A stretch of DNA of 64,000 nucleotides from Pelagibacterium flavum (GTDB lineage: Bacteria > Pseudomonadota > Alphaproteobacteria > Rhizobiales > Devosiaceae): the NCBI RefSeq assembly GCF_025854335.1, contig NZ_CP107716.1, positions 2,845,001-2,909,000 of the forward strand, written 5' to 3'. This document shows positions 1 through 64,000 of this stretch, piece after piece. The notes under the pieces are model-generated. The model worked only from the letters and a program-made list of their open reading frames with translations, did no database searches and was not told the origin of the DNA. The stretch's first letter is position 1; each line of letters starts with the position of its first letter. Both the position numbers and the translations under genes were made by a program.

Positions 1-1543
1 CGATGCCGTCCGGAATGTAAGTTTCGACATCGCGCCCGGGGAAACGCTGGCACTGGTCGGAGAATCAGGGTCAGGCAAATCGGTAACTGCTTTGTCCGTC
101 CTCCGGCTCCTGCCTTACCCTTCGGCGTCCCATCCCCAGGGCCAAATCCTCTTTAGAGGCTCCGATCTGCTGACGGCGAGCGACAAGGCGCTCCGCACAG
201 TGCGCGGCAATGACATCGCGATGATCTATCAGGAGCCGATGAGTTCGCTCAATCCGCTGCACACTATTGAACGGCAGGTCAGCGAAGTATTGTCCGTGCA
301 TCAAGGGCTGGGTCGCAGCGCGGCGCGGAAGCGCGTTCTCGAGCTCCTCGATGCTGTTGGCATTCCCGATCCTGAAACGCGGCTCGCTTCCTTTCCCCAT
401 CAGCTCTCGGGCGGGCAACGCCAGCGGGCGATGATTGCCATGGCGCTGGCCTGTGAGCCGGAGCTACTGATTGCCGATGAACCCACCACGGCGCTCGACG
501 TGACGGTTCAGGCCCAAATCCTCGATTTGCTGAAATCGGTGCAACAGCGGATGGGCATGGCCATGCTGTTCATCACCCATGACCTCGGCATCGTGCGCCG
601 GATGGCAAACAAGGTCTGCGTCATGCAGAATGGCGAAATCGTTGAGAGGGCAGAAACAGAGACGCTGTTTGCCGATCCACAGCACGCTTATACAAAGCGC
701 CTGCTTTCGTCCGAATTATCCGATATGGCGCCGGTGGTCACCATGACCGGCGCGCCGGTTATGGCAGTGGACGGTCTCAAGGTCTGGTTTCCCATAAAGC
801 GGGGATTGTTCAAGCGCACGGTGGGTCACATCAAGGCCGTCGATGGTGTCGACCTGGTCGTCAGGCGCGGCGAAACGCTGGGCGTGGTGGGAGAATCCGG
901 ATCGGGAAAAACGACGCTGGGGCTCGCCATGCTCCGTCTCATTTCATCTGAGGGGCGGATCGTTTTCCTGGGTGACGACATCACCGGGAAGCGGTCACGT
1001 GCCATGCGGCGCTATCGCGCCGACATGCAGGTGGTCTTTCAGGATCCCTACGGCTCGCTTTCTCCGCGCATGAGCGTTGGCGACATCATCGCCGAAGGGC
1101 TGGCGGTTCATTTTCCCAACATCAAGGCGCAGGAACGCGATGAGAAGGTCAAGGCCGTTATGGCCGAGGTCGGGCTCGAGCCGGAAATGCGGCATCGCTA
1201 TCCGCATGAATTTTCCGGCGGTCAGCGGCAGCGCATCGCAATAGCCCGCGCGCTAATCCTCGAACCCAAATTCATCGTACTCGACGAGCCGACCTCGGCG
1301 CTCGACATGAGCGTGCAGGCGCAAATCGTCAAACTCCTGCGCGACCTGCAGTTGCGCCACAGGCTGACCTATATTTTTATTTCCCACAATCTTAAGGTCG
1401 TGCGGGCCATCGCCAGCGAGATTATCGTGATGCAGAATGGCAAGATCGTCGAACAAGCTCAAACCGAAGCGCTATTTACCGCTCCCGAGCATCCCTACAC
1501 CTGCACGCTGCTGGCAGCCGCCCTCGATGTGGCCATCGGATAA
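1..1543 (+). CDS. yejF: Peptide ABC transporter, dual ATP-binding subunit (YejF-like), 5' end outside window
   Basis: Cytoplasmic ATPase of a dipeptide/oligopeptide importer with two fused nucleotide-binding domains. The open frame runs through base 2 with no stop and already contains a Walker A motif (GESGSGKS, bases 59-82), so the real start lies upstream of the window and the internal TTG at 92 is not the start. The first domain has the signature LSGGQRQR near base 405. A second domain follows with GESGSGKTT near base 890 and FSGGQRQR near base 1213. YejF/DppDF-type tandem ATPases have this layout. The next gene is a family 5 peptide-binding protein, which supports a Yej-type importer. Exact substrate is inferred. 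Confident on family, less on the symbol. Confidence 0.9.
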
Positions 1544-1597
1544 GATATTATCGCGCGTGCCATTGCCCTGGCGCACGAAACTTGCACCGCGCACGGC

Positions 1598-1637
1598 GCG
1601 CTCCCGCAAAAGTGGTATCCACTTTTGAGTAAAGCGC
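1598..1637. repeat. Short palindromic intergenic repeat
   Basis: Imperfect palindrome in the gap between the ATPase and the binding protein. The inner arms CAAAAGTGG (1607-1615) and CCACTTTTG (1619-1627) are perfect complements around a 3-base loop, with outer arms GCGCT (1598-1602) and AGCGC (1633-1637). Its core resembles the centre of the larger palindromic element at 36215-36322, so the two probably belong to one dispersed family of the Hyphomicrobiales type. It could also act as an RNA hairpin that attenuates or stabilises the transcript. Confidence 0.6.
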
Positions 1638-1685
1638 ACTAAGATCAACACGAAACCAGCTTCGCCTCGAGAGGGGATTAACGCC

Positions 1686-3539
1686 ATGAAGACGTTTGCT
1701 TTTGCCACCGCCTTGCTGACCACATTGTCGCTTTCCGGCGCGGCTGTTGCGCAGGATGATGCGAATTGGGTGCATGCCATTGCCCTTGATGGCACTCCGA
1801 AATACGAAGCCGGCTTCGAGATGTTCGACTACGTCAATCCCAATGCCCCAAAGGGCGGCACGGTGCGGCTTCCGGCACTGGGCGGATTTGACACGTTCAA
1901 CCCCATCCTTCCGCAGGGTGAATCGGCAACGGGCCTGGGGCTGGTCTATGAGACGCTGACCACGCAAAGCGCCGATGAAAACTCTGTCGCCTACGGGCTT
2001 CTGGCCGAAGCGTTCAGTTACCCCGATGATTTTTCCTCTGTCACCTTCCGGCTCAATCCGCGCGCCCGCTGGCAGGATGGCGAACCGGTCACCGCTGAGG
2101 ATGTGCTCTGGAGCTTCGAGCAGGTGATGGAGATTTCTCCGATCTATGCGGAATATTATGCCTCGGTCGAAGATGCTGAAATCACCGGCGAGGGTGAAAT
2201 CACGTTCTTTTTCAGCGAGGCCGGGAACCGCGAACTGCCTTCAATCATGGGCCAGCTTCTGGTCCTTCCCAAACACTGGTGGGAAGGCGAGAATGCCGAG
2301 GGAGAACCCCGAAACATCGGGGCATCCACTCTTGAATTGCCCATGGGATCGGGTCCTTACACACTTTCCAGCTTCGACGCTGGCCGGACAGTCACATACA
2401 CGCGCGATCCCGACTATTGGGGCGCCGACGAACCGGTCAATGTGGGAACGTCCAATTTCGATGAGTACCGTATCGAGTATTTCCGCGACACCACGGTGAT
2501 GTTTGAGGCCTTCAAGGCCGATGAATTCGACTGGTGGACGGAAAACATCGCTCGGCGCTGGGCGACAGGCTATGACTTCCCGGCCGTCAATGACGATCGC
2601 GTAGTGCTTGAGACGTTCGAGAATGGCTATAATGCCTCCGGCGTTATGTGGGGCTTCGTGCCCAACCAGCGTAAGGAGAAGTTCCAGGACCCGCGGGTTC
2701 GTGAGGCGCTGAATTACGCTTTCGACTTCCAGGAATTGAACCGGACGCTGTTCTACGAACAGTACCAGCGCATCGATTCCTATTTCTTCGGCACTGATCT
2801 TGCTGCGCCCGATGGACCGCCAACCGGGCTTGAGCTTGAAATTCTCGAGGAGGTCCGTGATCTCATTCCGGCATCGGTATTTGATGCACGCTTTGCCAAT
2901 CCGACCGGGGGCAGCGAGGAAGCACTTCGTGCGAATTTGCAGGAGGCCCTGCGGCTGTTCAATGAAGCAGGATACACACTTGAAGGAACACAACTGGTCG
3001 ACGCGAACGGCGAGCAGTTCAGCTTCGAGATCCTGTCGTACGACAATACAATCGAGCCGGTAGCGCTGCATTGGGCCGACAACCTCAATGCGATCGGCGC
3101 CAACGTAACGCTGCGGGTGGTCGATACCCCCCAATACACAAATCTGGTCCGCTCGTTCGATTATGACGTGATCTACACCCGTTGGGCCCAGTCGCTCTCC
3201 CCCGGCAACGAGCAGCGCTATTTCTGGGGTTCTTCATCGGCCGATGAGCAGGGCTCGCAAAACTACGCGGGTATTTCGGACCCCGGGGTTGACGCGCTGA
3301 TCGAAAAGATCGTCCTGGCACCGGACCGCGAGACACTGGTTGCGGCAACACATGCCCTCGATCGTGTGTTGCTGGCCATGAACAATGTCGTTCCCAGCTA
3401 TACGATCACCTACGCCCGCACGGCGCGCTGGGACCGGTTCAGTCATCCTGAAACCCTGCCGGAGTTCTCAATCGGGTTTCCCGATGTCTGGTGGTGGGAC
3501 GAAGAAAAGGCCGCGGCGACCGGCGGCAATTCACAATAA
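1686..3539 (+). CDS. Periplasmic oligopeptide-binding protein, family 5 (YejA/YepA-like)
   Basis: Extracytoplasmic solute-binding protein (SBP_bac_5) that delivers peptides to the ABC importer whose ATPase is encoded just upstream. The 617-residue protein starts with a clear Sec signal peptide (basic MK, hydrophobic stretch, Ala-x-Ala-type site before QDD near residue 22). The mature part has the family's large alternating alpha/beta layout, with GPYTLSSF and the long central peptide-binding region. An AG-rich stretch precedes ATG 1686 (GAGAGGGG near 1670-1677). YejA-type proteins bind peptides such as microcin C, and in Agrobacterium a related system is reported to import muropeptides. The neighbouring D-amino-acid dehydrogenase makes murein peptides a plausible substrate here, but that is inference. 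Confidence 0.9.
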   Translation: MKTFAFATALLTTLSLSGAAVAQDDANWVHAIALDGTPKYEAGFEMFDYVNPNAPKGGTVRLPALGGFDTFNPILPQGESATGLGLVYETLTTQSADENSVAYGLLAEAFSYPDDFSSVTFRLNPRARWQDGEPVTAEDVLWSFEQVMEISPIYAEYYASVEDAEITGEGEITFFFSEAGNRELPSIMGQLLVLPKHWWEGENAEGEPRNIGASTLELPMGSGPYTLSSFDAGRTVTYTRDPDYWGADEPVNVGTSNFDEYRIEYFRDTTVMFEAFKADEFDWWTENIARRWATGYDFPAVNDDRVVLETFENGYNASGVMWGFVPNQRKEKFQDPRVREALNYAFDFQELNRTLFYEQYQRIDSYFFGTDLAAPDGPPTGLELEILEEVRDLIPASVFDARFANPTGGSEEALRANLQEALRLFNEAGYTLEGTQLVDANGEQFSFEILSYDNTIEPVALHWADNLNAIGANVTLRVVDTPQYTNLVRSFDYDVIYTRWAQSLSPGNEQRYFWGSSSADEQGSQNYAGISDPGVDALIEKIVLAPDRETLVAATHALDRVLLAMNNVVPSYTITYARTARWDRFSHPETLPEFSIGFPDVWWWDEEKAAATGGNSQ

Positions 3540-3545
3540 TTGAAA

Positions 3546-3570
3546 ATGACCTGCGCTTGGCGCAGGTCAT
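3546..3570 (+). terminator. Perfect 11-bp hairpin after the binding-protein gene
   Basis: ATGACCTGCGC (3546-3556) and its exact complement GCGCAGGTCAT (3560-3570) flank a 3-base loop, starting 7 bases after the stop of the binding-protein gene and ending 28 bases before the next start. No T run follows on the plus strand, so it may partly terminate or simply protect the 3' end of the upstream message rather than stop transcription fully. Confidence 0.6.
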
Positions 3571-3597
3571 CAAACACAAGCTCTGGAAAGTCTGACC

Positions 3598-4857
3598 ATG
3601 GCTCAGGACGTCATCGTCATCGGTGCCGGCATCGTCGGCGTATCGACTGCAATTCACCTGCTTCGGCGCGGCCGGAGCGTATTGCTCATCGACAAGAACG
3701 CGCCCGGTCGGGAGACCTCGTTTGGCAATGCCGGGATCATCCAGCGGGAAGGCGTACGCCCGCACGCCTTCCCGCGCGATCTTGCGACGCTGATGCAGGT
3801 GGGCCTGCATCTGTCCACCGCGGCACGCTACGACCCGTTCGCGCTGCCCAAGGTCACCCCTGCCCTGATGCGTTATTGGTGGGAATCCTCGCCCAACCAC
3901 TACAGCCATGTGGTCAGGAGCTATGCGCCGCTGATCGCCCGGTCGATCGATGAGCATTCCGACCTGATCTCTGCGGCCGGCGCGGAAGATCTGGTTATCA
4001 AGAAGGGTTGGTACCTGGCGTTCAGGACAGACGACAAGCTCAAGGCTGAAGCCGCCAAGGCGAAAAAGGATCTCGAACTCTATGGCATCAACCATCGCGT
4101 GGTGGATGGCGTGGAAATGGCACGGATCGAACCCGATTTCACCGAAAAGCTGGCCGGAGCGATCCACTGGACCGATCCGTGGACGGTCCGCAATCCGGGC
4201 GCACTGGTTGCCAAATATTTCGAGCTGTACAAATCGATGGGTGGCCATTTTCTTGGCGGAGAGGCAACGGGTCTCGAGCAGGACGGCGACAATTGGACGG
4301 CTACAGTCGCCGATACGCGCTACACCGCCCGTGAAGTCGTGGTGACCCTGGGTCCGTGGGCTCCTGAAGTCCTTGAGCCATTGGGTTATCGCCTACCGCT
4401 GTTCGTCAAGCGCGGCTACCACATGCACTACGGAACGCAGGGCGGCGCTACGCTCAACAACTGGCTGATCGATGCCGAAGTCGGCTACTGCCTTGCGCCG
4501 ATGGAAAACGGGGTTCGCTTGACGACAGGTGCCGAGTTCGCGCTGCGCGACGCAGCGCCCAGCCCTATCCAGCTCGGCCGTGCCGAGGCCAAAGCGCGGG
4601 CGCTTTTCCCGCTCGGGGAACGGCTCGACCCGCAACCGTGGAAAGGGGCTCGCCCCTGCACGCCTGACATGATGCCGATCATCGGGCCAGCGCCCAAACA
4701 TCGCGGTCTGTGGGTCGGCATTGGCCATGCCCATCATGGCTTCACCCTCGGCCCGGCCACCGGACATCTGCTGGCGCAGGCCATGACCGGCGAGAAGCCC
4801 GCAATCGACATCACTCCATTCAGGATGGATCGATTTGCAGGAACTGTTCCCCGGTAG
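3598..4857 (+). CDS. FAD-dependent oxidoreductase, D-amino acid dehydrogenase (DadA-like)
   Basis: Flavoprotein of the DAO family, 419 residues, the usual DadA length. The N-terminus carries the dinucleotide-binding fold VIGAGIVGVSTAIHLL (residues 7-22) followed by an acidic residue ending the second strand (LLIDKN). The C-terminus has RPCTPDMMPIIGPAP and GHAHHGFTLGPATG, the conserved FAD-contacting block of D-amino acid dehydrogenases and related amine oxidases. It oxidises D-amino acids to 2-oxo acids, feeding electrons to the respiratory chain. It follows the peptide importer on the same strand after a hairpin, so it may act on D-amino acids released from imported peptides. Substrate range is inferred. 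Confidence 0.85.
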   Translation: MAQDVIVIGAGIVGVSTAIHLLRRGRSVLLIDKNAPGRETSFGNAGIIQREGVRPHAFPRDLATLMQVGLHLSTAARYDPFALPKVTPALMRYWWESSPNHYSHVVRSYAPLIARSIDEHSDLISAAGAEDLVIKKGWYLAFRTDDKLKAEAAKAKKDLELYGINHRVVDGVEMARIEPDFTEKLAGAIHWTDPWTVRNPGALVAKYFELYKSMGGHFLGGEATGLEQDGDNWTATVADTRYTAREVVVTLGPWAPEVLEPLGYRLPLFVKRGYHMHYGTQGGATLNNWLIDAEVGYCLAPMENGVRLTTGAEFALRDAAPSPIQLGRAEAKARALFPLGERLDPQPWKGARPCTPDMMPIIGPAPKHRGLWVGIGHAHHGFTLGPATGHLLAQAMTGEKPAIDITPFRMDRFAGTVPR

Positions 4858-6999
4858 CTAGCCGTTGCTGGTGAGCCTTGGCTCGACCGCTCTGGCTGGG
4901 GTTAGCCTCGTAATCAGTTCGAGCGCATCTTTGGCTGGTAGGGGCCGGGAGAACAGAAAGCCTTGAAATTCATCACATCCATGGGCACGAACGGCGTCGA
5001 GCTGAGCTTCGGTTTCGACGCCCTCTGCGGTGGTCGCCATGCCCAGACTTCGGCCCAGAGCGATGACTGCCTTGATGATCTCGAAATTGGCGTCCTTGGA
5101 TCCCACGTCCTCGATGAATGAGCGGTCGATCTTGATCTTGTCGAACGGGAAGGCCCTCAGATACGAGAGCGAGGAATAGCCGGTTCCGAAATCGTCCATC
5201 GAAATGCGAATGCCCATGGCGCGCAGGGCATGGAGGGTTTCCAATGTCTGATCGGAATCGCTGAGCAAGACGGATTCGGTGATCTCGAGTTCGAGACGGC
5301 TCGCAGGCAAGCAGGCCTCATCAAGGGCCTGCTGGACACTCTCCATCAACCGGCGGCTCTTGAACTGCACGGGTGAAAGATTGACCGCGACACGGATATC
5401 TGTGGGCCAGGTTGCTGCTGCCAGGCACGCCTGTCTGAGCACCCATTCTCCCAGTTGCACAATAAAGCCGATTTCCTCGGCGACCGGAATGAACTCGGCG
5501 GGCGAGATAAAACCCATTTCCGAGTGCTCCCAGCGCAACAGGGCTTCCATGCAGGATATGGAATTGTTTTCCAGGTCCATGAGGGGCTGGAAAACCAATC
5601 TGAACTCGTCGCGAGTCAGACCCAGTTTCAGTCCGCTTTCGATGGCGCGGCGATGCTGCATGGCCGCGTCCATGCCTTTTTCAAAAAAACGGAAATTGCC
5701 CCGGCCATCACTCTTGGCGCGATAAAGCGCAAGGTCGGCATTTTTCATCAGCGTTTCGCCATCCGTGCCATCAGTTGGCGCCACAGCTATTCCGATTGAA
5801 GTGCCGATGATGACACGATGGCCCTCTATTTCCATCGGGTGGCTGATGGCCGCGACCAGGCGTTCGGCGAGGGCCGCCGCGTCGTTGGGGCTTTTGAGCG
5901 GGCCGGCAAGCATGGAGAATTCATCGCCCCCGAGCCGGGCAGCGCATTCATGCTCACGCTTGGCGTGGTTGATGCGCGCCGCAACCTCCTTGAGAACGGC
6001 ATCGCCTACACCGTGCCCGAGGGTGTCATTAATCACCTTGAAGTGGTCGAGGTCGAAGCACAGCACCGCCATGGTCTCACCGCGACGTATGCGGGATTCT
6101 GCCATGGCCATTTCTTCGGCAAACAGCGTCCGGTTGGGCAGGTCGGTCAGAGCATCGTGTCGCGCCAGATGATGAATGCGGGCCTCCGACCGCCGCTGCT
6201 CGGTAATGTCCTGATGGGTTTCAACCCATCCACCATCGTCCATCGGCTGGTGAACCAGTGAAATGATCTGGCCGTTCTCGAACTCGCAGATGTCTGCACT
6301 GCGTTTCCGATCAGTGATCGTTTGAACCCGACGCTGCAAAAAGGCCATGGGGCCTTCCTTGGGGCGCATTCCGTTCTCGAACCGGTAGTCGAGAATGTCG
6401 GTCAGAAGCGTACCGGGCTGGCGTAGGCTCTCGGGAAGATCGTAGAGCATGGCGTAGTTGGCGTTGCAGATCACCAGCCTGTGGTCGGCGTCGATCATGC
6501 ACAGACCGTGCGCCATATTGTCAACGGCAGTCTCAAATCGAACTGCCTGTTGAGCCAGGTCGGCCTCTCGCTTGGACAGCGCGGTGAGGTGATCGCTGGC
6601 ATCGGTGATATCTTCGTGGGTAACCAGCCAGCCCGTACCGGCACGGCCCGTATAGGTCGTACGTATGTTGCGGTCGCGAAGATTTTGCTCATACTGGATC
6701 GGCGTCTCGCGGCGCTTTTGCCGCTCGAAGCGACTGATCATCGCTTCATAAAGTTCATCAACGCTGTACCCGAAATAATTGCCCGCATCGATTACGGCGC
6801 GGCAGCAATCGCGCAGAGTCATGCCAGCATTGAGTGCATCGGCCGCCAGTCCGAACGTCCACGCATAACGGGCGTTGAACAATTCGAGCTTGAAATCCTC
6901 ACTCCAAACGCACAGCCCGTACGGCATCGCCTCGAGCGCCGCATCTACGGCGTGCGCATTGCTCATTCCCTTGCCGTCCGGCATCCACTTTTCCCCCAC
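4858..6999 (-). CDS. PAS-PAS-GGDEF-EAL cyclic-di-GMP signalling protein
   Basis: Cytoplasmic bifunctional-type c-di-GMP protein of 713 residues with no membrane segment. Two PAS domains of the PAS_7 style occupy about residues 20-130 and 150-265; each begins with the typical pattern GLCVWSEDFKLELFNARYA or GLCMIDADHRLVICNANYA. The diguanylate cyclase domain has an intact active-site motif RLGGDEF near residue 355. The phosphodiesterase domain has EALLRW near residue 484 and the later DDFGTGYSSL block. Both catalytic signatures look intact, so either activity may operate. It converges directly on the DadA-like gene with no bases between the stop codons, and no terminator is visible there. Confidence 0.93.
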   Translation of the reverse strand: MGEKWMPDGKGMSNAHAVDAALEAMPYGLCVWSEDFKLELFNARYAWTFGLAADALNAGMTLRDCCRAVIDAGNYFGYSVDELYEAMISRFERQKRRETPIQYEQNLRDRNIRTTYTGRAGTGWLVTHEDITDASDHLTALSKREADLAQQAVRFETAVDNMAHGLCMIDADHRLVICNANYAMLYDLPESLRQPGTLLTDILDYRFENGMRPKEGPMAFLQRRVQTITDRKRSADICEFENGQIISLVHQPMDDGGWVETHQDITEQRRSEARIHHLARHDALTDLPNRTLFAEEMAMAESRIRRGETMAVLCFDLDHFKVINDTLGHGVGDAVLKEVAARINHAKREHECAARLGGDEFSMLAGPLKSPNDAAALAERLVAAISHPMEIEGHRVIIGTSIGIAVAPTDGTDGETLMKNADLALYRAKSDGRGNFRFFEKGMDAAMQHRRAIESGLKLGLTRDEFRLVFQPLMDLENNSISCMEALLRWEHSEMGFISPAEFIPVAEEIGFIVQLGEWVLRQACLAAATWPTDIRVAVNLSPVQFKSRRLMESVQQALDEACLPASRLELEITESVLLSDSDQTLETLHALRAMGIRISMDDFGTGYSSLSYLRAFPFDKIKIDRSFIEDVGSKDANFEIIKAVIALGRSLGMATTAEGVETEAQLDAVRAHGCDEFQGFLFSRPLPAKDALELITRLTPARAVEPRLTSNG

Positions 7000-7191
7000 G
7001 AGCGCCCCTCAAATTGATCGCGCATCATGGGGCGCACCCCTGAAGCAACAGTGAATCCTATCGGTGGATTTGCGGATTTCACGACGAACGCTAACGGAAG
7101 GTTAATGCCCGATACGGAACCGAGCGGGTCGGCCGGCGTTTAGGGCCTGCATTGAATACGCTATTGTCTTTTGGATTTTTTGGAGAATTTG

Positions 7192-7338
7192 ATGAGCCGC
7201 AATACACTTTATCTTCTGCTTGGCGCCCTGATCGTTGTGGTCGTTGGTTTTGCTATCTATGCCTATCAGCAGGAATCTCAGCCCGACGGCGTCCAGATCG
7301 AACTCAACGAACAGGGCATTTCTGTCGAAGGCAACTGA
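7192..7338 (+). CDS. Small single-pass membrane protein, 48 residues, unknown function
   Basis: Short ORF with ATG at 7192 preceded by TTTTGGAGAATTTG, a good ribosome-binding site (GGAG at 7182-7185). The product begins MSRNTLYLLLGALIVVVVG, a single transmembrane helix (about residues 5-24), followed by a polar acidic tail ending SVEGN. It sits 96 bases before the L-lactate dehydrogenase-like gene on the same strand and may share its transcript. I recognise no family. The combination of SD, start, helix and stop argues for a real gene. Confidence 0.65.
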   Translation: MSRNTLYLLLGALIVVVVGFAIYAYQQESQPDGVQIELNEQGISVEGN

Positions 7339-7434
7339 CCCAGACCGGCCCATGAAGGCATAATCGTGCTTTCCCCACGCTCCGTGTCCCGCTATTGAGT
7401 GCGCAAGGATGCACCAGGATGGGAGGCGGAGCGT

Positions 7435-8595
7435 ATGGGTTTTCCAGCACAAACGATTGGGGATCTCAAGAATCTGGCAAGGCGCCGCGTACCGCGGATG
7501 TTTTTCGATTATGCCGATTCCGGTTCCTGGACGGAAAGCACCTATAACGCCAACGAAACAGACTTTTCCAAGATAAAGTTTCGCCAGCGCGTTGCCGTCG
7601 ACATGACCGACCGCTCGCTGGGCTCGACCATGATCGGCCAAGACGTTGCGATGCCCGTCGCGATAGCGCCGACCGGTTTCGGCGGCATGCAGCATCCCGA
7701 TGGAGAAATGCTCGGAGCCCGAGCGGCGCGCGCGCTGGGCATTCCATTCACGCTTTCAACCATGAGCATCTGTTCGATCGAGGACGTGTCAGAGGCCACC
7801 GGCGGCGCCCCGTTCTGGTTCCAGCTCTATGTGATGCGTGACCGCAAGTTCATGCATAATCTGATCGACCGGGCCAAAGCGGCAAACTGTTCGGCGCTAG
7901 TTCTCACGCTGGATCTGCAGATTCTCGGACAGCGGCACAAGGATGCGCGCAACGGGCTCTCTGCTCCCCCAAAGATCAATTTCAACACCGTCTGGCAGCT
8001 GGCCTCCCGTCCGCAATGGTGTTTGTCCATGCTCAAGACGCGCCGCCATACGTTTCGCAATATCGTCGGTCATGCAGAAAATGTCGGCGATTTATCCTCG
8101 CTGTCGTCCTGGACTGCGGAACAGTTCGATCCCAAGCTCAACTGGTCCGATATCGAGTGGATCAAGGAGCGCTGGGGCGGAAAGGTGATCTTGAAGGGCA
8201 TCATGGACGCCGAAGACGCCCGCATGGCAGCCGCTTCGGGCGCAGACGCGATCATTGTATCCAATCATGGCGGGCGGCAACTGGACGGCGCACCGTCCTC
8301 GATCTCCGCCCTGCCCAGTATCGTAGAAGCGGTGGGCGACAAGATTGAAGTTCACATGGACGGAGGTATCCGCTCCGGCCAAGATGTTTTGCGAGCGCTG
8401 TGTCTCGGGGCCAAAGGCGTCTATATCGGCCGGCCGTGGCTCTATGGGCTCGGAGCTGGCGGAGAGGCCGGCGTCCGGCAGGCCCTCGAGATTATCCGCA
8501 AGGAACTTGACGTCACCATGGCGCTTTGCGGCGAGCGGGATATCCGCAATGTCGGTCGGCACAACCTCGTCAATCCGGGTGTTTTTTCAGAATGA
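7435..8595 (+). CDS. lldD: FMN-dependent alpha-hydroxy-acid dehydrogenase (L-lactate dehydrogenase-like)
   Basis: FMN-dependent oxidation of L-lactate or a related 2-hydroxy acid. The 386-residue product has the family landmarks: APTGFGGMQHPDGE early, the active-site histidine in SNHGGRQLDGA, and the phosphate-binding end DGGIRSGQDVLRAL ... GVYIGRPWLYGL. I chose ATG 7435 because GGGAGGCGGA sits just before it; a GTG 12 codons upstream (7399) has no comparable site. The stop overlaps the start of nadC, so the two are translationally coupled. Substrate is most likely L-lactate, but glycolate or other hydroxy acids are possible. Confidence 0.88.
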   Translation: MGFPAQTIGDLKNLARRRVPRMFFDYADSGSWTESTYNANETDFSKIKFRQRVAVDMTDRSLGSTMIGQDVAMPVAIAPTGFGGMQHPDGEMLGARAARALGIPFTLSTMSICSIEDVSEATGGAPFWFQLYVMRDRKFMHNLIDRAKAANCSALVLTLDLQILGQRHKDARNGLSAPPKINFNTVWQLASRPQWCLSMLKTRRHTFRNIVGHAENVGDLSSLSSWTAEQFDPKLNWSDIEWIKERWGGKVILKGIMDAEDARMAAASGADAIIVSNHGGRQLDGAPSSISALPSIVEAVGDKIEVHMDGGIRSGQDVLRALCLGAKGVYIGRPWLYGLGAGGEAGVRQALEIIRKELDVTMALCGERDIRNVGRHNLVNPGVFSE

Positions 8596-9455
8596 CAACG
8601 GCCCATGCTGCCGCGCTCCCTCGCCATGTCGTCGAACGCGCCATCAAAATTGCGTTCGCAGAAGATCTGGGAGAAGCGGGGGACATCACCTCTCAGGCGA
8701 CGATCGATCCGAAAGCAACGGCGGTCGCTCGCATCAACGCGCGCGGCGCGGGCGTAGTCTGCGGACTCGATTGCGCGGTAGGGGCCTTTTCGTTAATCGG
8801 TGCGGGCCTTGAAACAGAAACGTTCGTTGCGGATGGCACCATAGTCTCGGGCGGAGACGCCATTCTTGAAGTGCGCGGCAATGCGCGAAACCTGCTGGCA
8901 GCGGAGCGCACGGCGCTCAATTTCCTGACCCATTTGAGTGGCGTCGCAACCCTGACGCGCAGCTTCGTGCTGCAGACCGAAGGGACGGATGCCCGTATCT
9001 GTTGCACCCGAAAGACCACGCCGGGGCTGCGGGCGCTGGAAAAATATGCCGTTCGGTGTGGTGGCGGACACAACAATCGTTTCGGGCTGAACGATGCCAT
9101 CCTGATCAAGGACAATCACATTGCCGTGGCTGGCGGTGTCACCGAAGCCATCGCGGCGGCGAGGGCGTTTGCGGGGCATCTGGTCTCGGTCGAAGTGGAA
9201 GTCGACACGCTCGACCAACTTCGCGAGGCTCTGGCGACCGATGTGAACGCCATTCTTCTCGATAATATGGACGAGGACACCCTTGCCCAGGCCGTCGCCA
9301 TCACCGCCGGACGCGCCAAGCTCGAGGCATCGGGCAATGTTACGCTTGAGCGTGTGGCGGCGATTGCCCGGACGGGTGTGGATTACATTTCGACCAGCCG
9401 GATCACCACTGCTGCTGTTCCCCTGGATCTTGGGCTGGACATAAGCATCGATTAG
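8592..9455 (+). CDS. nadC: Nicotinate-nucleotide pyrophosphorylase, carboxylating (quinolinate phosphoribosyltransferase)
   Basis: De novo NAD synthesis: quinolinate plus PRPP gives nicotinate mononucleotide, CO2 and pyrophosphate. The 287-residue protein has the signature CTRKTTPGLRALEKYAV and GGGHNNRFGLNDAILIKDNH, with the late LEASGNVTLE block. ATG 8592 overlaps the lldD stop as ATGA; an upstream in-frame start at 8526 lies wholly inside lldD and is not needed. nadC is more often found beside nadA and nadB, neither of which is in this window, so its coupling to a hydroxy-acid dehydrogenase gene is unusual. Confidence 0.93.
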   Translation: MTTAHAAALPRHVVERAIKIAFAEDLGEAGDITSQATIDPKATAVARINARGAGVVCGLDCAVGAFSLIGAGLETETFVADGTIVSGGDAILEVRGNARNLLAAERTALNFLTHLSGVATLTRSFVLQTEGTDARICCTRKTTPGLRALEKYAVRCGGGHNNRFGLNDAILIKDNHIAVAGGVTEAIAAARAFAGHLVSVEVEVDTLDQLREALATDVNAILLDNMDEDTLAQAVAITAGRAKLEASGNVTLERVAAIARTGVDYISTSRITTAAVPLDLGLDISID

Positions 9456-9562
9456 ATCCGTTTTTCTCACTCGATCGTAAGACAATCATCGTACGTGGAC
9501 TGAACCACGTGCGACTCTTCGTCGTATATCTTGGCAAGTGCTGCGCCTTAATATATAGGGCC

Positions 9563-9587
9563 ATCATATTCTTTTCCAGCATATGAT
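9563..9587. promoter_or_regulatory. Candidate PadR operator
   Basis: Perfect inverted repeat ATCATAT (9563-9569) and ATATGAT (9581-9587) separated by 11 bases, ending 8 bases before the padR start. PadR regulators commonly bind AT-rich dyads in their own promoter, so autoregulation of the padR-efflux operon is plausible. A second dyad (ACGTGG/CCACGT) lies near 9494-9511. Binding is inferred from position and symmetry only. Confidence 0.45.
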
Positions 9588-9595
9588 CGAGGAAC

Positions 9596-10168
9596 ATGAA
9601 CGTTCGCACTCTATGCCTCTCCTTCCTCTACACTCAGGATGCGAGTGGCTATGAAATTCGCAAGCTTTGCACCGAAGGTGGCGGCGCCTATTTCGTCGAA
9701 GCCAGCTTCGGCTCGATTTATCCTGCGCTTGCCAAGCTGGAGGACGATGAACTCGTAACGTCCCGGATCGAGCATCAGGACGGCAAACCGTCCAAAAAGA
9801 TCTATTCCATTACCGAGGCTGGCCGAGCCGCCTTTTGCGATGCTCTGCACGAACCTTTGGGCGATGATGTCTTTCGCAGCCCTTTCCTGCTTTTCGCTCG
9901 TTTTGCACATCTGCTCGACCCCGATCTGGTCAAGTCGCGCATCGAGGACAGGCTGGCCTATCTCGACGCTCAAATTGTCGAACTCAAAGAGCTTCAGCGG
10001 GAAATAGAAGGCGGAGATGACACGAGCCATACCAACGACGCATGGGTGATCAGCTATGGCATCACCTGTCTTGAAGTTGCACATCGGCATCTCCATACCC
10101 ACATGCACTCCTTAATTGCCTCAGCGCGACCAGACAAAGCGCGCGCCGGGCAGCAAGCAGCAGAATAG
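9596..10168 (+). CDS. PadR-family transcriptional regulator
   Basis: 190-residue DNA-binding regulator. The N-terminal winged helix shows the PadR pattern: TLCLSFLYTQDASGYEIRKL, then GSIYPALAKLEDDELV, then GKPSKKIYSITEAGRAAF (about residues 4-85). The rest is a helical dimerisation domain (Vir_act_alpha_C-like). PadR proteins usually repress efflux or stress genes until a small hydrophobic ligand binds. The gene stands directly ahead of an RND adaptor and pump (13-base gap), which are the likely targets. Confidence 0.9.
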   Translation: MNVRTLCLSFLYTQDASGYEIRKLCTEGGGAYFVEASFGSIYPALAKLEDDELVTSRIEHQDGKPSKKIYSITEAGRAAFCDALHEPLGDDVFRSPFLLFARFAHLLDPDLVKSRIEDRLAYLDAQIVELKELQREIEGGDDTSHTNDAWVISYGITCLEVAHRHLHTHMHSLIASARPDKARAGQQAAE

Positions 10169-10181
10169 AGGGCGCTGTTTT

Positions 10182-11471
10182 ATGCAATTTCTCAAGTCTT
10201 TTGGTTTATCGTTTTTTATCCTTGCTGGAGCTGCCATTTGGTTGGGCACGGGCACGCTGGTTATGGGCGGCCAGGGTCCTGGAAACGGCGAGCATTCCAT
10301 TGTCGGTCTCATCGAAGGCGATGATCACGGCCCCATTTCAACAGCGCTGGCCGAGGCCGGCGTCCTCCCCGAGCATTCCCCAGAGACAGTCGAGCAGGCA
10401 CGTATGACCGTTGCCGAGCGTGTGGCTCAGGCAAACGGGGGACCTGGCGCATCTGTATCGGTACGCACGCAAACGTTTGAACGCCAACAGATGCCGATTG
10501 AAGTCACATTGCGTGGCCGCACGACGGCTGCGGCCAATGTTGCGGCAGTCGCCGAAACGGCGGCCGTCGTGGAGACCGTCCATGTCGAAAAGGGCGACCA
10601 GGTAGAAGCTGGTGATCTTTTGTGTTCACTTGCACCCGGCACACGCGCCGCGGCTGTTGCACAGGCCGAGGCCGCTCTTGCACAGGCCGAGGCAGGACTT
10701 GCTCAGGCTCAACTCGATCTGGAAACCAACACTTCGTTGCGCGAGCGTGGTCTGGCTCCAGCCAATACCGCCAATTCAGTTCAGGTCGCTCTGGCCGCCG
10801 CCGAAGCTCAAGTTTCCTCGGCCCAGGCCGCGCTTGACAATGCGAGGGCCGAACTGGATCGGACGGAAATCGTTGCCGAGGTGTCCGGATTGGTTCAGGC
10901 CCCTATCGCCACCCGCGGTTCAATGCTCTCTCAGGGCAGCGTTTGCGCGACGATCGTTCAGCTCGATCCAATCGTCTTCTCGGGCTCGGTTGCTGAAGCC
11001 AACATCACGCTGGCCCGCACCGGGCTTCCCGCCACGCTGCACACGGTGACCAATCAGGACGCCACCGGTGAGGTGACTTACGTGGCAGCCAGTGCCGACG
11101 ATGCAACACGTTCTTTCCCCGTCGAAATCGAATTTGCCAATCCCGATTTTTCGATCCGGGAAGGCGTTACGGCCACCGCTACGGTCAATATGGGATCGAT
11201 GCCGGGGCATCTTCTGCCCCAGTCGGTGCTCACGTTGAACGATGAAGGTGTACTAGGCGTACGGGCCGTTCAAGACGGCATTGTCGCTTTTTACCCTGTG
11301 ACGATCGTTTCGGATACCAGAGAGGGAGTATGGGTAACCGGGCTTCCTCAATCTGTCGACATCATCACCATCGGCCAGGAATTTGTGATTGAAGGACAGT
11401 CGGTGCAGGCCGGGCAGGAAGCTGTTTCGGATGATGCCACTGAGACCTCTGAAGAAGGTGCACCTGCATGA
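10182..11471 (+). CDS. RND efflux periplasmic adaptor subunit (membrane fusion protein)
   Basis: Links the inner-membrane RND pump to an outer-membrane channel. The 429-residue protein has an N-terminal hydrophobic anchor (LSFFILAGAAIWLGTGTLVM region, residues 8-30), a lipoyl-like half before and after a heptad-rich helical hairpin (Ala/Gln/Glu-rich, about residues 155-225), and a beta-barrel C-terminal part. ATG 10182 was chosen; an in-frame start at 10116 lies inside padR. The stop overlaps the pump start by 4 bases. The outer-membrane partner is not encoded next to it. Confidence 0.9.
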   Translation: MQFLKSFGLSFFILAGAAIWLGTGTLVMGGQGPGNGEHSIVGLIEGDDHGPISTALAEAGVLPEHSPETVEQARMTVAERVAQANGGPGASVSVRTQTFERQQMPIEVTLRGRTTAAANVAAVAETAAVVETVHVEKGDQVEAGDLLCSLAPGTRAAAVAQAEAALAQAEAGLAQAQLDLETNTSLRERGLAPANTANSVQVALAAAEAQVSSAQAALDNARAELDRTEIVAEVSGLVQAPIATRGSMLSQGSVCATIVQLDPIVFSGSVAEANITLARTGLPATLHTVTNQDATGEVTYVAASADDATRSFPVEIEFANPDFSIREGVTATATVNMGSMPGHLLPQSVLTLNDEGVLGVRAVQDGIVAFYPVTIVSDTREGVWVTGLPQSVDIITIGQEFVIEGQSVQAGQEAVSDDATETSEEGAPA

Positions 11472-14400
11472 CCAGCTTCATCGAGCGCATCCTGCGCATG
11501 CCCCGCGTCGTGATGACAATCATGGCGTTGCTGTTGCTCGCGGGCGGGCTTTCCTATTCGGTTCTCCCAAAGGAAAGCTTCCCCGCCATCGACGTTCCGT
11601 ATCTTTACGTTTCGATCAGCCAGACGGGCGTTTCGCCTCGCGACGCCGAAAACCTGCTGGCCAGGCCGGCCGAAGAAGAACTCAACGGGCTGGACGGTCT
11701 GGTCAACATGTCGTCCACCTCGACCACCGGGCATGCTTCGGTGTTCCTCGAATTTGGTGCGAACGTTGATACCGAACAGGCTCTGATCGATACCCGGGCG
11801 CGCATTGATGCCATCAAGGCAAACCTGCCCGCCGACGCTGACGATCCGACGGTCAACGAAATCGACATGGTGGGTTACCCCATTATCTCGGTGGCCGTTT
11901 ACGGTGATGTGCCAGAACGCGAACTGGTGCGCCGCGCGGAGGAACTTCAGACCGCGCTCGAAGGCATCGCGTCAGTTCGCGAAGTCACGCTGTCGGGTGC
12001 ACGCGACGAAGTTGTTGAAGTCACCATCGACCTGATGCGCCTCGAGGCTTACGACCTCACGGCGAACCAGCTGTTCGACGCTCTGGCCCGCAACAATCTC
12101 GTGGTCGCCGGCGGCACGCTCAACACCGGTCAGGGCTCTTTCAGCGTGGAGGTTCCCGGACTCATCACCAGCGCCCAGGACGTCTTCGAGCTGCCCATCA
12201 AGACAGATGGCACCAACGTCGTCACGTTTGGCGATATCGCCAACGTCACGCGCACGCTGGAGGACGCCACAGAATACACCAACGTAAACGGCTCCCCTGC
12301 CCTGATTCTCGGTGTGAGCAAAAAAGCCGGCACCAACATCATCGAGGTATCCGACACCGTTCGTGCAGTCACCGAGGAACTTGCAGCCGAGTGGCCGCAA
12401 GGCGTGGGCCACAGCTTCTTTCTCGATCAGGCTGAAACCACGCTCAGCTTGTTCCGTTCGCTCGAGGCTGCGGTTCTGACCGCTGTGGCGCTGGTGCTTA
12501 TTACCTGCATTGCCGTGCTTGGCGTCCGCGCCGCGTTCATGATCGGCATGTCGATCCCGCTGTCTTTCATGATCGCATTTCTCTACATGCAGATGACCGG
12601 CATGACGATCAACATGATGGTCATGTTCGGGCTGGTGATCGCCGTGGGCGTTCTGGTCGACGACCCCGTGGTGGTCGTCGAATATGCCGAGCGAAAACTG
12701 CAGGAAGGTGTCTCCAAGAAAGAGGCCTTCATCCAGGCGATGCACAAGATGTTCATACCGGTCATCGGTGCGACAGCCACAACCCTTGCCGCATTCGTGC
12801 CCCTGCTGTTCTGGCCCGGTATCATCGGCAAGTTCATGACCGACCTTCCGACGATCGTGATCGTCGTGATGTCCGCATCATTTGTTTCGGCGCTCATCTT
12901 CATGCCGGTTATCGGTGCCGTCATTGCCTCGACCCATGTCGATCCCGAGCGCAAGGAACAAGCCGATATCGTCATGTATCCCGAGAAGTTCCACCCCAAA
13001 AAGGTGAAGGGACCGACCGGGATATACGTGCGGCTCATGTCCGTGCTTTTGCGGTGGCCGATCCCAACATTGTTGGTCGGCTTCGGCATCGTGTTCGGAG
13101 TATTTTTCGCTTACGCAGCCAACCCTACGGGAACCGAGGCATTCCCAGCCTCCGAGCCTGAATATGCCACGGTTGCAGTGGTTGCCCGCGGCAATTATTC
13201 GCCGCAAGAGGTCCGCGACATGCTTGTCGAGGTCGAAGACGAATTGATGCAGGTCCACGGCATTCGGGACATCATCATGCAGTTCGGAACGACTGGCGCC
13301 ATGGGTACCATGCCGCCCGACACGATCGGCAATTTCCAGCTCCAGCTCGTCGATTACAACCACCGGGTGAAGGCCGAGGAAATCTTCTCCGATATTCGCC
13401 AACGCGTTGCCGATATCTCCGGCCTGCAGGTTCAGGTTCTCGCCACCGAGAGCGGTCCACCGGCGGGCAAGGACATCAACATGCGTGTAGAAAGCTCCAG
13501 CTACGACAATCTGGCGCCGACCGTCGAACGCATCCGTGATTATCTGGAGAACGAGCTCGCCAATACCGCCGACATCGAGGATGGCCGCCCCTCACCCGGC
13601 ATCGATTGGCAGGTGACCGTCGATCGTTTGGAAGCAGCCCGATACGGTATCGGCGTGCGCGAACTGGCTCCATATGTTCAGTTGGTAACGTCAGGCGTCA
13701 ATCTGGGCACCTATCGTGATCAGAGCACAGGGGATGAACTCGACATCAAGGTTCGCCTTCCCCAGGATGAACGCACCTTGGATGCGCTCGATTCCATGCG
13801 GATTGCCACATCGCAGGGCATGATCCCGGTTTCGAACTTCATCGATCGGCAAGCGGTTCCCAAGGTCGCGAATATCGAACGGCGCAATCAGACCTATGTG
13901 ATGCCGATTGCAGCCAATCTGGTTAATCTTCCAGAAGGTGTTTATGCCGCCGATCGCGTCGCCGAACTGCAGGCATGGCTCGATGATCAGGAATGGCCCG
14001 ATGGCGTGACCTTCGCGTTCGGTGGTGCCGAAGAGCAGATGGGTGATGCCAATGCCTTTATCGCCCAGGCGTTCGGTGCTGCGGTGTTCCTGATCTTCCT
14101 GATCCTGCTGCTCGAGTACAACAGCTTCTATCAGGTGTTCGTAACGCTCTCGACGGTATTCATGTCGGTTGCCGGTGTTCTGCTCGGCATGCTCGCTACG
14201 GGTATGAGTTTTTCGGCCATCATGACAGGCTTGGGCGTTGTTGCGCTGGCGGGGATCGTTGTCAAAAACGGTATCGTTCTGATCGATACCTACAATGAGT
14301 ACAACCGCCATCAGCAGGTCGAGCCGGTAACCGCAATGCTACTCACGACGGCGCAACGTGTGCGTCCCGTGCTACTCACCGCATTCCTGACGGCGCTCGG

Positions 14401-14779
14401 CGTTATCCCCATGTGGGCAAATGTCGAATTCGACTTCCTGCGGCGCGAAATCGTGGTCGGCGGCATCGCCGGATCGTGGTTCATCCACCTTTCGGCGGCG
14501 CTGGTAAGCGGGTTGTTCTTTTCGACTGCGCTGACCCTGATCATGGTGCCGGTCATGGTTACGGCCCCCAAGGTCATCAAGGGTCAGGTTGGCAGCCTGT
14601 TTAACTGGGTCCGTGGCCGGAAGGCGGCGGAAGCAACGCCCTCTGGCTTTGATGGCATGGCCGTTGAAGTGGCAGGCGACGATGCGGCGCGCCAGCATGT
14701 CGTGACCAAGGATACCGAACTGATCGAACGCAATGAGAATGGCGTTACGGTTCTTTCCCGAAGACCCGCAGCCGAATAA
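11468..14779 (+). CDS. RND-family efflux transporter permease (AcrB/MexB superfamily)
   Basis: Proton-driven inner-membrane drug exporter of 1103 residues. The duplicated RND layout is clear: a first transmembrane helix, a large periplasmic loop, a block of helices, then the same again. Proton-relay residues look intact: the double Asp in GVLVDDPVVVVEYAERKL in the first half and the Lys in AGIVVKNGIVLID in the second. It overlaps the adaptor start/stop as ATGA and is probably controlled by PadR. The long polar tail after the last helix is typical. Substrates cannot be told from sequence. Confidence 0.93.
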   Translation: MTSFIERILRMPRVVMTIMALLLLAGGLSYSVLPKESFPAIDVPYLYVSISQTGVSPRDAENLLARPAEEELNGLDGLVNMSSTSTTGHASVFLEFGANVDTEQALIDTRARIDAIKANLPADADDPTVNEIDMVGYPIISVAVYGDVPERELVRRAEELQTALEGIASVREVTLSGARDEVVEVTIDLMRLEAYDLTANQLFDALARNNLVVAGGTLNTGQGSFSVEVPGLITSAQDVFELPIKTDGTNVVTFGDIANVTRTLEDATEYTNVNGSPALILGVSKKAGTNIIEVSDTVRAVTEELAAEWPQGVGHSFFLDQAETTLSLFRSLEAAVLTAVALVLITCIAVLGVRAAFMIGMSIPLSFMIAFLYMQMTGMTINMMVMFGLVIAVGVLVDDPVVVVEYAERKLQEGVSKKEAFIQAMHKMFIPVIGATATTLAAFVPLLFWPGIIGKFMTDLPTIVIVVMSASFVSALIFMPVIGAVIASTHVDPERKEQADIVMYPEKFHPKKVKGPTGIYVRLMSVLLRWPIPTLLVGFGIVFGVFFAYAANPTGTEAFPASEPEYATVAVVARGNYSPQEVRDMLVEVEDELMQVHGIRDIIMQFGTTGAMGTMPPDTIGNFQLQLVDYNHRVKAEEIFSDIRQRVADISGLQVQVLATESGPPAGKDINMRVESSSYDNLAPTVERIRDYLENELANTADIEDGRPSPGIDWQVTVDRLEAARYGIGVRELAPYVQLVTSGVNLGTYRDQSTGDELDIKVRLPQDERTLDALDSMRIATSQGMIPVSNFIDRQAVPKVANIERRNQTYVMPIAANLVNLPEGVYAADRVAELQAWLDDQEWPDGVTFAFGGAEEQMGDANAFIAQAFGAAVFLIFLILLLEYNSFYQVFVTLSTVFMSVAGVLLGMLATGMSFSAIMTGLGVVALAGIVVKNGIVLIDTYNEYNRHQQVEPVTAMLLTTAQRVRPVLLTAFLTALGVIPMWANVEFDFLRREIVVGGIAGSWFIHLSAALVSGLFFSTALTLIMVPVMVTAPKVIKGQVGSLFNWVRGRKAAEATPSGFDGMAVEVAGDDAARQHVVTKDTELIERNENGVTVLSRRPAAE

Positions 14780-14782
14780 CAG

Positions 14783-14813
14783 AAAGGCCCCGCACCATCG
14801 CGGGGCCTTTTTT
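14783..14813. terminator. Bidirectional intrinsic terminator
   Basis: Stem AAAGGCCCCGC (14783-14793) pairs perfectly with GCGGGGCCTTT (14800-14810) around a 6-base loop, followed by TTT; the A run on the left gives a U run on the other strand. It separates the convergent pump gene and the ABC exporter gene, and its T run overlaps the latter's stop. Confidence 0.85.
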
Positions 14814-16704
14814 ATTCCGCCGGCTGTTCGGCTGGCTTGCGCAAGACAAACCCGTCGGGGTCCTCCTGGGCCACCCTCAGACGCTCACTGGCTTCAGCCG
14901 CTTCGCGCTGGCGGTTCCACATCTGAGCATAGAGACCCTTGGCGGCCAGCAGATCGGCATGCCGGCCACGCTCCGCGATCATGCCGTCGCGAAGCACGAT
15001 AATCTCATCGGCATCCACCACAGTCGATAGCCGATGCGCGATGACCAGCGTGGTGCGGTCCCTGGAGACGGTATCGAGCGCCGATTGGATCTCCCTTTCG
15101 GTATGGGTATCAAGCGCCGACGTCGCCTCATCAAGAATCAAGATCGGTGGTGCCTTGAGAATGGTGCGGGCTATCGCAACACGCTGCTTTTCGCCGCCCG
15201 AAAGCTTGAGGCCGCGCTCGCCCACCTGAGTCTCGTAGCCGTGCGGCAGGCTGTCGATGAAATCGCCGATCTGGGCCATGCGGGCCGCTTCCCGCACCTC
15301 CTCGTCGGTGGCATCGGGGCGGCCATAGCGGATATTATAGGCGATGGTATCGTTAAACAGCACTGTATCCTGCGGCACCATGCCGATTGCTGCGCGCAGC
15401 GAGGCTTGCGTAACATCGCTAACGTTCTGGCCATCAATGCTAATGCTGCCCGCGATCGCGTCATAGAACCGATAGATCAGCCGCGAGATCGTTGATTTTC
15501 CAGCGCCCGACGGTCCCACAACCGCAATGGTCTTGCCCGCCGGCACCGTAAAGCTCACCCCCTTCAGGATGGGACGATCCGGATCGTAATGGAAATGGAC
15601 GTTCTCAAAAGAAAGAACCGGCCCGGTGATTTCGAGCGGAGGGGCATCGGGTTTGTCTTCGATTTCAGGGTTCTGGTCGAGAAGGGTGAACATGGCTTCG
15701 ATGTCTGCCAGACCCTGTCGTATCTCGCGATAGACAAAGCCGATCTGGTTGAGCGGCCGGTAGATCTGCATCATGAAGGTATTGAGCAGGACGAAATCAC
15801 CAACCGTCAACTCGCCGCGCATTACGCCGAGCGCTGACATGACAGAGAGCACGATCATCCCCAGCCAGAAGATGACCCCCTGTCCGAAGTTGAGCCAGCC
15901 AAGGGATGTCCATATGCGGATGGCAGCGCGCTCATAGCCCGACATGGCCTTGTCAAAGCGGTTGGCCTCGAGCTCTTCATTACCGAAGTACTTGACGGTC
16001 TCGAAATTGAGCAGGCTGTCGATCGCTTTTGCGTTAGCGTCCGTGTCGCTCTCGTTCATGTCCCGGCGGATCGCTATGCGCCAGTTGGAGGCGCGCACCG
16101 TGAAAACCATGTAGAGAATAACCACAGCGGCCAGCACCAGCACATAGACAACGCCGAACAGCCAGCCGAAGATCACGCCCACGATCACGAACTCGACAAG
16201 CGTAGGAGCCGTATTGAGCATTGTGAAACGCACGATGGTCTCGATGCCTTTTGTGCCGCGCTCGATAACCCGGCTCAATCCACCCGTCTTGCGCTGCAGG
16301 TGAAAGCGCAGCGATAGCCGATGGACATGCGTGAACGTGCGGTAGGCAAGTTGGCGCACGGCATTCTGCCCAACCGAGGCAAAAAGAATATCTCGCAATT
16401 GCTGGAACCCGGTATCGACGATCTGGCCGACGCCATAAGCCACGACGAGGATGATGGGCACGGATAGCCCGAGCAATACTGCCGCATCCGGGCCGGAAGT
16501 GCCCAGTGCATCAATAATGCCTTTATAGGCGAACGGCACCAGTGTGCTGGCCACTTTGGCCAGCAGCAAAGCCCCAATCGCGAGAACAGCCCGCATCCGC
16601 AGGTCGGGCCGGTCAGCCGGCCACATATAGCTCCAAAGGTTGCTAACGGTGGAAAGCAAAGCGCCTTCGTCGGCGCTGACGGTTGATCTTGGCGCCTTGG
16701 CCAT
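14812..16704 (-). CDS. ABC exporter, Atm1/ABCB7 type (fused membrane and ATPase domains)
   Basis: Homodimeric half-transporter of 630 residues. The membrane domain (about residues 30-330) contains RRDMNESDTDANAKAIDSLLNFETVKYFGNEE (split here as the Atm1-type block near residues 210-240). The ATPase domain has VGPSGAGKSTISRL near residue 392 and LSGGEKQRVAIARTIL. Bacterial Atm1 proteins export glutathione conjugates, including metal-thiolate species, and aid metal detoxification. ATG 16704 is preferred to the adjacent TTG 16707. An ArsR-type regulator with a cysteine cluster lies 52 bases upstream in the same direction, which supports a metal or thiol stress role. Confidence 0.9.
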   Translation of the reverse strand: MAKAPRSTVSADEGALLSTVSNLWSYMWPADRPDLRMRAVLAIGALLLAKVASTLVPFAYKGIIDALGTSGPDAAVLLGLSVPIILVVAYGVGQIVDTGFQQLRDILFASVGQNAVRQLAYRTFTHVHRLSLRFHLQRKTGGLSRVIERGTKGIETIVRFTMLNTAPTLVEFVIVGVIFGWLFGVVYVLVLAAVVILYMVFTVRASNWRIAIRRDMNESDTDANAKAIDSLLNFETVKYFGNEELEANRFDKAMSGYERAAIRIWTSLGWLNFGQGVIFWLGMIVLSVMSALGVMRGELTVGDFVLLNTFMMQIYRPLNQIGFVYREIRQGLADIEAMFTLLDQNPEIEDKPDAPPLEITGPVLSFENVHFHYDPDRPILKGVSFTVPAGKTIAVVGPSGAGKSTISRLIYRFYDAIAGSISIDGQNVSDVTQASLRAAIGMVPQDTVLFNDTIAYNIRYGRPDATDEEVREAARMAQIGDFIDSLPHGYETQVGERGLKLSGGEKQRVAIARTILKAPPILILDEATSALDTHTEREIQSALDTVSRDRTTLVIAHRLSTVVDADEIIVLRDGMIAERGRHADLLAAKGLYAQMWNRQREAAEASERLRVAQEDPDGFVLRKPAEQPAE

Positions 16705-16756
16705 CAAAATGCTCCGGTATGGAGGAGGAACGGCGATGGAGATGCCGAAAGGTTGA

Positions 16757-17098
16757 TCAGGACGCTTCTGCCGGTTGGCGATCGCAGTGCAAATCTGAAC
16801 CGTCCAGACCGGAAAGGTAGTCGCCTACCGCCCTGCTAAAGGCCGCGAGCCGGTCCGTGCGCACGCAGTAATTGTTGCGCGTACCTTGGGAGCGACGCTC
16901 GATTACCCCGGCATCGAGCAGCACCTTGAGATGCTGGGAAACGGTGCTCTGGGCGAGCGAAAGGCAATCGGTGACGTCGTTACAGCAGCAATTTTCGGCC
17001 CGCTGCGCGAGGATGCGCAAAATCTCCAGCCGAACAGGATGCCCCAAGGCCCGCATCAATACCGCAATATCGTCTTCATGCATGGCTTCAGCTTCCAT
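16757..17098 (-). CDS. ArsR/SmtB-family repressor with a Cys-Cys-Cys motif
   Basis: Winged-helix metalloregulator, 113 residues from ATG 17098. The DNA-binding helix is recognisable in SLAQSTVSQHLKVLLDAGVI (residues 47-66). Cysteines 37-39 (ENCCCNDV) and Cys45 align in position with the alpha-3 metal site of ArsR/CadC proteins (ELCVCDL type). ATG 17083, five codons in, has a better Shine-Dalgarno (GGAAG) and lies clear of the palindrome overlapping the first ATG, so the true start may be MHEDD. It probably represses itself and the Atm1-like exporter downstream. Inducer (metal, arsenite or thiol stress) is not determined. Confidence 0.9.
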   Translation of the reverse strand: MEAEAMHEDDIAVLMRALGHPVRLEILRILAQRAENCCCNDVTDCLSLAQSTVSQHLKVLLDAGVIERRSQGTRNNYCVRTDRLAAFSRAVGDYLSGLDGSDLHCDRQPAEAS

Positions 17099-17112
17099 CG
17101 TTATTTAACGAT
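17097..17112. promoter_or_regulatory. Candidate ArsR operator
   Basis: Perfect inverted repeat ATCGTTA-TT-TAACGAT spanning the first possible arsR start codon. ArsR proteins bind AT-rich dyads of this size near their own transcription start, so occupancy here would block the regulator-exporter transcript. If correct, translation would begin at the downstream ATG 17083. Confidence 0.55.
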
Positions 17113-17182
17113 AGAGTAAAAGTACGACCGGCGCAAGGCAGCGTCGGCCGGCCGCGCAAAACCAAATTCGGTTACCAGCACC

Positions 17183-19426
17183 TTATTGGGAAGTGTTCCC
17201 GTCGTCATCGGTTTCACCGATCACTTCATCAGTGCCCGGCAGGTCGAAGACCTGACCAGGATAGATTAGATCAGGATTGCGAATCTGGTCGGTGTTGGCC
17301 TCGAAAATCTGAGTGTAACGAATGCCTTCGCCATAAACCCGGCGTGCGATCGTCCATAGATTGTCGCCCTGCCGGATAATCGCCAGACCCGTTGCCGTTC
17401 GATTTCCATCGCTCACCCCAACCAATGTCGGAATGGCAGGTTCGTCCGTCTCGGCAGACTCAACATCATCAGGTGCTTGGGCTACCTCGGACGGTTCGAC
17501 GGTCTCCTCAGGTTCAGCGCTTTCGACCGGCTCGGCAGTTTGCGCCGGTTCGACCATGTCTGGAGCGGCTGGCGCCGGGGCAACCGGCGTATCGATAGAT
17601 ACATTGGCCGGTGCCTCTGCCTCCCGACTTGTTGGCGCAGGGCTGGCGCTATCGGCTTCCATTTCGCTTTGCTCGGCCACAACGATGTCTTCGTTCACCA
17701 TTTCAGGCAATTCAAGGATGAAATCAACTTCCGCGCGACCGACCACCGATCCGTCCTGGGCAAGCATGTCGATCCGAATGCGCTGGCTTTCCTGGTCGAG
17801 CACGTCGATCGCTTCGATCAGCCATCGACCGTCGCTCACCTGGGTCGAACCAACGACCTCATTGTCGACGTAAAGCCGCACAGTGAGGCCATCCTCACCG
17901 GCGCCGGCAAAGAAGTTGAGGTCGCCATCAATCTCGACGGCGTCAATGGTCGGAGACGTGAGCGCAGGCTGTGGTGCGGCAGCAACCGTTGGCTGCGACA
18001 GTGCAGCGGGCGTTTCGATGGTTTCTGCGGATTCTGAAACGGCATCTGGCTCATTGGCGACCTGGGCGGGAGACGGGGGGGCATCGCCCTGATCGGAAAG
18101 CGGGGCTCCATCATCCTGGGGCTCAACAGCCGGCGCATCATCAGAGGGGACAGCACCTGGCGCTGGCACATCTGCGGCTTCTGCTGTTGTGACCGGGGAA
18201 TCTTCAGGCTGACCGACCGACGCCGACGCTTCAGCCGGCTCGGCTTCACCCGCAGCCGGTGTCTCCTCCTGAACCACATCAGCGTCGCTCTCGTCGTCGA
18301 CAACTGCATCATCAGAAACGACAGTCTCGGCAACGCTTGTTTGCCCTGCCGCTACCGTGCTGTCGGGCGCAGCCACAGGCTGCTCTACCGAAGCATCAGG
18401 ACCGGCCTGCGGAACGGGCGTCGTTTGCGGAGCACGGGCCGTCTCCTCGACACGGACGCCCTCATCATCGTCGGCTTCAACGGCGGCGCTCGCCGCGTCT
18501 TGCTCACCGGAAGGCTGAGTAGGATCTTCTGATTCTTCACTAATGACCGCAACTGTCTCGGCAGATTCGGGCTGGTCCCCCGTTTCATCCTGGGACGCTG
18601 CATCGCCTTCCAACCCGGCCACTACGGCGGGCTGCGAGGCGCTCTCACGGGTTTCGGTAACCTCGGACTCGGCGACTTCGGCTTCGGCGACTGCCATGGT
18701 TTCGGGAGTTGTCTCGGCTTCTGGCGCGTCCGGCATATTCTCGTCGCCGGCCTGCGCTGCGACTGGACCGTCGAGGCCCTGCAATATCTCGCTTGCTTCG
18801 CCGGGTACTGACGCAATCACCAGCGGCTCGCTGGTCCGATCGTCCTGAACAACCACAACTACAGAGGTGTCGGCAAACCGGTTGGTCTCGACATCGAGTA
18901 TACGAAGCTCGACACCGCCGGTGGGCAGCGGAGCATCGGTCACAAAGGCAAAGTCGCCAGAGGCATGGACTGTTTCGGTACCGATCTGATCGTCATCGGC
19001 GAAAATGCGCACTTCGCCCGAGGGCGTGGCACTGCCCGCAATCACCGCCGAACCGTCAGGCTCGACGCGCACGAGGCCAAACGCAGGCATGACGGCCTCG
19101 GAAACGCTGGTCGCCGTTTCCTGGCTCCCCACGGTTTCGCTCGCTTCAAGCGGTGTATCGTTGGTGGACGGTGCCTCCTGCGAGCCATCAGCGCCGGCCA
19201 TTTCCTGCACAGCCTCGCCATCGCCGATCGTTGCCCCCGACCCGCCAAAAAAGGTTTCACTCATGCAGATTGGAAAATCGCCGCGCTGGATGCAGGCAAC
19301 CGTTCCAGGGCCGGCGATCACGCCTACAGTAACGACGACGGTCGCTGCGGCGGCGCCGACTGCTAGAACGATGGGAGATAGGGGACCGGCCAGTTGAGCC
19401 TCCGTAAATGTTTCCGGCCGCCGCAT
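17183..19426 (-). CDS. Membrane-anchored LysM-domain protein with a long acidic linker
   Basis: 747-residue envelope protein. An N-terminal hydrophobic segment (PIVLAVGAAAATVVVTVGVI, about residues 18-38) anchors it. A C-terminal LysM domain (RQGDNLWTIARRVYGEG ... NPDLIYPGQVFDLP, about residues 681-730) should bind peptidoglycan. Between them lies a very long Ala/Glu/Pro/Thr/Val-rich acidic stretch with two or three small Ig-like or bacterial-adhesin-style beta segments (RVEPDGSAVIAGSATPSGEV near 120 and a second near 530). Similar LysM proteins are common in Hyphomicrobiales; their role is cell-wall related but not established. It follows cimA by 51 bases. Confidence 0.82.
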   Translation of the reverse strand: MRRPETFTEAQLAGPLSPIVLAVGAAAATVVVTVGVIAGPGTVACIQRGDFPICMSETFFGGSGATIGDGEAVQEMAGADGSQEAPSTNDTPLEASETVGSQETATSVSEAVMPAFGLVRVEPDGSAVIAGSATPSGEVRIFADDDQIGTETVHASGDFAFVTDAPLPTGGVELRILDVETNRFADTSVVVVVQDDRTSEPLVIASVPGEASEILQGLDGPVAAQAGDENMPDAPEAETTPETMAVAEAEVAESEVTETRESASQPAVVAGLEGDAASQDETGDQPESAETVAVISEESEDPTQPSGEQDAASAAVEADDDEGVRVEETARAPQTTPVPQAGPDASVEQPVAAPDSTVAAGQTSVAETVVSDDAVVDDESDADVVQEETPAAGEAEPAEASASVGQPEDSPVTTAEAADVPAPGAVPSDDAPAVEPQDDGAPLSDQGDAPPSPAQVANEPDAVSESAETIETPAALSQPTVAAAPQPALTSPTIDAVEIDGDLNFFAGAGEDGLTVRLYVDNEVVGSTQVSDGRWLIEAIDVLDQESQRIRIDMLAQDGSVVGRAEVDFILELPEMVNEDIVVAEQSEMEADSASPAPTSREAEAPANVSIDTPVAPAPAAPDMVEPAQTAEPVESAEPEETVEPSEVAQAPDDVESAETDEPAIPTLVGVSDGNRTATGLAIIRQGDNLWTIARRVYGEGIRYTQIFEANTDQIRNPDLIYPGQVFDLPGTDEVIGETDDDGNTSQ

Positions 19427-19477
19427 CGGCCAATTCTGCGATTCGCGTGTGCGAAACAGTCTTTTGAACTATAACGG

Positions 19478-21064
19478 CTAGGCCGTCTTCATCAACTTAT
19501 AGGTGAACGACTCATACAGGGCCTCGAAGGAGGCATCAATGATGTTGGGGGAAACGCCAACGGTGAACCAGCGCTCTCCCGTATCGTCCCGACTTTCTAT
19601 CAGCACACGGGTGACCGCGCCCGTGCCGCCGTCCAGGATACGCACTTTGAAATCAACCAGTTCAAGGTCGTCGATCCGACTCGAATACTTCCCCAAATCT
19701 TTGCGCATGGCCAGATCGAGCGCGTTGATCGGCCCGTTGCCTTCGGCGACTGACATGAGAATTTCGCCATCAACATCGATCTTGACCACCGCTTCGCAGA
19801 CTGTAACCATTTCACCCTTGGCGTTATGGCGGCGCTCGATGGCGGTGCGGTAGCTCGTTACATCGAAGAATTTAGGCAGCGTTCCCAACATTTTGTGGGC
19901 CAGCATAAAAAACGACGCCTCCGCGCCGTCGTAGGAATAGCCGCGCGCCTCACGTTCCTTGACCTGACGCAACAGCTTGTCGAGCCGCGGATCGTCCTTA
20001 GCCATTTTGATATCGAAACGCTTGAGCGTCGTCAGCAAATTGGACTTGCCGGCCTGCTGGGACACCATGATGAGCCGCTCGTTGCCGATGCTTTCCGGCG
20101 CCACGTGCTCGTAGGTCGCGGGGTCCTTGGCAATGGCTGACGCGTGGATGCCAGCCTTGGTCGCGAAGGCCGAGGCGCCAACATAGGGCGCCTGCCTGTT
20201 TGGGCCACGATTGAGAATTTCGTCAAAGGCGCGCGAAACATGGGTCAGTGTTTCGAGTTTTTCGGCGGTAACACCTGTTTCAAACTGCTCGGAAAACACA
20301 GGCTTGAGCACAAGCGTGGGGATCAGAGTCACCAGATTGGCATTGCCGCACCGCTCGCCCAGGCCATTAAGCGTCCCCTGGACCTGCCTCACGCCTGCGC
20401 GGACTGCTGCCAACGAGTTGGCCACGGCCTGTCCCGTATCGTCATGGGCGTGGATGCCGAGCCTGTCGCCCGGGGCTACGCTGAGGACATCGGCCACGAT
20501 CTCTTCAATTTCCGAAGGCATCGTGCCCCCATTGGTGTCGCACAGGACGATCCAGCGCGCACCGGCGTCGAGAGCAGTCTTAACGCAGTCGATCGCATAG
20601 GCGCGGTTGGCTTTGTACCCATCGAAGAAGTGCTCGCAGTCAACAAAGGACTCCTTGCCCGCATCAATGGCGGCCCGCACGCTTTCGGCAAGGCTCCTGA
20701 GATTTTCCTTCGTAGAAATTCCCAGCGCCAGCTTGACCTGATGGTCCCAGGCCTTGGAAACGTAACAGACGGCATCGGCGCTGGAATTTATGAGATCGGC
20801 AATGCCAGGGTCGTTCTCGACTGACCGCCCTGCCCGTTTGGTCATGCCAAAAGCGACAAAATCGGCGCTTTTCGTACGCTTTTCAGCAAAGAACGCGGTG
20901 TCGGTGACGTTTGCCCCGGGGTAACCTCCTTCGACATAGTCGATACCCAAACCGTCGAGAAGCCGTGCGATGGCAATCTTGTCCTCAAGCGAGAATTCGA
21001 TGCCCGTCGTCTGAGCCCCGTCACGAAGGGTCGTGTCAAATAGGTAAAGGCGTTCTTTGGTCAT
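19478..21064 (-). CDS. cimA: Citramalate synthase
   Basis: Condenses pyruvate with acetyl-CoA to (R)-citramalate, the threonine-independent entry to isoleucine synthesis. The 528-residue protein has the HMGL-like barrel starting LYLFDTTLRDGAQTTGIEFS, metal-binding HAHDDTGQAVANSLAA, and the NGLGERCGNANL motif, then a LeuA-type allosteric domain in the last ~150 residues. The sequence TTGIEFSLEDKI at the start is typical of the CimA/2-isopropylmalate-like group. It is the last gene of a cysS-GFA-GFA-VOC-cimA chain, 27 bases after the VOC gene. Confidence 0.92.
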   Translation of the reverse strand: MTKERLYLFDTTLRDGAQTTGIEFSLEDKIAIARLLDGLGIDYVEGGYPGANVTDTAFFAEKRTKSADFVAFGMTKRAGRSVENDPGIADLINSSADAVCYVSKAWDHQVKLALGISTKENLRSLAESVRAAIDAGKESFVDCEHFFDGYKANRAYAIDCVKTALDAGARWIVLCDTNGGTMPSEIEEIVADVLSVAPGDRLGIHAHDDTGQAVANSLAAVRAGVRQVQGTLNGLGERCGNANLVTLIPTLVLKPVFSEQFETGVTAEKLETLTHVSRAFDEILNRGPNRQAPYVGASAFATKAGIHASAIAKDPATYEHVAPESIGNERLIMVSQQAGKSNLLTTLKRFDIKMAKDDPRLDKLLRQVKEREARGYSYDGAEASFFMLAHKMLGTLPKFFDVTSYRTAIERRHNAKGEMVTVCEAVVKIDVDGEILMSVAEGNGPINALDLAMRKDLGKYSSRIDDLELVDFKVRILDGGTGAVTRVLIESRDDTGERWFTVGVSPNIIDASFEALYESFTYKLMKTA

Positions 21065-21091
21065 GTGAGGTTTGGTACTTTTTAAAAAATG

Positions 21092-21472
21092 TCAGGCGGG
21101 TGCGTGGCAGACCGCTTCGATATTGTGGCCGTCGGGATCGAAAACGAAGGCGCCGTAGTAATTGGGATGGTAGATTTCACGGACGTCGGGCGCTCCATTG
21201 TCACGCGCCCCTGCATCGAGCGCGGTCCGATAAAACGCATCCACATCGGCCCGCGATTTCGCCGCAAATGCGATGTGCAGCTTGCCGGTGCAACGACCGC
21301 CCGCCTGCACCCAGAAATCGGGCTTACCATCGCCATAGCCGGCGATCATGCCACCAGGGATTTCAAATTCCTGCAGGCGCTTATAGCCGAGCGTCGCCAA
21401 AACCGCATCGTAGAAATCCCGTGATGCCTGGTAGTCGGCAACTGTCAGTCCAAAATGGTCGATCATGCTCAT
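21092..21472 (-). CDS. VOC-family (glyoxalase/dioxygenase fold) protein
   Basis: 126-residue single-module VOC protein. It begins MSMIDHFGLTVADYQASRDFYDAVL, the usual first beta-alpha unit with a metal-binding His, and ends with the second unit NYYGAFVFDPDGHNIEAVCH, supplying a His and a Glu. Start 21472 is preferred because GGAGGA lies 4 bases upstream; the longer frame to 21535 is unsupported. Such proteins are often lactoylglutathione lyase-like or hydrolytic; no substrate is visible. The gene is linked to two GFA genes, so a glutathione-related role is possible. Confidence 0.88.
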   Translation of the reverse strand: MSMIDHFGLTVADYQASRDFYDAVLATLGYKRLQEFEIPGGMIAGYGDGKPDFWVQAGGRCTGKLHIAFAAKSRADVDAFYRTALDAGARDNGAPDVREIYHPNYYGAFVFDPDGHNIEAVCHAPA

Positions 21473-21507
21473 GGTGCTCCTCCGGCGACCACCAGTCTCG
21501 GCGTCGC

Positions 21508-22008
21508 TCATTGCTGCCTCGGGGTCGCCTGCCACTCAGGTGTGTCGTGATCGGGGTGCTGGTGGTTGGTCGCCTTGATGGCGGAAGCCCAGGCTTCCCG
21601 GTCGGTCTCGGTTGCGCCGCCATCCTCGATGGACGTGATGGTTTGGAACCAGGTGACCGCCCCTTCCGTGCCGGTGTTGGCACCCGGCGGGAAGGCGTTC
21701 GGATTATCGAGCGAGCCGATCATGAGGTTGGTGCGGCCATTGTTGACGTCGTGATAGAACAGCGGCGTGCCGCAATTGGCGCAAAAGCCGCGCTCCACAT
21801 TATCCGAACTGCGCCAGATGGCCGGCTTGCCGCGGGTCCACACCAAGGTTTCGTCGGGCGCTGCGACAAGCCCGGCAAAAATGCTTCCCGACGCTTTCTG
21901 GCACATCCGGCAATGGCACAGATGCGAATTATCGAGAATCTGAGTGGAATGATAGCGCACGGCGCCGCACTGGCAGCCTCCGCTGACCTCCATATCGATG
22001 CGGTTCAT
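21508..22008 (-). CDS. GFA-family (glutathione-dependent formaldehyde-activating-like) zinc protein, copy 2
   Basis: 166-residue member of the GFA/CENP-V fold. Zinc cysteines appear as [22 protein letters not shown] and CANCGTPL. Its start overlaps the stop of the preceding GFA gene as ATGA. It shares with that gene the C-terminal block HPDHDT, so the pair looks like a tandem duplication that has diverged. GFA proteins have been linked to glutathione adducts, but the enzymatic role of most members is unproven. Confidence 0.9.
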   Translation of the reverse strand: MNRIDMEVSGGCQCGAVRYHSTQILDNSHLCHCRMCQKASGSIFAGLVAAPDETLVWTRGKPAIWRSSDNVERGFCANCGTPLFYHDVNNGRTNLMIGSLDNPNAFPPGANTGTEGAVTWFQTITSIEDGGATETDREAWASAIKATNHQHPDHDTPEWQATPRQQ

Positions 22009-22483
22009 AGCGTTTCCTCCTTTGGCGGCCAGGATTCCGTGTCATGGTCGGGATGCTGGTTGGAATGAATGCCCGACATGAAGTCGCGCCATTCATCGGT
22101 CGTCTCGCGCACCGGCAGGGTGGACAGACCCTCGAAAAAGGACACCCTGTCGCTCAGATTGACCTGAATTTCGGGCGGCACCTTTTCTGGTTCGTCAAAG
22201 GCGCCGATGGCCAACTCCAGGCCGAACTTGGTCTCGTAGGCCAGCGGGGTCCCACAATCGCTGCAGAAGGCGCGGCGGGCGGCGTCGGACGACTGAAACC
22301 ACTTGGGTGTTCCTCGCGTCCAATGCCCGTCGTGGGAGGTGACGAGTGGCCCGAAAAAGCTGCCGAACGCCTTTTGGCACATGCGGCAATGGCAGATCGA
22401 GCCGCGTCCGACCAATTTGGTGGCAAATCGGACAGCGCCGCACTGGCAACCGCCGGTCAGGGTTTTGCTGGCTTCGATCGCGC

Positions 22484-22487
<4 letters not shown>
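22005..22487 (-). CDS. GFA-family zinc protein, copy 1
   Basis: 160-residue GFA-fold protein with [22 protein letters not shown] and CSDCGTPL as zinc sites. ATG 22487 overlaps the cysS stop as ATGA; the longer in-frame start at 22502 lies inside cysS. It ends with the HPDHDT block shared with its neighbour. Tight coupling to cysS suggests constitutive expression; whether the function relates to cysteine or glutathione is inference. Confidence 0.9.
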
Positions 22488-23890
<1,403 letters not shown>

Positions 23891-24364
23891 AAAGTGATGT
23901 CCCCAGGCGCAAGAGTTTACGCTGCTGGCAGCGGGTCCACTCCTTTGTGCCGGGAAAATGAAAACCGCGCCGCCAACTTAACGTTAGCGGATAATGGTGC
24001 AGCCAATAATGCAGATCAGGCCATTGGTTTTCATGGCGGGCACAATGGACGGGAACAAAAGCCAAATCAAGCATGAAAATAGGGGCGGCGCCGACACGCC
24101 ACCCCTAGAACGGAGACCTTGGAGTTTAGTCAGAAAGTGTATGCCACCCGTGGCCGGATGGACCGGAACCACTGCCCGTGTTCCGATACTTGAGACTGGC
24201 ACGGTAAACCCGCCGCGACCATACCGATCACGGAAAGTTTTAGAGCGCCGCTCTTTTGACGGCCGCCAAGCCTGCAGCAAGGCCGAGTACGCCAACTCCT
24301 ACCGAGCCAACGCGCAGCAGTTCGTCCCGCACGCCGTCAGCAACTCGCCAATGCCGCTTTATGC
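23891..24364 (-). other. Intergenic stretch with possible small ORFs
   Basis: 474 bases between the FAH-family gene and cysS. On the minus strand, downstream of the FAH-family stop, two 30-codon frames occur: one from GTG 24332 to TAA 24240 whose product has a hydrophobic Gly/Val/Leu/Ala run, and one from ATG 24222 to TGA 24130 ending in RPRVAYTF, a pattern like the last strand of an outer-membrane protein. Neither has a strong ribosome-binding site. A minus-strand hairpin at 24081-24106 follows. I see no tRNA, SRP RNA or tmRNA signature. Confidence 0.35.
24081..24106 (-). terminator. Intrinsic terminator on the minus strand
   Basis: AGGGGCGGCG (24081-24090) pairs with CGCCACCCCT (24097-24106) with one mismatch around a 6-base loop; on the minus strand the stem is followed by ATTTTC. 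It lies about 260 bases beyond the stop of the FAH-family gene. Confidence 0.6.
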
Positions 24365-25384
24365 CTACCGTCCCTCGGCCGACGCCAACAGCTTCACCAC
24401 TTGTTCGATCGAACCGAAAACAGACCGGTTGTCAGCATCCACCGCGTTGATCCGCACGATGTCGCCAAGAGCCAGGAAAGGCGTGCGCGCTTTGCCGATT
24501 TTGCTTTTTTCCGCGGTCCGCGCTTCAGCGATGCAACCAAAGCCGATGCCGTCATGCTTGAGCGGCAATATTTCGTCGTGGGCGTTGGCGACGGTTCCTG
24601 ACCCGATGATGGTGCCGACACCGAGCTCGCGCGTCTGCGCGGCTGTGACGATCAGGTCGGCGAAATCGAACCGCATGTCCTTGCCGGCATTGGGTTGGCC
24701 ATAAAGGCTGTTGTTGACGTGCACGCGCACCTTGAGGTGCAACCGGTTATCCTTCCAGCTTTCGCCAAGTTCGTCGGGGGTCACAAATATCGGGGCGAAG
24801 CTGGTGGCGGGCTTGGCGTGGAAAAATCCGAACCCGTTCTGAAGGTCGTCGAGGACCAGCCGGCGCAGCGAAACGTCGTTACATATCCCGATCAGCCGAA
24901 TGGCAGCGCTGGCAACCTCCCGGCTCGGACGCATCGGCACATGGCCGGTGACCACGACCACTTCCGCCTCGAAATCGACGGCAAGGCCATCCTCGGGCAC
25001 GACAATCGGCCCGGTGGGCGCGACGAAACTGTCCGAACCGCCCTGATACATAAGCGGGCGCTCGTTCTGCAGCTCCTCGTCGCGACTGCCCTTGAGGGTG
25101 CGAACCCGGTCGAGATGCACCATGTAGCCCGAGCCGTCGATCCACTGATAAGCGCGAGGCAGCGGCGCCAGCGCTTCGCGAGGGTCGAACGGCATGCCGG
25201 CGATCTCGCCATTATTGAGCTGGTCGCTGACGGCACGCAAAATTGGCGCACAGCGCTCCCACTCGTCGAGTGCGTCCTGCAGGTTGGACGCTATGCGCCC
25301 AGCAGATGCGAAACGGGCAAGGTCTTTCGAGACGATAACCAGATGTCCGTCGGGACGACCGTTGCGCAGCGTGGCGAGTTTCAT
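24365..25384 (-). CDS. Fumarylacetoacetate hydrolase-family protein
   Basis: 339-residue metal-dependent hydrolase or decarboxylase of the FAH fold, probably acting on an acylpyruvate-like or aromatic ring-cleavage product. Visible family features are the N-terminal YQWIDGSGYMVHLDRVR region, the metal-ligand strand VDFEAEVVVVTGHVP (Glu ligands) and the later GSGTVANAHDEILPLKHDGI. Length fits the two-domain FAH group that includes fumarylacetoacetases of bacteria. The gene is alone between divergent DUF2865 and a minus-strand terminator, so no pathway context helps. Confidence 0.85.
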   Translation of the reverse strand: MKLATLRNGRPDGHLVIVSKDLARFASAGRIASNLQDALDEWERCAPILRAVSDQLNNGEIAGMPFDPREALAPLPRAYQWIDGSGYMVHLDRVRTLKGSRDEELQNERPLMYQGGSDSFVAPTGPIVVPEDGLAVDFEAEVVVVTGHVPMRPSREVASAAIRLIGICNDVSLRRLVLDDLQNGFGFFHAKPATSFAPIFVTPDELGESWKDNRLHLKVRVHVNNSLYGQPNAGKDMRFDFADLIVTAAQTRELGVGTIIGSGTVANAHDEILPLKHDGIGFGCIAEARTAEKSKIGKARTPFLALGDIVRINAVDADNRSVFGSIEQVVKLLASAEGR

Positions 25385-25508
25385 AAGTGGATAAGACCGG
25401 AAGTGATTGGCATTGGCCGCTAAGATGGCTCATACCTTGGCACAGTTAAAGCCTTGCGTTGAGACAAAAGCCTGATAAGCGGATTGCGATGGTCGCAGCG
25501 GGCATTTC

Positions 25509-26636
25509 ATGGACGGTATGATTTCAGTTCGTTGTTCTTTTGCCGGGTCGGTGCGCCTGCTGATTGCCCTTCTGGCATCTCTTGCCTTCATTTTTGCCGA
25601 TATGTCCGCCGCGATGGCGCAGAATCAGAATTGCGGCCAGATCACCGCCATCCTGCGCGGCATCGAGCGCAACCAGATGTTTCAGAGCTTCAACGGTATC
25701 GTGCGCGAACTCCAGAACCGCCAGGTCGAGGTGAGGCAGGCAGAAAGCCAGTGGAGCGCGTCAGGCTGCCAGCAAATTCTCAATGCCGGACAGGCGCTAT
25801 CGGGTCAGTGCCAGTCGATCGCCCGTTCGATTACTCTGGGCCGCAGCCAGGTCGAACAGCTGACCTCTATGGCCAGGGAAGGCCAGACAATGGCGCAGAA
25901 CTACCAGCAGGTCATGGCCGACTATCAGCGCTATGGCTGCGACACGGGCCAGTCTGGCGTCACCTTTGACAATGAGGGAACGCGGGGCGGCCTTCTCGAC
26001 GACATCTTCGGGGGCGGATACGACTATATCGACGGGTCCTTCAATCCATGGAGCACGCAGCAGACGCGCCGCACCGTCTGTGTACGGACGTGCGATGGTT
26101 TTTACTGGCCGATCAGCTTTTCGACCACAGACGACTATGTTGGTCAGGACGCCATAAGGTGCCATGAGATGTGTCCGGGCACCGAGGTCGCGCTGTTTTC
26201 TTATCGCAACCCCGGGGAGGAACCCGAAGACATGATCTCGCTCTCGGGAACGCCCTACCGGTCGATGTCTTATGCGTTCCGCTTCCGCGAAGAGATCGAC
26301 ACGAGCTGTTCTTGCCAGACCCGTGAAACGGTCGGAACCATCGCCCTTAACGACCAGGGCGAGCAGTCTCGGGCGGTCATTGCCTTCGGCGATCTGGAAT
26401 TTCCTCTGCCCCAGCCTGACCCGCGTGGCGCCCAGCAAGTCGAGACGGTGGTAGCCGATCTGGTCTATGTGCCATTGCCGCGTCCACGCCCCAGAGCGGA
26501 TGGCACCGCCGAACCTGCAATCGATCAGCCCGATCTCCAAGGTCCGGAAATGCGGGTCGTCGCGTTTGGAGACAGAGAGGTCAGGATAGTCGGGCCAGAG
26601 ACACCTTACGTCCCAGAACCGGCAGAAGCGCCTTAA
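25509..26636 (+). CDS. DUF2865-domain secreted protein
   Basis: 375-residue protein with an N-terminal signal sequence (SVRLLIALLASLAFIFADMSAAMA, cleaved before QNQ). The DUF2865 core is clear: CVRTCDGFYWPISFSTT, then DAIRCHEMCPGTEVALFSYRNP, then a paired-cysteine SCSC. Conserved cysteines suggest a disulfide-rich periplasmic domain. A Pro-rich tail follows. The family is largely confined to Hyphomicrobiales and has no assigned function. Its last 56 bases overlap the end of the convergent gltX, so the two coding tails share DNA. Confidence 0.88.
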   Translation: MDGMISVRCSFAGSVRLLIALLASLAFIFADMSAAMAQNQNCGQITAILRGIERNQMFQSFNGIVRELQNRQVEVRQAESQWSASGCQQILNAGQALSGQCQSIARSITLGRSQVEQLTSMAREGQTMAQNYQQVMADYQRYGCDTGQSGVTFDNEGTRGGLLDDIFGGGYDYIDGSFNPWSTQQTRRTVCVRTCDGFYWPISFSTTDDYVGQDAIRCHEMCPGTEVALFSYRNPGEEPEDMISLSGTPYRSMSYAFRFREEIDTSCSCQTRETVGTIALNDQGEQSRAVIAFGDLEFPLPQPDPRGAQQVETVVADLVYVPLPRPRPRADGTAEPAIDQPDLQGPEMRVVAFGDREVRIVGPETPYVPEPAEAP

Positions 26637-27909
26637 GCTCGGGACCTTCGTGACTGCCGGTCAGTGCCAGACGCAGCGGCAGGAAAAGAGCCTTGCCCTT
26701 ACGGCCCGATTTTTCCTTGAGAATGCCCGTCCACTGGCCCCAGGTGGTTTCGTCCCAGGGCTCTTCGGGCAAGGTTTCCCGAGCCAGAGCGATGAAGTCC
26801 CTGTCATCGTCCGCCACGATAGGCGTGGCGTTGACAACCACCTCTTCATAGAGCGGCACAAGCTGGGAGAGCCTTGAGATGTTTTCGCGCAGCGCAAGCC
26901 ATGCTGCCTCGGTCATGCCATCGAGAGGACCCAACCGCTTCTGCACCGCCACAAAATCCATGGCATGGACGATGCGTGCATTGAGGGTTTCGAGTTCGGC
27001 AGGATCGAAACGCGCCGATCCGTGCGAAATCATCGAAAATTCAAGCTTTTCAGCAATCGCATCGAGATCGGGATACGGCTCGACTGGCAGTGACGTCCCG
27101 GTGATCGACGCCATGATGGCAACCGCCAGCGGCTCGTAGCCATCGTCGCGCAACTGGCTGATCGAGAGCGAGCCGAGGCGTTTGGAAAACCCCTGTCCTT
27201 CGGCATCCGTCAGAAGATTATGATGGCCAAAGACCGGGGCGGCTGCTCCAAGCGCCTCGAATATCTCGATTTGCGTTCCGGTGTTGGAAACGTGGTCCTC
27301 TCCCCGGATGATATGGGTCACGCCCATATCAATATCGTCGACGACCGAGGTGAACGTATAGAGATAACTGCCATCCTCGCGGATAACCACAGGATCCGAC
27401 ATCGAACTCGTATTGACCGTCTGGTTGCCCTTGATGAGATCGTCAAACGTGACGGCACGTCCATCGAGCCGGAACCGCCAATGCGGCCTGCGGCCTTCGG
27501 CTTCGAGCTTTGCCTTGTCCTCTGCGGTCAGATCGAGCGCGGCGCGATCATAGATGGGTGGACGACCCAGGGCACGGGCGCGCTTGCGCTTGCGGTCGAG
27601 TTCGTCGGCCGCTTCGTAGGCTGGATAGAGCCGTCCTTCTGCAATTAGCCGGTCGCGGGCGGCATCATAGAGCGAGAGCCGATCGGACTGGCGCACCTTG
27701 AGATCGGGAACGATACCGAGCCAAGCGAGGTCCGTTTCGATCCCCGCAGCAAACTCTTCGGTCGAGCGGGCGGTGTCGGTATCGTCAAAACGCAAAATGA
27801 ACTTGCCGGAATTCTTGCGCGCAAACAGCCAGTTGAGAATCAAGGGGCGGGCATTGCCCAGGTGCAGGCGACCCGTGGGCGACGGCGCATAGCGAACAAC
27901 AACGCTCAT
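26581..27909 (-). CDS. gltX: Glutamyl-tRNA synthetase
   Basis: Class I synthetase, 442 residues. Signatures: SPTGRLHLGNARP near residue 10 (HIGH motif as HLGN), RFDDTDTARSTEE, and GFSKRLGSLS near residue 239 for KMSKS. At 442 residues it is shorter than the about 470 usual for discriminating GluRS and resembles the second GluRS copy found in many alphaproteobacteria, which can have altered tRNA preference; that assignment is inference. Its start overlaps the nadE stop by 4 bases and its 3' end overlaps the DUF2865 gene. Confidence 0.93.
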   Translation of the reverse strand: MSVVVRYAPSPTGRLHLGNARPLILNWLFARKNSGKFILRFDDTDTARSTEEFAAGIETDLAWLGIVPDLKVRQSDRLSLYDAARDRLIAEGRLYPAYEAADELDRKRKRARALGRPPIYDRAALDLTAEDKAKLEAEGRRPHWRFRLDGRAVTFDDLIKGNQTVNTSSMSDPVVIREDGSYLYTFTSVVDDIDMGVTHIIRGEDHVSNTGTQIEIFEALGAAAPVFGHHNLLTDAEGQGFSKRLGSLSISQLRDDGYEPLAVAIMASITGTSLPVEPYPDLDAIAEKLEFSMISHGSARFDPAELETLNARIVHAMDFVAVQKRLGPLDGMTEAAWLALRENISRLSQLVPLYEEVVVNATPIVADDDRDFIALARETLPEEPWDETTWGQWTGILKEKSGRKGKALFLPLRLALTGSHEGPELKALLPVLGRKVSLARLS

Positions 27910-29576
27910 CGGGCGACACTCCCGTCACGATATCCCGAGGTAATCGGATATTTCCGTCCAATGCCGAAGGCCTTGGGCGTGAGCTTTGGCCCCGGAGCGG
28001 ACTGGCGTCGCTTGAATTCGGCGATATAGATCAGCCGCTCTATGCGTTTTACAAGTTCTGCATCGAACCCCTTAGCGACGATCTCGGCCAGCGACAGCTC
28101 CTCTTCCACCAGCGCTTCGATGATCGCATCGAGCACCGGGTATGGCGGCAGCGAATCCTGATCGGTCTGATCGGGGCGCAGTTCGGCGCTCGGGGCCTTG
28201 GAGATGATCTCAGGTGGAATGACCACGCCAGCCGGGCCACGCACGTCGGTTGGGTAGTAGGAATTGCGCCATTCGGCCAACCCGCAAACCTGCATCTTGA
28301 GCATATCCTTGATCGGATTGTATGCGCCGTTCATGTCGCCATAGATCGTGGCATAGCCCACGGCCATCTCGGACTTGTTGCCGGTCGTAATAAGCAATGA
28401 GCCGAGCTTGTTGGAAACCGCCATCAGAATGGTCCCGCGCATGCGCGACTGCAGGTTTTCCTCAGTGATATCGGGCGCATAGCCCTCAAAAACCGGCGCG
28501 AGATTTTCGTTGACCGCGTCGACGGGCGCGCCAATCGGCACGATATCGTAGCGAACCCCAAGCGTTTCGGCACACGCCCTGGCATCGCGCAAACTGGCTT
28601 CCGAGGTGTAACGATAGGGCAGCATCAGGCAATGAACATTTTCAGCGCCCAGCGCATCGACGGCCAGCGCCGCAACCACCGCGGAATCGATACCGCCGGA
28701 CAGCCCCAATACGACCGACTTGAAACCGTTCTTGTGAACATAGTCGCGCAAGCCCAGCATCGCCGCATGCCAGGGCGCTTCGTTGACCGGGACCAGTTCG
28801 GTCACATGGCCCTTGACGCAGTGCCAGCCGGCATCGCCCTTGCGCCAGTCGGAAAGCACCATATCGGGCACGAAACTCTTGCCCTGAAAAGCCAGTGAGC
28901 CATCGACATTAATGCCGAAGCTGGCGCCATCGAACACAAGTTCGTCCTGCCCGCCGATCTGGTTGGAATAGAGCATCGGCAAGCCGGTTTCCCGCACGCG
29001 CTGGCGAACCAGTTCGAGCCGCAGGCGCTGCTTGTTGCGCCAATAGGGCGAACCATTGGGGCACAACAGGATTTCCGCACCATGCTTGGCCAGCGCCTTG
29101 CAGACCGGTTCATGCCAAACGTCCTCGCAGATCGGCACGCCGATCGACAGTCCCTTGATCGTCATCGGTTCGGGCAAGTCGCCGGCGGTGAAATAGCGTT
29201 TTTCATAAAAGACGTCGTCATTGGGCAATTCGACCTTGTTCCGCCGGTCGATGATCGCCCCATCCTCGGCCAGAACGACGCTGTTGTAGAGCTTGCCGTC
29301 GGTACTCCAGATAGTGGGGAGCAGAACCGAGACATTGAGCCCCTTCGTCGCGCGCGAAAGGGCCCTCGCTGCCTCCATCGCCTCGGTCACGAACTGGCGC
29401 TTAAAGAGCAAATCCTCGGGGAAATAGCCGGTCAGGTAGAGTTCGGTGAACATCAGGATGTCGGCGCCCGCCGCCTCGGCCTCCGCCAACGCCTTGCGCG
29501 CGGTCGCGAGGTTTTCGGCAATCGCACCGACTTTGGGATTCAGCTGAGCGAGAGCAATGCGGAGTGTATCGGTCAC
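27906..29576 (-). CDS. nadE: NAD+ synthase, glutamine-dependent
   Basis: Final step of NAD synthesis: nicotinate adenine dinucleotide to NAD, using ammonia released from glutamine. The 556-residue protein fuses a nitrilase-type glutaminase domain (Glu in FTELYLTGYFPEDL, Lys in KVELPNDDVFYEKRYF, Cys in VPICEDVW near residue 147) to an ATP-pyrophosphatase synthetase domain with LGLSGGIDSAVVAALA near residue 287. All three glutaminase catalytic residues are visible. It is followed by gltX with an ATGA overlap. Confidence 0.95.
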   Translation of the reverse strand: MTDTLRIALAQLNPKVGAIAENLATARKALAEAEAAGADILMFTELYLTGYFPEDLLFKRQFVTEAMEAARALSRATKGLNVSVLLPTIWSTDGKLYNSVVLAEDGAIIDRRNKVELPNDDVFYEKRYFTAGDLPEPMTIKGLSIGVPICEDVWHEPVCKALAKHGAEILLCPNGSPYWRNKQRLRLELVRQRVRETGLPMLYSNQIGGQDELVFDGASFGINVDGSLAFQGKSFVPDMVLSDWRKGDAGWHCVKGHVTELVPVNEAPWHAAMLGLRDYVHKNGFKSVVLGLSGGIDSAVVAALAVDALGAENVHCLMLPYRYTSEASLRDARACAETLGVRYDIVPIGAPVDAVNENLAPVFEGYAPDITEENLQSRMRGTILMAVSNKLGSLLITTGNKSEMAVGYATIYGDMNGAYNPIKDMLKMQVCGLAEWRNSYYPTDVRGPAGVVIPPEIISKAPSAELRPDQTDQDSLPPYPVLDAIIEALVEEELSLAEIVAKGFDAELVKRIERLIYIAEFKRRQSAPGPKLTPKAFGIGRKYPITSGYRDGSVAR

Positions 29577-29657
29577 GAAATTCTATGTCCGGCAGTCATG
29601 AGAAGCGCGCCAGACTTATAGTGCGCAACGCCCGAGGGCAAGGCGGCGCAAGGCAAA

Positions 29658-29683
29658 GCCGGGCTGCGAAAACCGCCCGGCTC
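29658..29683 (-). terminator. Intrinsic terminator after the outer-membrane protein gene
   Basis: AGCCGGGC (29658-29665) pairs perfectly with GCCCGGCT (29676-29683) around a 10-base loop. It lies just past the stop of the minus-strand outer-membrane protein gene; on that strand a short TTT follows. Confidence 0.55.
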
Positions 29684-29706
29684 TGTCGTGATCTTATTTT
29701 GGCGTC

Positions 29707-30645
29707 CTAGAAGGTGCCGGTCAGTTCGATGACAGGGCCCCAGCGGAACAACTCCATGGTGCCTTGGGTTGTAAACCCCTGTGACACAGTCGGGTCCACC
29801 GGGTCGCGCGACTCGAAATAGGTCTCAGTTGGGCCGGTGAGATAGTAGCCGCGCACACCAGCCCTAATTGCAAAATTTTCATGTGGCTTGAAGCCAACCA
29901 TGGCCTCGAGTGCGCCGCCATAGAGGTGACCGGAAATCTGTGGGGCATTGCCCTGTGTCAGGGCCGGATCGATGGAGGCAAGATCAAACGCCCCGTAAGT
30001 ACCGCTAAGAGATGCGTAGGGAATGGCCGCGGCATCAACCCGTACGTCGAACACATCGTTAAGGTCGGCACGGGCCGTCGCGCCAAGGCGCAGGCCATGA
30101 ACTTCGAGCGAGTTTGGGTCACTGTTACCGCCGCCCGATTCCATAAGATAGGAGGATCGTCCCATATACGCGGATTCATTGAGATACTGGTAACCCAGGA
30201 CCCCCCCGAGCGCGAAGCCTTCGGTGTTGACGGGTAGATAACCAAAGTCGACGCCGCCATAGGCAATTGCGCCGGTCGTGGTCGTCTGCACGCCACCGCT
30301 AGTTGGTGTTTGGTAGGAATTTTCTATCGCCGCGGCATAGCCGAGATTGCCCTGAACATAGGTGTTGGTCGAACTGTCGTCGATCTTGCCGTGCACTTCG
30401 ACAAAGTGACTGGAGTCGTCGGCTGTGTAATTCTGCCCGGCAATCGTCGCGCGCTGCCCGCCCATACCGTAGAAATAACGGATCCCGGCCTCGAAATCGA
30501 GGCTGTCCTCATATGGCATCATATCGACGGGGTAGGCCGGCTTGAACACAGGCTCTTGCTGCACGCCCCAATCGGCGGCTAACGCCTGGCCGCTTGCGGC
30601 GGCAGACAAAAGACCCACGGCAAGGCCTGTGAGAAGACGCGACAT
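29707..30645 (-). CDS. Outer-membrane beta-barrel protein
   Basis: 312-residue exported protein. The signal peptide (MSRLLTGLAVGLLSAAASGQALA) precedes ADWGVQ. The mature chain alternates polar and hydrophobic residues with many Gly and aromatic residues (GIRYFYGMGGQRA, GYQYLNESAYMG, GVRGYYLTGPTE) and ends in Phe (IELTGTF), the usual C-terminal signature for barrel insertion. ATG 30645 has GGAGGG 4 bases upstream and is chosen over the longer frame to 30729. It resembles outer-membrane proteins of unknown role in this order. Confidence 0.82.
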   Translation of the reverse strand: MSRLLTGLAVGLLSAAASGQALAADWGVQQEPVFKPAYPVDMMPYEDSLDFEAGIRYFYGMGGQRATIAGQNYTADDSSHFVEVHGKIDDSSTNTYVQGNLGYAAAIENSYQTPTSGGVQTTTTGAIAYGGVDFGYLPVNTEGFALGGVLGYQYLNESAYMGRSSYLMESGGGNSDPNSLEVHGLRLGATARADLNDVFDVRVDAAAIPYASLSGTYGAFDLASIDPALTQGNAPQISGHLYGGALEAMVGFKPHENFAIRAGVRGYYLTGPTETYFESRDPVDPTVSQGFTTQGTMELFRWGPVIELTGTF

Positions 30646-30727
30646 TGAGCCCTCCGAACGACGCGAAATAATTTCATTCGTCTTAGTTATGGGCCCGTTA
30701 GGGTTAATGTTGGCTAAATGGAAAAAC

Positions 30728-30757
30728 AAAAGGCGCTGCCCCTGGACAGCGCCTTTT
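30728..30757 (-). terminator. Intrinsic terminator of the DAHP synthase gene
   Basis: AAAAGGCGCTG (30728-30738) and CAGCGCCTTTT (30747-30757) are perfect complements around an 8-base loop, with a T-rich minus-strand tail. It lies 24 bases beyond the stop of the minus-strand DAHP synthase gene. Confidence 0.8.
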
Positions 30758-30781
30758 CGGATTCAACAGTATTGCGCCCTC

Positions 30782-32158
30782 TTAATACCCGACGGCCTTG
30801 GGGGTGCCATGGGTGCGCTGGCCGTGCATTTCCTCGGCAATAAGGAATGCCAATTCTAGTGCCTGGCTGGCGTTAAGGCGTGGGTCGCAATGGGTATGGT
30901 AGCGATCCGACAGCGAAGCTTCGGTCACCGCCGAAACACCGCCTGTGCACTCGGTGACATCCCGGCCCGTCATTTCCACATGCACGCCACCGGCGATGGT
31001 GCCCATTTCCCGGTGAATATCGAAGAACGACTTCACCTCGGAAAGGATGCGGTCGAACGGACGGGTCTTGTAGCCGGACGATGCCTTGACGACGTTGCCG
31101 TGCATCGGATCACAGCACCAGACAACCGTGCGCCCTTCGGATTTGACCGTTTCGATAAGGCGGGGCAGATGCTCATTGACCTTGTCAGAACCAAACCGCG
31201 CGATCAGCGTCAGACGCCCGGCCTCGTCCTTGGGATTAAGGAGGTCCATGAGCCGCTTGAGGTCATCGGAAGACATGGATGGCCCGCACTTGACCCCGAT
31301 CGGGTTGTTGATGCCGCGGAAATATTCGACGTGAGCATGGTCGGGATTGCGGGTCCGATCCCCGATCCAGATCATGTGACCCGAAGTGGCGTACCAATCG
31401 TTGGTGATGGAATCGCGACGTGTCATGGCCTGCTCGTAACCAAGCAGGAGCGCTTCGTGGGAGGTGAAGAACTTGGTTTCACGCAGCACTGGCGTGTTTT
31501 CCGGGCTCAGTCCAAGGGCGCCGAGAAACTCGATGGCATCATCGATTTTCTGAGCCACTTCCTCGTAGCGAGGAAACCAATTGGAATCCTTGACGAATCC
31601 CATCGTCCATTCATGGACGCGCGAGAGGTTGGCAAATCCGCCAGCGGAAAAGGCGCGCAACAGATTGAGCGTTGCCGCCGACTGCCTGTAGGCCTCGAGT
31701 TGACGGTTGGGATCAGGGATTCGCGCCTCGGGCGTAAAATCTATGCCGTTGATGATATCCCCCCTGTAAGAGGGCAACTCGACGCCGTCGATGGTCTCAG
31801 TGTCTGCCGAACGCGGCTTGGCAAACTGGCCGGCAATCCGGCCGACCTTGACCACGGGCTTGGATGCCCCGTGGGTCAGAACCACTGCCATCTGCAAGAA
31901 CACACGGAAGAAATCGCGGATATGGTCGGCGTGATGTTCAGCAAAACTTTCGGCGCAATCACCGCCCTGCAAAAGGAAGGCGCGACCTGCGGCGACCTCG
32001 GCCAGACTGGCCTTTAGGTCGCGCGCCTCGCCTGCAAAAACCAAGGGGGGAAACGAGGCGAGCCGGGCCTCGACCGATTCAAGCTCTGTCTGGCTCGGAT
32101 AGGTCGGGACCTGCAGGATCGGTTTCGTCCTCCAACTGTCAGGTGTCCACGTGCTCAT
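30782..32158 (-). CDS. 3-deoxy-7-phosphoheptulonate synthase, class II
   Basis: First step of the shikimate pathway: phosphoenolpyruvate plus erythrose 4-phosphate. The 458-residue protein is the plant-like class II type, shown by [15 protein letters not shown] at the start, [15 protein letters not shown] with the metal-binding Cys, [30 protein letters not shown] and [18 protein letters not shown]. Class II enzymes are the usual form in Hyphomicrobiales. It is a single gene with its own terminator. Confidence 0.94.
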
Positions 32159-32283
32159 CGTTTCACTCGCTCAATAGATTGTTTGCCGCCCCGAGAAGCC
32201 GGGGAGGTCCGGCGGTTTACCAACTACGGCACCCGCTGCCAAGTATTCTATGGTCGAACACGTCGACCGGCTTGCCCGCAAGC

Positions 32284-33663
32284 TTACGGATTGCATTTTT
32301 CGCCATCGACTACGCGATAGCTGGGCGATTTGAAGGTCACAAGTTCCTCGGCCGCGGTTGGATGTACCGCAATCGTGTGGTTGAAATCAGCCATGGTTCC
32401 GCCCATCCCCAGCGGGATGGCCACGAGCTGGATCATCTCACCGGCCCCCGGGCCAAGAATATGACACCCCAGAATCCGGCCGGTGTCGGTTTCAGTGATG
32501 AGCTTGAGCATCATCTTTTCCTGCCGATCAGATAGCGTATTCATCATCGGGCGAAAGCGGGTCAGATAGACGTCGATCGAGCGATAGCGCTCAGCGGCAT
32601 CTTCCTCGCTCATACCGACAGTGCCGATTTCCGGTTCGGAAAAGACGGCGGTGGGAATAAGATGATAGGGCACGGTGGTCGGCGTGTTGTTATAGACAGT
32701 CTGGGCAAACGCCGCCCCTTCCCGGATGGCCACGGGGGTCAGGGCCGCCCTGCCCGTCACGTCGCCAACCGCATAAATGGATGGCACCGAGGAGCGCGAA
32801 TACTCGTCGACCACCACGGCACCCGTCTGGTCAAGTTGCACGCCGGCGGTATCGAGCCCAAGATCGCCCGTGTTGGGGTGACGGCCGGTGGCAAACATCA
32901 CCGCGTCGAAAGTTGCTTCCTCGCCATGGGAGAACGAAACGCACACGCCCTCTCCGTCCTTGCGCAATTTCGAGATGTGATAGCCGTACCGGAACCTGAC
33001 GCCCCGCTCACGGAGCGCGTCTTCGAGGCCATCGCGCACATCGTGATCGAAGCCGCGCAGGATTCTGTCCCGCCGATAGACCAGCGTCGTATCGACGCCC
33101 AATCCGGCAAAGATCGTCGCAAACTCGACGGCTATATACCCGCCGCCTTCAATCAAAATTGTTCTGGGTAGCGATTGGAGATGGAAGGCTTCGTTTGACG
33201 TTATGCCCAGGTCGCTGCCCTCAATGTCGGGCTTGAACGGAGCGCCGCCGGTGGCGATCAGAATTCGCTCGGCTTCCAACTGCTCCCCGGTCGAAAGCTC
33301 GACCGCGTTAGGGCCTGTCACCTTAGCTCGAGCCTTGAAGATCGTTACGCCGGAACCATCAAGCAGCGTTTCATAGATCCTTTCGAGCCGGTCAATTTCC
33401 TTGTCCTTGTTGGCCAGAAGGGTGGGCCAGTCGAATGACGCATCGACCGTCCAGCCGAAACTGGGCGCTACATCAAAAAGATCTCCGAAACGCGATGCAT
33501 AAACGAAGAGCTTCTTGGGCACGCAGCCGCGGATGACGCAGGTGCCGCCGTAGCGATATTCTTCGACAATTGCGACCTTGGCACCAAGCTGGGCGGAAAC
33601 CCGTGCAGCCCGCACACCTCCTGATCCCCCACCGATCACGACCAAATCAAACTTCTCGCTCAT
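32284..33663 (-). CDS. gor: Glutathione-disulfide reductase
   Basis: NADPH-dependent reduction of oxidised glutathione, 459 residues. FAD-binding VVIGGGSGGVRAAR is at residues 8-21. The redox-active pair is Cys42 and Cys47 in GGTCVIRGCVPKK. The NADPH-binding strand IEGGGYIAVEFATIFAGLG and the C-terminal catalytic HPTAAEE are present. ATG 33663 was chosen because the family starts here; a longer frame upstream carries no homology. It sits 125 bases downstream (same strand) of nothing related; the next gene shares no obvious operon. Confidence 0.93.
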   Translation of the reverse strand: MSEKFDLVVIGGGSGGVRAARVSAQLGAKVAIVEEYRYGGTCVIRGCVPKKLFVYASRFGDLFDVAPSFGWTVDASFDWPTLLANKDKEIDRLERIYETLLDGSGVTIFKARAKVTGPNAVELSTGEQLEAERILIATGGAPFKPDIEGSDLGITSNEAFHLQSLPRTILIEGGGYIAVEFATIFAGLGVDTTLVYRRDRILRGFDHDVRDGLEDALRERGVRFRYGYHISKLRKDGEGVCVSFSHGEEATFDAVMFATGRHPNTGDLGLDTAGVQLDQTGAVVVDEYSRSSVPSIYAVGDVTGRAALTPVAIREGAAFAQTVYNNTPTTVPYHLIPTAVFSEPEIGTVGMSEEDAAERYRSIDVYLTRFRPMMNTLSDRQEKMMLKLITETDTGRILGCHILGPGAGEMIQLVAIPLGMGGTMADFNHTIAVHPTAAEELVTFKSPSYRVVDGEKCNP

Positions 33664-33722
33664 GGATCCCCGCGCCGCTGCTGTGTTGACGGAACGATAT
33701 AGGCGCCCGGTGAACACAAAAA

Positions 33723-33748
33723 AACCCCCGTCCTGCCAGACGGGGGTT
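33723..33748 (-). terminator. Strong intrinsic terminator of the DUF2059 gene
   Basis: AACCCCCGTC (33723-33732) and GACGGGGGTT (33739-33748) form a perfect stem around a 6-base loop. On the minus strand it is followed by an uninterrupted run of T, the classical arrangement, 25 bases after the DUF2059 stop. Confidence 0.88.
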
Positions 33749-33772
33749 AAATCAAAGATGCAGATACCGATC

Positions 33773-34336
33773 TTATTGTGGCGCCGCCTCCTCGCCTTCA
33801 GATACAGGCGCCTCGACCTCGGGGGCATTGTATCCCTGGTCGCGCAGTTCGGAGCGCACACGCGACAGGAACTCGTTGCCTGTGTTGCGGCTCCATACCC
33901 CAAGCGCCAGTTGAAGGTCTTCGTTGATGCCCGCATTCTGGCTCAGCAGCTTCTGGCCAACGGGGGTTTCATAAAAACTCACAATCTCTTCGAGTTCTTC
34001 GAGAGAAAAGCGAATGGCGTAAATGCGGGCGAACTGATTATAGAGCGGATCGCGATTGGTCAGGTAGCCGTCATATACGGTCTGCAGGGCGTTGATCAGC
34101 GGATCGCGCAATGAAGGATCTTCCTGAATCATCAGCCGCATGACCCGCAGGCCCATCTCGACAAGCGTGCGTTCATAGAGCTGGGCTGAATCGGTCATGT
34201 CCACATATTCGCGCGCCTTTGCGAGATGCTCGGGCGAGATCTCCTGTTGCGCATTGGCAGGGGCCACGGCCACCAGCGCGGCACCGGACAGAACAAGCGC
34301 CGCTACGAGCCGGCGCAGAGTGGGCAGGAAAGTCAT
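33773..34336 (-). CDS. DUF2059-domain secreted protein
   Basis: 187-residue protein with a signal peptide (VAALVLSGAALVAVAPANA) cut before QQEIS. The remaining helices match the DUF2059 pattern: YVDMTDSAQLYERTLVEMG and later IYAIRFSLEELEEIVSFYETPVGQKLL. The C-terminus is Glu/Pro-rich. Its function is unknown; the domain is widespread in periplasmic proteins. It follows rpiA by 30 bases and ends at a strong terminator. Confidence 0.88.
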   Translation of the reverse strand: MTFLPTLRRLVAALVLSGAALVAVAPANAQQEISPEHLAKAREYVDMTDSAQLYERTLVEMGLRVMRLMIQEDPSLRDPLINALQTVYDGYLTNRDPLYNQFARIYAIRFSLEELEEIVSFYETPVGQKLLSQNAGINEDLQLALGVWSRNTGNEFLSRVRSELRDQGYNAPEVEAPVSEGEEAAPQ

Positions 34337-34366
34337 TTTGCGTACGGTCCCTTACGAATGATCGGG

Positions 34367-35071
34367 TTAAGATTTCACATGCTCGGAGAGCTTGATCGTC
34401 CCCCCGGGCGTAGCAAGATAGGCGTCGGAACACAAATCGATGAACAGCCCGTGCTGGACGACGCCGGGAATTTCGAGCAGCGCCGAGGAAAGTGCTTTTG
34501 CGTCTGAAATACGGCCAAAAGATGCGTCCACGATATAGTGTCCACCGTCGGTAACGAAGGTTTCACCGTCGACGTTTTTCCGTAGCGTTCTTCCGCCCAG
34601 AGCATTGAATTGCCCCATCACGTCGGCGATTGCCCGTTCGGTCGCAGCAAGGCCAAAAAGGTTGACCTCGATGGGCAGTGCAAACTTGCCCAGCGTGTCG
34701 ACAAGCTTGCTGTCATCCGCAATCACGATCATGCGCGCCGAAGCCGCGGCAACGATCTTTTCGCGCAGCAGTGCGCCGCCGCCGCCCTTGATGAGCTGAA
34801 AATTCCTGTCGATTTCGTCCGCGCCATCGATTGTGACGTCGAGACCATCGATATCGTCAAGAGTGGTCAGCGGAATGCCGAGCCCGCGTGCCTGCTCGGC
34901 GGTCACTTCCGATGTGGGGACACACAGGCACTCAAATCCGTTTGCGACTTCAGCGCCGAGCAGGTCGACAAAGTGTTTTGCCGTCGAGCCGGTGCCGAGC
35001 CCGATTCGCATGCCCGAGCGGATTTCCGACATGGCCGCCAGGGCCGCACTGCGCTTGAGGTCTTCGCTCAC
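34367..35071 (-). CDS. rpiA: Ribose-5-phosphate isomerase A
   Basis: Interconverts ribose 5-phosphate and ribulose 5-phosphate. The 234-residue product has [15 protein letters not shown] near the N-terminus, [27 protein letters not shown] with the catalytic Asp and Lys, and GNYIVDA-type end ([11 protein letters not shown]). GTG 35071 is chosen: GGGAGA lies about 9 bases upstream and the length then fits the family. The longer ATG at 35185 would add an unlikely Cys/Arg-rich leader. Confidence 0.93.
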
Positions 35072-35204
35072 GTTCTGAAATCTCCCGGTTTTGCCTCTAG
35101 AACGGCAGTTCGGAGCTTGTGTCAACGCTACCAATGTCGATACCTGCATAGCCGCGCATCGCACGTGGCTTTTCGCTGCGCGCAATAGCGCCTATATTCG
35201 GCTG

Positions 35205-36218
35205 ATGACAGATCACTCGACCCAGCGCCCTCTCGTCGACAGTTTCGGCCGGCACGTCACCTATCTGAGGGTTTCAGTGACCGATCGCTGCGACTTTCGC
35301 TGCACATATTGCATGGGCGAAGATATGGTCTTCCTGCCCAAAAGCGAGGTGCTCAGCTTCGAGGAAATCCAGGAGGTCATTGGCGCGTTCGTGAGGCGCG
35401 GTGTTCGCAAGGTCCGCCTCACCGGCGGAGAGCCGCTGGTGCGGCGCGACATCATCAAGCTGATCGAAACCCTGTCCGAGAGCCATCTGGCGCGGGGCGA
35501 ACTCGATGAATTGACGCTCACAACCAATGGTAGCCAGCTCGCAAAGCACGCCGGACGACTTGCGGAGCTGGGCATCCGTCGTGTCAATGTCTCGCTCGAT
35601 ACGCTCGATGGTGAAAAGTTTGCGGCGATCACCCGGCGTGGGCGCCTGCCGCAAGTGCTCGACGGCATCTACGCGGCCCGCGACGCCGGGCTTTCGGTCA
35701 AGCTCAACATGGTAGCAATCAAGGACGTCAACGAAGACGAGATATTGCCCATGCTCGAATGGGCACATTCGGAAGGGTTCGAATTGACCCTTATCGAGGA
35801 AATGCCGCTGGGCGATGTCAGCTTTGATCGTGCCGATACCCACCTTTCCCTGCGAACTGTTCGCGACCGGATCGCAGAGCGCTTTACACTGACCCCGATT
35901 GCCAAGCGCACCGGCGGACCCGCCCGCTATATGCGGGTCGAACAGACCGGCGGCACCATCGGGTTCATCACGCCGCTGAGCCACAATTTCTGTGAAAGCT
36001 GCAATCGCGTCCGACTGACCTGCACTGGTCAGCTCTATATGTGCCTGGGACAGGAGGATCGCGTCGATCTGCGCGCCGCCCTGCGCGAGGGCGGACCACA
36101 GGGTCTCGATGCCGCGCTCGATCAGGCAATGATCCTCAAGCCCAAGGGGCATGATTTCGTGATTGAACGCCGCTCCGCCCCCGCAGTCGGACGGCACATG
36201 TCGGTAACCGGCGGCTAG
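35205..36218 (+). CDS. moaA: GTP 3',8-cyclase (molybdenum cofactor biosynthesis protein A)
   Basis: Radical-SAM enzyme of molybdopterin synthesis, 337 residues. The N-terminal cluster motif is Cys29-x3-Cys33-x2-Cys36 in [11 protein letters not shown]. The second cluster cysteines lie in [13 protein letters not shown]. The C-terminus ends in the essential Gly-Gly (SVTGG). ATG 35205 is chosen over 35091, which would add residues unlike the family and overlap divergent rpiA. Its TAG stop lies within the terminal arm of a palindromic repeat. Confidence 0.95.
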
Positions 36219-36322
36219 AGCATTTCAGCGCTTCTATGAACCGCTTCAGTTGCTCCAAGTCTTTGTTTGGTCGCGTGTCCGAACCGATAAAGTGGCATCC
36301 GCTTTATCTGTACACGCTCTAG
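36215..36322. repeat. 108-bp palindromic intergenic repeat (Hyphomicrobiales type)
   Basis: The element is bounded by CTAGAGC (36215-36221) and GCTCTAG (36316-36322), a perfect 7-bp terminal inverted repeat, with an inner dyad GATAAAGTGG/CCGCTTTATC near 36286-36308. The core AAGTGGCATCCGCTTT resembles the repeat at 1598-1637. The moaA stop (36216-36218) and the stop of the convergent Lrp gene (36319-36321) both fall inside the terminal arms, so the element sets both 3' ends. It may also act as a bidirectional terminator. Confidence 0.7.
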
Positions 36323-36795
36323 TCGCCGACCACGGCAAACTCCAGCGGCAGCGCTGTCGTATACTTGATCTGCTCCATGGCGAAGGACGAGCTGACATCG
36401 GAAAGAGCGATCTTGGAGATCAGCTTTTTATAAAAAACGTCATAGGCCTGAATGGATGGCACGACCACGCGCAAAAGATAGTCGACGTCGCCGCTCATGC
36501 GGTAGAATTCGACGACCTCGGTGAAATCCTCAACCACGGCGGCGAATTTGCGCAGCCAGGCATCGTTGTGCTCGTTGGTCTTGACGGCAACAAACACGGT
36601 GACGCCCGCATTGACCTTTTCGGGATCGAGCACCGCAACGCGGCGCTTGATGACACCCTCCTCCTCCATTTTCTGGATGCGGCGCCAGCATGGCGTGGTG
36701 GACAAACCGACCTTACGGCCGATTTCCGCCACAGGCATCGTGGCATCCTTTTGCAAAAGCTGGAGAATTTTGCGGTCGAGTTTGTCGAGCGCCAT
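36319..36795 (-). CDS. Lrp/AsnC-family transcriptional regulator
   Basis: 158-residue feast/famine regulator. The helix-turn-helix domain starts LDKLDRKILQLLQKDATMPVAEIGRKVGLSTTP (about residues 3-35, written in part) with PCWRRIQKMEEEGVI as the recognition helix. The C-terminal RAM domain binds amino acids and builds octamers. ATG 36795 is the family start; the frame to 36900 adds unrelated residues. An inverted repeat 39 bases upstream may be its operator. Confidence 0.92.
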   Translation of the reverse strand: MALDKLDRKILQLLQKDATMPVAEIGRKVGLSTTPCWRRIQKMEEEGVIKRRVAVLDPEKVNAGVTVFVAVKTNEHNDAWLRKFAAVVEDFTEVVEFYRMSGDVDYLLRVVVPSIQAYDVFYKKLISKIALSDVSSSFAMEQIKYTTALPLEFAVVGD

Positions 36796-37120
36796 AGAAG
36801 CCCCTGAAATAGTATTCTTAAAATCAACGAAAATTTCCAGTATTCTGGAAAATCGTCCGCCTCGGCATGGCATTTGACGTGCCAGCATTGCCCGTGTCAA
36901 GGCAAACCAATCGGGGTCCGACCATGGCCATTTCTCCCCTTTCGGTTACCCGCAGCCGCCCGGCCAGGGAGCTTTCGGCTGAGTATGGTGAAAATTGCGT
37001 CTAACTGTCCGGCACGGCTCAACGTCCTGTTAACCACGCGTGGCTTAGCGTTAAGCCTCGCGTACGGGTTGGCGGGATTTGCTGACCTGATGAGTAGTTG
37101 AGTAGCGTAACGAGAGTTCG
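36796..37120. other. Intergenic region between divergent genes
   Basis: 325 bases between the Lrp regulator and the histidine kinase. It holds the Lrp-side inverted repeat at 36834-36851 and otherwise no coding frame, RNA or repeat that I can support. Confidence 0.5.
36834..36851. promoter_or_regulatory. Candidate Lrp/AsnC operator
   Basis: Perfect inverted repeat TTTCCAG-TATT-CTGGAAA, 39 bases upstream of the regulator's start. Size and position fit an autoregulatory Lrp-family site; binding is inferred. Confidence 0.45.
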
Positions 37121-38644
37121 ATGGCGTCCAGCCAGCCAAACCGTGCAACCGAAGCGCCGCGTCGGGGAGAATCGCGCCGTACGGTCCAGCGCGCTGTTCT
37201 CGACGCCCGCCAGAAGCTGACATCAAGCTCGGGCACACGGGTCACTTTCGATTATGAACTGCTGGCCGAGTATGCTGGCGCCCGGCTGACAAGCCTTCTT
37301 CCCACACTCGCGCTCCTCAGCATCCTCTCGCTTGCCGCCATCTTGTGGATCGATCCGGTCATAGCCGCGCTCTGGGCGAGCGCGGTCGGCATCGCCAATC
37401 TGGGCGTCGCCATGATCTGTCGCGGGTTCCGCAAGCAAGACAATACCAGGTTCAACCCCGGGCGGTGGACGCAGACCTTCATAATCGCCGAAACGATCAC
37501 GGGCCTGTCCTGGGCCACCCTGCCTATCCTCACCATTGCAGGCGGCGGAGAAGATATCCAGATCATCATCTTTGCCATGTTGCTGGTCGGCGTTGCAGCA
37601 AATGCGGTCGCCACGCGCACGCTGCCCAGCGCCACGCTGGTCACCACCTTCCCCGGCACGGTGTCGGTGGCGGCCATGCTCATCTGGAGCGGCGGGACGC
37701 TCAACTACGCAATGTCGGTTGTGACCATCGGGGCGTTCTTTTTCTTCCTGTTTCTCACCCGCCAGCTCTACAAATCCGAAATCGGCAATCTCGAGCATCA
37801 ATGGGAAAAAGACGCTCTGATTCTTGAGCTCGAGGAAGCCAGGACGATGTCGGACGAAGCCCGGCGCCATGCCGAGCAGGCCAATATCGCCAAATCGCGC
37901 TTTCTTGCCACCATGAGCCATGAGCTGCGCACGCCGCTCAACGCGATCATTGGCTTTTCAGAGGTTCTCAAATCGGAGCTGCTGGGCGCTCACGCTGTTC
38001 CGCAGTACAAGGAATACGCGGGCGATATCCACGCGAGCGGGCAACACCTTCTGACATTGATCAACGAACTGCTCGATCTCTCGCGCATCGAGGCCGGCAA
38101 GTACGACCTCAACGAAGAGGCCATTTCGCTCGTCGATATTTCCGACGACTGCCGTCGCATGCTCGAAATCCGGGCCCGGTCCAAAAATGTTGACCTTCAG
38201 TTCGAGGCCGGAGACTCGCTGCCCAAGATCTGGGGCGACGAGCGCGCCGTGCGTCAGGTGGTCCTCAACCTGCTCTCGAACGCCATCAAGTTCACCCCGC
38301 AATCGGGCAAGATCGTTCTCACCGTGGGACGGTCGACCGATGGCGGGCAATTCATTTCTGTTGTCGACAATGGCCCCGGCATCCCCGAGGACGAGATCGA
38401 AACCGTTCTGTCCTCATTCGGCCAGGGCTCGCTGGCGCAAAAGACCGCCGAACAGGGCGCGGGGCTGGGCCTGCCCATCGTGCAAAAGATCATGGATCTG
38501 CATCAGGGACGGTTCGATCTGTTCTCCAAGCTGCGCTTCGGTACCGAAGTGATCGCCACCTTCCCGCGCGCGCGGGTCATGGAAGGCATCGCGCCGGTGG
38601 TCGAGCAGCGCAACAGGCTCGAGATTTATTCCGAAGCCTCCTAA
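37121..38644 (+). CDS. Membrane-bound sensor histidine kinase
   Basis: 507-residue kinase. About five hydrophobic segments fill residues 50-215, with little periplasmic loop, so sensing is probably within the membrane. A short coiled linker leads to the HisKA box ATMSHELRTPLNAIIGFSEVLK (phospho-His near residue 267). The ATP-binding domain shows NLLSNAIKFTP, VVDNGPGIPEDE and GAGLGLPIVQKIM. No response regulator gene is adjacent, so it is an orphan kinase; PleC/DivJ-like kinases of this order have similar C-terminal halves. Its last 4 bases overlap the convergent GST gene. Confidence 0.9.
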   Translation: MASSQPNRATEAPRRGESRRTVQRAVLDARQKLTSSSGTRVTFDYELLAEYAGARLTSLLPTLALLSILSLAAILWIDPVIAALWASAVGIANLGVAMICRGFRKQDNTRFNPGRWTQTFIIAETITGLSWATLPILTIAGGGEDIQIIIFAMLLVGVAANAVATRTLPSATLVTTFPGTVSVAAMLIWSGGTLNYAMSVVTIGAFFFFLFLTRQLYKSEIGNLEHQWEKDALILELEEARTMSDEARRHAEQANIAKSRFLATMSHELRTPLNAIIGFSEVLKSELLGAHAVPQYKEYAGDIHASGQHLLTLINELLDLSRIEAGKYDLNEEAISLVDISDDCRRMLEIRARSKNVDLQFEAGDSLPKIWGDERAVRQVVLNLLSNAIKFTPQSGKIVLTVGRSTDGGQFISVVDNGPGIPEDEIETVLSSFGQGSLAQKTAEQGAGLGLPIVQKIMDLHQGRFDLFSKLRFGTEVIATFPRARVMEGIAPVVEQRNRLEIYSEAS

Positions 38645-39324
38645 ACGGCCCGCAAATCTTCCATCAGCGTTCCAGCCAGCGCAATTTCGGCGTCATGCGG
38701 CTCGTCCCGGATGGTCTCCGCAAGCCCCGCCTGGTACCACTCTTTCATGGCCGGCACGGTCAGGAGCCTTTGTGAATACGCCATGGACTTCTCGCCGAGC
38801 TCCAACCCATAGGTCTGAATACGGAAGGCAACCGGGCAAAAGAACGCATCGACCGCGGTGAACGTCTCACCGGCGAGGAACGGCCCGCCGAACCGCGAAA
38901 GCCCTTCGCCCCAAAGTTCGTCAAGCCGGTCGAGATTGGCTTGCAGCGCCGCGCTGATCTCATGCATGCGCACTCTGACACCCACGTTCATTCCGCAAAT
39001 GTTGCGCAACGCCGAAAAGCCCGAGTGCATTTCGGCCGTTGCCGAACGCGCCCAAGCGCGTGCCGCTCGATCTGCCGGCCAGACGCTGGAATGGTCCTCA
39101 GCGACATATTCGGTGATCGCCAGCGAATCCCAGACCGTCAGATCTCCATCCACCAGGCATGGCACGAGGCCGGTGGGCGAGAATTTACGGAATTCTTCGT
39201 AGCTGGAGCCCTGGAGAAAGGGCACGAACCGCTCATCGAATTCGATGCCAAGCGTCTTGAGCAGGACCCAGGGCCGCAGCGACCAGGAGGAATAATTCTT
39301 GTTGGCGATATAGAGCGCGTACAT
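38641..39324 (-). CDS. Glutathione S-transferase-family protein
   Basis: 227-residue two-domain GST. The N-terminal thioredoxin-like half starts YALYIANKNYSSWSLRPWVLLKTLG with the likely catalytic Ser region, followed by GLVPCLVDGDLTVWDSLAITEYV, the glutathione-binding strand with its cis-Pro and Ser. The C-terminal half is all-helical (FLAGETFTAVDAFFCPVAFR). No specific substrate is evident. Confidence 0.9.
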   Translation of the reverse strand: MYALYIANKNYSSWSLRPWVLLKTLGIEFDERFVPFLQGSSYEEFRKFSPTGLVPCLVDGDLTVWDSLAITEYVAEDHSSVWPADRAARAWARSATAEMHSGFSALRNICGMNVGVRVRMHEISAALQANLDRLDELWGEGLSRFGGPFLAGETFTAVDAFFCPVAFRIQTYGLELGEKSMAYSQRLLTVPAMKEWYQAGLAETIRDEPHDAEIALAGTLMEDLRAV

Positions 39325-39410
39325 GGCATTTCTCCGTCAAAACAAGCGTCACTTACCGGATTCTGGGCAGATTCCGGAAGCACCAGTCCGAGAGGGTTTC
39401 GCGGTTCCGC

Positions 39411-40427
39411 TCAGCCCAGTTTCTCGTCAACGGCAGCTTCCCCGAAGGTCGCCATGTTCTTGTGAACGTGCAGGGCCGTCTTGCACAGGACGGCCGCCAG
39501 TGCAGCGCCACTCCCCTCCCCCAACCGCATCCCCAGATTGAGCAAGGGTTTTGCGCTCATCTTTTCGAGCGCGCGCGCATGACCGCCTTCGGCCGAGACG
39601 TGACCGAAAAGGCAGTGATCGATAGAAGCGGGATTGACCGCATGAGCGATGGCGGCAGCGGCCGTTGCCACAAACCCGTCGACGATCAGCGGCACCTTCT
39701 GGTGCCGGGTCGCGATGATCGCGCCCACCATGGCAGCGATTTCGCGCCCGCCCAGATTGGAGAGAACCTCAAAGGGCGTATTGAGCCGCCCAGCATGACG
39801 GGCCAGAGCCCGATCGACGGCATCGGCCTTGCGCTTGAGCCCCGCATCATCGACACCAGTGCCGCGTCCCACCCAGTCGGCGCCGGTGCCGCCATAAAGC
39901 CCCGCGTAAATCGCGGCTGCGACGGTGGTGTTGCCGATTCCCATTTCGCCGATGCACAAAAGGTCGACGTCCCCCGCGATGGCCTCCATGCCATAGGCGA
40001 TGGTTGCTGCGCAGGTCCGCTCGTCCATGGCGGGGACAACCGTTATGTCACCGGTCGGCACGTCCAGGGCCAACTCGAACACCCGCAGATTGATTTCATG
40101 CAGCGCGCAAATCTGGGAAATTGCCGCACCACCCTTGGTGAAATTGTTGACCATCTGTTTGGTAACATCAGGCGGAAAGGCCGAAACGCCCTGATCGGTT
40201 ACCCCGTGATTGGCGGCAAAAATGGCAACCATCGGATCTTCGAATGTCGGTTCGGCCTTGCCCTGCCAGCGAGCCATATGCTCGACCAGAAATTCCATCT
40301 CACCCAGCGACCCGGCCGGTTTGGTCAAATGCGCGTCGCGCGCCCGCACCGCCGCAACCGCCGCCTCATCGCCGTCCGGCCCGAGCATCAGGAGATCTTG
40401 GAAATCGGTGAAGGCTTGGGCAGACAT
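39411..40427 (-). CDS. cobT: Nicotinate-nucleotide--dimethylbenzimidazole phosphoribosyltransferase
   Basis: Makes alpha-ribazole phosphate for the lower ligand of cobalamin. The 338-residue protein has HLTKPAGSLGEMEFL, ANHGVTDQGVSAFPPDVT, CIGEMGIGNTTVAAAI and the C-terminal catalytic-Glu block LGMRLGEGSGAALA. ATG 40427 is the family start. It is divergent from cobS, with which it works in nucleotide-loop assembly; the short gap leaves little room for a cobalamin riboswitch and I see none. Confidence 0.95.
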   Translation of the reverse strand: MSAQAFTDFQDLLMLGPDGDEAAVAAVRARDAHLTKPAGSLGEMEFLVEHMARWQGKAEPTFEDPMVAIFAANHGVTDQGVSAFPPDVTKQMVNNFTKGGAAISQICALHEINLRVFELALDVPTGDITVVPAMDERTCAATIAYGMEAIAGDVDLLCIGEMGIGNTTVAAAIYAGLYGGTGADWVGRGTGVDDAGLKRKADAVDRALARHAGRLNTPFEVLSNLGGREIAAMVGAIIATRHQKVPLIVDGFVATAAAAIAHAVNPASIDHCLFGHVSAEGGHARALEKMSAKPLLNLGMRLGEGSGAALAAVLCKTALHVHKNMATFGEAAVDEKLG

Positions 40428-40492
40428 GGTCGCTCCCGGATTCGAGTGATATGAGGGGCGCTCCTTTTGGGACGAAAAGAGGAAAAACGCAA

Positions 40493-41323
40493 TTGATCGA
40501 TGCCGACAAGCACAGCAGGACTTCCAACGCCGGCGCGTCGCCCGCAACAGACGGTGGGGTCATCGCAGACCTAGTCATGGCGCTGCGTTTTTTTTCGCGT
40601 CTGCCGACCGGGGGGAGACCTCACATCGTCCCCAATCTCGATCGAATCGCGCGTGTGCTGCCACTCGCCAGCATCCTGATCGGGATCGGCCCGGCAATTC
40701 TCCTGCTGATCGCCATTGCGGGCGGCATTCCGTTCCTGTTTGCGGCCATTGCGGCCGCCGCTTGCTCAGCCATCGTGACCGGCGCCATGAGTGAGGACGC
40801 CGCAGCGGATTCAGCCGACGGGCTGTTTGGAGGCGGCACTGCCGAGCGGCGGCTGGAAATCCTCAAGGACAGCCGCCACGGAACCTATGGCGTGCTCGCC
40901 ATCGTCTTTGTGGTCGGGCTCAAGGTCGCTGCCCTTTCTTCCCTGGCGGCACATGGCGGATTGGTCGCGGCGTCCGTTTGGCTGGCAGCGGCACTGCTTG
41001 CGCGCTCGGGCGGGCTCTATATCGCCATGACGTTGCCACCGGCGCGCATCAGCGGAGCGTCCGCCGCCGCCGGCAGGCTCTCGCGGAACGCTTTCGGGTT
41101 CGGGCTCGTTCTCGCTCTCGTCATCGCTGCGGTTCTTGCCGTGCCGTTCGTTGAGCCACTTGGCCTTTTGCTAGGCGCCTCCATCGCCGCAATCATCGCT
41201 TTGGGATGGACACGGCTTTGTGATCGGCTGGTGGGCGGCCAAACGGGCGATCTCATCGGCGCTTTGCAGGCGCTGCTTGAAATTGCCCTATTGGCAACCT
41301 TTATGCGTATGATCGCTGCTTGA
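40493..41323 (+). CDS. cobS: Adenosylcobinamide-GDP ribazoletransferase (cobalamin synthase)
   Basis: Inner-membrane enzyme joining adenosylcobinamide-GDP and alpha-ribazole. About 276 residues with several hydrophobic helices. The signature EDAAADSADGLFGGGTAERRLEILKDSRHGTYG is recognisable around residues 88-120 (given in two parts: EDAAADSADGLFGGG and RRLEILKDSRHGTYG). TTG 40493 is chosen because AGAGGA lies 9 bases upstream; ATG 40451 also opens this frame but has no ribosome-binding site. It is divergent from cobT. Confidence 0.88.
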   Translation: MIDADKHSRTSNAGASPATDGGVIADLVMALRFFSRLPTGGRPHIVPNLDRIARVLPLASILIGIGPAILLLIAIAGGIPFLFAAIAAAACSAIVTGAMSEDAAADSADGLFGGGTAERRLEILKDSRHGTYGVLAIVFVVGLKVAALSSLAAHGGLVAASVWLAAALLARSGGLYIAMTLPPARISGASAAAGRLSRNAFGFGLVLALVIAAVLAVPFVEPLGLLLGASIAAIIALGWTRLCDRLVGGQTGDLIGALQALLEIALLATFMRMIAA

Positions 41324-41340
41324 ACGCTTTTGGATCTTTC

Positions 41341-42027
41341 ATGCTGTTTGTTGGTTTCGCCATCCTGATCGTGGTCGGCCTTGCTGTCGCCATCAGCGCC
41401 GATGCCGGTGCCGTCTTCGGGCTGACGCAAGCGCAGACGGCGAGCGCCATTCCGCTCGTGGTGATCGGAACGCTGATTGCCAGCGCCTTGGTGGGACGCC
41501 GGCACAGGCTGGGTGAGATCCTGTCGGGGTTCGTCATCTGGATCGCCATCGGCGGCATTCTGGTGCTCGGTTACACCTACCGAAGCGACCTTGAGCGTAT
41601 GGGGCAGCGGGTGTTCGGCGCCCTGCAGCCCGGTGCCGCCATCGTCGACCCACAAACAGGAAACGTTCACGTCTCCCGCTCGTTCGGTGGCAGCTTCAGC
41701 ATCGACACCCGGATCAACGGCACCGAGGTGCCCATGATCTTTGACACCGGCGCCAGCGCCGTTGTCCTGTCCCAAGGCGATGCGGAGGCAGCCGGCATCG
41801 ATACTGACAGCCTGCGCTATACAATTCCCGTTCAGACGGCCAACGGCACGGGCACTGCGGCTCCCATCCGGATCGAGCAGATCGAGGTGGGCAATATCGT
41901 GCGCCGCAATATCCGTGCCTTCGTGGTTGAAGACAGCGCGCTGGAAACCTCGCTTCTGGGCATGACGTTCCTCGAAACGCTCTCGCGCTATACCGTCAGC
42001 CAAGACTCCCTGGAGCTTCACGATTGA
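41341..42027 (+). CDS. Membrane-anchored retropepsin-like aspartic protease (TIGR02281 type)
   Basis: About 228 residues: three hydrophobic N-terminal segments (FVGFAILIVVGLAVAIS and following) then a single-domain aspartic protease with the active site FDTGASAVVLS. The conserved second-strand NGTGTAAPIRIEQIEVG and the C-terminal LLGMTFLETLSRY are typical of this clan AA family. ATG 41341 has GGAT nearby; a TTG at 41320 overlapping the cobS stop is an alternative. Its last 32 bases overlap the convergent LysR gene. Substrate is unknown. Confidence 0.88.
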   Translation: MLFVGFAILIVVGLAVAISADAGAVFGLTQAQTASAIPLVVIGTLIASALVGRRHRLGEILSGFVIWIAIGGILVLGYTYRSDLERMGQRVFGALQPGAAIVDPQTGNVHVSRSFGGSFSIDTRINGTEVPMIFDTGASAVVLSQGDAEAAGIDTDSLRYTIPVQTANGTGTAAPIRIEQIEVGNIVRRNIRAFVVEDSALETSLLGMTFLETLSRYTVSQDSLELHD

Positions 42028-42922
42028 CCTCCGCTCCCGGAGCGAAGGCTTCAGCCAGGAGGTCAAAGACAATGCGCATTCGCGGGCTGGTGCGCAATTC
42101 ACGGTGTACGGTGAGCCATACGGGCGCCGGCAGGGGCTCCATCTGGGGCAGGATGCGCTCGAGGTCCGGGAACTGATCCGCAGCGTCGGCGAAGGTCAAC
42201 CCGACCCCTAGCCCTCGCCTGATCAACTCCAGCCCCACCAGCGAGCTGACGCAGAGCCAGCGAAAGTTGCCACGGGTTACCGGTATGCCGCGCTTATTGA
42301 GCTCCTGGTCAACGGCGTCGTCGGGGGCAAAGCCGACAAAAGGCGCCTCGGCAAGGTCGCTGGGCTGTGTGGGCCGGCCGAATTTCTCGATAAAGGAGGT
42401 TGCCGCGTAGAGCCCCACTTCCGTGTCCCGGCACCGGCGCGTGATCAGATCTTCATGATCGGGCCTGACATGACGAATGGCGATATCGGCTTCCCGGCGC
42501 ATCAGATCATCGATCGAATTTGAAGCAATGATTTCGACCTCGATTCCCGGCGCAACGGTATAGAGCTTTTGGAGGATGGGCGGGAGAACATGGGCGGCCA
42601 GAATGTCGACCGCCGTGATCCGCACCCTGCCCTCCAGCGCCTGCGATTGAGAGGACGCCGTTATGGCAATCCGATCGGCTGCGGCGCCCATGGCGCGCAC
42701 ATGCTCGGCCAACCGCCGCCCACCATCGGTCAGCGCCAGCCGCCGCCCCACGCGCTCGAAGAGCAGCAGGCCAAGATCGCCCTCAAGAGCGGCAATCTGC
42801 CTGCTGAGCGTGGGTTGTGTCAGCCCCAAAGCCTTGGCCGCGGCCGAAAGAGAGCCCGCCTCGACGGTCGCGAGGAAGGCGCGCATCTGGTTCCAATCAA
42901 AGCCGGGTGGTCTCGTGTTCAT
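41996..42922 (-). CDS. LysR-family transcriptional regulator
   Basis: 308-residue regulator. The N-terminal winged helix reads WNQMRAFLATVEAGSLSAAA then LTQPTLSRQIAALEGDLGLLLFERVGRRLALT (first 70 residues, quoted in parts). The C-terminal effector-binding domain shows the usual two-lobe pattern. ATG 42922 is chosen; upstream frame codons are unsupported. The divergent neighbour, a methyltransferase gene, begins 98 bases away and could be a target, though nothing confirms it. Confidence 0.9.
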   Translation of the reverse strand: MNTRPPGFDWNQMRAFLATVEAGSLSAAAKALGLTQPTLSRQIAALEGDLGLLLFERVGRRLALTDGGRRLAEHVRAMGAAADRIAITASSQSQALEGRVRITAVDILAAHVLPPILQKLYTVAPGIEVEIIASNSIDDLMRREADIAIRHVRPDHEDLITRRCRDTEVGLYAATSFIEKFGRPTQPSDLAEAPFVGFAPDDAVDQELNKRGIPVTRGNFRWLCVSSLVGLELIRRGLGVGLTFADAADQFPDLERILPQMEPLPAPVWLTVHRELRTSPRMRIVFDLLAEAFAPGAEVNREAPGSLG

Positions 42923-43019
42923 GCAAATATGTATAGCGTTCGTACAAAATTGCGCAATTTCTCTATGAGCCGGATTGCAGTAAACTGGGAACAATGGAGC
43001 GGGACTGAGGGAAGCTGCG

Positions 43020-43643
43020 ATGACTGCGACAAGCAGGTTCTGGGACAAGACTGCGGACAAATACGCGCGTCTGCCGATAACCCACGAAGACGACTACGAG
43101 ACAAAGCTCCGGGTCACGCAGGGCTATCTGCGGCCCGACATGCGCTTGCTCGAATTCGGTTGCGGGACCGGCGGAACAGCGATTGCGCACGCCCCTCACG
43201 TTGCTCATATCCTGGCGATCGATTTTTCCGAACGCATGCTCGAGAAAGCGCGCCAGCGTGCTCATGAGGCCGAGGTTACCAACATAACTTTCGAGCGCGC
43301 CGACATCACCACTTTGCCACTCCCCGACCAACCCTACGACATGGTGCTCGGTTTGAGCATTCTGCATCTGCTCAAAGATCCCGATGCCGTCATCGCCAGA
43401 GTCTATCGCATGCTCAGGCCGGGGGGATATTTCGTCTCAAGTACGGCATGTCTGGGGGATACCATGGGCTATTTCAAGGTGTTAGCACCTATCGGACGCG
43501 CGCTGGGCCTGCTGCCGATCCTTAAGGTCATGAGCACCGACGAGGTGATCGCCAAGATCAAGCGACCCGGTTTCGAGATCGCCCATCGTTGGAAACCCGG
43601 CCCAGACCGGGCGCTGTTCGTGGTGGCGCGCAAGCCGGGGTGA
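43020..43643 (+). CDS. Class I SAM-dependent methyltransferase
   Basis: 207-residue methyltransferase of the Methyltransf_11/25 group. Motif I is LLEFGCGTGGTAIAH near residue 42, motif II ends LAIDFSERML, and motif III-IV is YDMVLGLSILHLL. Such proteins methylate small molecules or lipids; no specific substrate can be named. It stands between divergent LysR and convergent dusA. Confidence 0.88.
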   Translation: MTATSRFWDKTADKYARLPITHEDDYETKLRVTQGYLRPDMRLLEFGCGTGGTAIAHAPHVAHILAIDFSERMLEKARQRAHEAEVTNITFERADITTLPLPDQPYDMVLGLSILHLLKDPDAVIARVYRMLRPGGYFVSSTACLGDTMGYFKVLAPIGRALGLLPILKVMSTDEVIAKIKRPGFEIAHRWKPGPDRALFVVARKPG

Positions 43644-43649
43644 TAGCGC

Positions 43650-44675
43650 TCAGGCGACGCGAACCGCCGCCTGATCGATCTGGGCAAAAGCTGCAGCGAT
43701 CACTTCGGGCCCTGCGCCAGGCTTGCAGGCTTCGACACTCAGAATCTGCCGGAAACGCCGCGCACCGGGCAGTCCGTTGGCCAGGCCGAGCATGTGGCGG
43801 GTGATCTGGTTGAGGCGCGTGCCCTTGCCCAACTCGACTTCCGCATAGGCGGTCATGGCGGTCTCGATGTCATCGAGTGTTACCGCAGCGCGCTCCTCGC
43901 CGAATATTTTTTCGTCAGTGACGCCCAAAATCATCGGATCGTGATATGCGGCGCGACCGAGCATGACGCCGTCGGTATGCTGAAGGTGAGTTTCACACTC
44001 CTCGAGCGATTTGATGCCACCGTTTATCATCACGGGAAAATCGCCAAGGCGCTGTTTCAGCCGATACACCCGATCGTAGTTCAGGGGCGGTATGTCCCTG
44101 TTTTCCTTGGGTGAAAGCCCCTTGAGCCAGGCTTTGCGCGCATGAACGTAGAGTGCGTCTATGCCAGTCGGAACCACCGCATCAACGAAGCGATCGAGGT
44201 CGGCCTCGATGTCCTGTTCGTCGATCCCGATGCGGCATTTGACGGTGATCGGGGTGTCGGTCGCCTCGGCCATGCCCAATAGACACTGGGCCACCAACCC
44301 CGGTACGCCCATTAGACATGCTCCGAACTGTCCAGATTGAACCCGGTCGGACGGGCAGCCGACATTGAGGTTGATTTCGTCATAGCCGAACCGATCGCAA
44401 ATCCGGACGGCCTGAGCCAATTCGAGCGGATCGGACCCACCCAGTTGCACCGCCACCGGATGCTCGCTGTCATTGTACCCCAGCAGCCGTTCGGCATCCC
44501 CATGCACCAGCGCCGCACTGGTGACCATTTCGGTGAACAAGAGCGCATGCGAGGTCAACTGCCGGTGAAGATAGCGGCAGTGCCGATCTGTCCAGTCCAT
44601 CATGGGCGCGATAGAAAATCTGCGACCCTCAGAAAGCATAGCTTTTGCGCTTTTTTCAATATATTCCAGCGACAT
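43650..44675 (-). CDS. dusA: tRNA-dihydrouridine(20/20a) synthase
   Basis: FMN enzyme reducing U20/U20a in the tRNA D-loop, 341 residues from ATG 44675. Landmarks: FSIAPMMDWTDRHCRY, YNDSEHPVAVQLGG, NLNVGCPSDRVQSGQFGACLM with the catalytic Cys, and VHARKAWLKG. Residues 1-21 lie on the element side of attL (44590-44612), so the integrated element supplies this copy's start codon and promoter while restoring a full reading frame. ATG 44639 (MLSEGRRF) is a possible alternative start. dusA is a known integration site for genomic islands. Confidence 0.94.
   Translation of the reverse strand: MSLEYIEKSAKAMLSEGRRFSIAPMMDWTDRHCRYLHRQLTSHALLFTEMVTSAALVHGDAERLLGYNDSEHPVAVQLGGSDPLELAQAVRICDRFGYDEINLNVGCPSDRVQSGQFGACLMGVPGLVAQCLLGMAEATDTPITVKCRIGIDEQDIEADLDRFVDAVVPTGIDALYVHARKAWLKGLSPKENRDIPPLNYDRVYRLKQRLGDFPVMINGGIKSLEECETHLQHTDGVMLGRAAYHDPMILGVTDEKIFGEERAAVTLDDIETAMTAYAEVELGKGTRLNQITRHMLGLANGLPGARRFRQILSVEACKPGAGPEVIAAAFAQIDQAAVRVA
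44590..44612. repeat. attL: 23-bp core direct repeat within dusA
   Basis: Begins GTCCAGTCCATCATGGG and ends CGCGAT; identical to 48157-48179. On the minus strand it encodes the dusA residues IAPMMDW, a conserved stretch, which explains why integration here preserves the protein. Confidence 0.85.
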
Positions 44676-44730
44676 GGGGCTTGCTCGTTTCTGTCGTTTT
44701 TTGCTCGTTTATGATCGTGTTTGACCGTTT

Positions 44731-44778
44731 TGTCGTACCCAGTACAACAATGTCGTACTGAAAAGGAGAATGTCGTAC
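44731..44778 (+). repeat. Three direct repeats TGTCGTAC at 20-bp spacing (candidate integrase arm sites)
   Basis: TGTCGTAC occurs at 44731-44738, 44751-44758 and 44771-44778, each starting exactly 20 bases after the last. A partial inverted copy (GTACAACA) sits between the first two. The third ends one base before the integrase ATG. The same octamer, inverted, recurs at the other end of the element (48102-48121). Tyrosine integrases bind arm-type repeats flanking the core, and such sites can also repress the integrase promoter. Confidence 0.6.
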
Positions 44779-44779
44779 C

Positions 44780-45856
44780 ATGGGCACTATAGTAGAGCGC
44801 AAGCGCAGGAACGGCTCAACCGGCTACACCGCTCAAATCTTGATAAAACGCGGGGGCAAGATCGTCTACCGCCAAGCCCAAACCTTCGACCGCAAACAGG
44901 CGGCAAATGCATGGATCAAAAAGCGGGAAACCGAACTAGCCGAACCCGGCGCAATCGAACGGGAGAATGCCCCCAAGGGCACTCTTGCCGATGCAATAGA
45001 TAAGTACACCGAAACCTCGGCCAAGGCCATCGGCAAGACCAAGGAACAAGTTTTGCGTTCTATCAAAGGCTACCCTATTGCCGAATTGGGATGTGACGCA
45101 ATTCGGTCGGATGACATTGTAGCGTTTGGACGCGAACTTCACCAGAAGATGCAACCCCAAACGGTCGGAAACTACATGTCCCATCTGGCGGCGATCTTTG
45201 CCATTGCCCGGCCTGCATGGGGCTACCCGTTGGACCCGCAAGCCATGAAGGACGCCAGCGCAGTGATGCGTCGGTTAGGCTACACGTCGAAATCAAAGAA
45301 GCGCGAGCGGCGGCCCACATTGGCCGAACTCGACAAGCTCATGACAGCGTTCAAGGCCAAACGAGCGTTTCGCCCGAATTCAAACCCGATGACTCATATC
45401 GTCGCGTTCGCCTTGTTTTCGACCAGACGACAAGAGGAAATCACGCGGATCAAATGGGCCGATCTGGACGAAACCAAGAGCCGCATACTGGTGCGCGATA
45501 TGAAGCACCCCGGCGATAAGATGGGCAACGACACTTGGGTTAATCTACCGCCCGAAGCGATGGCTATTATCAAAGCCATGCCGCGCGTGCAGGAACGTAT
45601 TTTTCCTCATGGCACAGACGCAATTTCGGCTGCATTCACGCGCACGTGCCAGGACCTTGAGATTGACGACCTGCGGTTCCACGATTTGCGCCACGAAGGC
45701 GCATCCCGGCTCTTTGAAATGGGCTGGCAGATACCAAACGTCGCCGCAGTTACTGGCCATCGCACTTGGGCGAGCCTGCAACGATACACCCATCTCGATC
45801 AGGCGGGCGATAAATACGAAAATTGGCCTTGGTTTGAATTTGTGACCAGCGCCTAA
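44780..45856 (+). CDS. Site-specific tyrosine integrase of the dusA element
   Basis: 358-residue phage-type tyrosine recombinase. The N-terminal part resembles an arm-binding and SAM-like core-binding region (residues 1-170). The catalytic domain contains ALFSTRRQEEITRIKW with the first Arg near residue 213, HDLRHEGASRLFEMG near 298, and GHRTWASLQRYTHLD with the second His and the nucleophile Tyr near 335. All catalytic residues are visible, so it is probably active. ATG 44780 has AAAAGGAGA 10 bases upstream. It lies next to dusA, transcribed away from it, as in other dusA elements. Confidence 0.93.
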   Translation: MGTIVERKRRNGSTGYTAQILIKRGGKIVYRQAQTFDRKQAANAWIKKRETELAEPGAIERENAPKGTLADAIDKYTETSAKAIGKTKEQVLRSIKGYPIAELGCDAIRSDDIVAFGRELHQKMQPQTVGNYMSHLAAIFAIARPAWGYPLDPQAMKDASAVMRRLGYTSKSKKRERRPTLAELDKLMTAFKAKRAFRPNSNPMTHIVAFALFSTRRQEEITRIKWADLDETKSRILVRDMKHPGDKMGNDTWVNLPPEAMAIIKAMPRVQERIFPHGTDAISAAFTRTCQDLEIDDLRFHDLRHEGASRLFEMGWQIPNVAAVTGHRTWASLQRYTHLDQAGDKYENWPWFEFVTSA

Positions 45857-45953
45857 CCCAGCGTCGGGGCTCCCGGCGCTCTAAATAGCCGCTCCAATGG
45901 TGGGGTGGTCGAACCTAAAATGAATAGCCCCGAGTTTCGTGGACACCCTCGGG

Positions 45954-46814
45954 TTAGTTTTCCTGCTGTCGTTCGAACTCGACGGGTGACAGCATCCCGT
46001 TCCGGACGTGCTTTCGTTTTGGGTTGTAGAACATTTCGATGTAGTCGAACACGTCCTGCCTTGCCTCTTGGCGTGTTCGATAGGTTCTGCGCCGTATCCG
46101 CTCACGCTTGAGCAGATTGAAGAAGCTTTCTGCCACAGCGTTGTCGTGGCAATTCCCCCGTCGGCTCATTGAATGCTCAAGATTGTGATGCTTGAGAAAT
46201 GCTGCCCAGTCCATGCTGGTGAACTGGGAACCCTGGTCGGAATGAATCAGGACCTTGTTCTTGGGCTTTCGACGCCACACTGCCATGAGCAAAGCCTGCA
46301 ACACGACGTCGGTTGTCTGGCGGCTGTGCATTGACCAGCCGATGACACGACGTGAGAACAGGTCGATGACAACGGCCAGATAGGCAAAGCCTTCCTGGGT
46401 TCTGATGTAGGTGATGTCGGTCACCCACGCCCTGTCTGGAGCCTCCACATCGAACTGGCGGGCCAAGGTATTGTCGACCACGATCGAGGGCCTGCCGCCA
46501 TAGGAGCCGGGCCGTCGCTTGTAGCCGATCTGCGCCTTGATCCCGGCAAGCCTCGCAAGACGAGCAATGCGGTTGGCACAACTGGTCTCTCCCTGATCGA
46601 GAAGGTCGTCATGGAGCTTGCGGTAGCCATAGACCCTGCCGCTTTCCTTCCAGGCATTGCTGATGAGCTCCGTCTGACGTGCATCTTCCAACGCCCGCTT
46701 GCTCAGCGGATTCTTCAGCCACGCGTAGAAACCGCTGGGTCGGATGCGCAGGCAACGGCACATTGCCCGAACCGTGAACTGCTGGCGATGCTCGGCAATG
46801 AACGCGTATCTCAC
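45954..46814 (-). CDS. IS3-family transposase, catalytic subunit (OrfB)
   Basis: 286-residue DDE integrase-type protein. HTH_21 region near the N-terminus (ESGRVYGYRKLHDDL), then catalytic Asp in AWVTDITYIRT, second Asp in LIHSDQGSQF, and Glu in NAVAESFFNLLKRE. GTG 46814 overlaps the orfA stop, but functional transposase is expected from -1 frameshifting in the A run of orfA: from that point the orfB frame is open with no stop. Expressed alone, OrfB would not be the active form. Confidence 0.93.
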   Translation of the reverse strand: MRYAFIAEHRQQFTVRAMCRCLRIRPSGFYAWLKNPLSKRALEDARQTELISNAWKESGRVYGYRKLHDDLLDQGETSCANRIARLARLAGIKAQIGYKRRPGSYGGRPSIVVDNTLARQFDVEAPDRAWVTDITYIRTQEGFAYLAVVIDLFSRRVIGWSMHSRQTTDVVLQALLMAVWRRKPKNKVLIHSDQGSQFTSMDWAAFLKHHNLEHSMSRRGNCHDNAVAESFFNLLKRERIRRRTYRTRQEARQDVFDYIEMFYNPKRKHVRNGMLSPVEFERQQEN

Positions 46815-47086
46815 TTTGCATCCTTGGCGAAATACGCGGTGGCTTTTTTTAAGATGTCGCGCTCCTCGGTGACGCGCGCCAGTTCCTTCTTCAGTCGCCG
46901 GATCTCTGCTGTTTGATCCACATCGTCCGATCCCGAGGGCTTAGAGAACTTCTTTTTCCAAGCATAGAGCGAATGCGGGCTCACGCCGAGACGCTTCGAA
47001 ACCTCCGCAACGGGGTATCCCCGCTCGGTAATCTGCGCGACCGCATCACGCTTGAACTCATCACTGAAATTGCCAGACCGCATCAT
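46811..47086 (-). CDS. IS3-family transposase, DNA-binding subunit (OrfA)
   Basis: 91-residue protein with an HTH_Tnp_1-type helix-turn-helix (DEFKRDAVAQITERG and VAEVSKRLGVSPHSLYAWKKK) and a C-terminal leucine-zipper-like helix (AEIRRLKKELARVTEERDIL). A run of seven A (codons TTA AAA AAA GCC) near its 3' end is the expected slippery site for making the OrfAB fusion. Confidence 0.92.
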   Translation of the reverse strand: MMRSGNFSDEFKRDAVAQITERGYPVAEVSKRLGVSPHSLYAWKKKFSKPSGSDDVDQTAEIRRLKKELARVTEERDILKKATAYFAKDAK

Positions 47087-47286
47087 GGCCTCCTTGCCTC
47101 AAATTTAGGGAAGAAGGCGTCCAGAAATCTAGGGGCTATTCAGACGGCGAATGGCGCGTGGTCGCCAACGGCATTGAAACCGTTCAAATTGAGGAAACCC
47201 CTGCCGGGGCGAAATTGGTTCTGGAAAAGAGCGATGGCGGGCGCGTTCAACAGAATCTGACCTTCGCTAAGCACTGAGGCCGCGCG

Positions 47287-47628
47287 ATGAAACCTAAGAA
47301 TGAGAAATTGGGAACGCACGCGACCCAGTGGCGCTGGGCTTATCTCGACAAGCGATTTTATATGAAACGCGACCCTGAAATTGCAGTATCGCGCCTAATG
47401 TTCAATCAATCCTATTTCCTCTGGGAATGCCCTGACGAAGCCGATCCGGCAAGCGTGATCGAAGGCCGCTTTGAATTGCAGATTGAGCGCCGTGGTTTTT
47501 ATCCTGACAAACCGGCTGGCATGATCACGGTTGAGGGCCAGCGAGTCCTGAACGTGCCGATCACGCGGGCCGAACGGAATAAGAAGCTTTGGGAAGCGCG
47601 GCGGGAGAAGGTGGCGAAGGCGGCCTAA
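47287..47628 (+). CDS. Hypothetical protein of the dusA element, 113 residues
   Basis: Unrecognised soluble protein, rich in charged and aromatic residues, with no signal peptide or membrane segment. The middle (FNQSYFLWECPDEADPASV) has a single Cys, and the C-terminus is a basic helix (AERNKKLWEARREKVAKAA). It begins 9 bases after the disrupted small ORF and probably shared a transcript with it. No motif supports a function. Confidence 0.7.
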   Translation: MKPKNEKLGTHATQWRWAYLDKRFYMKRDPEIAVSRLMFNQSYFLWECPDEADPASVIEGRFELQIERRGFYPDKPAGMITVEGQRVLNVPITRAERNKKLWEARREKVAKAA

Positions 47629-47672
47629 TAGGGCTGTCCAGTAGCATTAAATTCTCAAAAATCACTTTCAGA

Positions 47673-47722
47673 TTGACATTATCGGATTATTTTGCTATGT
47701 AGATGGCATATTTTGCTACATA
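47673..47722 (+). promoter_or_regulatory. Promoter with overlapping inverted repeat ahead of the PrtN-like gene
   Basis: TTGACA (47673-47678), a 17-base spacer and TATGTA (47696-47701) form a good sigma-70 promoter in an AT-rich stretch. TATGTAG (47696-47702), covering the -10 box, is repeated inverted as CTACATA at 47716-47722. The two arms sit in a near direct repeat (TATTTTGCTA followed by TGTAG or CATAA). A repressor bound here would block RNA polymerase. The regulator is not identified within the element. Confidence 0.6.
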
Positions 47723-47764
47723 ATAGGCAAAAAGGAGTAAAAATTAGAAAAAGGAATTTTTAGG

Positions 47765-47815
47765 ATGCGTATTTTGGATTTTTCCGCCCGCGTTCGGGCA
47801 GGGCTTCTTGACTGA
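47765..47815 (+). CDS. Possible 16-residue leader peptide overlapping the PrtN-like start
   Basis: ATG 47765, preceded by AAAAAGGAA, opens MRILDFSARVRAGLLD and stops at TGA 47813-47815, eight bases into the TTG-started PrtN-like gene in another frame. The overlap would let translation of the leader couple to the weak TTG start. It may instead be a chance frame. Confidence 0.35.
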   Translation: MRILDFSARVRAGLLD

Positions 47816-48092
47816 AGCATCGAACGACAACCACAGCACAATCGCCATTTTGTTGGCGCAATACGGCCAGCGCGTCGTGATCCCGGTCGAACAGGTTTGT
47901 CGAGATTATTTTAGCCATCTGGACCCTGCCAAATTCGTCCGCAAGGTGAATGAGGGCGCAATTGCTATTCCTATGATGCGAGTGGAGGCCAGCCAAAAAA
48001 GCGCTAAAGGCATTCACGTAGCAGACCTTGCCGAATGGCTCGACGCACGGCGGGAAGCAGCGCGCAAAGAATGCAGACAGCTAGCCGCCTAG
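47808..48092 (+). CDS. PrtN-family transcriptional activator (pyocin activator protein family)
   Basis: 94-residue protein matching the PrtN pattern: TIAILLAQYGQRVVIPVEQVCRDYFSHL, then DPAKFVRKVNEGAIAIPMMR, then KGIHVADLAEWLDARREAARKE. PrtN activates pyocin genes in Pseudomonas, and small homologues occur in many prophages and islands. TTG 47808 is the only suitable start and has AGGG just upstream. It is the last gene before attR, so any target is outside the element or its own integrase/excision genes. Role here is inferred. Confidence 0.83.
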   Translation: MTEASNDNHSTIAILLAQYGQRVVIPVEQVCRDYFSHLDPAKFVRKVNEGAIAIPMMRVEASQKSAKGIHVADLAEWLDARREAARKECRQLAA

Positions 48093-48101
48093 TCCAATTC
48101 G

Positions 48102-48121
48102 GTACGACGAGAAGTACGACA
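48102..48121 (-). repeat. Two inverted copies of the TGTCGTAC arm-site motif near attR
   Basis: GTACGACG (48102-48109, 7 of 8 matching) and GTACGACA (48114-48121) are the reverse complement of the octamer repeated three times beside the integrase, 36 bases from attR. In a circular form they would lie on the opposite side of the core from the left-end copies. Confidence 0.55.
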
Positions 48122-48156
48122 CAACCCACAAAGCGCCTGCGATTCGGGCACGATCC

Positions 48157-48179
48157 GTCCAGTCCATCATGGGCGCGAT
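48157..48179. repeat. attR: 23-bp core direct repeat
   Basis: Identical to the dusA copy at 44590-44612. Beyond it, the minus strand still reads EFSIAPMMDW in the dusA frame, but an in-frame TAG lies 13 codons upstream with no ATG, GTG or TTG between, so no functional dusA start remains there. Confidence 0.85.
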
Positions 48180-48453
48180 GGAGAATTCTCTATTTTTTCG
48201 GTCACCTACAGATATTTCCTAAATCATACCGAGATCGGGCCGACCGACATTGCGGTCCTTCGTAATAAATATGCCTTTCACCACCCGATTTTTCAAAGTG
48301 TTACCATCTCAATGTAAGCTTGGGTGCGCCGATAAAGTTCAGATATGGGCGATCAGGCCTCCCCAACCAAATCCCGAAAAAATCCTGCTTAGCCAAATGG
48401 CTAGCGAAGTTCTGCCTGGTGCGATGCTCTGTTGGATCCCTGTGGGAAGCGCA
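48180..48453. other. AT-richer non-coding stretch beyond attR
   Basis: 274 bases that look lower in GC than the flanking chromosome. I find no convincing gene or RNA. It may be the displaced original upstream region of dusA or the edge of an older insertion. Confidence 0.4.
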
Positions 48454-49752
48454 CTAGGCCGGAACGGCACGAGCCAGTGACTGACCCGCCGGGATGGTCG
48501 GCGATGCGGCGTTGAGCTGCTCGACGGCAAATCCCGCTGCTGACTTGTATTTGGCCATGAACGCGCTGCGTTCGTGGGATGGAATGACGTCTTCGATGTC
48601 CTCGAATACGCCGCCGCACCGCTCGTCGACAATGTTGAGCAGTCCGAACGGTCCGGCGCTGCGGTTGCGCAGGATGACCTGGGAAATCGGGCCGCAAAGC
48701 TTTTCATTGTAGGCGGCCAGCGCGGCCGGGGTGATGCCTTTTTCGAGCATGGCGGCACCGAGCACGCGAGCGTCGACGATCGCCTGGCTGGCGCCATTCG
48801 AGCCGGTTGGGTACATGGCATGCGCGGCGTCGCCCATCAGTATCACCGGCCCGTCCTGCCATGTATCGACCGGATCGCGGTCGATCATGGGGTTCTCATA
48901 GGCGATGTCGGCGCGGCTCAACAGGTCCGGCACGTCCAGCCAGTCATAGCGCCAGTCGGCGAAATGGTCGATGAACTCTTCGACAGCGGTGGGCCGGAAC
49001 CAGCCGCTGTTCGTCCAGTCCCCGCCGGTCTCAACGGTTCGCTCGGCGATCCAGTTGATGGTGGCAAGCCCGGTTTCAGGATCGACCGGGGAGATGGGAT
49101 AAAAAACCAGCCTGTGCCGGTGCGTGCCCAGCCCCACGAAGGATGAGCCGGTGCGGATCGGCTTGGCCTTTGTGGTGCCGCGCCACATGATGGCGCCGCC
49201 CCAGTTGATGGGAGGCTGATCGGGGTGCATCTGGGCGCGGATTTGAGAGTGGATGCCATCGGCGCCGACAAGCAGCGTGCCCGTCTCTTGCGCCGTATGG
49301 CCGTCCGCGAGACGGATTTGCGCGCTAACGGTGCCGTCGGAAGCGTGCTCGTAGCCGGTCACCCTGTGGCCGAGCTTGACGCAGCCGGGCCCGGCGCGCT
49401 CGACGAGCTTGTTGTAGAGCAGCATGTGCAGGCGGCCGCGATGGGCCGAATATTGCGGCCAGCTGTAACCGGCCAATAGTCCGCGCGGCTCGGAATAGAT
49501 GTCGTTGCCGTTGAGCCCGACCAGCGCCCATTCCCTGGATGGCACGCCGATCGTATCGAGATCGTCAGGGCCGATGCCGAGGTCATAGAGCTCGCGGACC
49601 GCGTTGGGCTGGAGATTGATCCCCACCCCCAGCGGAGCGAGTTCGCGTGCGGACTCAAATACGGTGAATTTTACGCCGATCTGATGAAGCGTCAGCGCCA
49701 TGGCCAGACCGCCAATGCCGCCGCCGGCGATGAGTACGCGAGGTTCGGTCAC
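48454..49752 (-). CDS. Flavin-dependent oxidoreductase (FAD monooxygenase, UbiH/salicylate hydroxylase-like)
   Basis: 432-residue class A flavoprotein. FAD-binding motif VLIAGGGIGGLAMALTLHQ near the start, the GADGIHSQIRAQ block (DG motif) near residue 165, and the second FAD motif LMGDAAHAMYPTGSNGASQA near residue 300. All three standard motifs are intact. Such enzymes hydroxylate aromatic or related ring compounds with NAD(P)H. The DUF3237 gene lies 90 bases upstream on the same strand, a pairing seen in aromatic-degradation regions. Substrate unknown. Confidence 0.88.
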   Translation of the reverse strand: MTEPRVLIAGGGIGGLAMALTLHQIGVKFTVFESARELAPLGVGINLQPNAVRELYDLGIGPDDLDTIGVPSREWALVGLNGNDIYSEPRGLLAGYSWPQYSAHRGRLHMLLYNKLVERAGPGCVKLGHRVTGYEHASDGTVSAQIRLADGHTAQETGTLLVGADGIHSQIRAQMHPDQPPINWGGAIMWRGTTKAKPIRTGSSFVGLGTHRHRLVFYPISPVDPETGLATINWIAERTVETGGDWTNSGWFRPTAVEEFIDHFADWRYDWLDVPDLLSRADIAYENPMIDRDPVDTWQDGPVILMGDAAHAMYPTGSNGASQAIVDARVLGAAMLEKGITPAALAAYNEKLCGPISQVILRNRSAGPFGLLNIVDERCGGVFEDIEDVIPSHERSAFMAKYKSAAGFAVEQLNAASPTIPAGQSLARAVPA

Positions 49753-49842
49753 TGATTTCCCCTATCTCTTTTTCGCGGAAACTAGCCAATTGCGGCGGCA
49801 GTGTCCAACCCGCCGGCCCGCTCGAGCGGCGATCTTCCGTTG

Positions 49843-50310
49843 TCAGTCGATGGCGTAAAGATCGATCTGAACGGCATTGGCCAGCCGCGCACCGGTGCCC
49901 ACGAACATGGTCTTGTTGATCCATGCGTAATCTGGATGGCCGGTCTCGAGCCGGGCACCGCTTCGCATGTAATAGGATTGCGGTGGGCAGGCTTCTCCCG
50001 CCGCCAGCCTTTGGATCACGTCCTCGGGGCCGTGCCGGATGCCGAAGTTGCGTATCTCGATTACCGCACCGTCATCGGTTTCGAAGGCGTAGCGCGCATC
50101 GAGTTCGGCAATGCCTCCCTCCAGGATCATCTGCCAATCGGCGCCCATGTCGAGAATGCGGCCGGAAATCTTCGGTCCATGCACGCGCCCACCCTTGATG
50201 GGTATGACCCGCTTTGTGCCGGCGGCGGACGGTCCCACGCTCACGGGCTTGGAGAGATGGACCTCGAGGGTACAGAAATAGCTAAGGCCGGGGGTAGGAA
50301 GAGAGGTCAA
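49843..50310 (-). CDS. DUF3237-domain protein
   Basis: 155-residue beta-barrel-like protein. Family signs: LSYFCTLEVHLSKPVSVG, then GGRVHGPKISGRILDMGADWQ, and YAFETDDGAVIEIRNFGIRHG. TTG 50310 is chosen because the family begins here; the frame to 50445 adds an Arg-rich leader. DUF3237 has no proven activity but often neighbours aromatic or steroid catabolism genes. It probably forms a unit with the flavoprotein gene downstream. Confidence 0.82.
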   Translation of the reverse strand: MTSLPTPGLSYFCTLEVHLSKPVSVGPSAAGTKRVIPIKGGRVHGPKISGRILDMGADWQMILEGGIAELDARYAFETDDGAVIEIRNFGIRHGPEDVIQRLAAGEACPPQSYYMRSGARLETGHPDYAWINKTMFVGTGARLANAVQIDLYAID

Positions 50311-50717
50311 TATTGGCTCGTCGATGTGGTTGGCGCCGGAAAGCCATAGCCTGACCAGCCGCGAATATCCACCGCCGTTCGTGCGATGGGACCTGCCGCT
50401 CAACGTTCCACGCCAGCGTTCTGATCCCGGCGGTCCTGGTGTCAAAGCGCTCGCTCTTTAGTCGTCGTCGAATTATTTCGCGATCCTCCGACCGGCAGGG
50501 CGATGGCGCCCGCGGTAAGGACGGTGGCCAGCATCGCCATGTTGTGAAGGTATTTGGGCAAGGGCTCCACATCGCCAAGAAGCGGGAAATAGGCAAAGGC
50601 ATTGCGCCCATGAAGGGCGTCGTCCGCCATTTTGTATATGTGGTGCACAAGGGGCTTGCTTCAAGACCCTCGCCTCGTCGTAAACGACTTGCCCCTGACA
50701 CTATGTGAGGCTGAGAA
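50311..50717. other. Intergenic stretch, possible degraded gene
   Basis: 407 bases between divergent DUF3237 and an FAD monooxygenase. A 68-codon minus-strand frame (50442-50648, GTG start; ATG at 50630) would give a protein with HGRNAFAYFPLLGDVEPL and a hydrophobic stretch (NMAMLATVLTAGAIALPVGG). It lacks a good ribosome-binding site and I recognise no family. It could be a small membrane protein or a remnant. Confidence 0.35.
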
Positions 50718-52169
50718 ATGTTCAATTTCGATCATCAAGTGATCATCGCCGGAGGCGGCCCGACAGGACTGATGCTGGCGGGCGAGCTGGCGTTGGCGGG
50801 CGCAGATGTCGCCATTGTTGAGCAGCGGCCAAACCAGGAGGTTGAGGGCTCCCGAGCGGGCGGCCTGCACCCGCGCTCAATCGAAGTCCTCGACCAACGT
50901 GGCATTGCCGATCGATTCATCGCCCAAGGCGAGAAGCACCATGTGGTCCATTTTGCCGGAGCGCTTCTCGATGCCAGCGATCGCCCGTCCCGTCACAATT
51001 ACACACTCGCACTGTGGCAGGAGAAAATCGAACTGGGCCTCGCCGAATGGGTTTCGGAACTACCGGCGAAATTCTATCGCAGCTGCAAGGTTACCGGCTT
51101 CACCGAGCGCGATGACGGCGTATCCGTCGCCCTGGATGATGGCCGGTCACTGGGCGCGCAATATCTTGTCGGTTGCGATGGCGGGCGCAGCATCGTGCGC
51201 AAGAAGGCCGGCATCGGTTTTCCGGGCTGGGATTCCGATATCAGCTATCTGATCTTCGAAGCGGAGATGTCGGGCCCGCAACTTGGCATCCGTCACGGCC
51301 CGAAAGGTCTTTATGCCATCGGTCCGCTGGACGGCGAAAATCGCTTCCGCGGCGTGATAACCGAGCAAGAACTCGAACGGGGAGACGGACCCGATATCCA
51401 TGACCTGCGCCGGGCGCTGGCCGCGGCGTATGGCACCGATTTCAGCGTTCGCAACGTCACCTGGCTCTCACGCTTCACCGATGCCGCGCGTCAGGCCGAA
51501 ACCTATCGCAAAGGCAGGATCCTTGTGGCGGGCGACACCGCCCATGTCCACTCCCCCGCAGGAGGACAGGGGCTGAACATCGGGCTACAGGATGCCGTCA
51601 ATTTGGGCTGGAAACTCGGCCAGGTGGTCAGGGGAATTTCAGCGGACGATTTGCTGAACTCCTATCATACAGAGCGACACCCCATCGGAGTGGCCCTGCT
51701 CAAAAGCACCCTTGCGCTGACCGCGCTGAATCGTGGCGACGAACGGACCAATGCCCTGCGTGAGATGATGGCCAAAGTGATGCAAATGGACGGGCCGCGA
51801 AAATGGTATGCGGCACAGATGTCCGGATTGGACGTGCATTACGACCTTGGCGAGGGTCACCCACTGTTGGGGCGGCGGATGCCCGATCTCGACATCACGA
51901 CCGCAAACGGCCCGACGACGGTCTTCAATCTTCTTTACGATGCCCGGCCGGTGCTGCTGACCTTAGGCGAAACCGAGAACTTCGATATCGCGGATCGGGA
52001 AAACCGCATCAAGCTGGTTGAAGCGACGTTGGAGGGAACCATCGAGCTTCCCGTCATCGGTGCGGTCGAAACGCCTGCGGCAGTCCTGATCCGGCCCGAT
52101 GGACATGTTGCCTGGGTCAAGGATGGGAATCCTGGAAGCCTTGGCGGTGCAATCGCCAAGTGGTTTTGA
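50718..52169 (+). CDS. FAD-dependent aromatic monooxygenase (PF01494, rifampicin monooxygenase-like)
   Basis: 483-residue flavoprotein. FAD motifs: QVIIAGGGPTGLMLAGELAL near residue 7, VGCDGGRSIVRKKAGI near residue 152, and VAGDTAHVHSPAGGQGLNIG near residue 270. A C-terminal thioredoxin-like domain (about 390-483), typical of the PheA/TetX-like aromatic hydroxylases, is present. These act on phenolic substrates including antibiotics; which one is not evident. The gene is alone on the plus strand, followed by a propeller-protein fragment. Confidence 0.9.
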   Translation: MFNFDHQVIIAGGGPTGLMLAGELALAGADVAIVEQRPNQEVEGSRAGGLHPRSIEVLDQRGIADRFIAQGEKHHVVHFAGALLDASDRPSRHNYTLALWQEKIELGLAEWVSELPAKFYRSCKVTGFTERDDGVSVALDDGRSLGAQYLVGCDGGRSIVRKKAGIGFPGWDSDISYLIFEAEMSGPQLGIRHGPKGLYAIGPLDGENRFRGVITEQELERGDGPDIHDLRRALAAAYGTDFSVRNVTWLSRFTDAARQAETYRKGRILVAGDTAHVHSPAGGQGLNIGLQDAVNLGWKLGQVVRGISADDLLNSYHTERHPIGVALLKSTLALTALNRGDERTNALREMMAKVMQMDGPRKWYAAQMSGLDVHYDLGEGHPLLGRRMPDLDITTANGPTTVFNLLYDARPVLLTLGETENFDIADRENRIKLVEATLEGTIELPVIGAVETPAAVLIRPDGHVAWVKDGNPGSLGGAIAKWF

Positions 52170-52202
52170 CCGCAACGTGGTACTGACGGGGAATGGAGCA
52201 AG

Positions 52203-52466
52203 GTGGGTGTCCTGTATGATCGTTCGGTTCACTGGATGGGCCATCGACCGGCGTACGGCGAGTTCTGGCATGGCACCTGGGAGAACGGCAGAAGCTATAT
52301 TCGGCGCATCGATCCTTCTAGCGGTGAAGTGCTGCAGCGACTGGACATGCCGGGCGGGACGGCGGTTTCGGGCCTCGAATCCGATGGCGGCGACCGCTTT
52401 TTCTGCGGGGGCGGAGACGGCCCGGTGGTCCGCTCGATCCGAAGACCGAGCCGTATCGTCCCGTAG
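52203..52466 (+). pseudogene. C-terminal fragment of a beta-propeller (glutamine cyclotransferase/SMP-30-like) protein
   Basis: 87 codons from GTG 52203 whose product looks like the last blades of a propeller protein: WENGRSYIRRIDPSSGEVL, then MPGGTAVSGLESDGGDRFFCGGG. Full relatives are roughly 250-300 residues, so most of the protein is missing; the first blades are absent between this frame and the monooxygenase stop 33 bases upstream. GGAG lies before the GTG, so a short product may still be made. The family assignment is from memory of the motif pattern. Confidence 0.5.
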
Positions 52467-52608
52467 TGATCGGGAACACCCCCTCGCCTCGGTCCATGCC
52501 GGCTTGCGGAACGCCATCTTTTGTCTGAAGCTTCCGAACAGTTCCGAGATTGCACGAACGCATGGCCCACTCTAGCGAACCCGCCAGTCTCTGGCGCAAG
52601 GAAACAAA

Positions 52609-53256
52609 ATGAGTTTCGTCAACAGAACCGAGGCTGGTCGCAGGCTGGCGAGGGCCCTCGCAGATTATCGGGACATGGAGCCGGTCGTTTTTGCCCTGCC
52701 CCGTGGCGGCGTTCCTGTGGCTGCCGAAATCGCCGAAGCGTTTTCAGTGCCCCTGCATCTTCTCATCGTCCGCAAGATAGGCGTGCCGGGCCAGCCAGAG
52801 CTTGCCGCTGGTGCGGTTGTCGATGCCGAACACCCGATCGTCGTGCGCAACGACGATGTGATCCGCGGCGCACGGGTTTCAGAAGCCGAATTCGAAAAGG
52901 CGATGCGGGACGAAGTTGAGGAGATCAAACGCCGCCGTTCCGTTTATGTGGGTGAACGAGCATATCCGGAGATCAAGGACAGGATCGTGATTGTCGTGGA
53001 TGACGGCATCGCGACGGGAGCGACAATGCGAGCGGCTCTGCGGGGGTTGCGCAGCCGCGGCCCCCGACAGATCGTGGTGGCGACCCCTGTCGCGCCGAGC
53101 GAGACGCTGAATCTGTTCACACAGGCCGATCAGGTCGTCTGTCTTGAGCGTTTCAGCGATTTCGGCTCGATCGGGGAATATTACGGCGATTTCCGCCAGG
53201 TCGACGATGCCGAAGTCATAGCGGCTCTTGAGAAGTCCAGGCGCGCCGAGCGCTAG
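52609..53256 (+). CDS. Phosphoribosyltransferase-family protein
   Basis: 215-residue type I PRTase. The PRPP-binding motif is IVIVVDDGIATGATMRAAL near residues 125-143, and the N-terminal FALPRGGVPVAAEIAEAF is typical of the stand-alone family related to bacterial ComF and Rv0571c-like enzymes. The substrate base is unknown. Its last 4 bases overlap the convergent host-attachment-family gene. Confidence 0.88.
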   Translation: MSFVNRTEAGRRLARALADYRDMEPVVFALPRGGVPVAAEIAEAFSVPLHLLIVRKIGVPGQPELAAGAVVDAEHPIVVRNDDVIRGARVSEAEFEKAMRDEVEEIKRRRSVYVGERAYPEIKDRIVIVVDDGIATGATMRAALRGLRSRGPRQIVVATPVAPSETLNLFTQADQVVCLERFSDFGSIGEYYGDFRQVDDAEVIAALEKSRRAER

Positions 53257-53720
53257 GCCGGGCGGTCAAGCGCAGCGATGTGACGCTCGATCTCGGACGT
53301 CGGATGATTGACGAGATCGCTGGCAAGCTCAGTGACAATCCTGTCGCGGTTCGCCTTTCCGGTGCTCCGAAGGACGCCCAAGGCCTTCGGCGGGGCCACA
53401 ATCACTATCCGGGTCGACTTGCGCTCCTCGGCTATGCGGTCGAGTTCCCGCGCCGTTTCACTGAGAAACGCCACTTCGGCCTCGGCGTGCCGGTCGGTCT
53501 GATCTGAGCCGCTGCGCGAGCCGTCATGGCTGTCATAGACCCGCGTCGGACGGTCCCGGCCCATATCACGGGCGGGCGGGTGAGGCTCTACCTGTACGCT
53601 CAAAGGCTTGCGATTGGGTGCCTTCTCATCGCCGGCATTCTCAAAAAACAGCGCCTTGGCGCCATCGCAGACGAGAACCAGTGTGTCCTTGGGAAAAATT
53701 GGCCGGCGGGAAGCGCGCAT
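53253..53720 (-). CDS. Host attachment-family protein (PF10116)
   Basis: 155-residue cytoplasmic protein of the family named for a plant-attachment mutant in rhizobia. Features: TLVLVCDGAKALFFENAG at the start, a variable polar middle, and RIVIVAPPKALGVLRSTGK followed by SDLVNHPTSEIERHI. The fold is thought to resemble eRF1-domain proteins. ATG 53720 has GAGG upstream. Biochemical role is not established. Confidence 0.88.
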   Translation of the reverse strand: MRASRRPIFPKDTLVLVCDGAKALFFENAGDEKAPNRKPLSVQVEPHPPARDMGRDRPTRVYDSHDGSRSGSDQTDRHAEAEVAFLSETARELDRIAEERKSTRIVIVAPPKALGVLRSTGKANRDRIVTELASDLVNHPTSEIERHIAALDRPA

Positions 53721-53743
53721 GACCGAGACCTCGCAACTACTTT

Positions 53744-54100
53744 TCAATGGTGCGGAAGGCGTGGTCGCGATCCGCTGCGGCCAATGTTGTCCCGCTCGGC
53801 GCTACCAGCATTGATCGGGATCAATTGGGGCGACGCCCGAGGATTGAGATTCACGCCGGCGAGATCGGTTTCGAACTTGCGTGTTTGATCGTCCAAGGGC
53901 AGCAGTTTCGCGCGCTCATGCGTCCAGCGAAGCGCATCTGGTGAAATGATCTTCACTAGCCATCCCGATGCACCATTCTGGCTCACGAGAAAGTCCGGAT
54001 CCGAGTTTGCTTCGGCGGAGCGTAACCGTCGTTGATCGGCGTCAAGGACCGTCGCCAACTCGAAGACGTGCAGCCTGCTATCGCCAATCAAGGTTTTCAC
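53744..54100 (-). CDS. Possible hypothetical protein, 118 codons
   Basis: Open minus-strand frame whose product includes GDSRLHVFELATVLDADQ and GASGWLVKIISPDALRWTHE, which read like ordinary protein, with GTG 54100 the first start clear of the neighbouring gene. There is no ribosome-binding site and I recognise no domain. It could be the tail of a degraded gene. Otherwise this 417-base gap holds nothing I can support. Confidence 0.3.
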   Translation of the reverse strand: MKTLIGDSRLHVFELATVLDADQRRLRSAEANSDPDFLVSQNGASGWLVKIISPDALRWTHERAKLLPLDDQTRKFETDLAGVNLNPRASPQLIPINAGSAERDNIGRSGSRPRLPHH

Positions 54101-54137
54101 CCAGATGGACTGGCGGGGAGTTTGTCTGCTGGTGGCG

Positions 54138-55152
54138 CTAAATTTGCACTGGCGCCCAACTATTGCTGCGTTCGCTGGCAAAGATGGCATCGAGCACGGC
54201 CATATTGATGATCGCATCGGCCACGTCGTGCTCAAGCGGCTGCTTTGCAGTTATGGCTCGGGCAAAGGCGTTGGCCTGCTCAGTATATTGATCACAGGCG
54301 GGCACAATCTCGCGGCGCGCCAATTCTCCACCCAGGCTTTCCCCTTTGTCGATCACGATCGCAGTATGCCGATCGGCCGGCGCATTGAACGGAATTGCTA
54401 TCTCGAGCCGGCCCGATGGCCCCAGGATCTCCAGAGACTGGGCCGGTACGAGCTGGGTGGCGCTGGTAAAGTTCAGTTGGCGCCCCTCGCCGAAATCGAG
54501 CAACACGCTGGCCAACCGATCGGTGCCGAAACCGGGGTCGCGATCAATCAGCGCCAGGGCGCGCACGGGCGTAGCCTCAAAGAAATACCGACCGGCCACA
54601 ACCGCGTAGCAGCCGATATCGAGTAGCCCCCCCGCCCCCGATCTCGGCCTTGTTGCGCACATTGTCCGGTTCGACGTTGTGATAGGCGAAAAGCGCTCGC
54701 ATCGCTTTGACCTCCCCCAGCTCGCCGGACCGCACAATTTCCCTGGCCCGCTTCCACTGGGGGTGATGGCGCACCATGAAGGCTTCCCCTATCAGGATCC
54801 CCTCTGGCGCCGACCGGAGGCGTCGGGCGTCGTCTGCGGTGATGCCGATAGGCTTTTCACAGAGCACATGCTTGCCCTTGCTTGCCGCCGCCAGGGTAAA
54901 ATCGACGTGCAGATGATTGGGCAGTGGATTATAGACGGCGTCGATCTGGGGGTCGTCGAGCAACTGCTCATAGCTGCCGTACGCCCTTGGTATGGCAAAC
55001 CGGTCGGCAACCGCCTGGGCTCGCGCCCCATTGCGCGATGCAATCGCAACGATCTCGGCGTGGGGCGATTTGAGCAGTCCGGGAATGACGTGATTGATGC
55101 CGATGGCTGCGGTGGACAAGATTCCCCAGCGGATTTTTTTGTCCCTACTCAT
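54138..55152 (-). pseudogene. Gfo/Idh/MocA-family oxidoreductase, frameshifted
   Basis: NAD(P)-dependent sugar or sugar-acid dehydrogenase of about 337 residues, broken in the middle. The first frame from ATG 55152 (AGGAG upstream) gives IRWGILSTAAIGINHVIPGL, CEKPIGITADDARRL and runs to RNKAEIGGGG. The C-terminal part continues in another frame as GLLDIGCYAVVAGRYFF to the stop at 54138. The frames meet at a run of seven G (plus-strand C run near 54628-54634); six G would restore one frame. It is either a true frameshift or a sequencing error. It is the last gene of the sugar operon. Confidence 0.82.
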
Positions 55153-55209
55153 GCGCGGCTCCTGTTGATGGCTTGAAAGATTGAACAAGGCGGCCGGTGC
55201 GGTTGGCCT

Positions 55210-55689
55210 TCAGGGCCTGCCGTCTGCTTGCACGGCCCTGAGCGCATCGGCCACCAGGGCATGATCTGCAACGTCGGTCAGGCCGCTCACGGTGGCCGCC
55301 CCTATGACACCCGCAGAGCGCACGACGATGGGAATGCTGCCCCCGCTGGCGACGTAGTCGGCTTCGGGAATGCGCCAGCGCTTGGAAAAATCCCAGTTCT
55401 TGTGCTGGGCCTCAATACGCATATACAGCGAACTCTTGTGAAACCGCACCGCCACCGCCCGCTTGCGCCGGACCCAATCGATATTGTCGGGCGTCGCTCC
55501 GGGCATGAGCGCGAGAAAGACCGGTGCATTGCCATGGGAAACTTCAATGGCGATCGGCAAGCTCTGGCGTGTTGCGGCATCGCGGATATAGGCCCCGATG
55601 GCCCAGGCGACGGCATAATCGAAGCGCTCGAGAACGAGGCTCTGGTGTTGGGAGGTCAGCTCTTCAAGCGTTGGTTCGATGGGGCTCAT
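55210..55689 (-). CDS. GlcG/HbpS-family (heme-degrading domain-like) protein, UPF0303 type
   Basis: 159-residue protein. The pattern FDYAVAWAIGAYIRDAATRQSLPIAIEV, SLYMRIEAQHKNWDF and SGGSIPIVVRSAGVIGAATVSGL matches the HbpS/GlcG alpha-beta fold, often labelled heme-degrading domain-containing. Many such genes sit in sugar-acid or glycolate operons, as here, with no proven activity. ATG 55689 has AAGGA upstream; the longer frame overlaps the SDR gene and is rejected. Confidence 0.85.
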   Translation of the reverse strand: MSPIEPTLEELTSQHQSLVLERFDYAVAWAIGAYIRDAATRQSLPIAIEVSHGNAPVFLALMPGATPDNIDWVRRKRAVAVRFHKSSLYMRIEAQHKNWDFSKRWRIPEADYVASGGSIPIVVRSAGVIGAATVSGLTDVADHALVADALRAVQADGRP

Positions 55690-55711
55690 TGGGATGTCCT
55701 TGACTGTGGTG

Positions 55712-56476
55712 CTACATGGCGGAATAGCCGCCATCGACGTTGATGATGGCGCCGGTGACGAAGGCGGCAGCCGGCGAGCACAAGAACAGGGCGGCGCTGG
55801 CGACATCGTGCGGCTGTCCCCATCTGCCCATTGGCGTGCGCTCGAGAATGCCGCGAGAGCGTTCGGGATCGTCACGCAGACCTTGGGTAAGAGGCGTTGC
55901 GATCCAGCCGGGTGCCACTGCGTTGACGCGGATGGCATCGGGCGCATAGGCGATGGCGAGAGACTTGGTCAGTTGCGCGATACCGCCCTTGCTGGCCGCA
56001 TATCCGGGCACAAGGCCGCCTCCGAAAAAGGACAGCATGGACGCCATGTTGAGAATGGCCCCGGTTGGCGATCTGGCCAAAGCAGGCCGCGCCGCCGCAC
56101 AGCAGCGCATGGCACCATTAAGGTTCACCTCGACAATCTGGGCGAAAACCGATGGGTCGAGCTCTTCACCGCGCCGGATGATCCCGGCGCAATTGACGAG
56201 GCAATCGAGTTCGCCCAGAGCAGCGACCTCGGCTTCAACAGCCGATGAGTCGCGCACATCGAGCGTGATGGCGGTCGCGCGGGACAATCGGGGGTCGGCG
56301 GCCAGGGCTTCGATTTCCTGGTCACTAACGCCGGTGACAGTGACATTGGCTCCGGCCGCGAGAAAGCCTTGCGCGATCGCCGCGCCGATGCCCGAGCTGC
56401 CACCCACCACCAGAACGTGCCTATCACAGTACCACTCCTGCGCCCAGGAAAAGCTGACAGGATCGGCTTGTATCAT
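55712..56476 (-). CDS. SDR-family oxidoreductase (second of the operon)
   Basis: 254-residue classical short-chain dehydrogenase. Cofactor motif VVGGSSGIGAAIAQGF near residue 24, NCAG in LVNCAGII, catalytic Tyr-Lys in PGYAASKGGIAQL, and NAVAPGWIATPLTQG. ATG 56476 is preferred to TTG 56485, which overlaps the upstream stop. Probably oxidises a hydroxyl of the sugar-derived intermediate. Confidence 0.9.
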   Translation of the reverse strand: MIQADPVSFSWAQEWYCDRHVLVVGGSSGIGAAIAQGFLAAGANVTVTGVSDQEIEALAADPRLSRATAITLDVRDSSAVEAEVAALGELDCLVNCAGIIRRGEELDPSVFAQIVEVNLNGAMRCCAAARPALARSPTGAILNMASMLSFFGGGLVPGYAASKGGIAQLTKSLAIAYAPDAIRVNAVAPGWIATPLTQGLRDDPERSRGILERTPMGRWGQPHDVASAALFLCSPAAAFVTGAIINVDGGYSAM

Positions 56477-56481
56477 CGGTC

Positions 56482-56979
56482 TCAACGAATGAACCGGTCG
56501 AGGTAGTCGGCGCCCAGCCCGACCGATTCATAGTGCTCGCGACACATGTCGATCTTGCTGAACACGTCCTCGTATCCGGTGTGCCTGTTATCGGAATCGA
56601 GATAGATCATCGAGCCGGTGATGTTGAAAAACGTGATCATTTCCGGGCAGTCTTCCGGAACCACAAGCGTATGGATTTCACCGGGTGGCTCGAAGACGTA
56701 TGATCCGGTCTCGGCAACCCAGTCGTGCTCGAGATAGTGCCAGCGCCCCTTGATCACATAGCCATGCACAGGATTGGGGTGCAGGTGACGCGAGAGCACG
56801 CCCGAGCGTCTGACCCGCAAAAGATTGCACCACTGCCCCGCGAGCGTATTGAGCATGAGCGGGCGAAACCAGACGCCTTCGGCCTGGGGCACCCAGACGC
56901 GCTCGTCCTCGGGTATGGCGGGCACGGCGATCTCGGCAGCGGCCAGGACGTGCGTTGAACCGTTCATGTTCCGGTACAT
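56482..56979 (-). CDS. Cupin-domain protein (2,4'-dihydroxyacetophenone dioxygenase-like)
   Basis: 165-residue single cupin. Metal ligands are suggested by HLHPNPVHGYVIKGRWHYLE (His cluster and Gly motif, residues 65-84) and a C-terminal His in GEIHTLVV. The family includes a C-C bond-cleaving dioxygenase, but many members are sugar isomerase or sensor-like, and the sugar operon context fits the latter better. It lies between the RraA-like and second SDR genes with short gaps. Confidence 0.83.
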   Translation of the reverse strand: MYRNMNGSTHVLAAAEIAVPAIPEDERVWVPQAEGVWFRPLMLNTLAGQWCNLLRVRRSGVLSRHLHPNPVHGYVIKGRWHYLEHDWVAETGSYVFEPPGEIHTLVVPEDCPEMITFFNITGSMIYLDSDNRHTGYEDVFSKIDMCREHYESVGLGADYLDRFIR

Positions 56980-57003
56980 ATATGGTCTCCGATCACTATG
57001 AGG

Positions 57004-57756
57004 TCAGCCCGTGGTGCCCTGCTCGGCTTTCCAGGCGCGATATTCGTCTTCCGCCGCTTCGCTGAGAGGGTAATATTTGCGCAGGTCTCCGCCCTGCGAC
57101 AGACGAAGGCGCGAGAACTCTTCCCACTCCACGTGATGGCTGCAGCGCTCGATCAATTCCTCGGCCATGGCAACGGGAACCGAGACGACGCCGTCGTCAT
57201 CGGCGACGATGATGTCTCCAGGCATGACCAGAACATTGCCGCACGCGACCGGCACGTTGACAGCAAAGGGAATGATTTCGGTCTGGGCGTGATAATTGGG
57301 CGTCACGCCCCGCACCCAGATGCCAAGATCGAGTTCCTTTGCCTTGGCGGAATCGCGGATGCAGCCATCGACAACGATGCCCGAACCGCCGCGACCGGCC
57401 AGGAACGTCAGCATCATCTCGCCGAAAATTCCGCTCGCCATATCGGCGCGCGCATCGACAACGACCATGTCGCCGGCCTGCGCGGGATAAAGCACGTGGC
57501 GATGGAGCTGCAGCTCGGGGTTCTCGTACTCGCCGGCGCCATAGATGTCTTCGCGCTTGGGCATGCACAGGAGCGTCAGTGCGGGACCGGCGACCGAATA
57601 GCCCTGCCGCAGCGCATTCGGCCCGCGCATATGCGGATTTCGAATGCCCATGAAGGAGAGTTCACTGCTTGCCGTCGCCGATCCGATTGCGGCCAGTGCG
57701 TCGCAGATGCGTTTGGCGGGACGCGTTATGTCCTTGATTTCCGATGGTGATTGCAC
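57004..57756 (-). CDS. RraA-like aldolase/lyase (4-hydroxy-4-methyl-2-oxoglutarate aldolase family)
   Basis: 250-residue RraA-fold protein. Active-site elements are GSGIVVDGCIRDSAKAKEL (the Arg-Asp pair that binds pyruvate enolate and metal) and GDIIVADDDGVVSVPV. True RNase E regulators are about 160 residues; this longer form with the RD motif is expected to be a divalent-metal class II pyruvate aldolase. In this operon it could cleave a 2-keto-3-deoxy sugar acid. The specific substrate is inferred. Confidence 0.85.
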   Translation of the reverse strand: MQSPSEIKDITRPAKRICDALAAIGSATASSELSFMGIRNPHMRGPNALRQGYSVAGPALTLLCMPKREDIYGAGEYENPELQLHRHVLYPAQAGDMVVVDARADMASGIFGEMMLTFLAGRGGSGIVVDGCIRDSAKAKELDLGIWVRGVTPNYHAQTEIIPFAVNVPVACGNVLVMPGDIIVADDDGVVSVPVAMAEELIERCSHHVEWEEFSRLRLSQGGDLRKYYPLSEAAEDEYRAWKAEQGTTG

Positions 57757-57793
57757 AGCGTGCCTTTCCTGTAATGTGTATCTGCCGGACGCG

Positions 57794-58552
57794 TCAGATC
57801 CACCCGCCGTCAGCGATATGGTTCTGACCGGTGATTGCCGAGGCCTCCTCGGAGCATAAAAACAGCGTCAGCCGGGCGATATCGTCGGGGACGAGCCGGC
57901 GCTTGAGAGCCTGACGCTCCTCGCGCATGGCATCGGCCTCGGGCGTGAGCCATTTTGCGATCTGCCGTTCGGTCATGATCCAGCCTGGAGAAATTGCATT
58001 GACGCGGATACCGTCAGGGCCGAAATCGCGGGCCAGGGACTTGACGAGACCCAATATGCCTGCCTTTGCAGCGGTATAGAGCGGCATGCCGCCAAAACCG
58101 GCCAGCCAGGAAATCGAACTCATGCAGATGATCGATCCTCCGCCCAGTTCGCGCATGCCTTCGATCACGGCCTGGGAAGCAAAGAATTGATGCCGGAAAT
58201 TGACTGCCATCAGGGCATCAAAGTCCTCCGGGGTCACATCAAGGGCCGGGTGGCGGTCATCGCGTGCAGCGTTGTTGATCAGGATCGCGACCGGTCCCAA
58301 AGCGCTCCGCAGATCGGCGATGCCTTTGCGCAGGGCGACAATGTCGGTGATGTCCACGGCAAAAAACCGCGCCGATTGACCTAACGCGGTCAATTGGCTC
58401 TCGAGAGCTTCGCCCTCGGTCCGGTCGATATCGAAAAATCCAACATGCGCACCCTGGGCGGCAAACGCGCGTACAATGGCGGCGCCGATGCCACCAGCAC
58501 CGCCGGTCACAAGGACTGTCTTGCCTTTTAGGTCCGGATAGATCGCAGTCAT
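57794..58552 (-). CDS. SDR-family dehydrogenase, sugar 1-dehydrogenase-like
   Basis: 252-residue classical SDR. TGGAGGIGAAIVRAFAAQG for the cofactor, NNAARDDRHPALDVTPEDFD, catalytic SSISWLAGFGGMPLYTAAKAG, and ISPGWIMTERQ. The NNAARDDRH stretch resembles bacterial xylose, arabinose and galactose dehydrogenases of this fold, which oxidise C1 to the lactone. That would be the first step of a non-phosphorylative pathway. The ATPase gene ends 8 bases upstream. Confidence 0.88.
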   Translation of the reverse strand: MTAIYPDLKGKTVLVTGGAGGIGAAIVRAFAAQGAHVGFFDIDRTEGEALESQLTALGQSARFFAVDITDIVALRKGIADLRSALGPVAILINNAARDDRHPALDVTPEDFDALMAVNFRHQFFASQAVIEGMRELGGGSIICMSSISWLAGFGGMPLYTAAKAGILGLVKSLARDFGPDGIRVNAISPGWIMTERQIAKWLTPEADAMREERQALKRRLVPDDIARLTLFLCSEEASAITGQNHIADGGWI

Positions 58553-58559
58553 TATCGTC

Positions 58560-59618
58560 TCACGCGCTCAATCTTGCGCCAGTTTCGGCATCAAAAAGGT
58601 GCAGCCTGTCGGGGTTGAACCGTACGGGCAAAGCGCTGCCCGGACGGCTCGAAATGCGCTCACGGAATACCCCGCTGATGTCCGTCCCAGCGACGGTGAG
58701 GGTGACGTGGGTTTCAGAGCCGGTCGGTTCGATCGTAACGATCGTGCCCGAGAGACCGGCTTCATCAAGGACCAGATCTTCCGGCCGAACGCCGAGTTTG
58801 ACCGCCTGGCCCTCGACCACACCGCGCGTCTGACCGAGAGGGACGACCGTTCCATCGCTCGCGACGAATTGGCCATTGGCGATACGGCCTTCGACAATGT
58901 TCATGGCCGGTGAACCGATGAACTCGGCGACAAACAGATTGGCCGGTTCATCGTAGAGTTCGAGCGGTGTGCCGATCTGCTCGACAATGCCGTCGTGCAT
59001 CACGACTATCCTGTCGGCCATTGTCATGGCTTCGATCTGGTCGTGGGTGACGTAGATTGTAGTCGTACCCAGCCGCTGATGAAGCGCCTTGATCTCGGTG
59101 CGCATGGCAACGCGCAATTTCGCATCGAGGTTCGAAAGCGGCTCATCAAAAAGAAACACTTCAGGATCGCGAACGATGGCGCGCCCCATGGCCACGCGCT
59201 GACGCTGGCCGCCCGAGAGTTGGCGCGGGTAGCGATCGAGCAGCTTTTCAAGCCCCAGGATACGCGCTGCATCATCAACGCGCCGCGTGACTTCGGGCTT
59301 GGGGGTACGCGCAAGATGAAGCGAGAACCCCATATTCTGGGCGACTGTCTTGTGGGGATAGAGCGCATAGCTCTGGAAAACCATGGCGATGTCGCGCTGT
59401 TTGGGCGGCAGATCGTTGACCACCCGCTCCGCGATGGAAATCGTGCCGCCCGATATCTCTTCGAGGCCAGCAATCATCCGCAACAGCGTGGATTTCCCGC
59501 AGCCCGACGGGCCGACGAGTATGACAAATTCCCCGTCGGCAATATCGAGTGAGACTCCATGAAGGACCTCTACCGCCCCATACGCCTTGCGCGCTTCCTT
59601 TATCGATACCGTACCCAT
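58560..59618 (-). CDS. Sugar ABC transporter ATP-binding protein (MalK/UgpC family)
   Basis: 352-residue ATPase of the MalK group. Walker [16 protein letters not shown] near residue 36, Q-loop [12 protein letters not shown], signature [15 protein letters not shown] near residue 135, Walker [17 protein letters not shown], and a C-terminal TOBE/OB domain. It works with the two permeases encoded upstream and the periplasmic sugar-binding protein. Shared ATPases are common, but here it is in the same operon. Confidence 0.94.
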
Positions 59619-59661
59619 TGTCAGTTCCCGTCTGTCGCATTCGCTTGGTGTAAAATGGTGC

Positions 59662-60483
59662 TCAATCGTCCCAGGCAGGCGCCTTGTCAGGATCGATCAT
59701 GCGGTCGCCGCGATCGAGCTTGCGGATGGCCCCGATATCGTCCGCGTCCAAAGTGACCCCGGCTGCCGCCATGTTCTGGGCCAGCCGTTCTGAACTGGAA
59801 GAGGCCGGAATGACGATGTGCCCCTCGGCCATGAGGAAGGCCAGAGAGATTGCAGCGGCCGAAACGCCATGCTTTTCGCCAATCCCGCCAAGAACCGCGT
59901 CCTTGCTGACCTTGCCCTTGGCCAGCGGCATATAGGCCGTGAGCGGCAAGGCTTTTTCTTTGGCGTAGGCCGTGAGTTTTGGGGCTTGAAGGAAGGGGTG
60001 CAGTTCCACCTGGTTGGTGCTCAAGGCACCGGCACCCAGCAGCGTCTCGGCCTTCTCGAGCAGGGCTATCGGAAAGTTGGAAACGCCTATGCGTTTCGCC
60101 CAACCCTTCTCCTGTGTGTGCGCCAGGGCAAGCATGTAATCCTCGAAAGGCACCGCATCCTTGTCCGATGGCCAATGGATCAGCAACAGATCGACCCCGT
60201 CCACGCCAAGGGTCTCGAGGCTCTTTTCGACCGAAGGCAGGAAATCGGGCTTGGCCAGGTTGGTATCGGCGACCTTGGTGGTGATAAAGACCTCCGAGCG
60301 CGCCAGCCCGGATCGGCGAACTGCTTCGCCGACGCTGGATTCGGTATCGTAGCTTTGAGCCGTATCGATGTGGCGATACCCGATCTCAAGTGCATTGAGA
60401 AGGGCCGAAACGCCGTCCTCGCCCGTGCGCCCGAACGTGCCGAGCCCGAGTTTTGGGATACCTTGGGCGGTCGTTGCGATCAT
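59662..60483 (-). CDS. Aldo/keto reductase
   Basis: 273-residue AKR with the (beta/alpha)8 signatures: [33 protein letters not shown] (quoted in part as [11 protein letters not shown]), catalytic Lys in [13 protein letters not shown] and the [10 protein letters not shown] strand. GAGGAG lies 9 bases before ATG 60483. It lies between permease and ATPase genes, so it is probably part of the sugar pathway, reducing or oxidising an aldose, but no substrate can be named. Confidence 0.9.
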
Positions 60484-60523
60484 TGTTGCTAACTCCTCGA
60501 AACATCTCAAAAATTGGCGGGCT

Positions 60524-61354
60524 TCAGCCCTTGGTGGCTCCGGCCGTCATTCCGCCGACAAACATGCGCTGCATGGACAGAAACAGGACGGCAATGGGCA
60601 CCGTCATGATCATGGACGCCGCCATGACCGCACCCCAGTCGGTGTTGAACTCGGTTGTGAATTCGGCAAGCCCGATCGGCAGGGTCTTGACCGAAGAGTC
60701 GGTGGCAAAGGTCAGTGCGAAGATGAACTCGTTCCAGGTGGTAACGAACGAATAGACCAGCACCGCGATGATTCCGGGGATGGAGAGCGGCAGGGTGATC
60801 CTGAACAGAACCCCGATGCGCGAAGAGCCATCGATAATGGCCGCCTCTTCAAGCTCGACCGGAATGGAGCGGAAATAGCTTGTGAGCATCCACACGGCCA
60901 AAGGAAGCGTGATGATCATGTAAACGAGGATCAACCCCAGATAGGTGTTGACCAGCCCCAGCGTGCGCAAGGTGACAAACAGCGGCACGATGATCGCGGC
61001 CGTGGGCAGAAGCTGACCGATCAGAACGAAGGACTGATAGAACGTCTTGCCCCTGAACTTGAACCTGGCAAACCCATAGGCGGCAAATATCGCGATGAAC
61101 AATGCCAAACCGGTCGCGCCGAAAGAGATGATCAGGCTGTTGAGGAAATAGCGTGGCACATTGGATTCAAACAGGACGGCCCGGTAGTTCTCCAGGGTGG
61201 GCATGGCGGGGAACCACACCGGAGGGATTGTGTAAAGTTCCCGCAACTCCTTGATCGAAGAGACCCACATCCACAGGAAGGGGAACAGACACACCGCGGC
61301 CACGAGCGCCGCACAGACATAGATCAGGACAAAACTTGCTTTGGATCGTCTCAC
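60524..61354 (-). CDS. Carbohydrate ABC transporter permease (MalG-like)
   Basis: 276-residue inner-membrane permease with six predicted helices. The EAA loop is EEAAIIDGSSRIGVLFRITLPLSIPGI near residue 175, where it contacts the ATPase. Its start overlaps the stop of the partner permease as ATGA. It forms a heterodimer with that protein. Confidence 0.93.
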   Translation of the reverse strand: MRRSKASFVLIYVCAALVAAVCLFPFLWMWVSSIKELRELYTIPPVWFPAMPTLENYRAVLFESNVPRYFLNSLIISFGATGLALFIAIFAAYGFARFKFRGKTFYQSFVLIGQLLPTAAIIVPLFVTLRTLGLVNTYLGLILVYMIITLPLAVWMLTSYFRSIPVELEEAAIIDGSSRIGVLFRITLPLSIPGIIAVLVYSFVTTWNEFIFALTFATDSSVKTLPIGLAEFTTEFNTDWGAVMAASMIMTVPIAVLFLSMQRMFVGGMTAGATKG

Positions 61355-62211
61355 AGCGCCTTCTCCTCTCGGGCCGATGACACCTTGATGTAGATGGCCA
61401 CGATGACCATCACCGCTGCAAAGAACAGCACGGACAAGGCGGCGGCCTGGTTGAACTGGACCGATTCAAAAGCGAGTCGGAAAATCTGGATGGGCGTGAT
61501 CAGGGTCAGATTGGCCGGACCGCCTCTGGTGATGGCGTATATCGTCGTGATGTGATTGAGCGCCCAGATCACAAGTAGCAGCGTGACGGCGACTATGACC
61601 GGACGAACCTGAGGCAGGGTGACGTGCCAGGTTTCGTCAAGAAAGTTCGAGCCATCTACCCGCGCGGCTTCATAGAGATCCTTTGGGATCGATTGCAGGC
61701 CCGCCAGCACCATGATGGAAACGAACGGAAAGAGCTTCCAGACGTTTATCGCGATCATTGCGGGCATCACGGTATCGGGATTGGTGAGCCAGCCGATGGG
61801 CTCGTCGATCACGCCGGGCGCCGTCAGCATGTAGTTGATGATGCCGAACTCGGTGTGAAACATCCATGCCCAGGTCAGCGCTGCCACGATACCGGGGACC
61901 ACCCAGGGAATGACGGCGATCGAGCGCAGGATACCGCGCCCAGGAAACTTCTCATTGAGAAGGATGGCCGTGGCCGTGCCGAGAATGACCTGAAGGACGA
62001 CCGAGCCGCCAACCCACCACAAAGTGTTGGTGAAGGCGATCGGCGTGGTACGCGCACCCAGGACCCGTTGGAAATTATCGATGCCAACGAAGTTGCCTTG
62101 CTGATCGGTGACGCTGAGCAGACCCGTATACATGACAGGATAGGCAATCAGCATGGTCAGCACTATGAGAGCCGGCAGTGCAAACAAAAGCCCCGGGGAT
62201 ATCCGTCCCAT
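61351..62211 (-). CDS. Sugar ABC transporter permease (MalF-like)
   Basis: 286-residue permease. The EAA loop is YEAARVDGSNFLDETWHVTLPQVRPV near residue 180. It heads the permease pair and is separated from the binding-protein gene by a large hairpin at 62240-62273. Confidence 0.93.
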   Translation of the reverse strand: MGRISPGLLFALPALIVLTMLIAYPVMYTGLLSVTDQQGNFVGIDNFQRVLGARTTPIAFTNTLWWVGGSVVLQVILGTATAILLNEKFPGRGILRSIAVIPWVVPGIVAALTWAWMFHTEFGIINYMLTAPGVIDEPIGWLTNPDTVMPAMIAINVWKLFPFVSIMVLAGLQSIPKDLYEAARVDGSNFLDETWHVTLPQVRPVIVAVTLLLVIWALNHITTIYAITRGGPANLTLITPIQIFRLAFESVQFNQAAALSVLFFAAVMVIVAIYIKVSSAREEKAL

Positions 62212-62239
62212 GATGACACGCTCCAGAATTGATGAGGAT

Positions 62240-62273
62240 GGAGTGCCAGCCGAATGTCTTCGGCCGGCACTCC
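62240..62273 (-). terminator. Large intercistronic hairpin after the sugar-binding protein gene
   Basis: Fifteen-base stem (62240-62254 with 62259-62273, one G-T mismatch) around a 4-base loop, 11 bases past the binding-protein stop and 28 before the permease start on the minus strand. No T run follows. In other sugar operons such hairpins protect the binding-protein mRNA and lower permease expression; the same is likely here. Confidence 0.65.
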
Positions 62274-62283
62274 TTTGGGAGGC

Positions 62284-63510
62284 TCAGTACTGGTCCAGGA
62301 GATCCTGGATATCGAGAGCCGCATCATCCATCGCGGCCTGAGCATCCTGCTGACCGATCAGAATCCGCTGAATGCCATCGAAATAGGCCTGAGTGATCTG
62401 CACCCATGCCGGGTGCGTGGGCACCGGCTGCGTAAAGGGCAGCACTTCGCGATAGGGGGCCAGCTGCGGGTCCTGGAAGCGTTCCATATCCATTGCCGAC
62501 TCACGGGCTGGAAAGGTGTCGGTGTAAACACCCATATTCTCAGGCTGCGCCATCCACTCGATGAAGATCTTGGCTTCCTCGGGATTGTTGGCGTCGGTCG
62601 GGACAATAAAGCTCCAACCACCCAGAATTGCGGACGTATCAGCCCCCTCGGGATGAGGCATGGTCATCACACCGAGATCGATATCGGGATTTTCCTGCGC
62701 TATCGACGCCAGATCGAACTGACCGGCCTGATACATCGAGACAGCCTCGGCAATGAAGAGGCGACGGTTGGCCGTGCCGTCATTTTCGAGCGTCGAGGAG
62801 GGAGATACGCCATGCTCGACGAGCATGTCTGTATAGAACTCAACGGCCTCGACTGCCTCGGGCTGGTTGACGGTCGCCTCTGTGGCGTCATCGGAGATGA
62901 TGGAGCCGCCATTCATCCAGATGAAGGGCAATGAACGAAAGATCGTGTTGCCGACCTCGCCGCCGCCGGTGATCGCAAACCCATACCGGCCATCACCGGT
63001 CAGCGCCAAAGCGGCGTCGACGAGTTCGGACCATGTCTGGGGAGGACTATCGGGGTCGAGCCCGGCTTCCTCGAAATGACCGCGGTTGTAAATGACCGCC
63101 AAGCCCTCGGCTCTGAAGGGAAGTCCGTAGGTCTCACCTTCCCAACGGACATAATCGAGCGCGGCGGGAATGAAATCATCCGGATCATTGATGATGTCGT
63201 CAAGCGGCATGACCAGGCCGTTCTGGGCATATCCGGCAATCCAGCCGTGCTGAACATCAATGATATCGGGCGCCGAACCAGATTGCAGCGCCGTGATGAC
63301 GCGCTGCGGCAGACCATCTGACGTCGTTTCTTCGATCACGATGTCGATATCGGGATGCTGTGCTTCGAACTGCTCGACGAGCTCGGTAGCTCGCGGCGCG
63401 TGGAAATTTGGGGACCACCAGGTGACCGTCCCGGCCATTGCGGTTCCGGCCATCATGGCCAGGGTCGATGCACTTGCCGCCAAGACGGCGGTCTTTCTGA
63501 AAATCATCAT
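62284..63510 (-). CDS. Periplasmic sugar-binding protein (family 1)
   Basis: 408-residue solute-binding protein. Signal peptide MMIFRKTAVLAASASTLAMM ending near AMA-GTVTWW. The mature part shows VEQFEAQHPDIDIVIEE, GSAPDIIDVQHGW and WMNGGSIISDDATEATVN, all typical of SBP_bac_1. GAGGAG lies ahead of ATG 63510. It is the first gene of the operon and should be the most abundant product. The ligand is probably a mono- or oligosaccharide or sugar acid. Confidence 0.93.
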   Translation of the reverse strand: MMIFRKTAVLAASASTLAMMAGTAMAGTVTWWSPNFHAPRATELVEQFEAQHPDIDIVIEETTSDGLPQRVITALQSGSAPDIIDVQHGWIAGYAQNGLVMPLDDIINDPDDFIPAALDYVRWEGETYGLPFRAEGLAVIYNRGHFEEAGLDPDSPPQTWSELVDAALALTGDGRYGFAITGGGEVGNTIFRSLPFIWMNGGSIISDDATEATVNQPEAVEAVEFYTDMLVEHGVSPSSTLENDGTANRRLFIAEAVSMYQAGQFDLASIAQENPDIDLGVMTMPHPEGADTSAILGGWSFIVPTDANNPEEAKIFIEWMAQPENMGVYTDTFPARESAMDMERFQDPQLAPYREVLPFTQPVPTHPAWVQITQAYFDGIQRILIGQQDAQAAMDDAALDIQDLLDQY

Positions 63511-63655
63511 GTTCTCCTCCCTGGGCGAAACATTCGCCAGTTGGGCTCGATATCCGAGCCGTCCAGATCACCGGTCAGCGATATTTGGCGTAGCGGGCTG
63601 TGCCGCTCCCGCCGCCTCCACGGCGTAACCACTCTCCCAAGTGGCAAACCAGTTT

Positions 63656-63673
63656 AAGTTCATATTTGAACTT
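63656..63673. promoter_or_regulatory. Candidate operator of the sugar operon
   Basis: Perfect inverted repeat AAGTTCA-TATT-TGAACTT about 145 bases upstream of the binding-protein start, just downstream of a possible promoter. Size suits a GntR, IclR or LacI-type regulator; no regulator gene is in the window. Confidence 0.45.
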
Positions 63674-63689
63674 TGCCAGTTCTACTGTT

Positions 63690-63720
63690 AACTATGGTTC
63701 AAAAAATCCCCGCTTGTCAA
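63690..63720 (-). promoter_or_regulatory. Possible promoter of the sugar operon
   Basis: On the minus strand TTGACA (63720-63715) is followed after 18 bases by CATAGT (63696-63691), a moderate sigma-70 match. Transcription from here would run through the inverted repeat at 63656-63673 into the binding-protein gene. Confidence 0.4.
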
Positions 63721-63747
63721 CTGCGCAGACACACGGGGATTGGACTG

Positions 63748-64000
63748 TCAGTCGTCGCCTTTACCGAATGTTGCCGCCCCACCGGCGATGCCGGCTGTAT
63801 TGATCGTTCCGTTGAACAGCGGAACATCGGTGGCGACGTAAGGGAATTGCGCGCAGGCCTCTTCGATCAGTTCGACACCGAGCCCGGGCGCCGTCGGCGC
63901 CAGCAGAGCGCCATCCTCAAATTGCAACGTTTCGCGCACAAGTGTCTTGCGCCACGGCACATCCACCGACACCGTCTCGAACACCATGAAATTGGGAATG
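63748..64000 (-). CDS. Enolase-superfamily sugar-acid dehydratase (mandelate racemase-like), C-terminal part
   Basis: Only the last 84 or so residues are in the window; the frame is open to base 64000. FMVFETVSVDVPWRKTLVRETLQFEDGALLAPTAPGLGVEL is typical of the C-terminus of galactonate/gluconate-type dehydratases (here quoted as VPWRKTLV and APTAPGLGVEL). The catalytic residues lie outside. It dehydrates a sugar acid to a 2-keto-3-deoxy acid, which would fit the adjacent operon. It ends 238 bases before the sugar operon start, so is probably a separate unit. Confidence 0.75.
   Translation of the reverse strand, partial: IPNFMVFETVSVDVPWRKTLVRETLQFEDGALLAPTAPGLGVELIEEACAQFPYVATDVPLFNGTINTAGIAGGAATFGKGDD

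Follow-up and report, generated by a model that had tools for sequence, protein, structure and literature searches.

An element at dusA in Pelagibacterium flavum is very probably the IS-collapsed remnant of a capsid-forming phage satellite

We analysed a 64-kb stretch of Pelagibacterium flavum DNA (NZ_CP107716.1, positions 2,845,001 to 2,909,000 of the forward strand; hereafter the window, to which all coordinates refer unless another contig is named) that carries a 3.6-kb integrative element at dusA. The element is very probably the remnant of a capsid-forming dusA phage satellite that was collapsed by an insertion sequence (IS) and that keeps its integrase (Int), a probable excision factor (RdfN) and both att sites. 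We regard it as a clear example of decay and not as a new kind of minimal element. This reading draws on comparisons of sequence: an att pair at the integration site, satellite homology that runs up to the IS from both sides, the length of the block that separates the two homologous ends in a sister genome, and relatives that carry full gene sets beside a dusA-type att site.

Integration site and ends of the element

The tRNA-dihydrouridine synthase A gene dusA lies on the minus strand at 43650..44675 and was identified by its profile matches (Pfam Dus, 1.4e-79; NCBIfam DusA, 6.4e-149). The first att copy (44590..44612) falls in the 5' part of the gene, within the codons for IAPMMDWTD, and the second (48157..48179) is an exact 23-bp direct repeat of it, which confirms the coordinates of an earlier note on this DNA that had placed one copy in dusA and the other 3.6 kb away. 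The copies are 3567 bp apart from start to start, lie inside a 36-nt match at 92%, and are the only two in the 64-kb window at up to 6 mismatches; by our own arithmetic, two identical 23-mers would arise by chance in 3.6 kb with a probability of about 1e-7. The dusA codons upstream of the repeat come from the element, which supplies a new, in-frame dusA 5' end (start codon at 44675) together with the divergent region between dusA and int (44613..44779). Replacement of the dusA 5' end is published behaviour of dusA islands (PMC4482086).

An uninterrupted dusA locus, which the earlier note had named as the thing to look for in related genomes, is present in two sister genomes, G008 (locus L037) and G009 (L036), where the site runs directly into the DNA found beyond the window's second repeat. 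This flank (48150-48315) is 86% identical to G009 and 80% identical to G008 at the DNA level, and the fetched dusA region of each genome holds a single att-like site (up to 6 mismatches), at dusA. A third genome, G061, which our tool assigned to the same species, has a left flank identical over 4326 bases, up to 44602, and a right flank that is identical from 48159 as far as the query extended (50500). Between these flanks lies a different dusA island with a 389-aa integrase, split over two contigs, and the two junctions confine the exchange to an 11-bp part of the repeat. The empty sites and the alternative island at the same two junctions therefore support the earlier claim of an integrative element at dusA.

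The window integrase gene (44780..45856, plus strand) adjoins the dusA 5' end in divergent orientation and encodes an intact, stop-free protein of 358 aa with a PF00589 domain; residues 1-357 align at 62% identity to an integrase in G007 that also adjoins dusA, so the intact tyrosine integrase proposed beforehand stands. Five motifs, which we take to be catalytic, are in place (TRRQEE at 215, MKHPG at 241, HDLRH at 301, TGHRTW at 325 and QRYTH at 334). Our genus search found a dusA match in 12 of 13 genomes, and an integrase related to that of the window adjoins dusA in five of the 12 (G000, G007, G010, G005 and G061); apart from the one in G007, these are distant, at 27-34%. The closest integrases among the fetched loci come from two viral contigs, L103 (68% over 341 aa) and L104 (65% over 296 aa). 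Six genome-contig loci (L028-L033) show DNA matches to dusA beside their integrases.

Putative excision factor

At the other end of the element, a PrtN-domain protein is encoded on the plus strand at 47808..48092 (PF11112, 2e-27). It matches phrog_1300, a PHROG excisionase family, at 1.4e-30, and relatives 61-62% identical occupy the same place in L103 and L104. According to PMC8409611, a dusA element depends on a protein with a PrtN domain, RdfN, for its excision, and a mini-element with int between its att sites was excised solely when RdfN was supplied; prtN genes occur in 60 of 94 surveyed dusA islands (PMC4482086). The likeness of the window protein to RdfN holds at the domain level, and we consider RdfN its most likely identity as judged from these matches. 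The PrtN-like activator of the earlier note, in the sense of a pyocin-type regulator, was set aside, since RdfN fits both the excisionase match and the published role better.

An IS3-family element between two ends of a satellite

The interior of the element is interrupted on the minus strand by an IS at 45921..47142, with ORFs at 46811-47086 and 45954-46814. IS3-family elements have a two-ORF DDE transposase, inverted ends and a 3-4 bp target duplication. The window copy belongs to this family by its NF033516 match (344 bits) and its inverted arms, which are 80% identical over 30 nt. Six full-length copies of the IS, all identical and counting the one in the window, are present in the genome together with one partial copy. 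Target duplications of 3-4 bp flank four of the six full-length copies and are absent from the window copy and from a second copy, at L049; because of the latter, the lack of a duplication is by itself a weak sign.

DNA on both sides of the IS matches G008 in unconstrained BLAST searches. On the left, a stub of 71 bp (45850..45920, plus strand) runs from the stop codon of int to the IS, and the match of 45850-45924 to G008 C1:922146-922220 has 87% identity (E 3.5e-20 to 6.6e-18). On the right, 47143-47624 matches C1:930365-930844 at 82%. The right match begins exactly after the IS, and the left one extends 4 bases into it, an overrun that chance allows. In G008, 8148 bp separate the ends of the stubs, at 922216 and 930365. 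Overall, the homology to the G008 satellite reaches from 4 bases before the int stop to within 5 bases after the stop of a 113-aa protein gene. As a counterpoint, the left stub that supports a deletion is just these 71 bp.

Two reading frames lie between the IS and the PrtN-domain gene, and only one of the "two small unknown proteins" described before is whole. The sequence at 47143..47277 (plus strand) is a gene cut by the IS to its C-terminal 44 codons and stop; its 44 aa have 93% identity with the end of a G008 gene that comes after the portal gene. The intact 113-aa protein (47287..47628, plus strand) has 85% identity to its counterpart in G008. A word-based search among 5.8 billion proteins returned four, including itself. 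Known defence, phage and other families were considered for this protein and dropped, as searches with PADLOC, Pfam, PHROG and NCBIfam gave it no match, and no relatives turned up in the viral contigs or phage records. Among 397 genomes of the order and 385 of the class, it was found in its own genome and in G008, with one weak 27% match (G593, E 2.6e-4) that we take for chance.

Without the IS, the element measures 2345 bp (3567 minus 1222), in agreement with the earlier figure of about 2.4 kb. No capsid or packaging gene was recognised among the tested proteins of 44590-48179, and the earlier statement that structural genes are lacking therefore holds; they are absent because the portion that carries them in relatives is missing at the IS. 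Rfam, run on 43500-49000, returned a sub-threshold ALIL pseudoknot inside the IS (21.2 bits against a threshold of 50) and nothing in the stub, for which a known structured RNA was thus discarded. A scan for promoters and terminators did no better than on shuffled sequence.

Full-size relatives

The G008 element is about 11.6 kb long and bounded by a 48-bp tRNA-Gln end repeat at 920023 and 931628. Its ORFs encode a different integrase, an HTH_17 protein (our label is AlpA-like), a DUF7007 protein, a 729-aa primase-like protein, an HNH protein, a major capsid protein and a portal protein, followed by the homologue of the cut gene and the 113-aa protein. Neither a terminase nor a tail family was recognised in the ORFs tested, and the primase had no relatives in the viral contigs. 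Related gene sets occur in G833 (L101) and G822 (L102, a 7.7-kb contig), and in both a gene may encode the small subunit of a terminase (phrog_12559; E 1.3e-8 and 0.004, respectively). Relatives of the G008 capsid protein are present in 149 phage records, at least one of them with tail genes.

A search of the viral contigs with the PrtN-domain protein gave 154 relatives, of which the best 80 were examined. An integrase relative was present in 69 of these 80 contigs, part of dusA in 37 and an att-like site (up to 5 mismatches) in 41; a relative of the G008 portal protein was present in two, L103 and L104, which are also the top-scoring PrtN matches. From int to att, both encode a primase/helicase, HNH, terminase large subunit, capsid, portal and head-closure protein and then the PrtN-domain protein, with a head maturation protease and a head-tail adaptor in addition in L104. 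An att-like site follows just after the PrtN gene at 10370, with 2 mismatches in L103 and 1 in L104. We ran PHROGs on eight ORFs of L103 and ten of L104; 3 of the 18 had no match and none belonged to a tail family. Both contigs, which start inside int, thus have the gene set of capsid-forming PICI phage satellites (cfPICIs), with genes for an integrase, replication, terminase, capsid, portal and connectors and none for a tail among the ORFs tested. About 10.4 kb separates int from att in the contigs, and we extrapolate full sizes of about 10.6-10.8 kb, as no left att is seen in either. Neither contig showed the 113-aa gene. Their gene content and size fit the ancestor proposed below.

Could the element instead be the remnant of an ordinary full-length prophage? 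The phage records with G008 capsid relatives, at least one of them with tail genes, speak for this, as does the share of prophages among surveyed dusA islands (48 of 94; PMC4482086). However, the element that matches both stubs spans 11.6 kb between 48-bp repeats without a tail gene among the ORFs tested, and the same is true of the roughly 10.4 kb from int to att in L103 and L104; we consider a prophage origin improbable.

The satellite core genes had no match in eleven further loci with 53-63% identical integrases, the six genome-contig loci mentioned above and five viral loci (L059-L063), for which about 8-10 kb beyond int was covered, nor in the G007 island, covered for 35 kb beyond dusA. 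This type of integrase therefore mostly serves other cargo.

Displaced dusA start and module exchange

Beyond the second att copy lies the displaced, older dusA 5' end with its upstream DNA (48180..48315, minus strand), which has no usual start codon in frame. When the two flanks are joined in silico, the resulting dusA has no in-frame ATG, GTG or TTG upstream of the methionines of the PMM motif, while in G008 and G009 an ATG or GTG lies 14 codons before the reference codon; the displaced flank is identical (100%) in G061. The displaced end has therefore decayed and the remnant looks locked in, as excision would probably leave a shortened DusA. Past the shared flank, G008 and G009 carry a broken prtN gene with 44-50% identity to that of the window, and the window's shared flank ends at the start codon of this older gene, so that the earlier dusA start itself probably came from a still older element.

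The limits of the G008 homology bear on how the ancestor was put together. They exclude int and the PrtN-domain gene, which in a circular element would be contiguous as rdfN-attP-int, and from the two together we think that a cassette exchange between satellites probably happened. Exchange in the circular form would fit the observations and has been proposed for other elements (PMC8409611). The same contiguity and the same span, from int stop to 113-aa stop, could be taken to mean that the satellite was reduced by another route, for example by recombination during module exchange, before the IS inserted into the scar or close to it. This is quite unlikely, as the G008 matches run up to the IS from either side, and a separate, later insertion should have left a target duplication, which is missing here but also at L049. 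A naturally minimal element (Int, RdfN and one or two small genes) that was already complete when the IS arrived would draw on the published mini-IE experiment, where Int, RdfN and att sites were enough for excision (PMC8409611), and on the open frames of int, the 113-aa gene and the PrtN-domain gene, but it was rejected as very unlikely, since the gene right of the IS is reduced to its last 44 codons and the IS borders match G008 sequences 8.1 kb apart, and an incidental look at the fetched loci revealed no such short copy.

Discussion

We favour collapse of a satellite at the IS. The ancestor would have been a dusA-specific capsid-forming satellite of about 10.5 kb, a size obtained by replacing the IS with a block of the G008 length (3567-1222+8148), in the order int, replication gene, HNH, capsid/portal, 113-aa gene and rdfN. 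Recombination catalysed by Int at the ~23-bp site would have inserted it at the 5' end of dusA and replaced the dusA start with its own. An IS3-family element would then have entered the satellite, and an IS-associated deletion, by adjacent deletion or by recombination between two IS copies, would have removed about 8 kb, presumably a G008-like block with the replication, capsid and portal genes. Of the earlier alternatives, a minimal satellite or a decaying remnant, the second thus describes the element; it also seems to derive from a satellite, one that was not minimal. Since Int, the probable RdfN and both att sites are kept, a remnant circle could in principle still excise, lacking its own replication or packaging genes; dependence on a helper phage would be plausible.

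The genomes and loci searched yielded no intact copy at dusA that includes the 113-aa gene, and the ancestor is therefore a composite: G008 contributes with a different integrase and a tRNA-Gln site, and L103 and L104 with the same ends and a different core. A capsid-forming satellite at dusA was not mentioned in the titles and abstract openings of the literature searched, a weak sign given that subscription journals were mostly outside its scope.

The dusA start may act as a one-way ratchet, a suggestion we make tentatively and with some doubt. Each incoming element would supply the start, the displaced start would decay, as it has here and in the matching flank of G061, and the remnant would persist because dusA depends on it, with a working Int-RdfN-att cassette open to other satellites. 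With the displaced start decayed, excision would leave the cell without a proper DusA, and the site could change only when one element takes the place of another.

A tiny puzzling island can in this way be read as an ordered series of events with defined breakpoints. The case would tie capsid-forming satellites to integration of the dusA type and to an excision factor resembling PrtN/RdfN, presents a natural element that comes near the laboratory mini-IE, and suggests through its decayed displaced dusA start how such elements could become fixed.

Compared with known systems, the element resembles other dusA elements (Farrugia 2015, PMC4482086; PLoS Genet 2021, PMC8409611) in its divergent integrase at the dusA 5' end, its new dusA start and its PrtN-domain, RdfN-like protein, with int and rdfN placed across attP as in those of PMC8409611. 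Its att length of 23 bp is similar to the 21-28 bp of the dusA islands in PMC4482086. It differs in its cargo, which is down to one complete gene, that of the 113-aa protein, and a fragment of another, and in its size: 3.6 kb (2.3 kb without the IS) is below the smallest of the 94 surveyed islands (4,758 to 184,808 bp; PMC4482086), which bears out the earlier remark that it is far smaller than typical dusA islands. L103 and L104 resemble cfPICIs (reviewed in PMC11389934) in their full head-gene set, the lack of a tail gene among the ORFs tested and a size of about 10-11 kb, and G008 is similar, with no large terminase recognised in its tested ORFs; the window element has lost those genes, so that we claim cfPICI membership solely for the inferred ancestor and not for the remnant. 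With the laboratory mini-IE (PMC8409611) it shares that there is little beyond int between attL and attR. Unlike that construct, it is natural, has no added marker, carries a probable rdfN aboard and faces a displaced dusA start that has decayed.

Related elements carrying capsid, portal and primase genes

Three related elements carry capsid, portal and primase genes, with the capsid gene preceding the portal gene, and all come from the window's bacterial family: the 11.6-kb element of the sister genome G008 (L056:8023-19701), that of G833 (L101:7961-16600; about 8.6 kb from integrase to last ORF) and that of G822 (L102:1-7669, on a 7.7-kb contig). No tail family was found among the ORFs tested in these elements.

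The stub between the integrase stop codon and the IS3-family element (window 45857-45920) is mostly non-coding and shows 87% likeness to its G008 counterpart (L056:10153-10216); the two satellites' integrases differ. Its beginning is GC-rich and hairpin-like. The stub had no Rfam match; it is possibly a regulatory or replication site.

Variation around dusA

Beyond the conserved flank, the DNA adjoining dusA is a variable region: a FAD monooxygenase lies there in the window, and other genes take its place in the sister genomes G008 and G009. From window 48316 on, the right side is not alike in G000, G008 and G009. Directly upstream of dusA, both sister genomes carry broken prtN genes (L036:5400-5600, L037:12525-12765), which are probably scars of an earlier dusA element. 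The dusA island of the same-species genome G061 (L034:4385-19001, L100:1-17540) is far bigger than the window element, has another integrase, and holds numerous ORFs of metabolic look (names assigned by eye).

Within the IS3-family element, the overlap of the two ORFs coincides with a sub-threshold match to the Rfam ALIL pseudoknot (46741-46838, minus strand; 21.2 bits against a cut-off of 50), consistent with programmed frameshifting.
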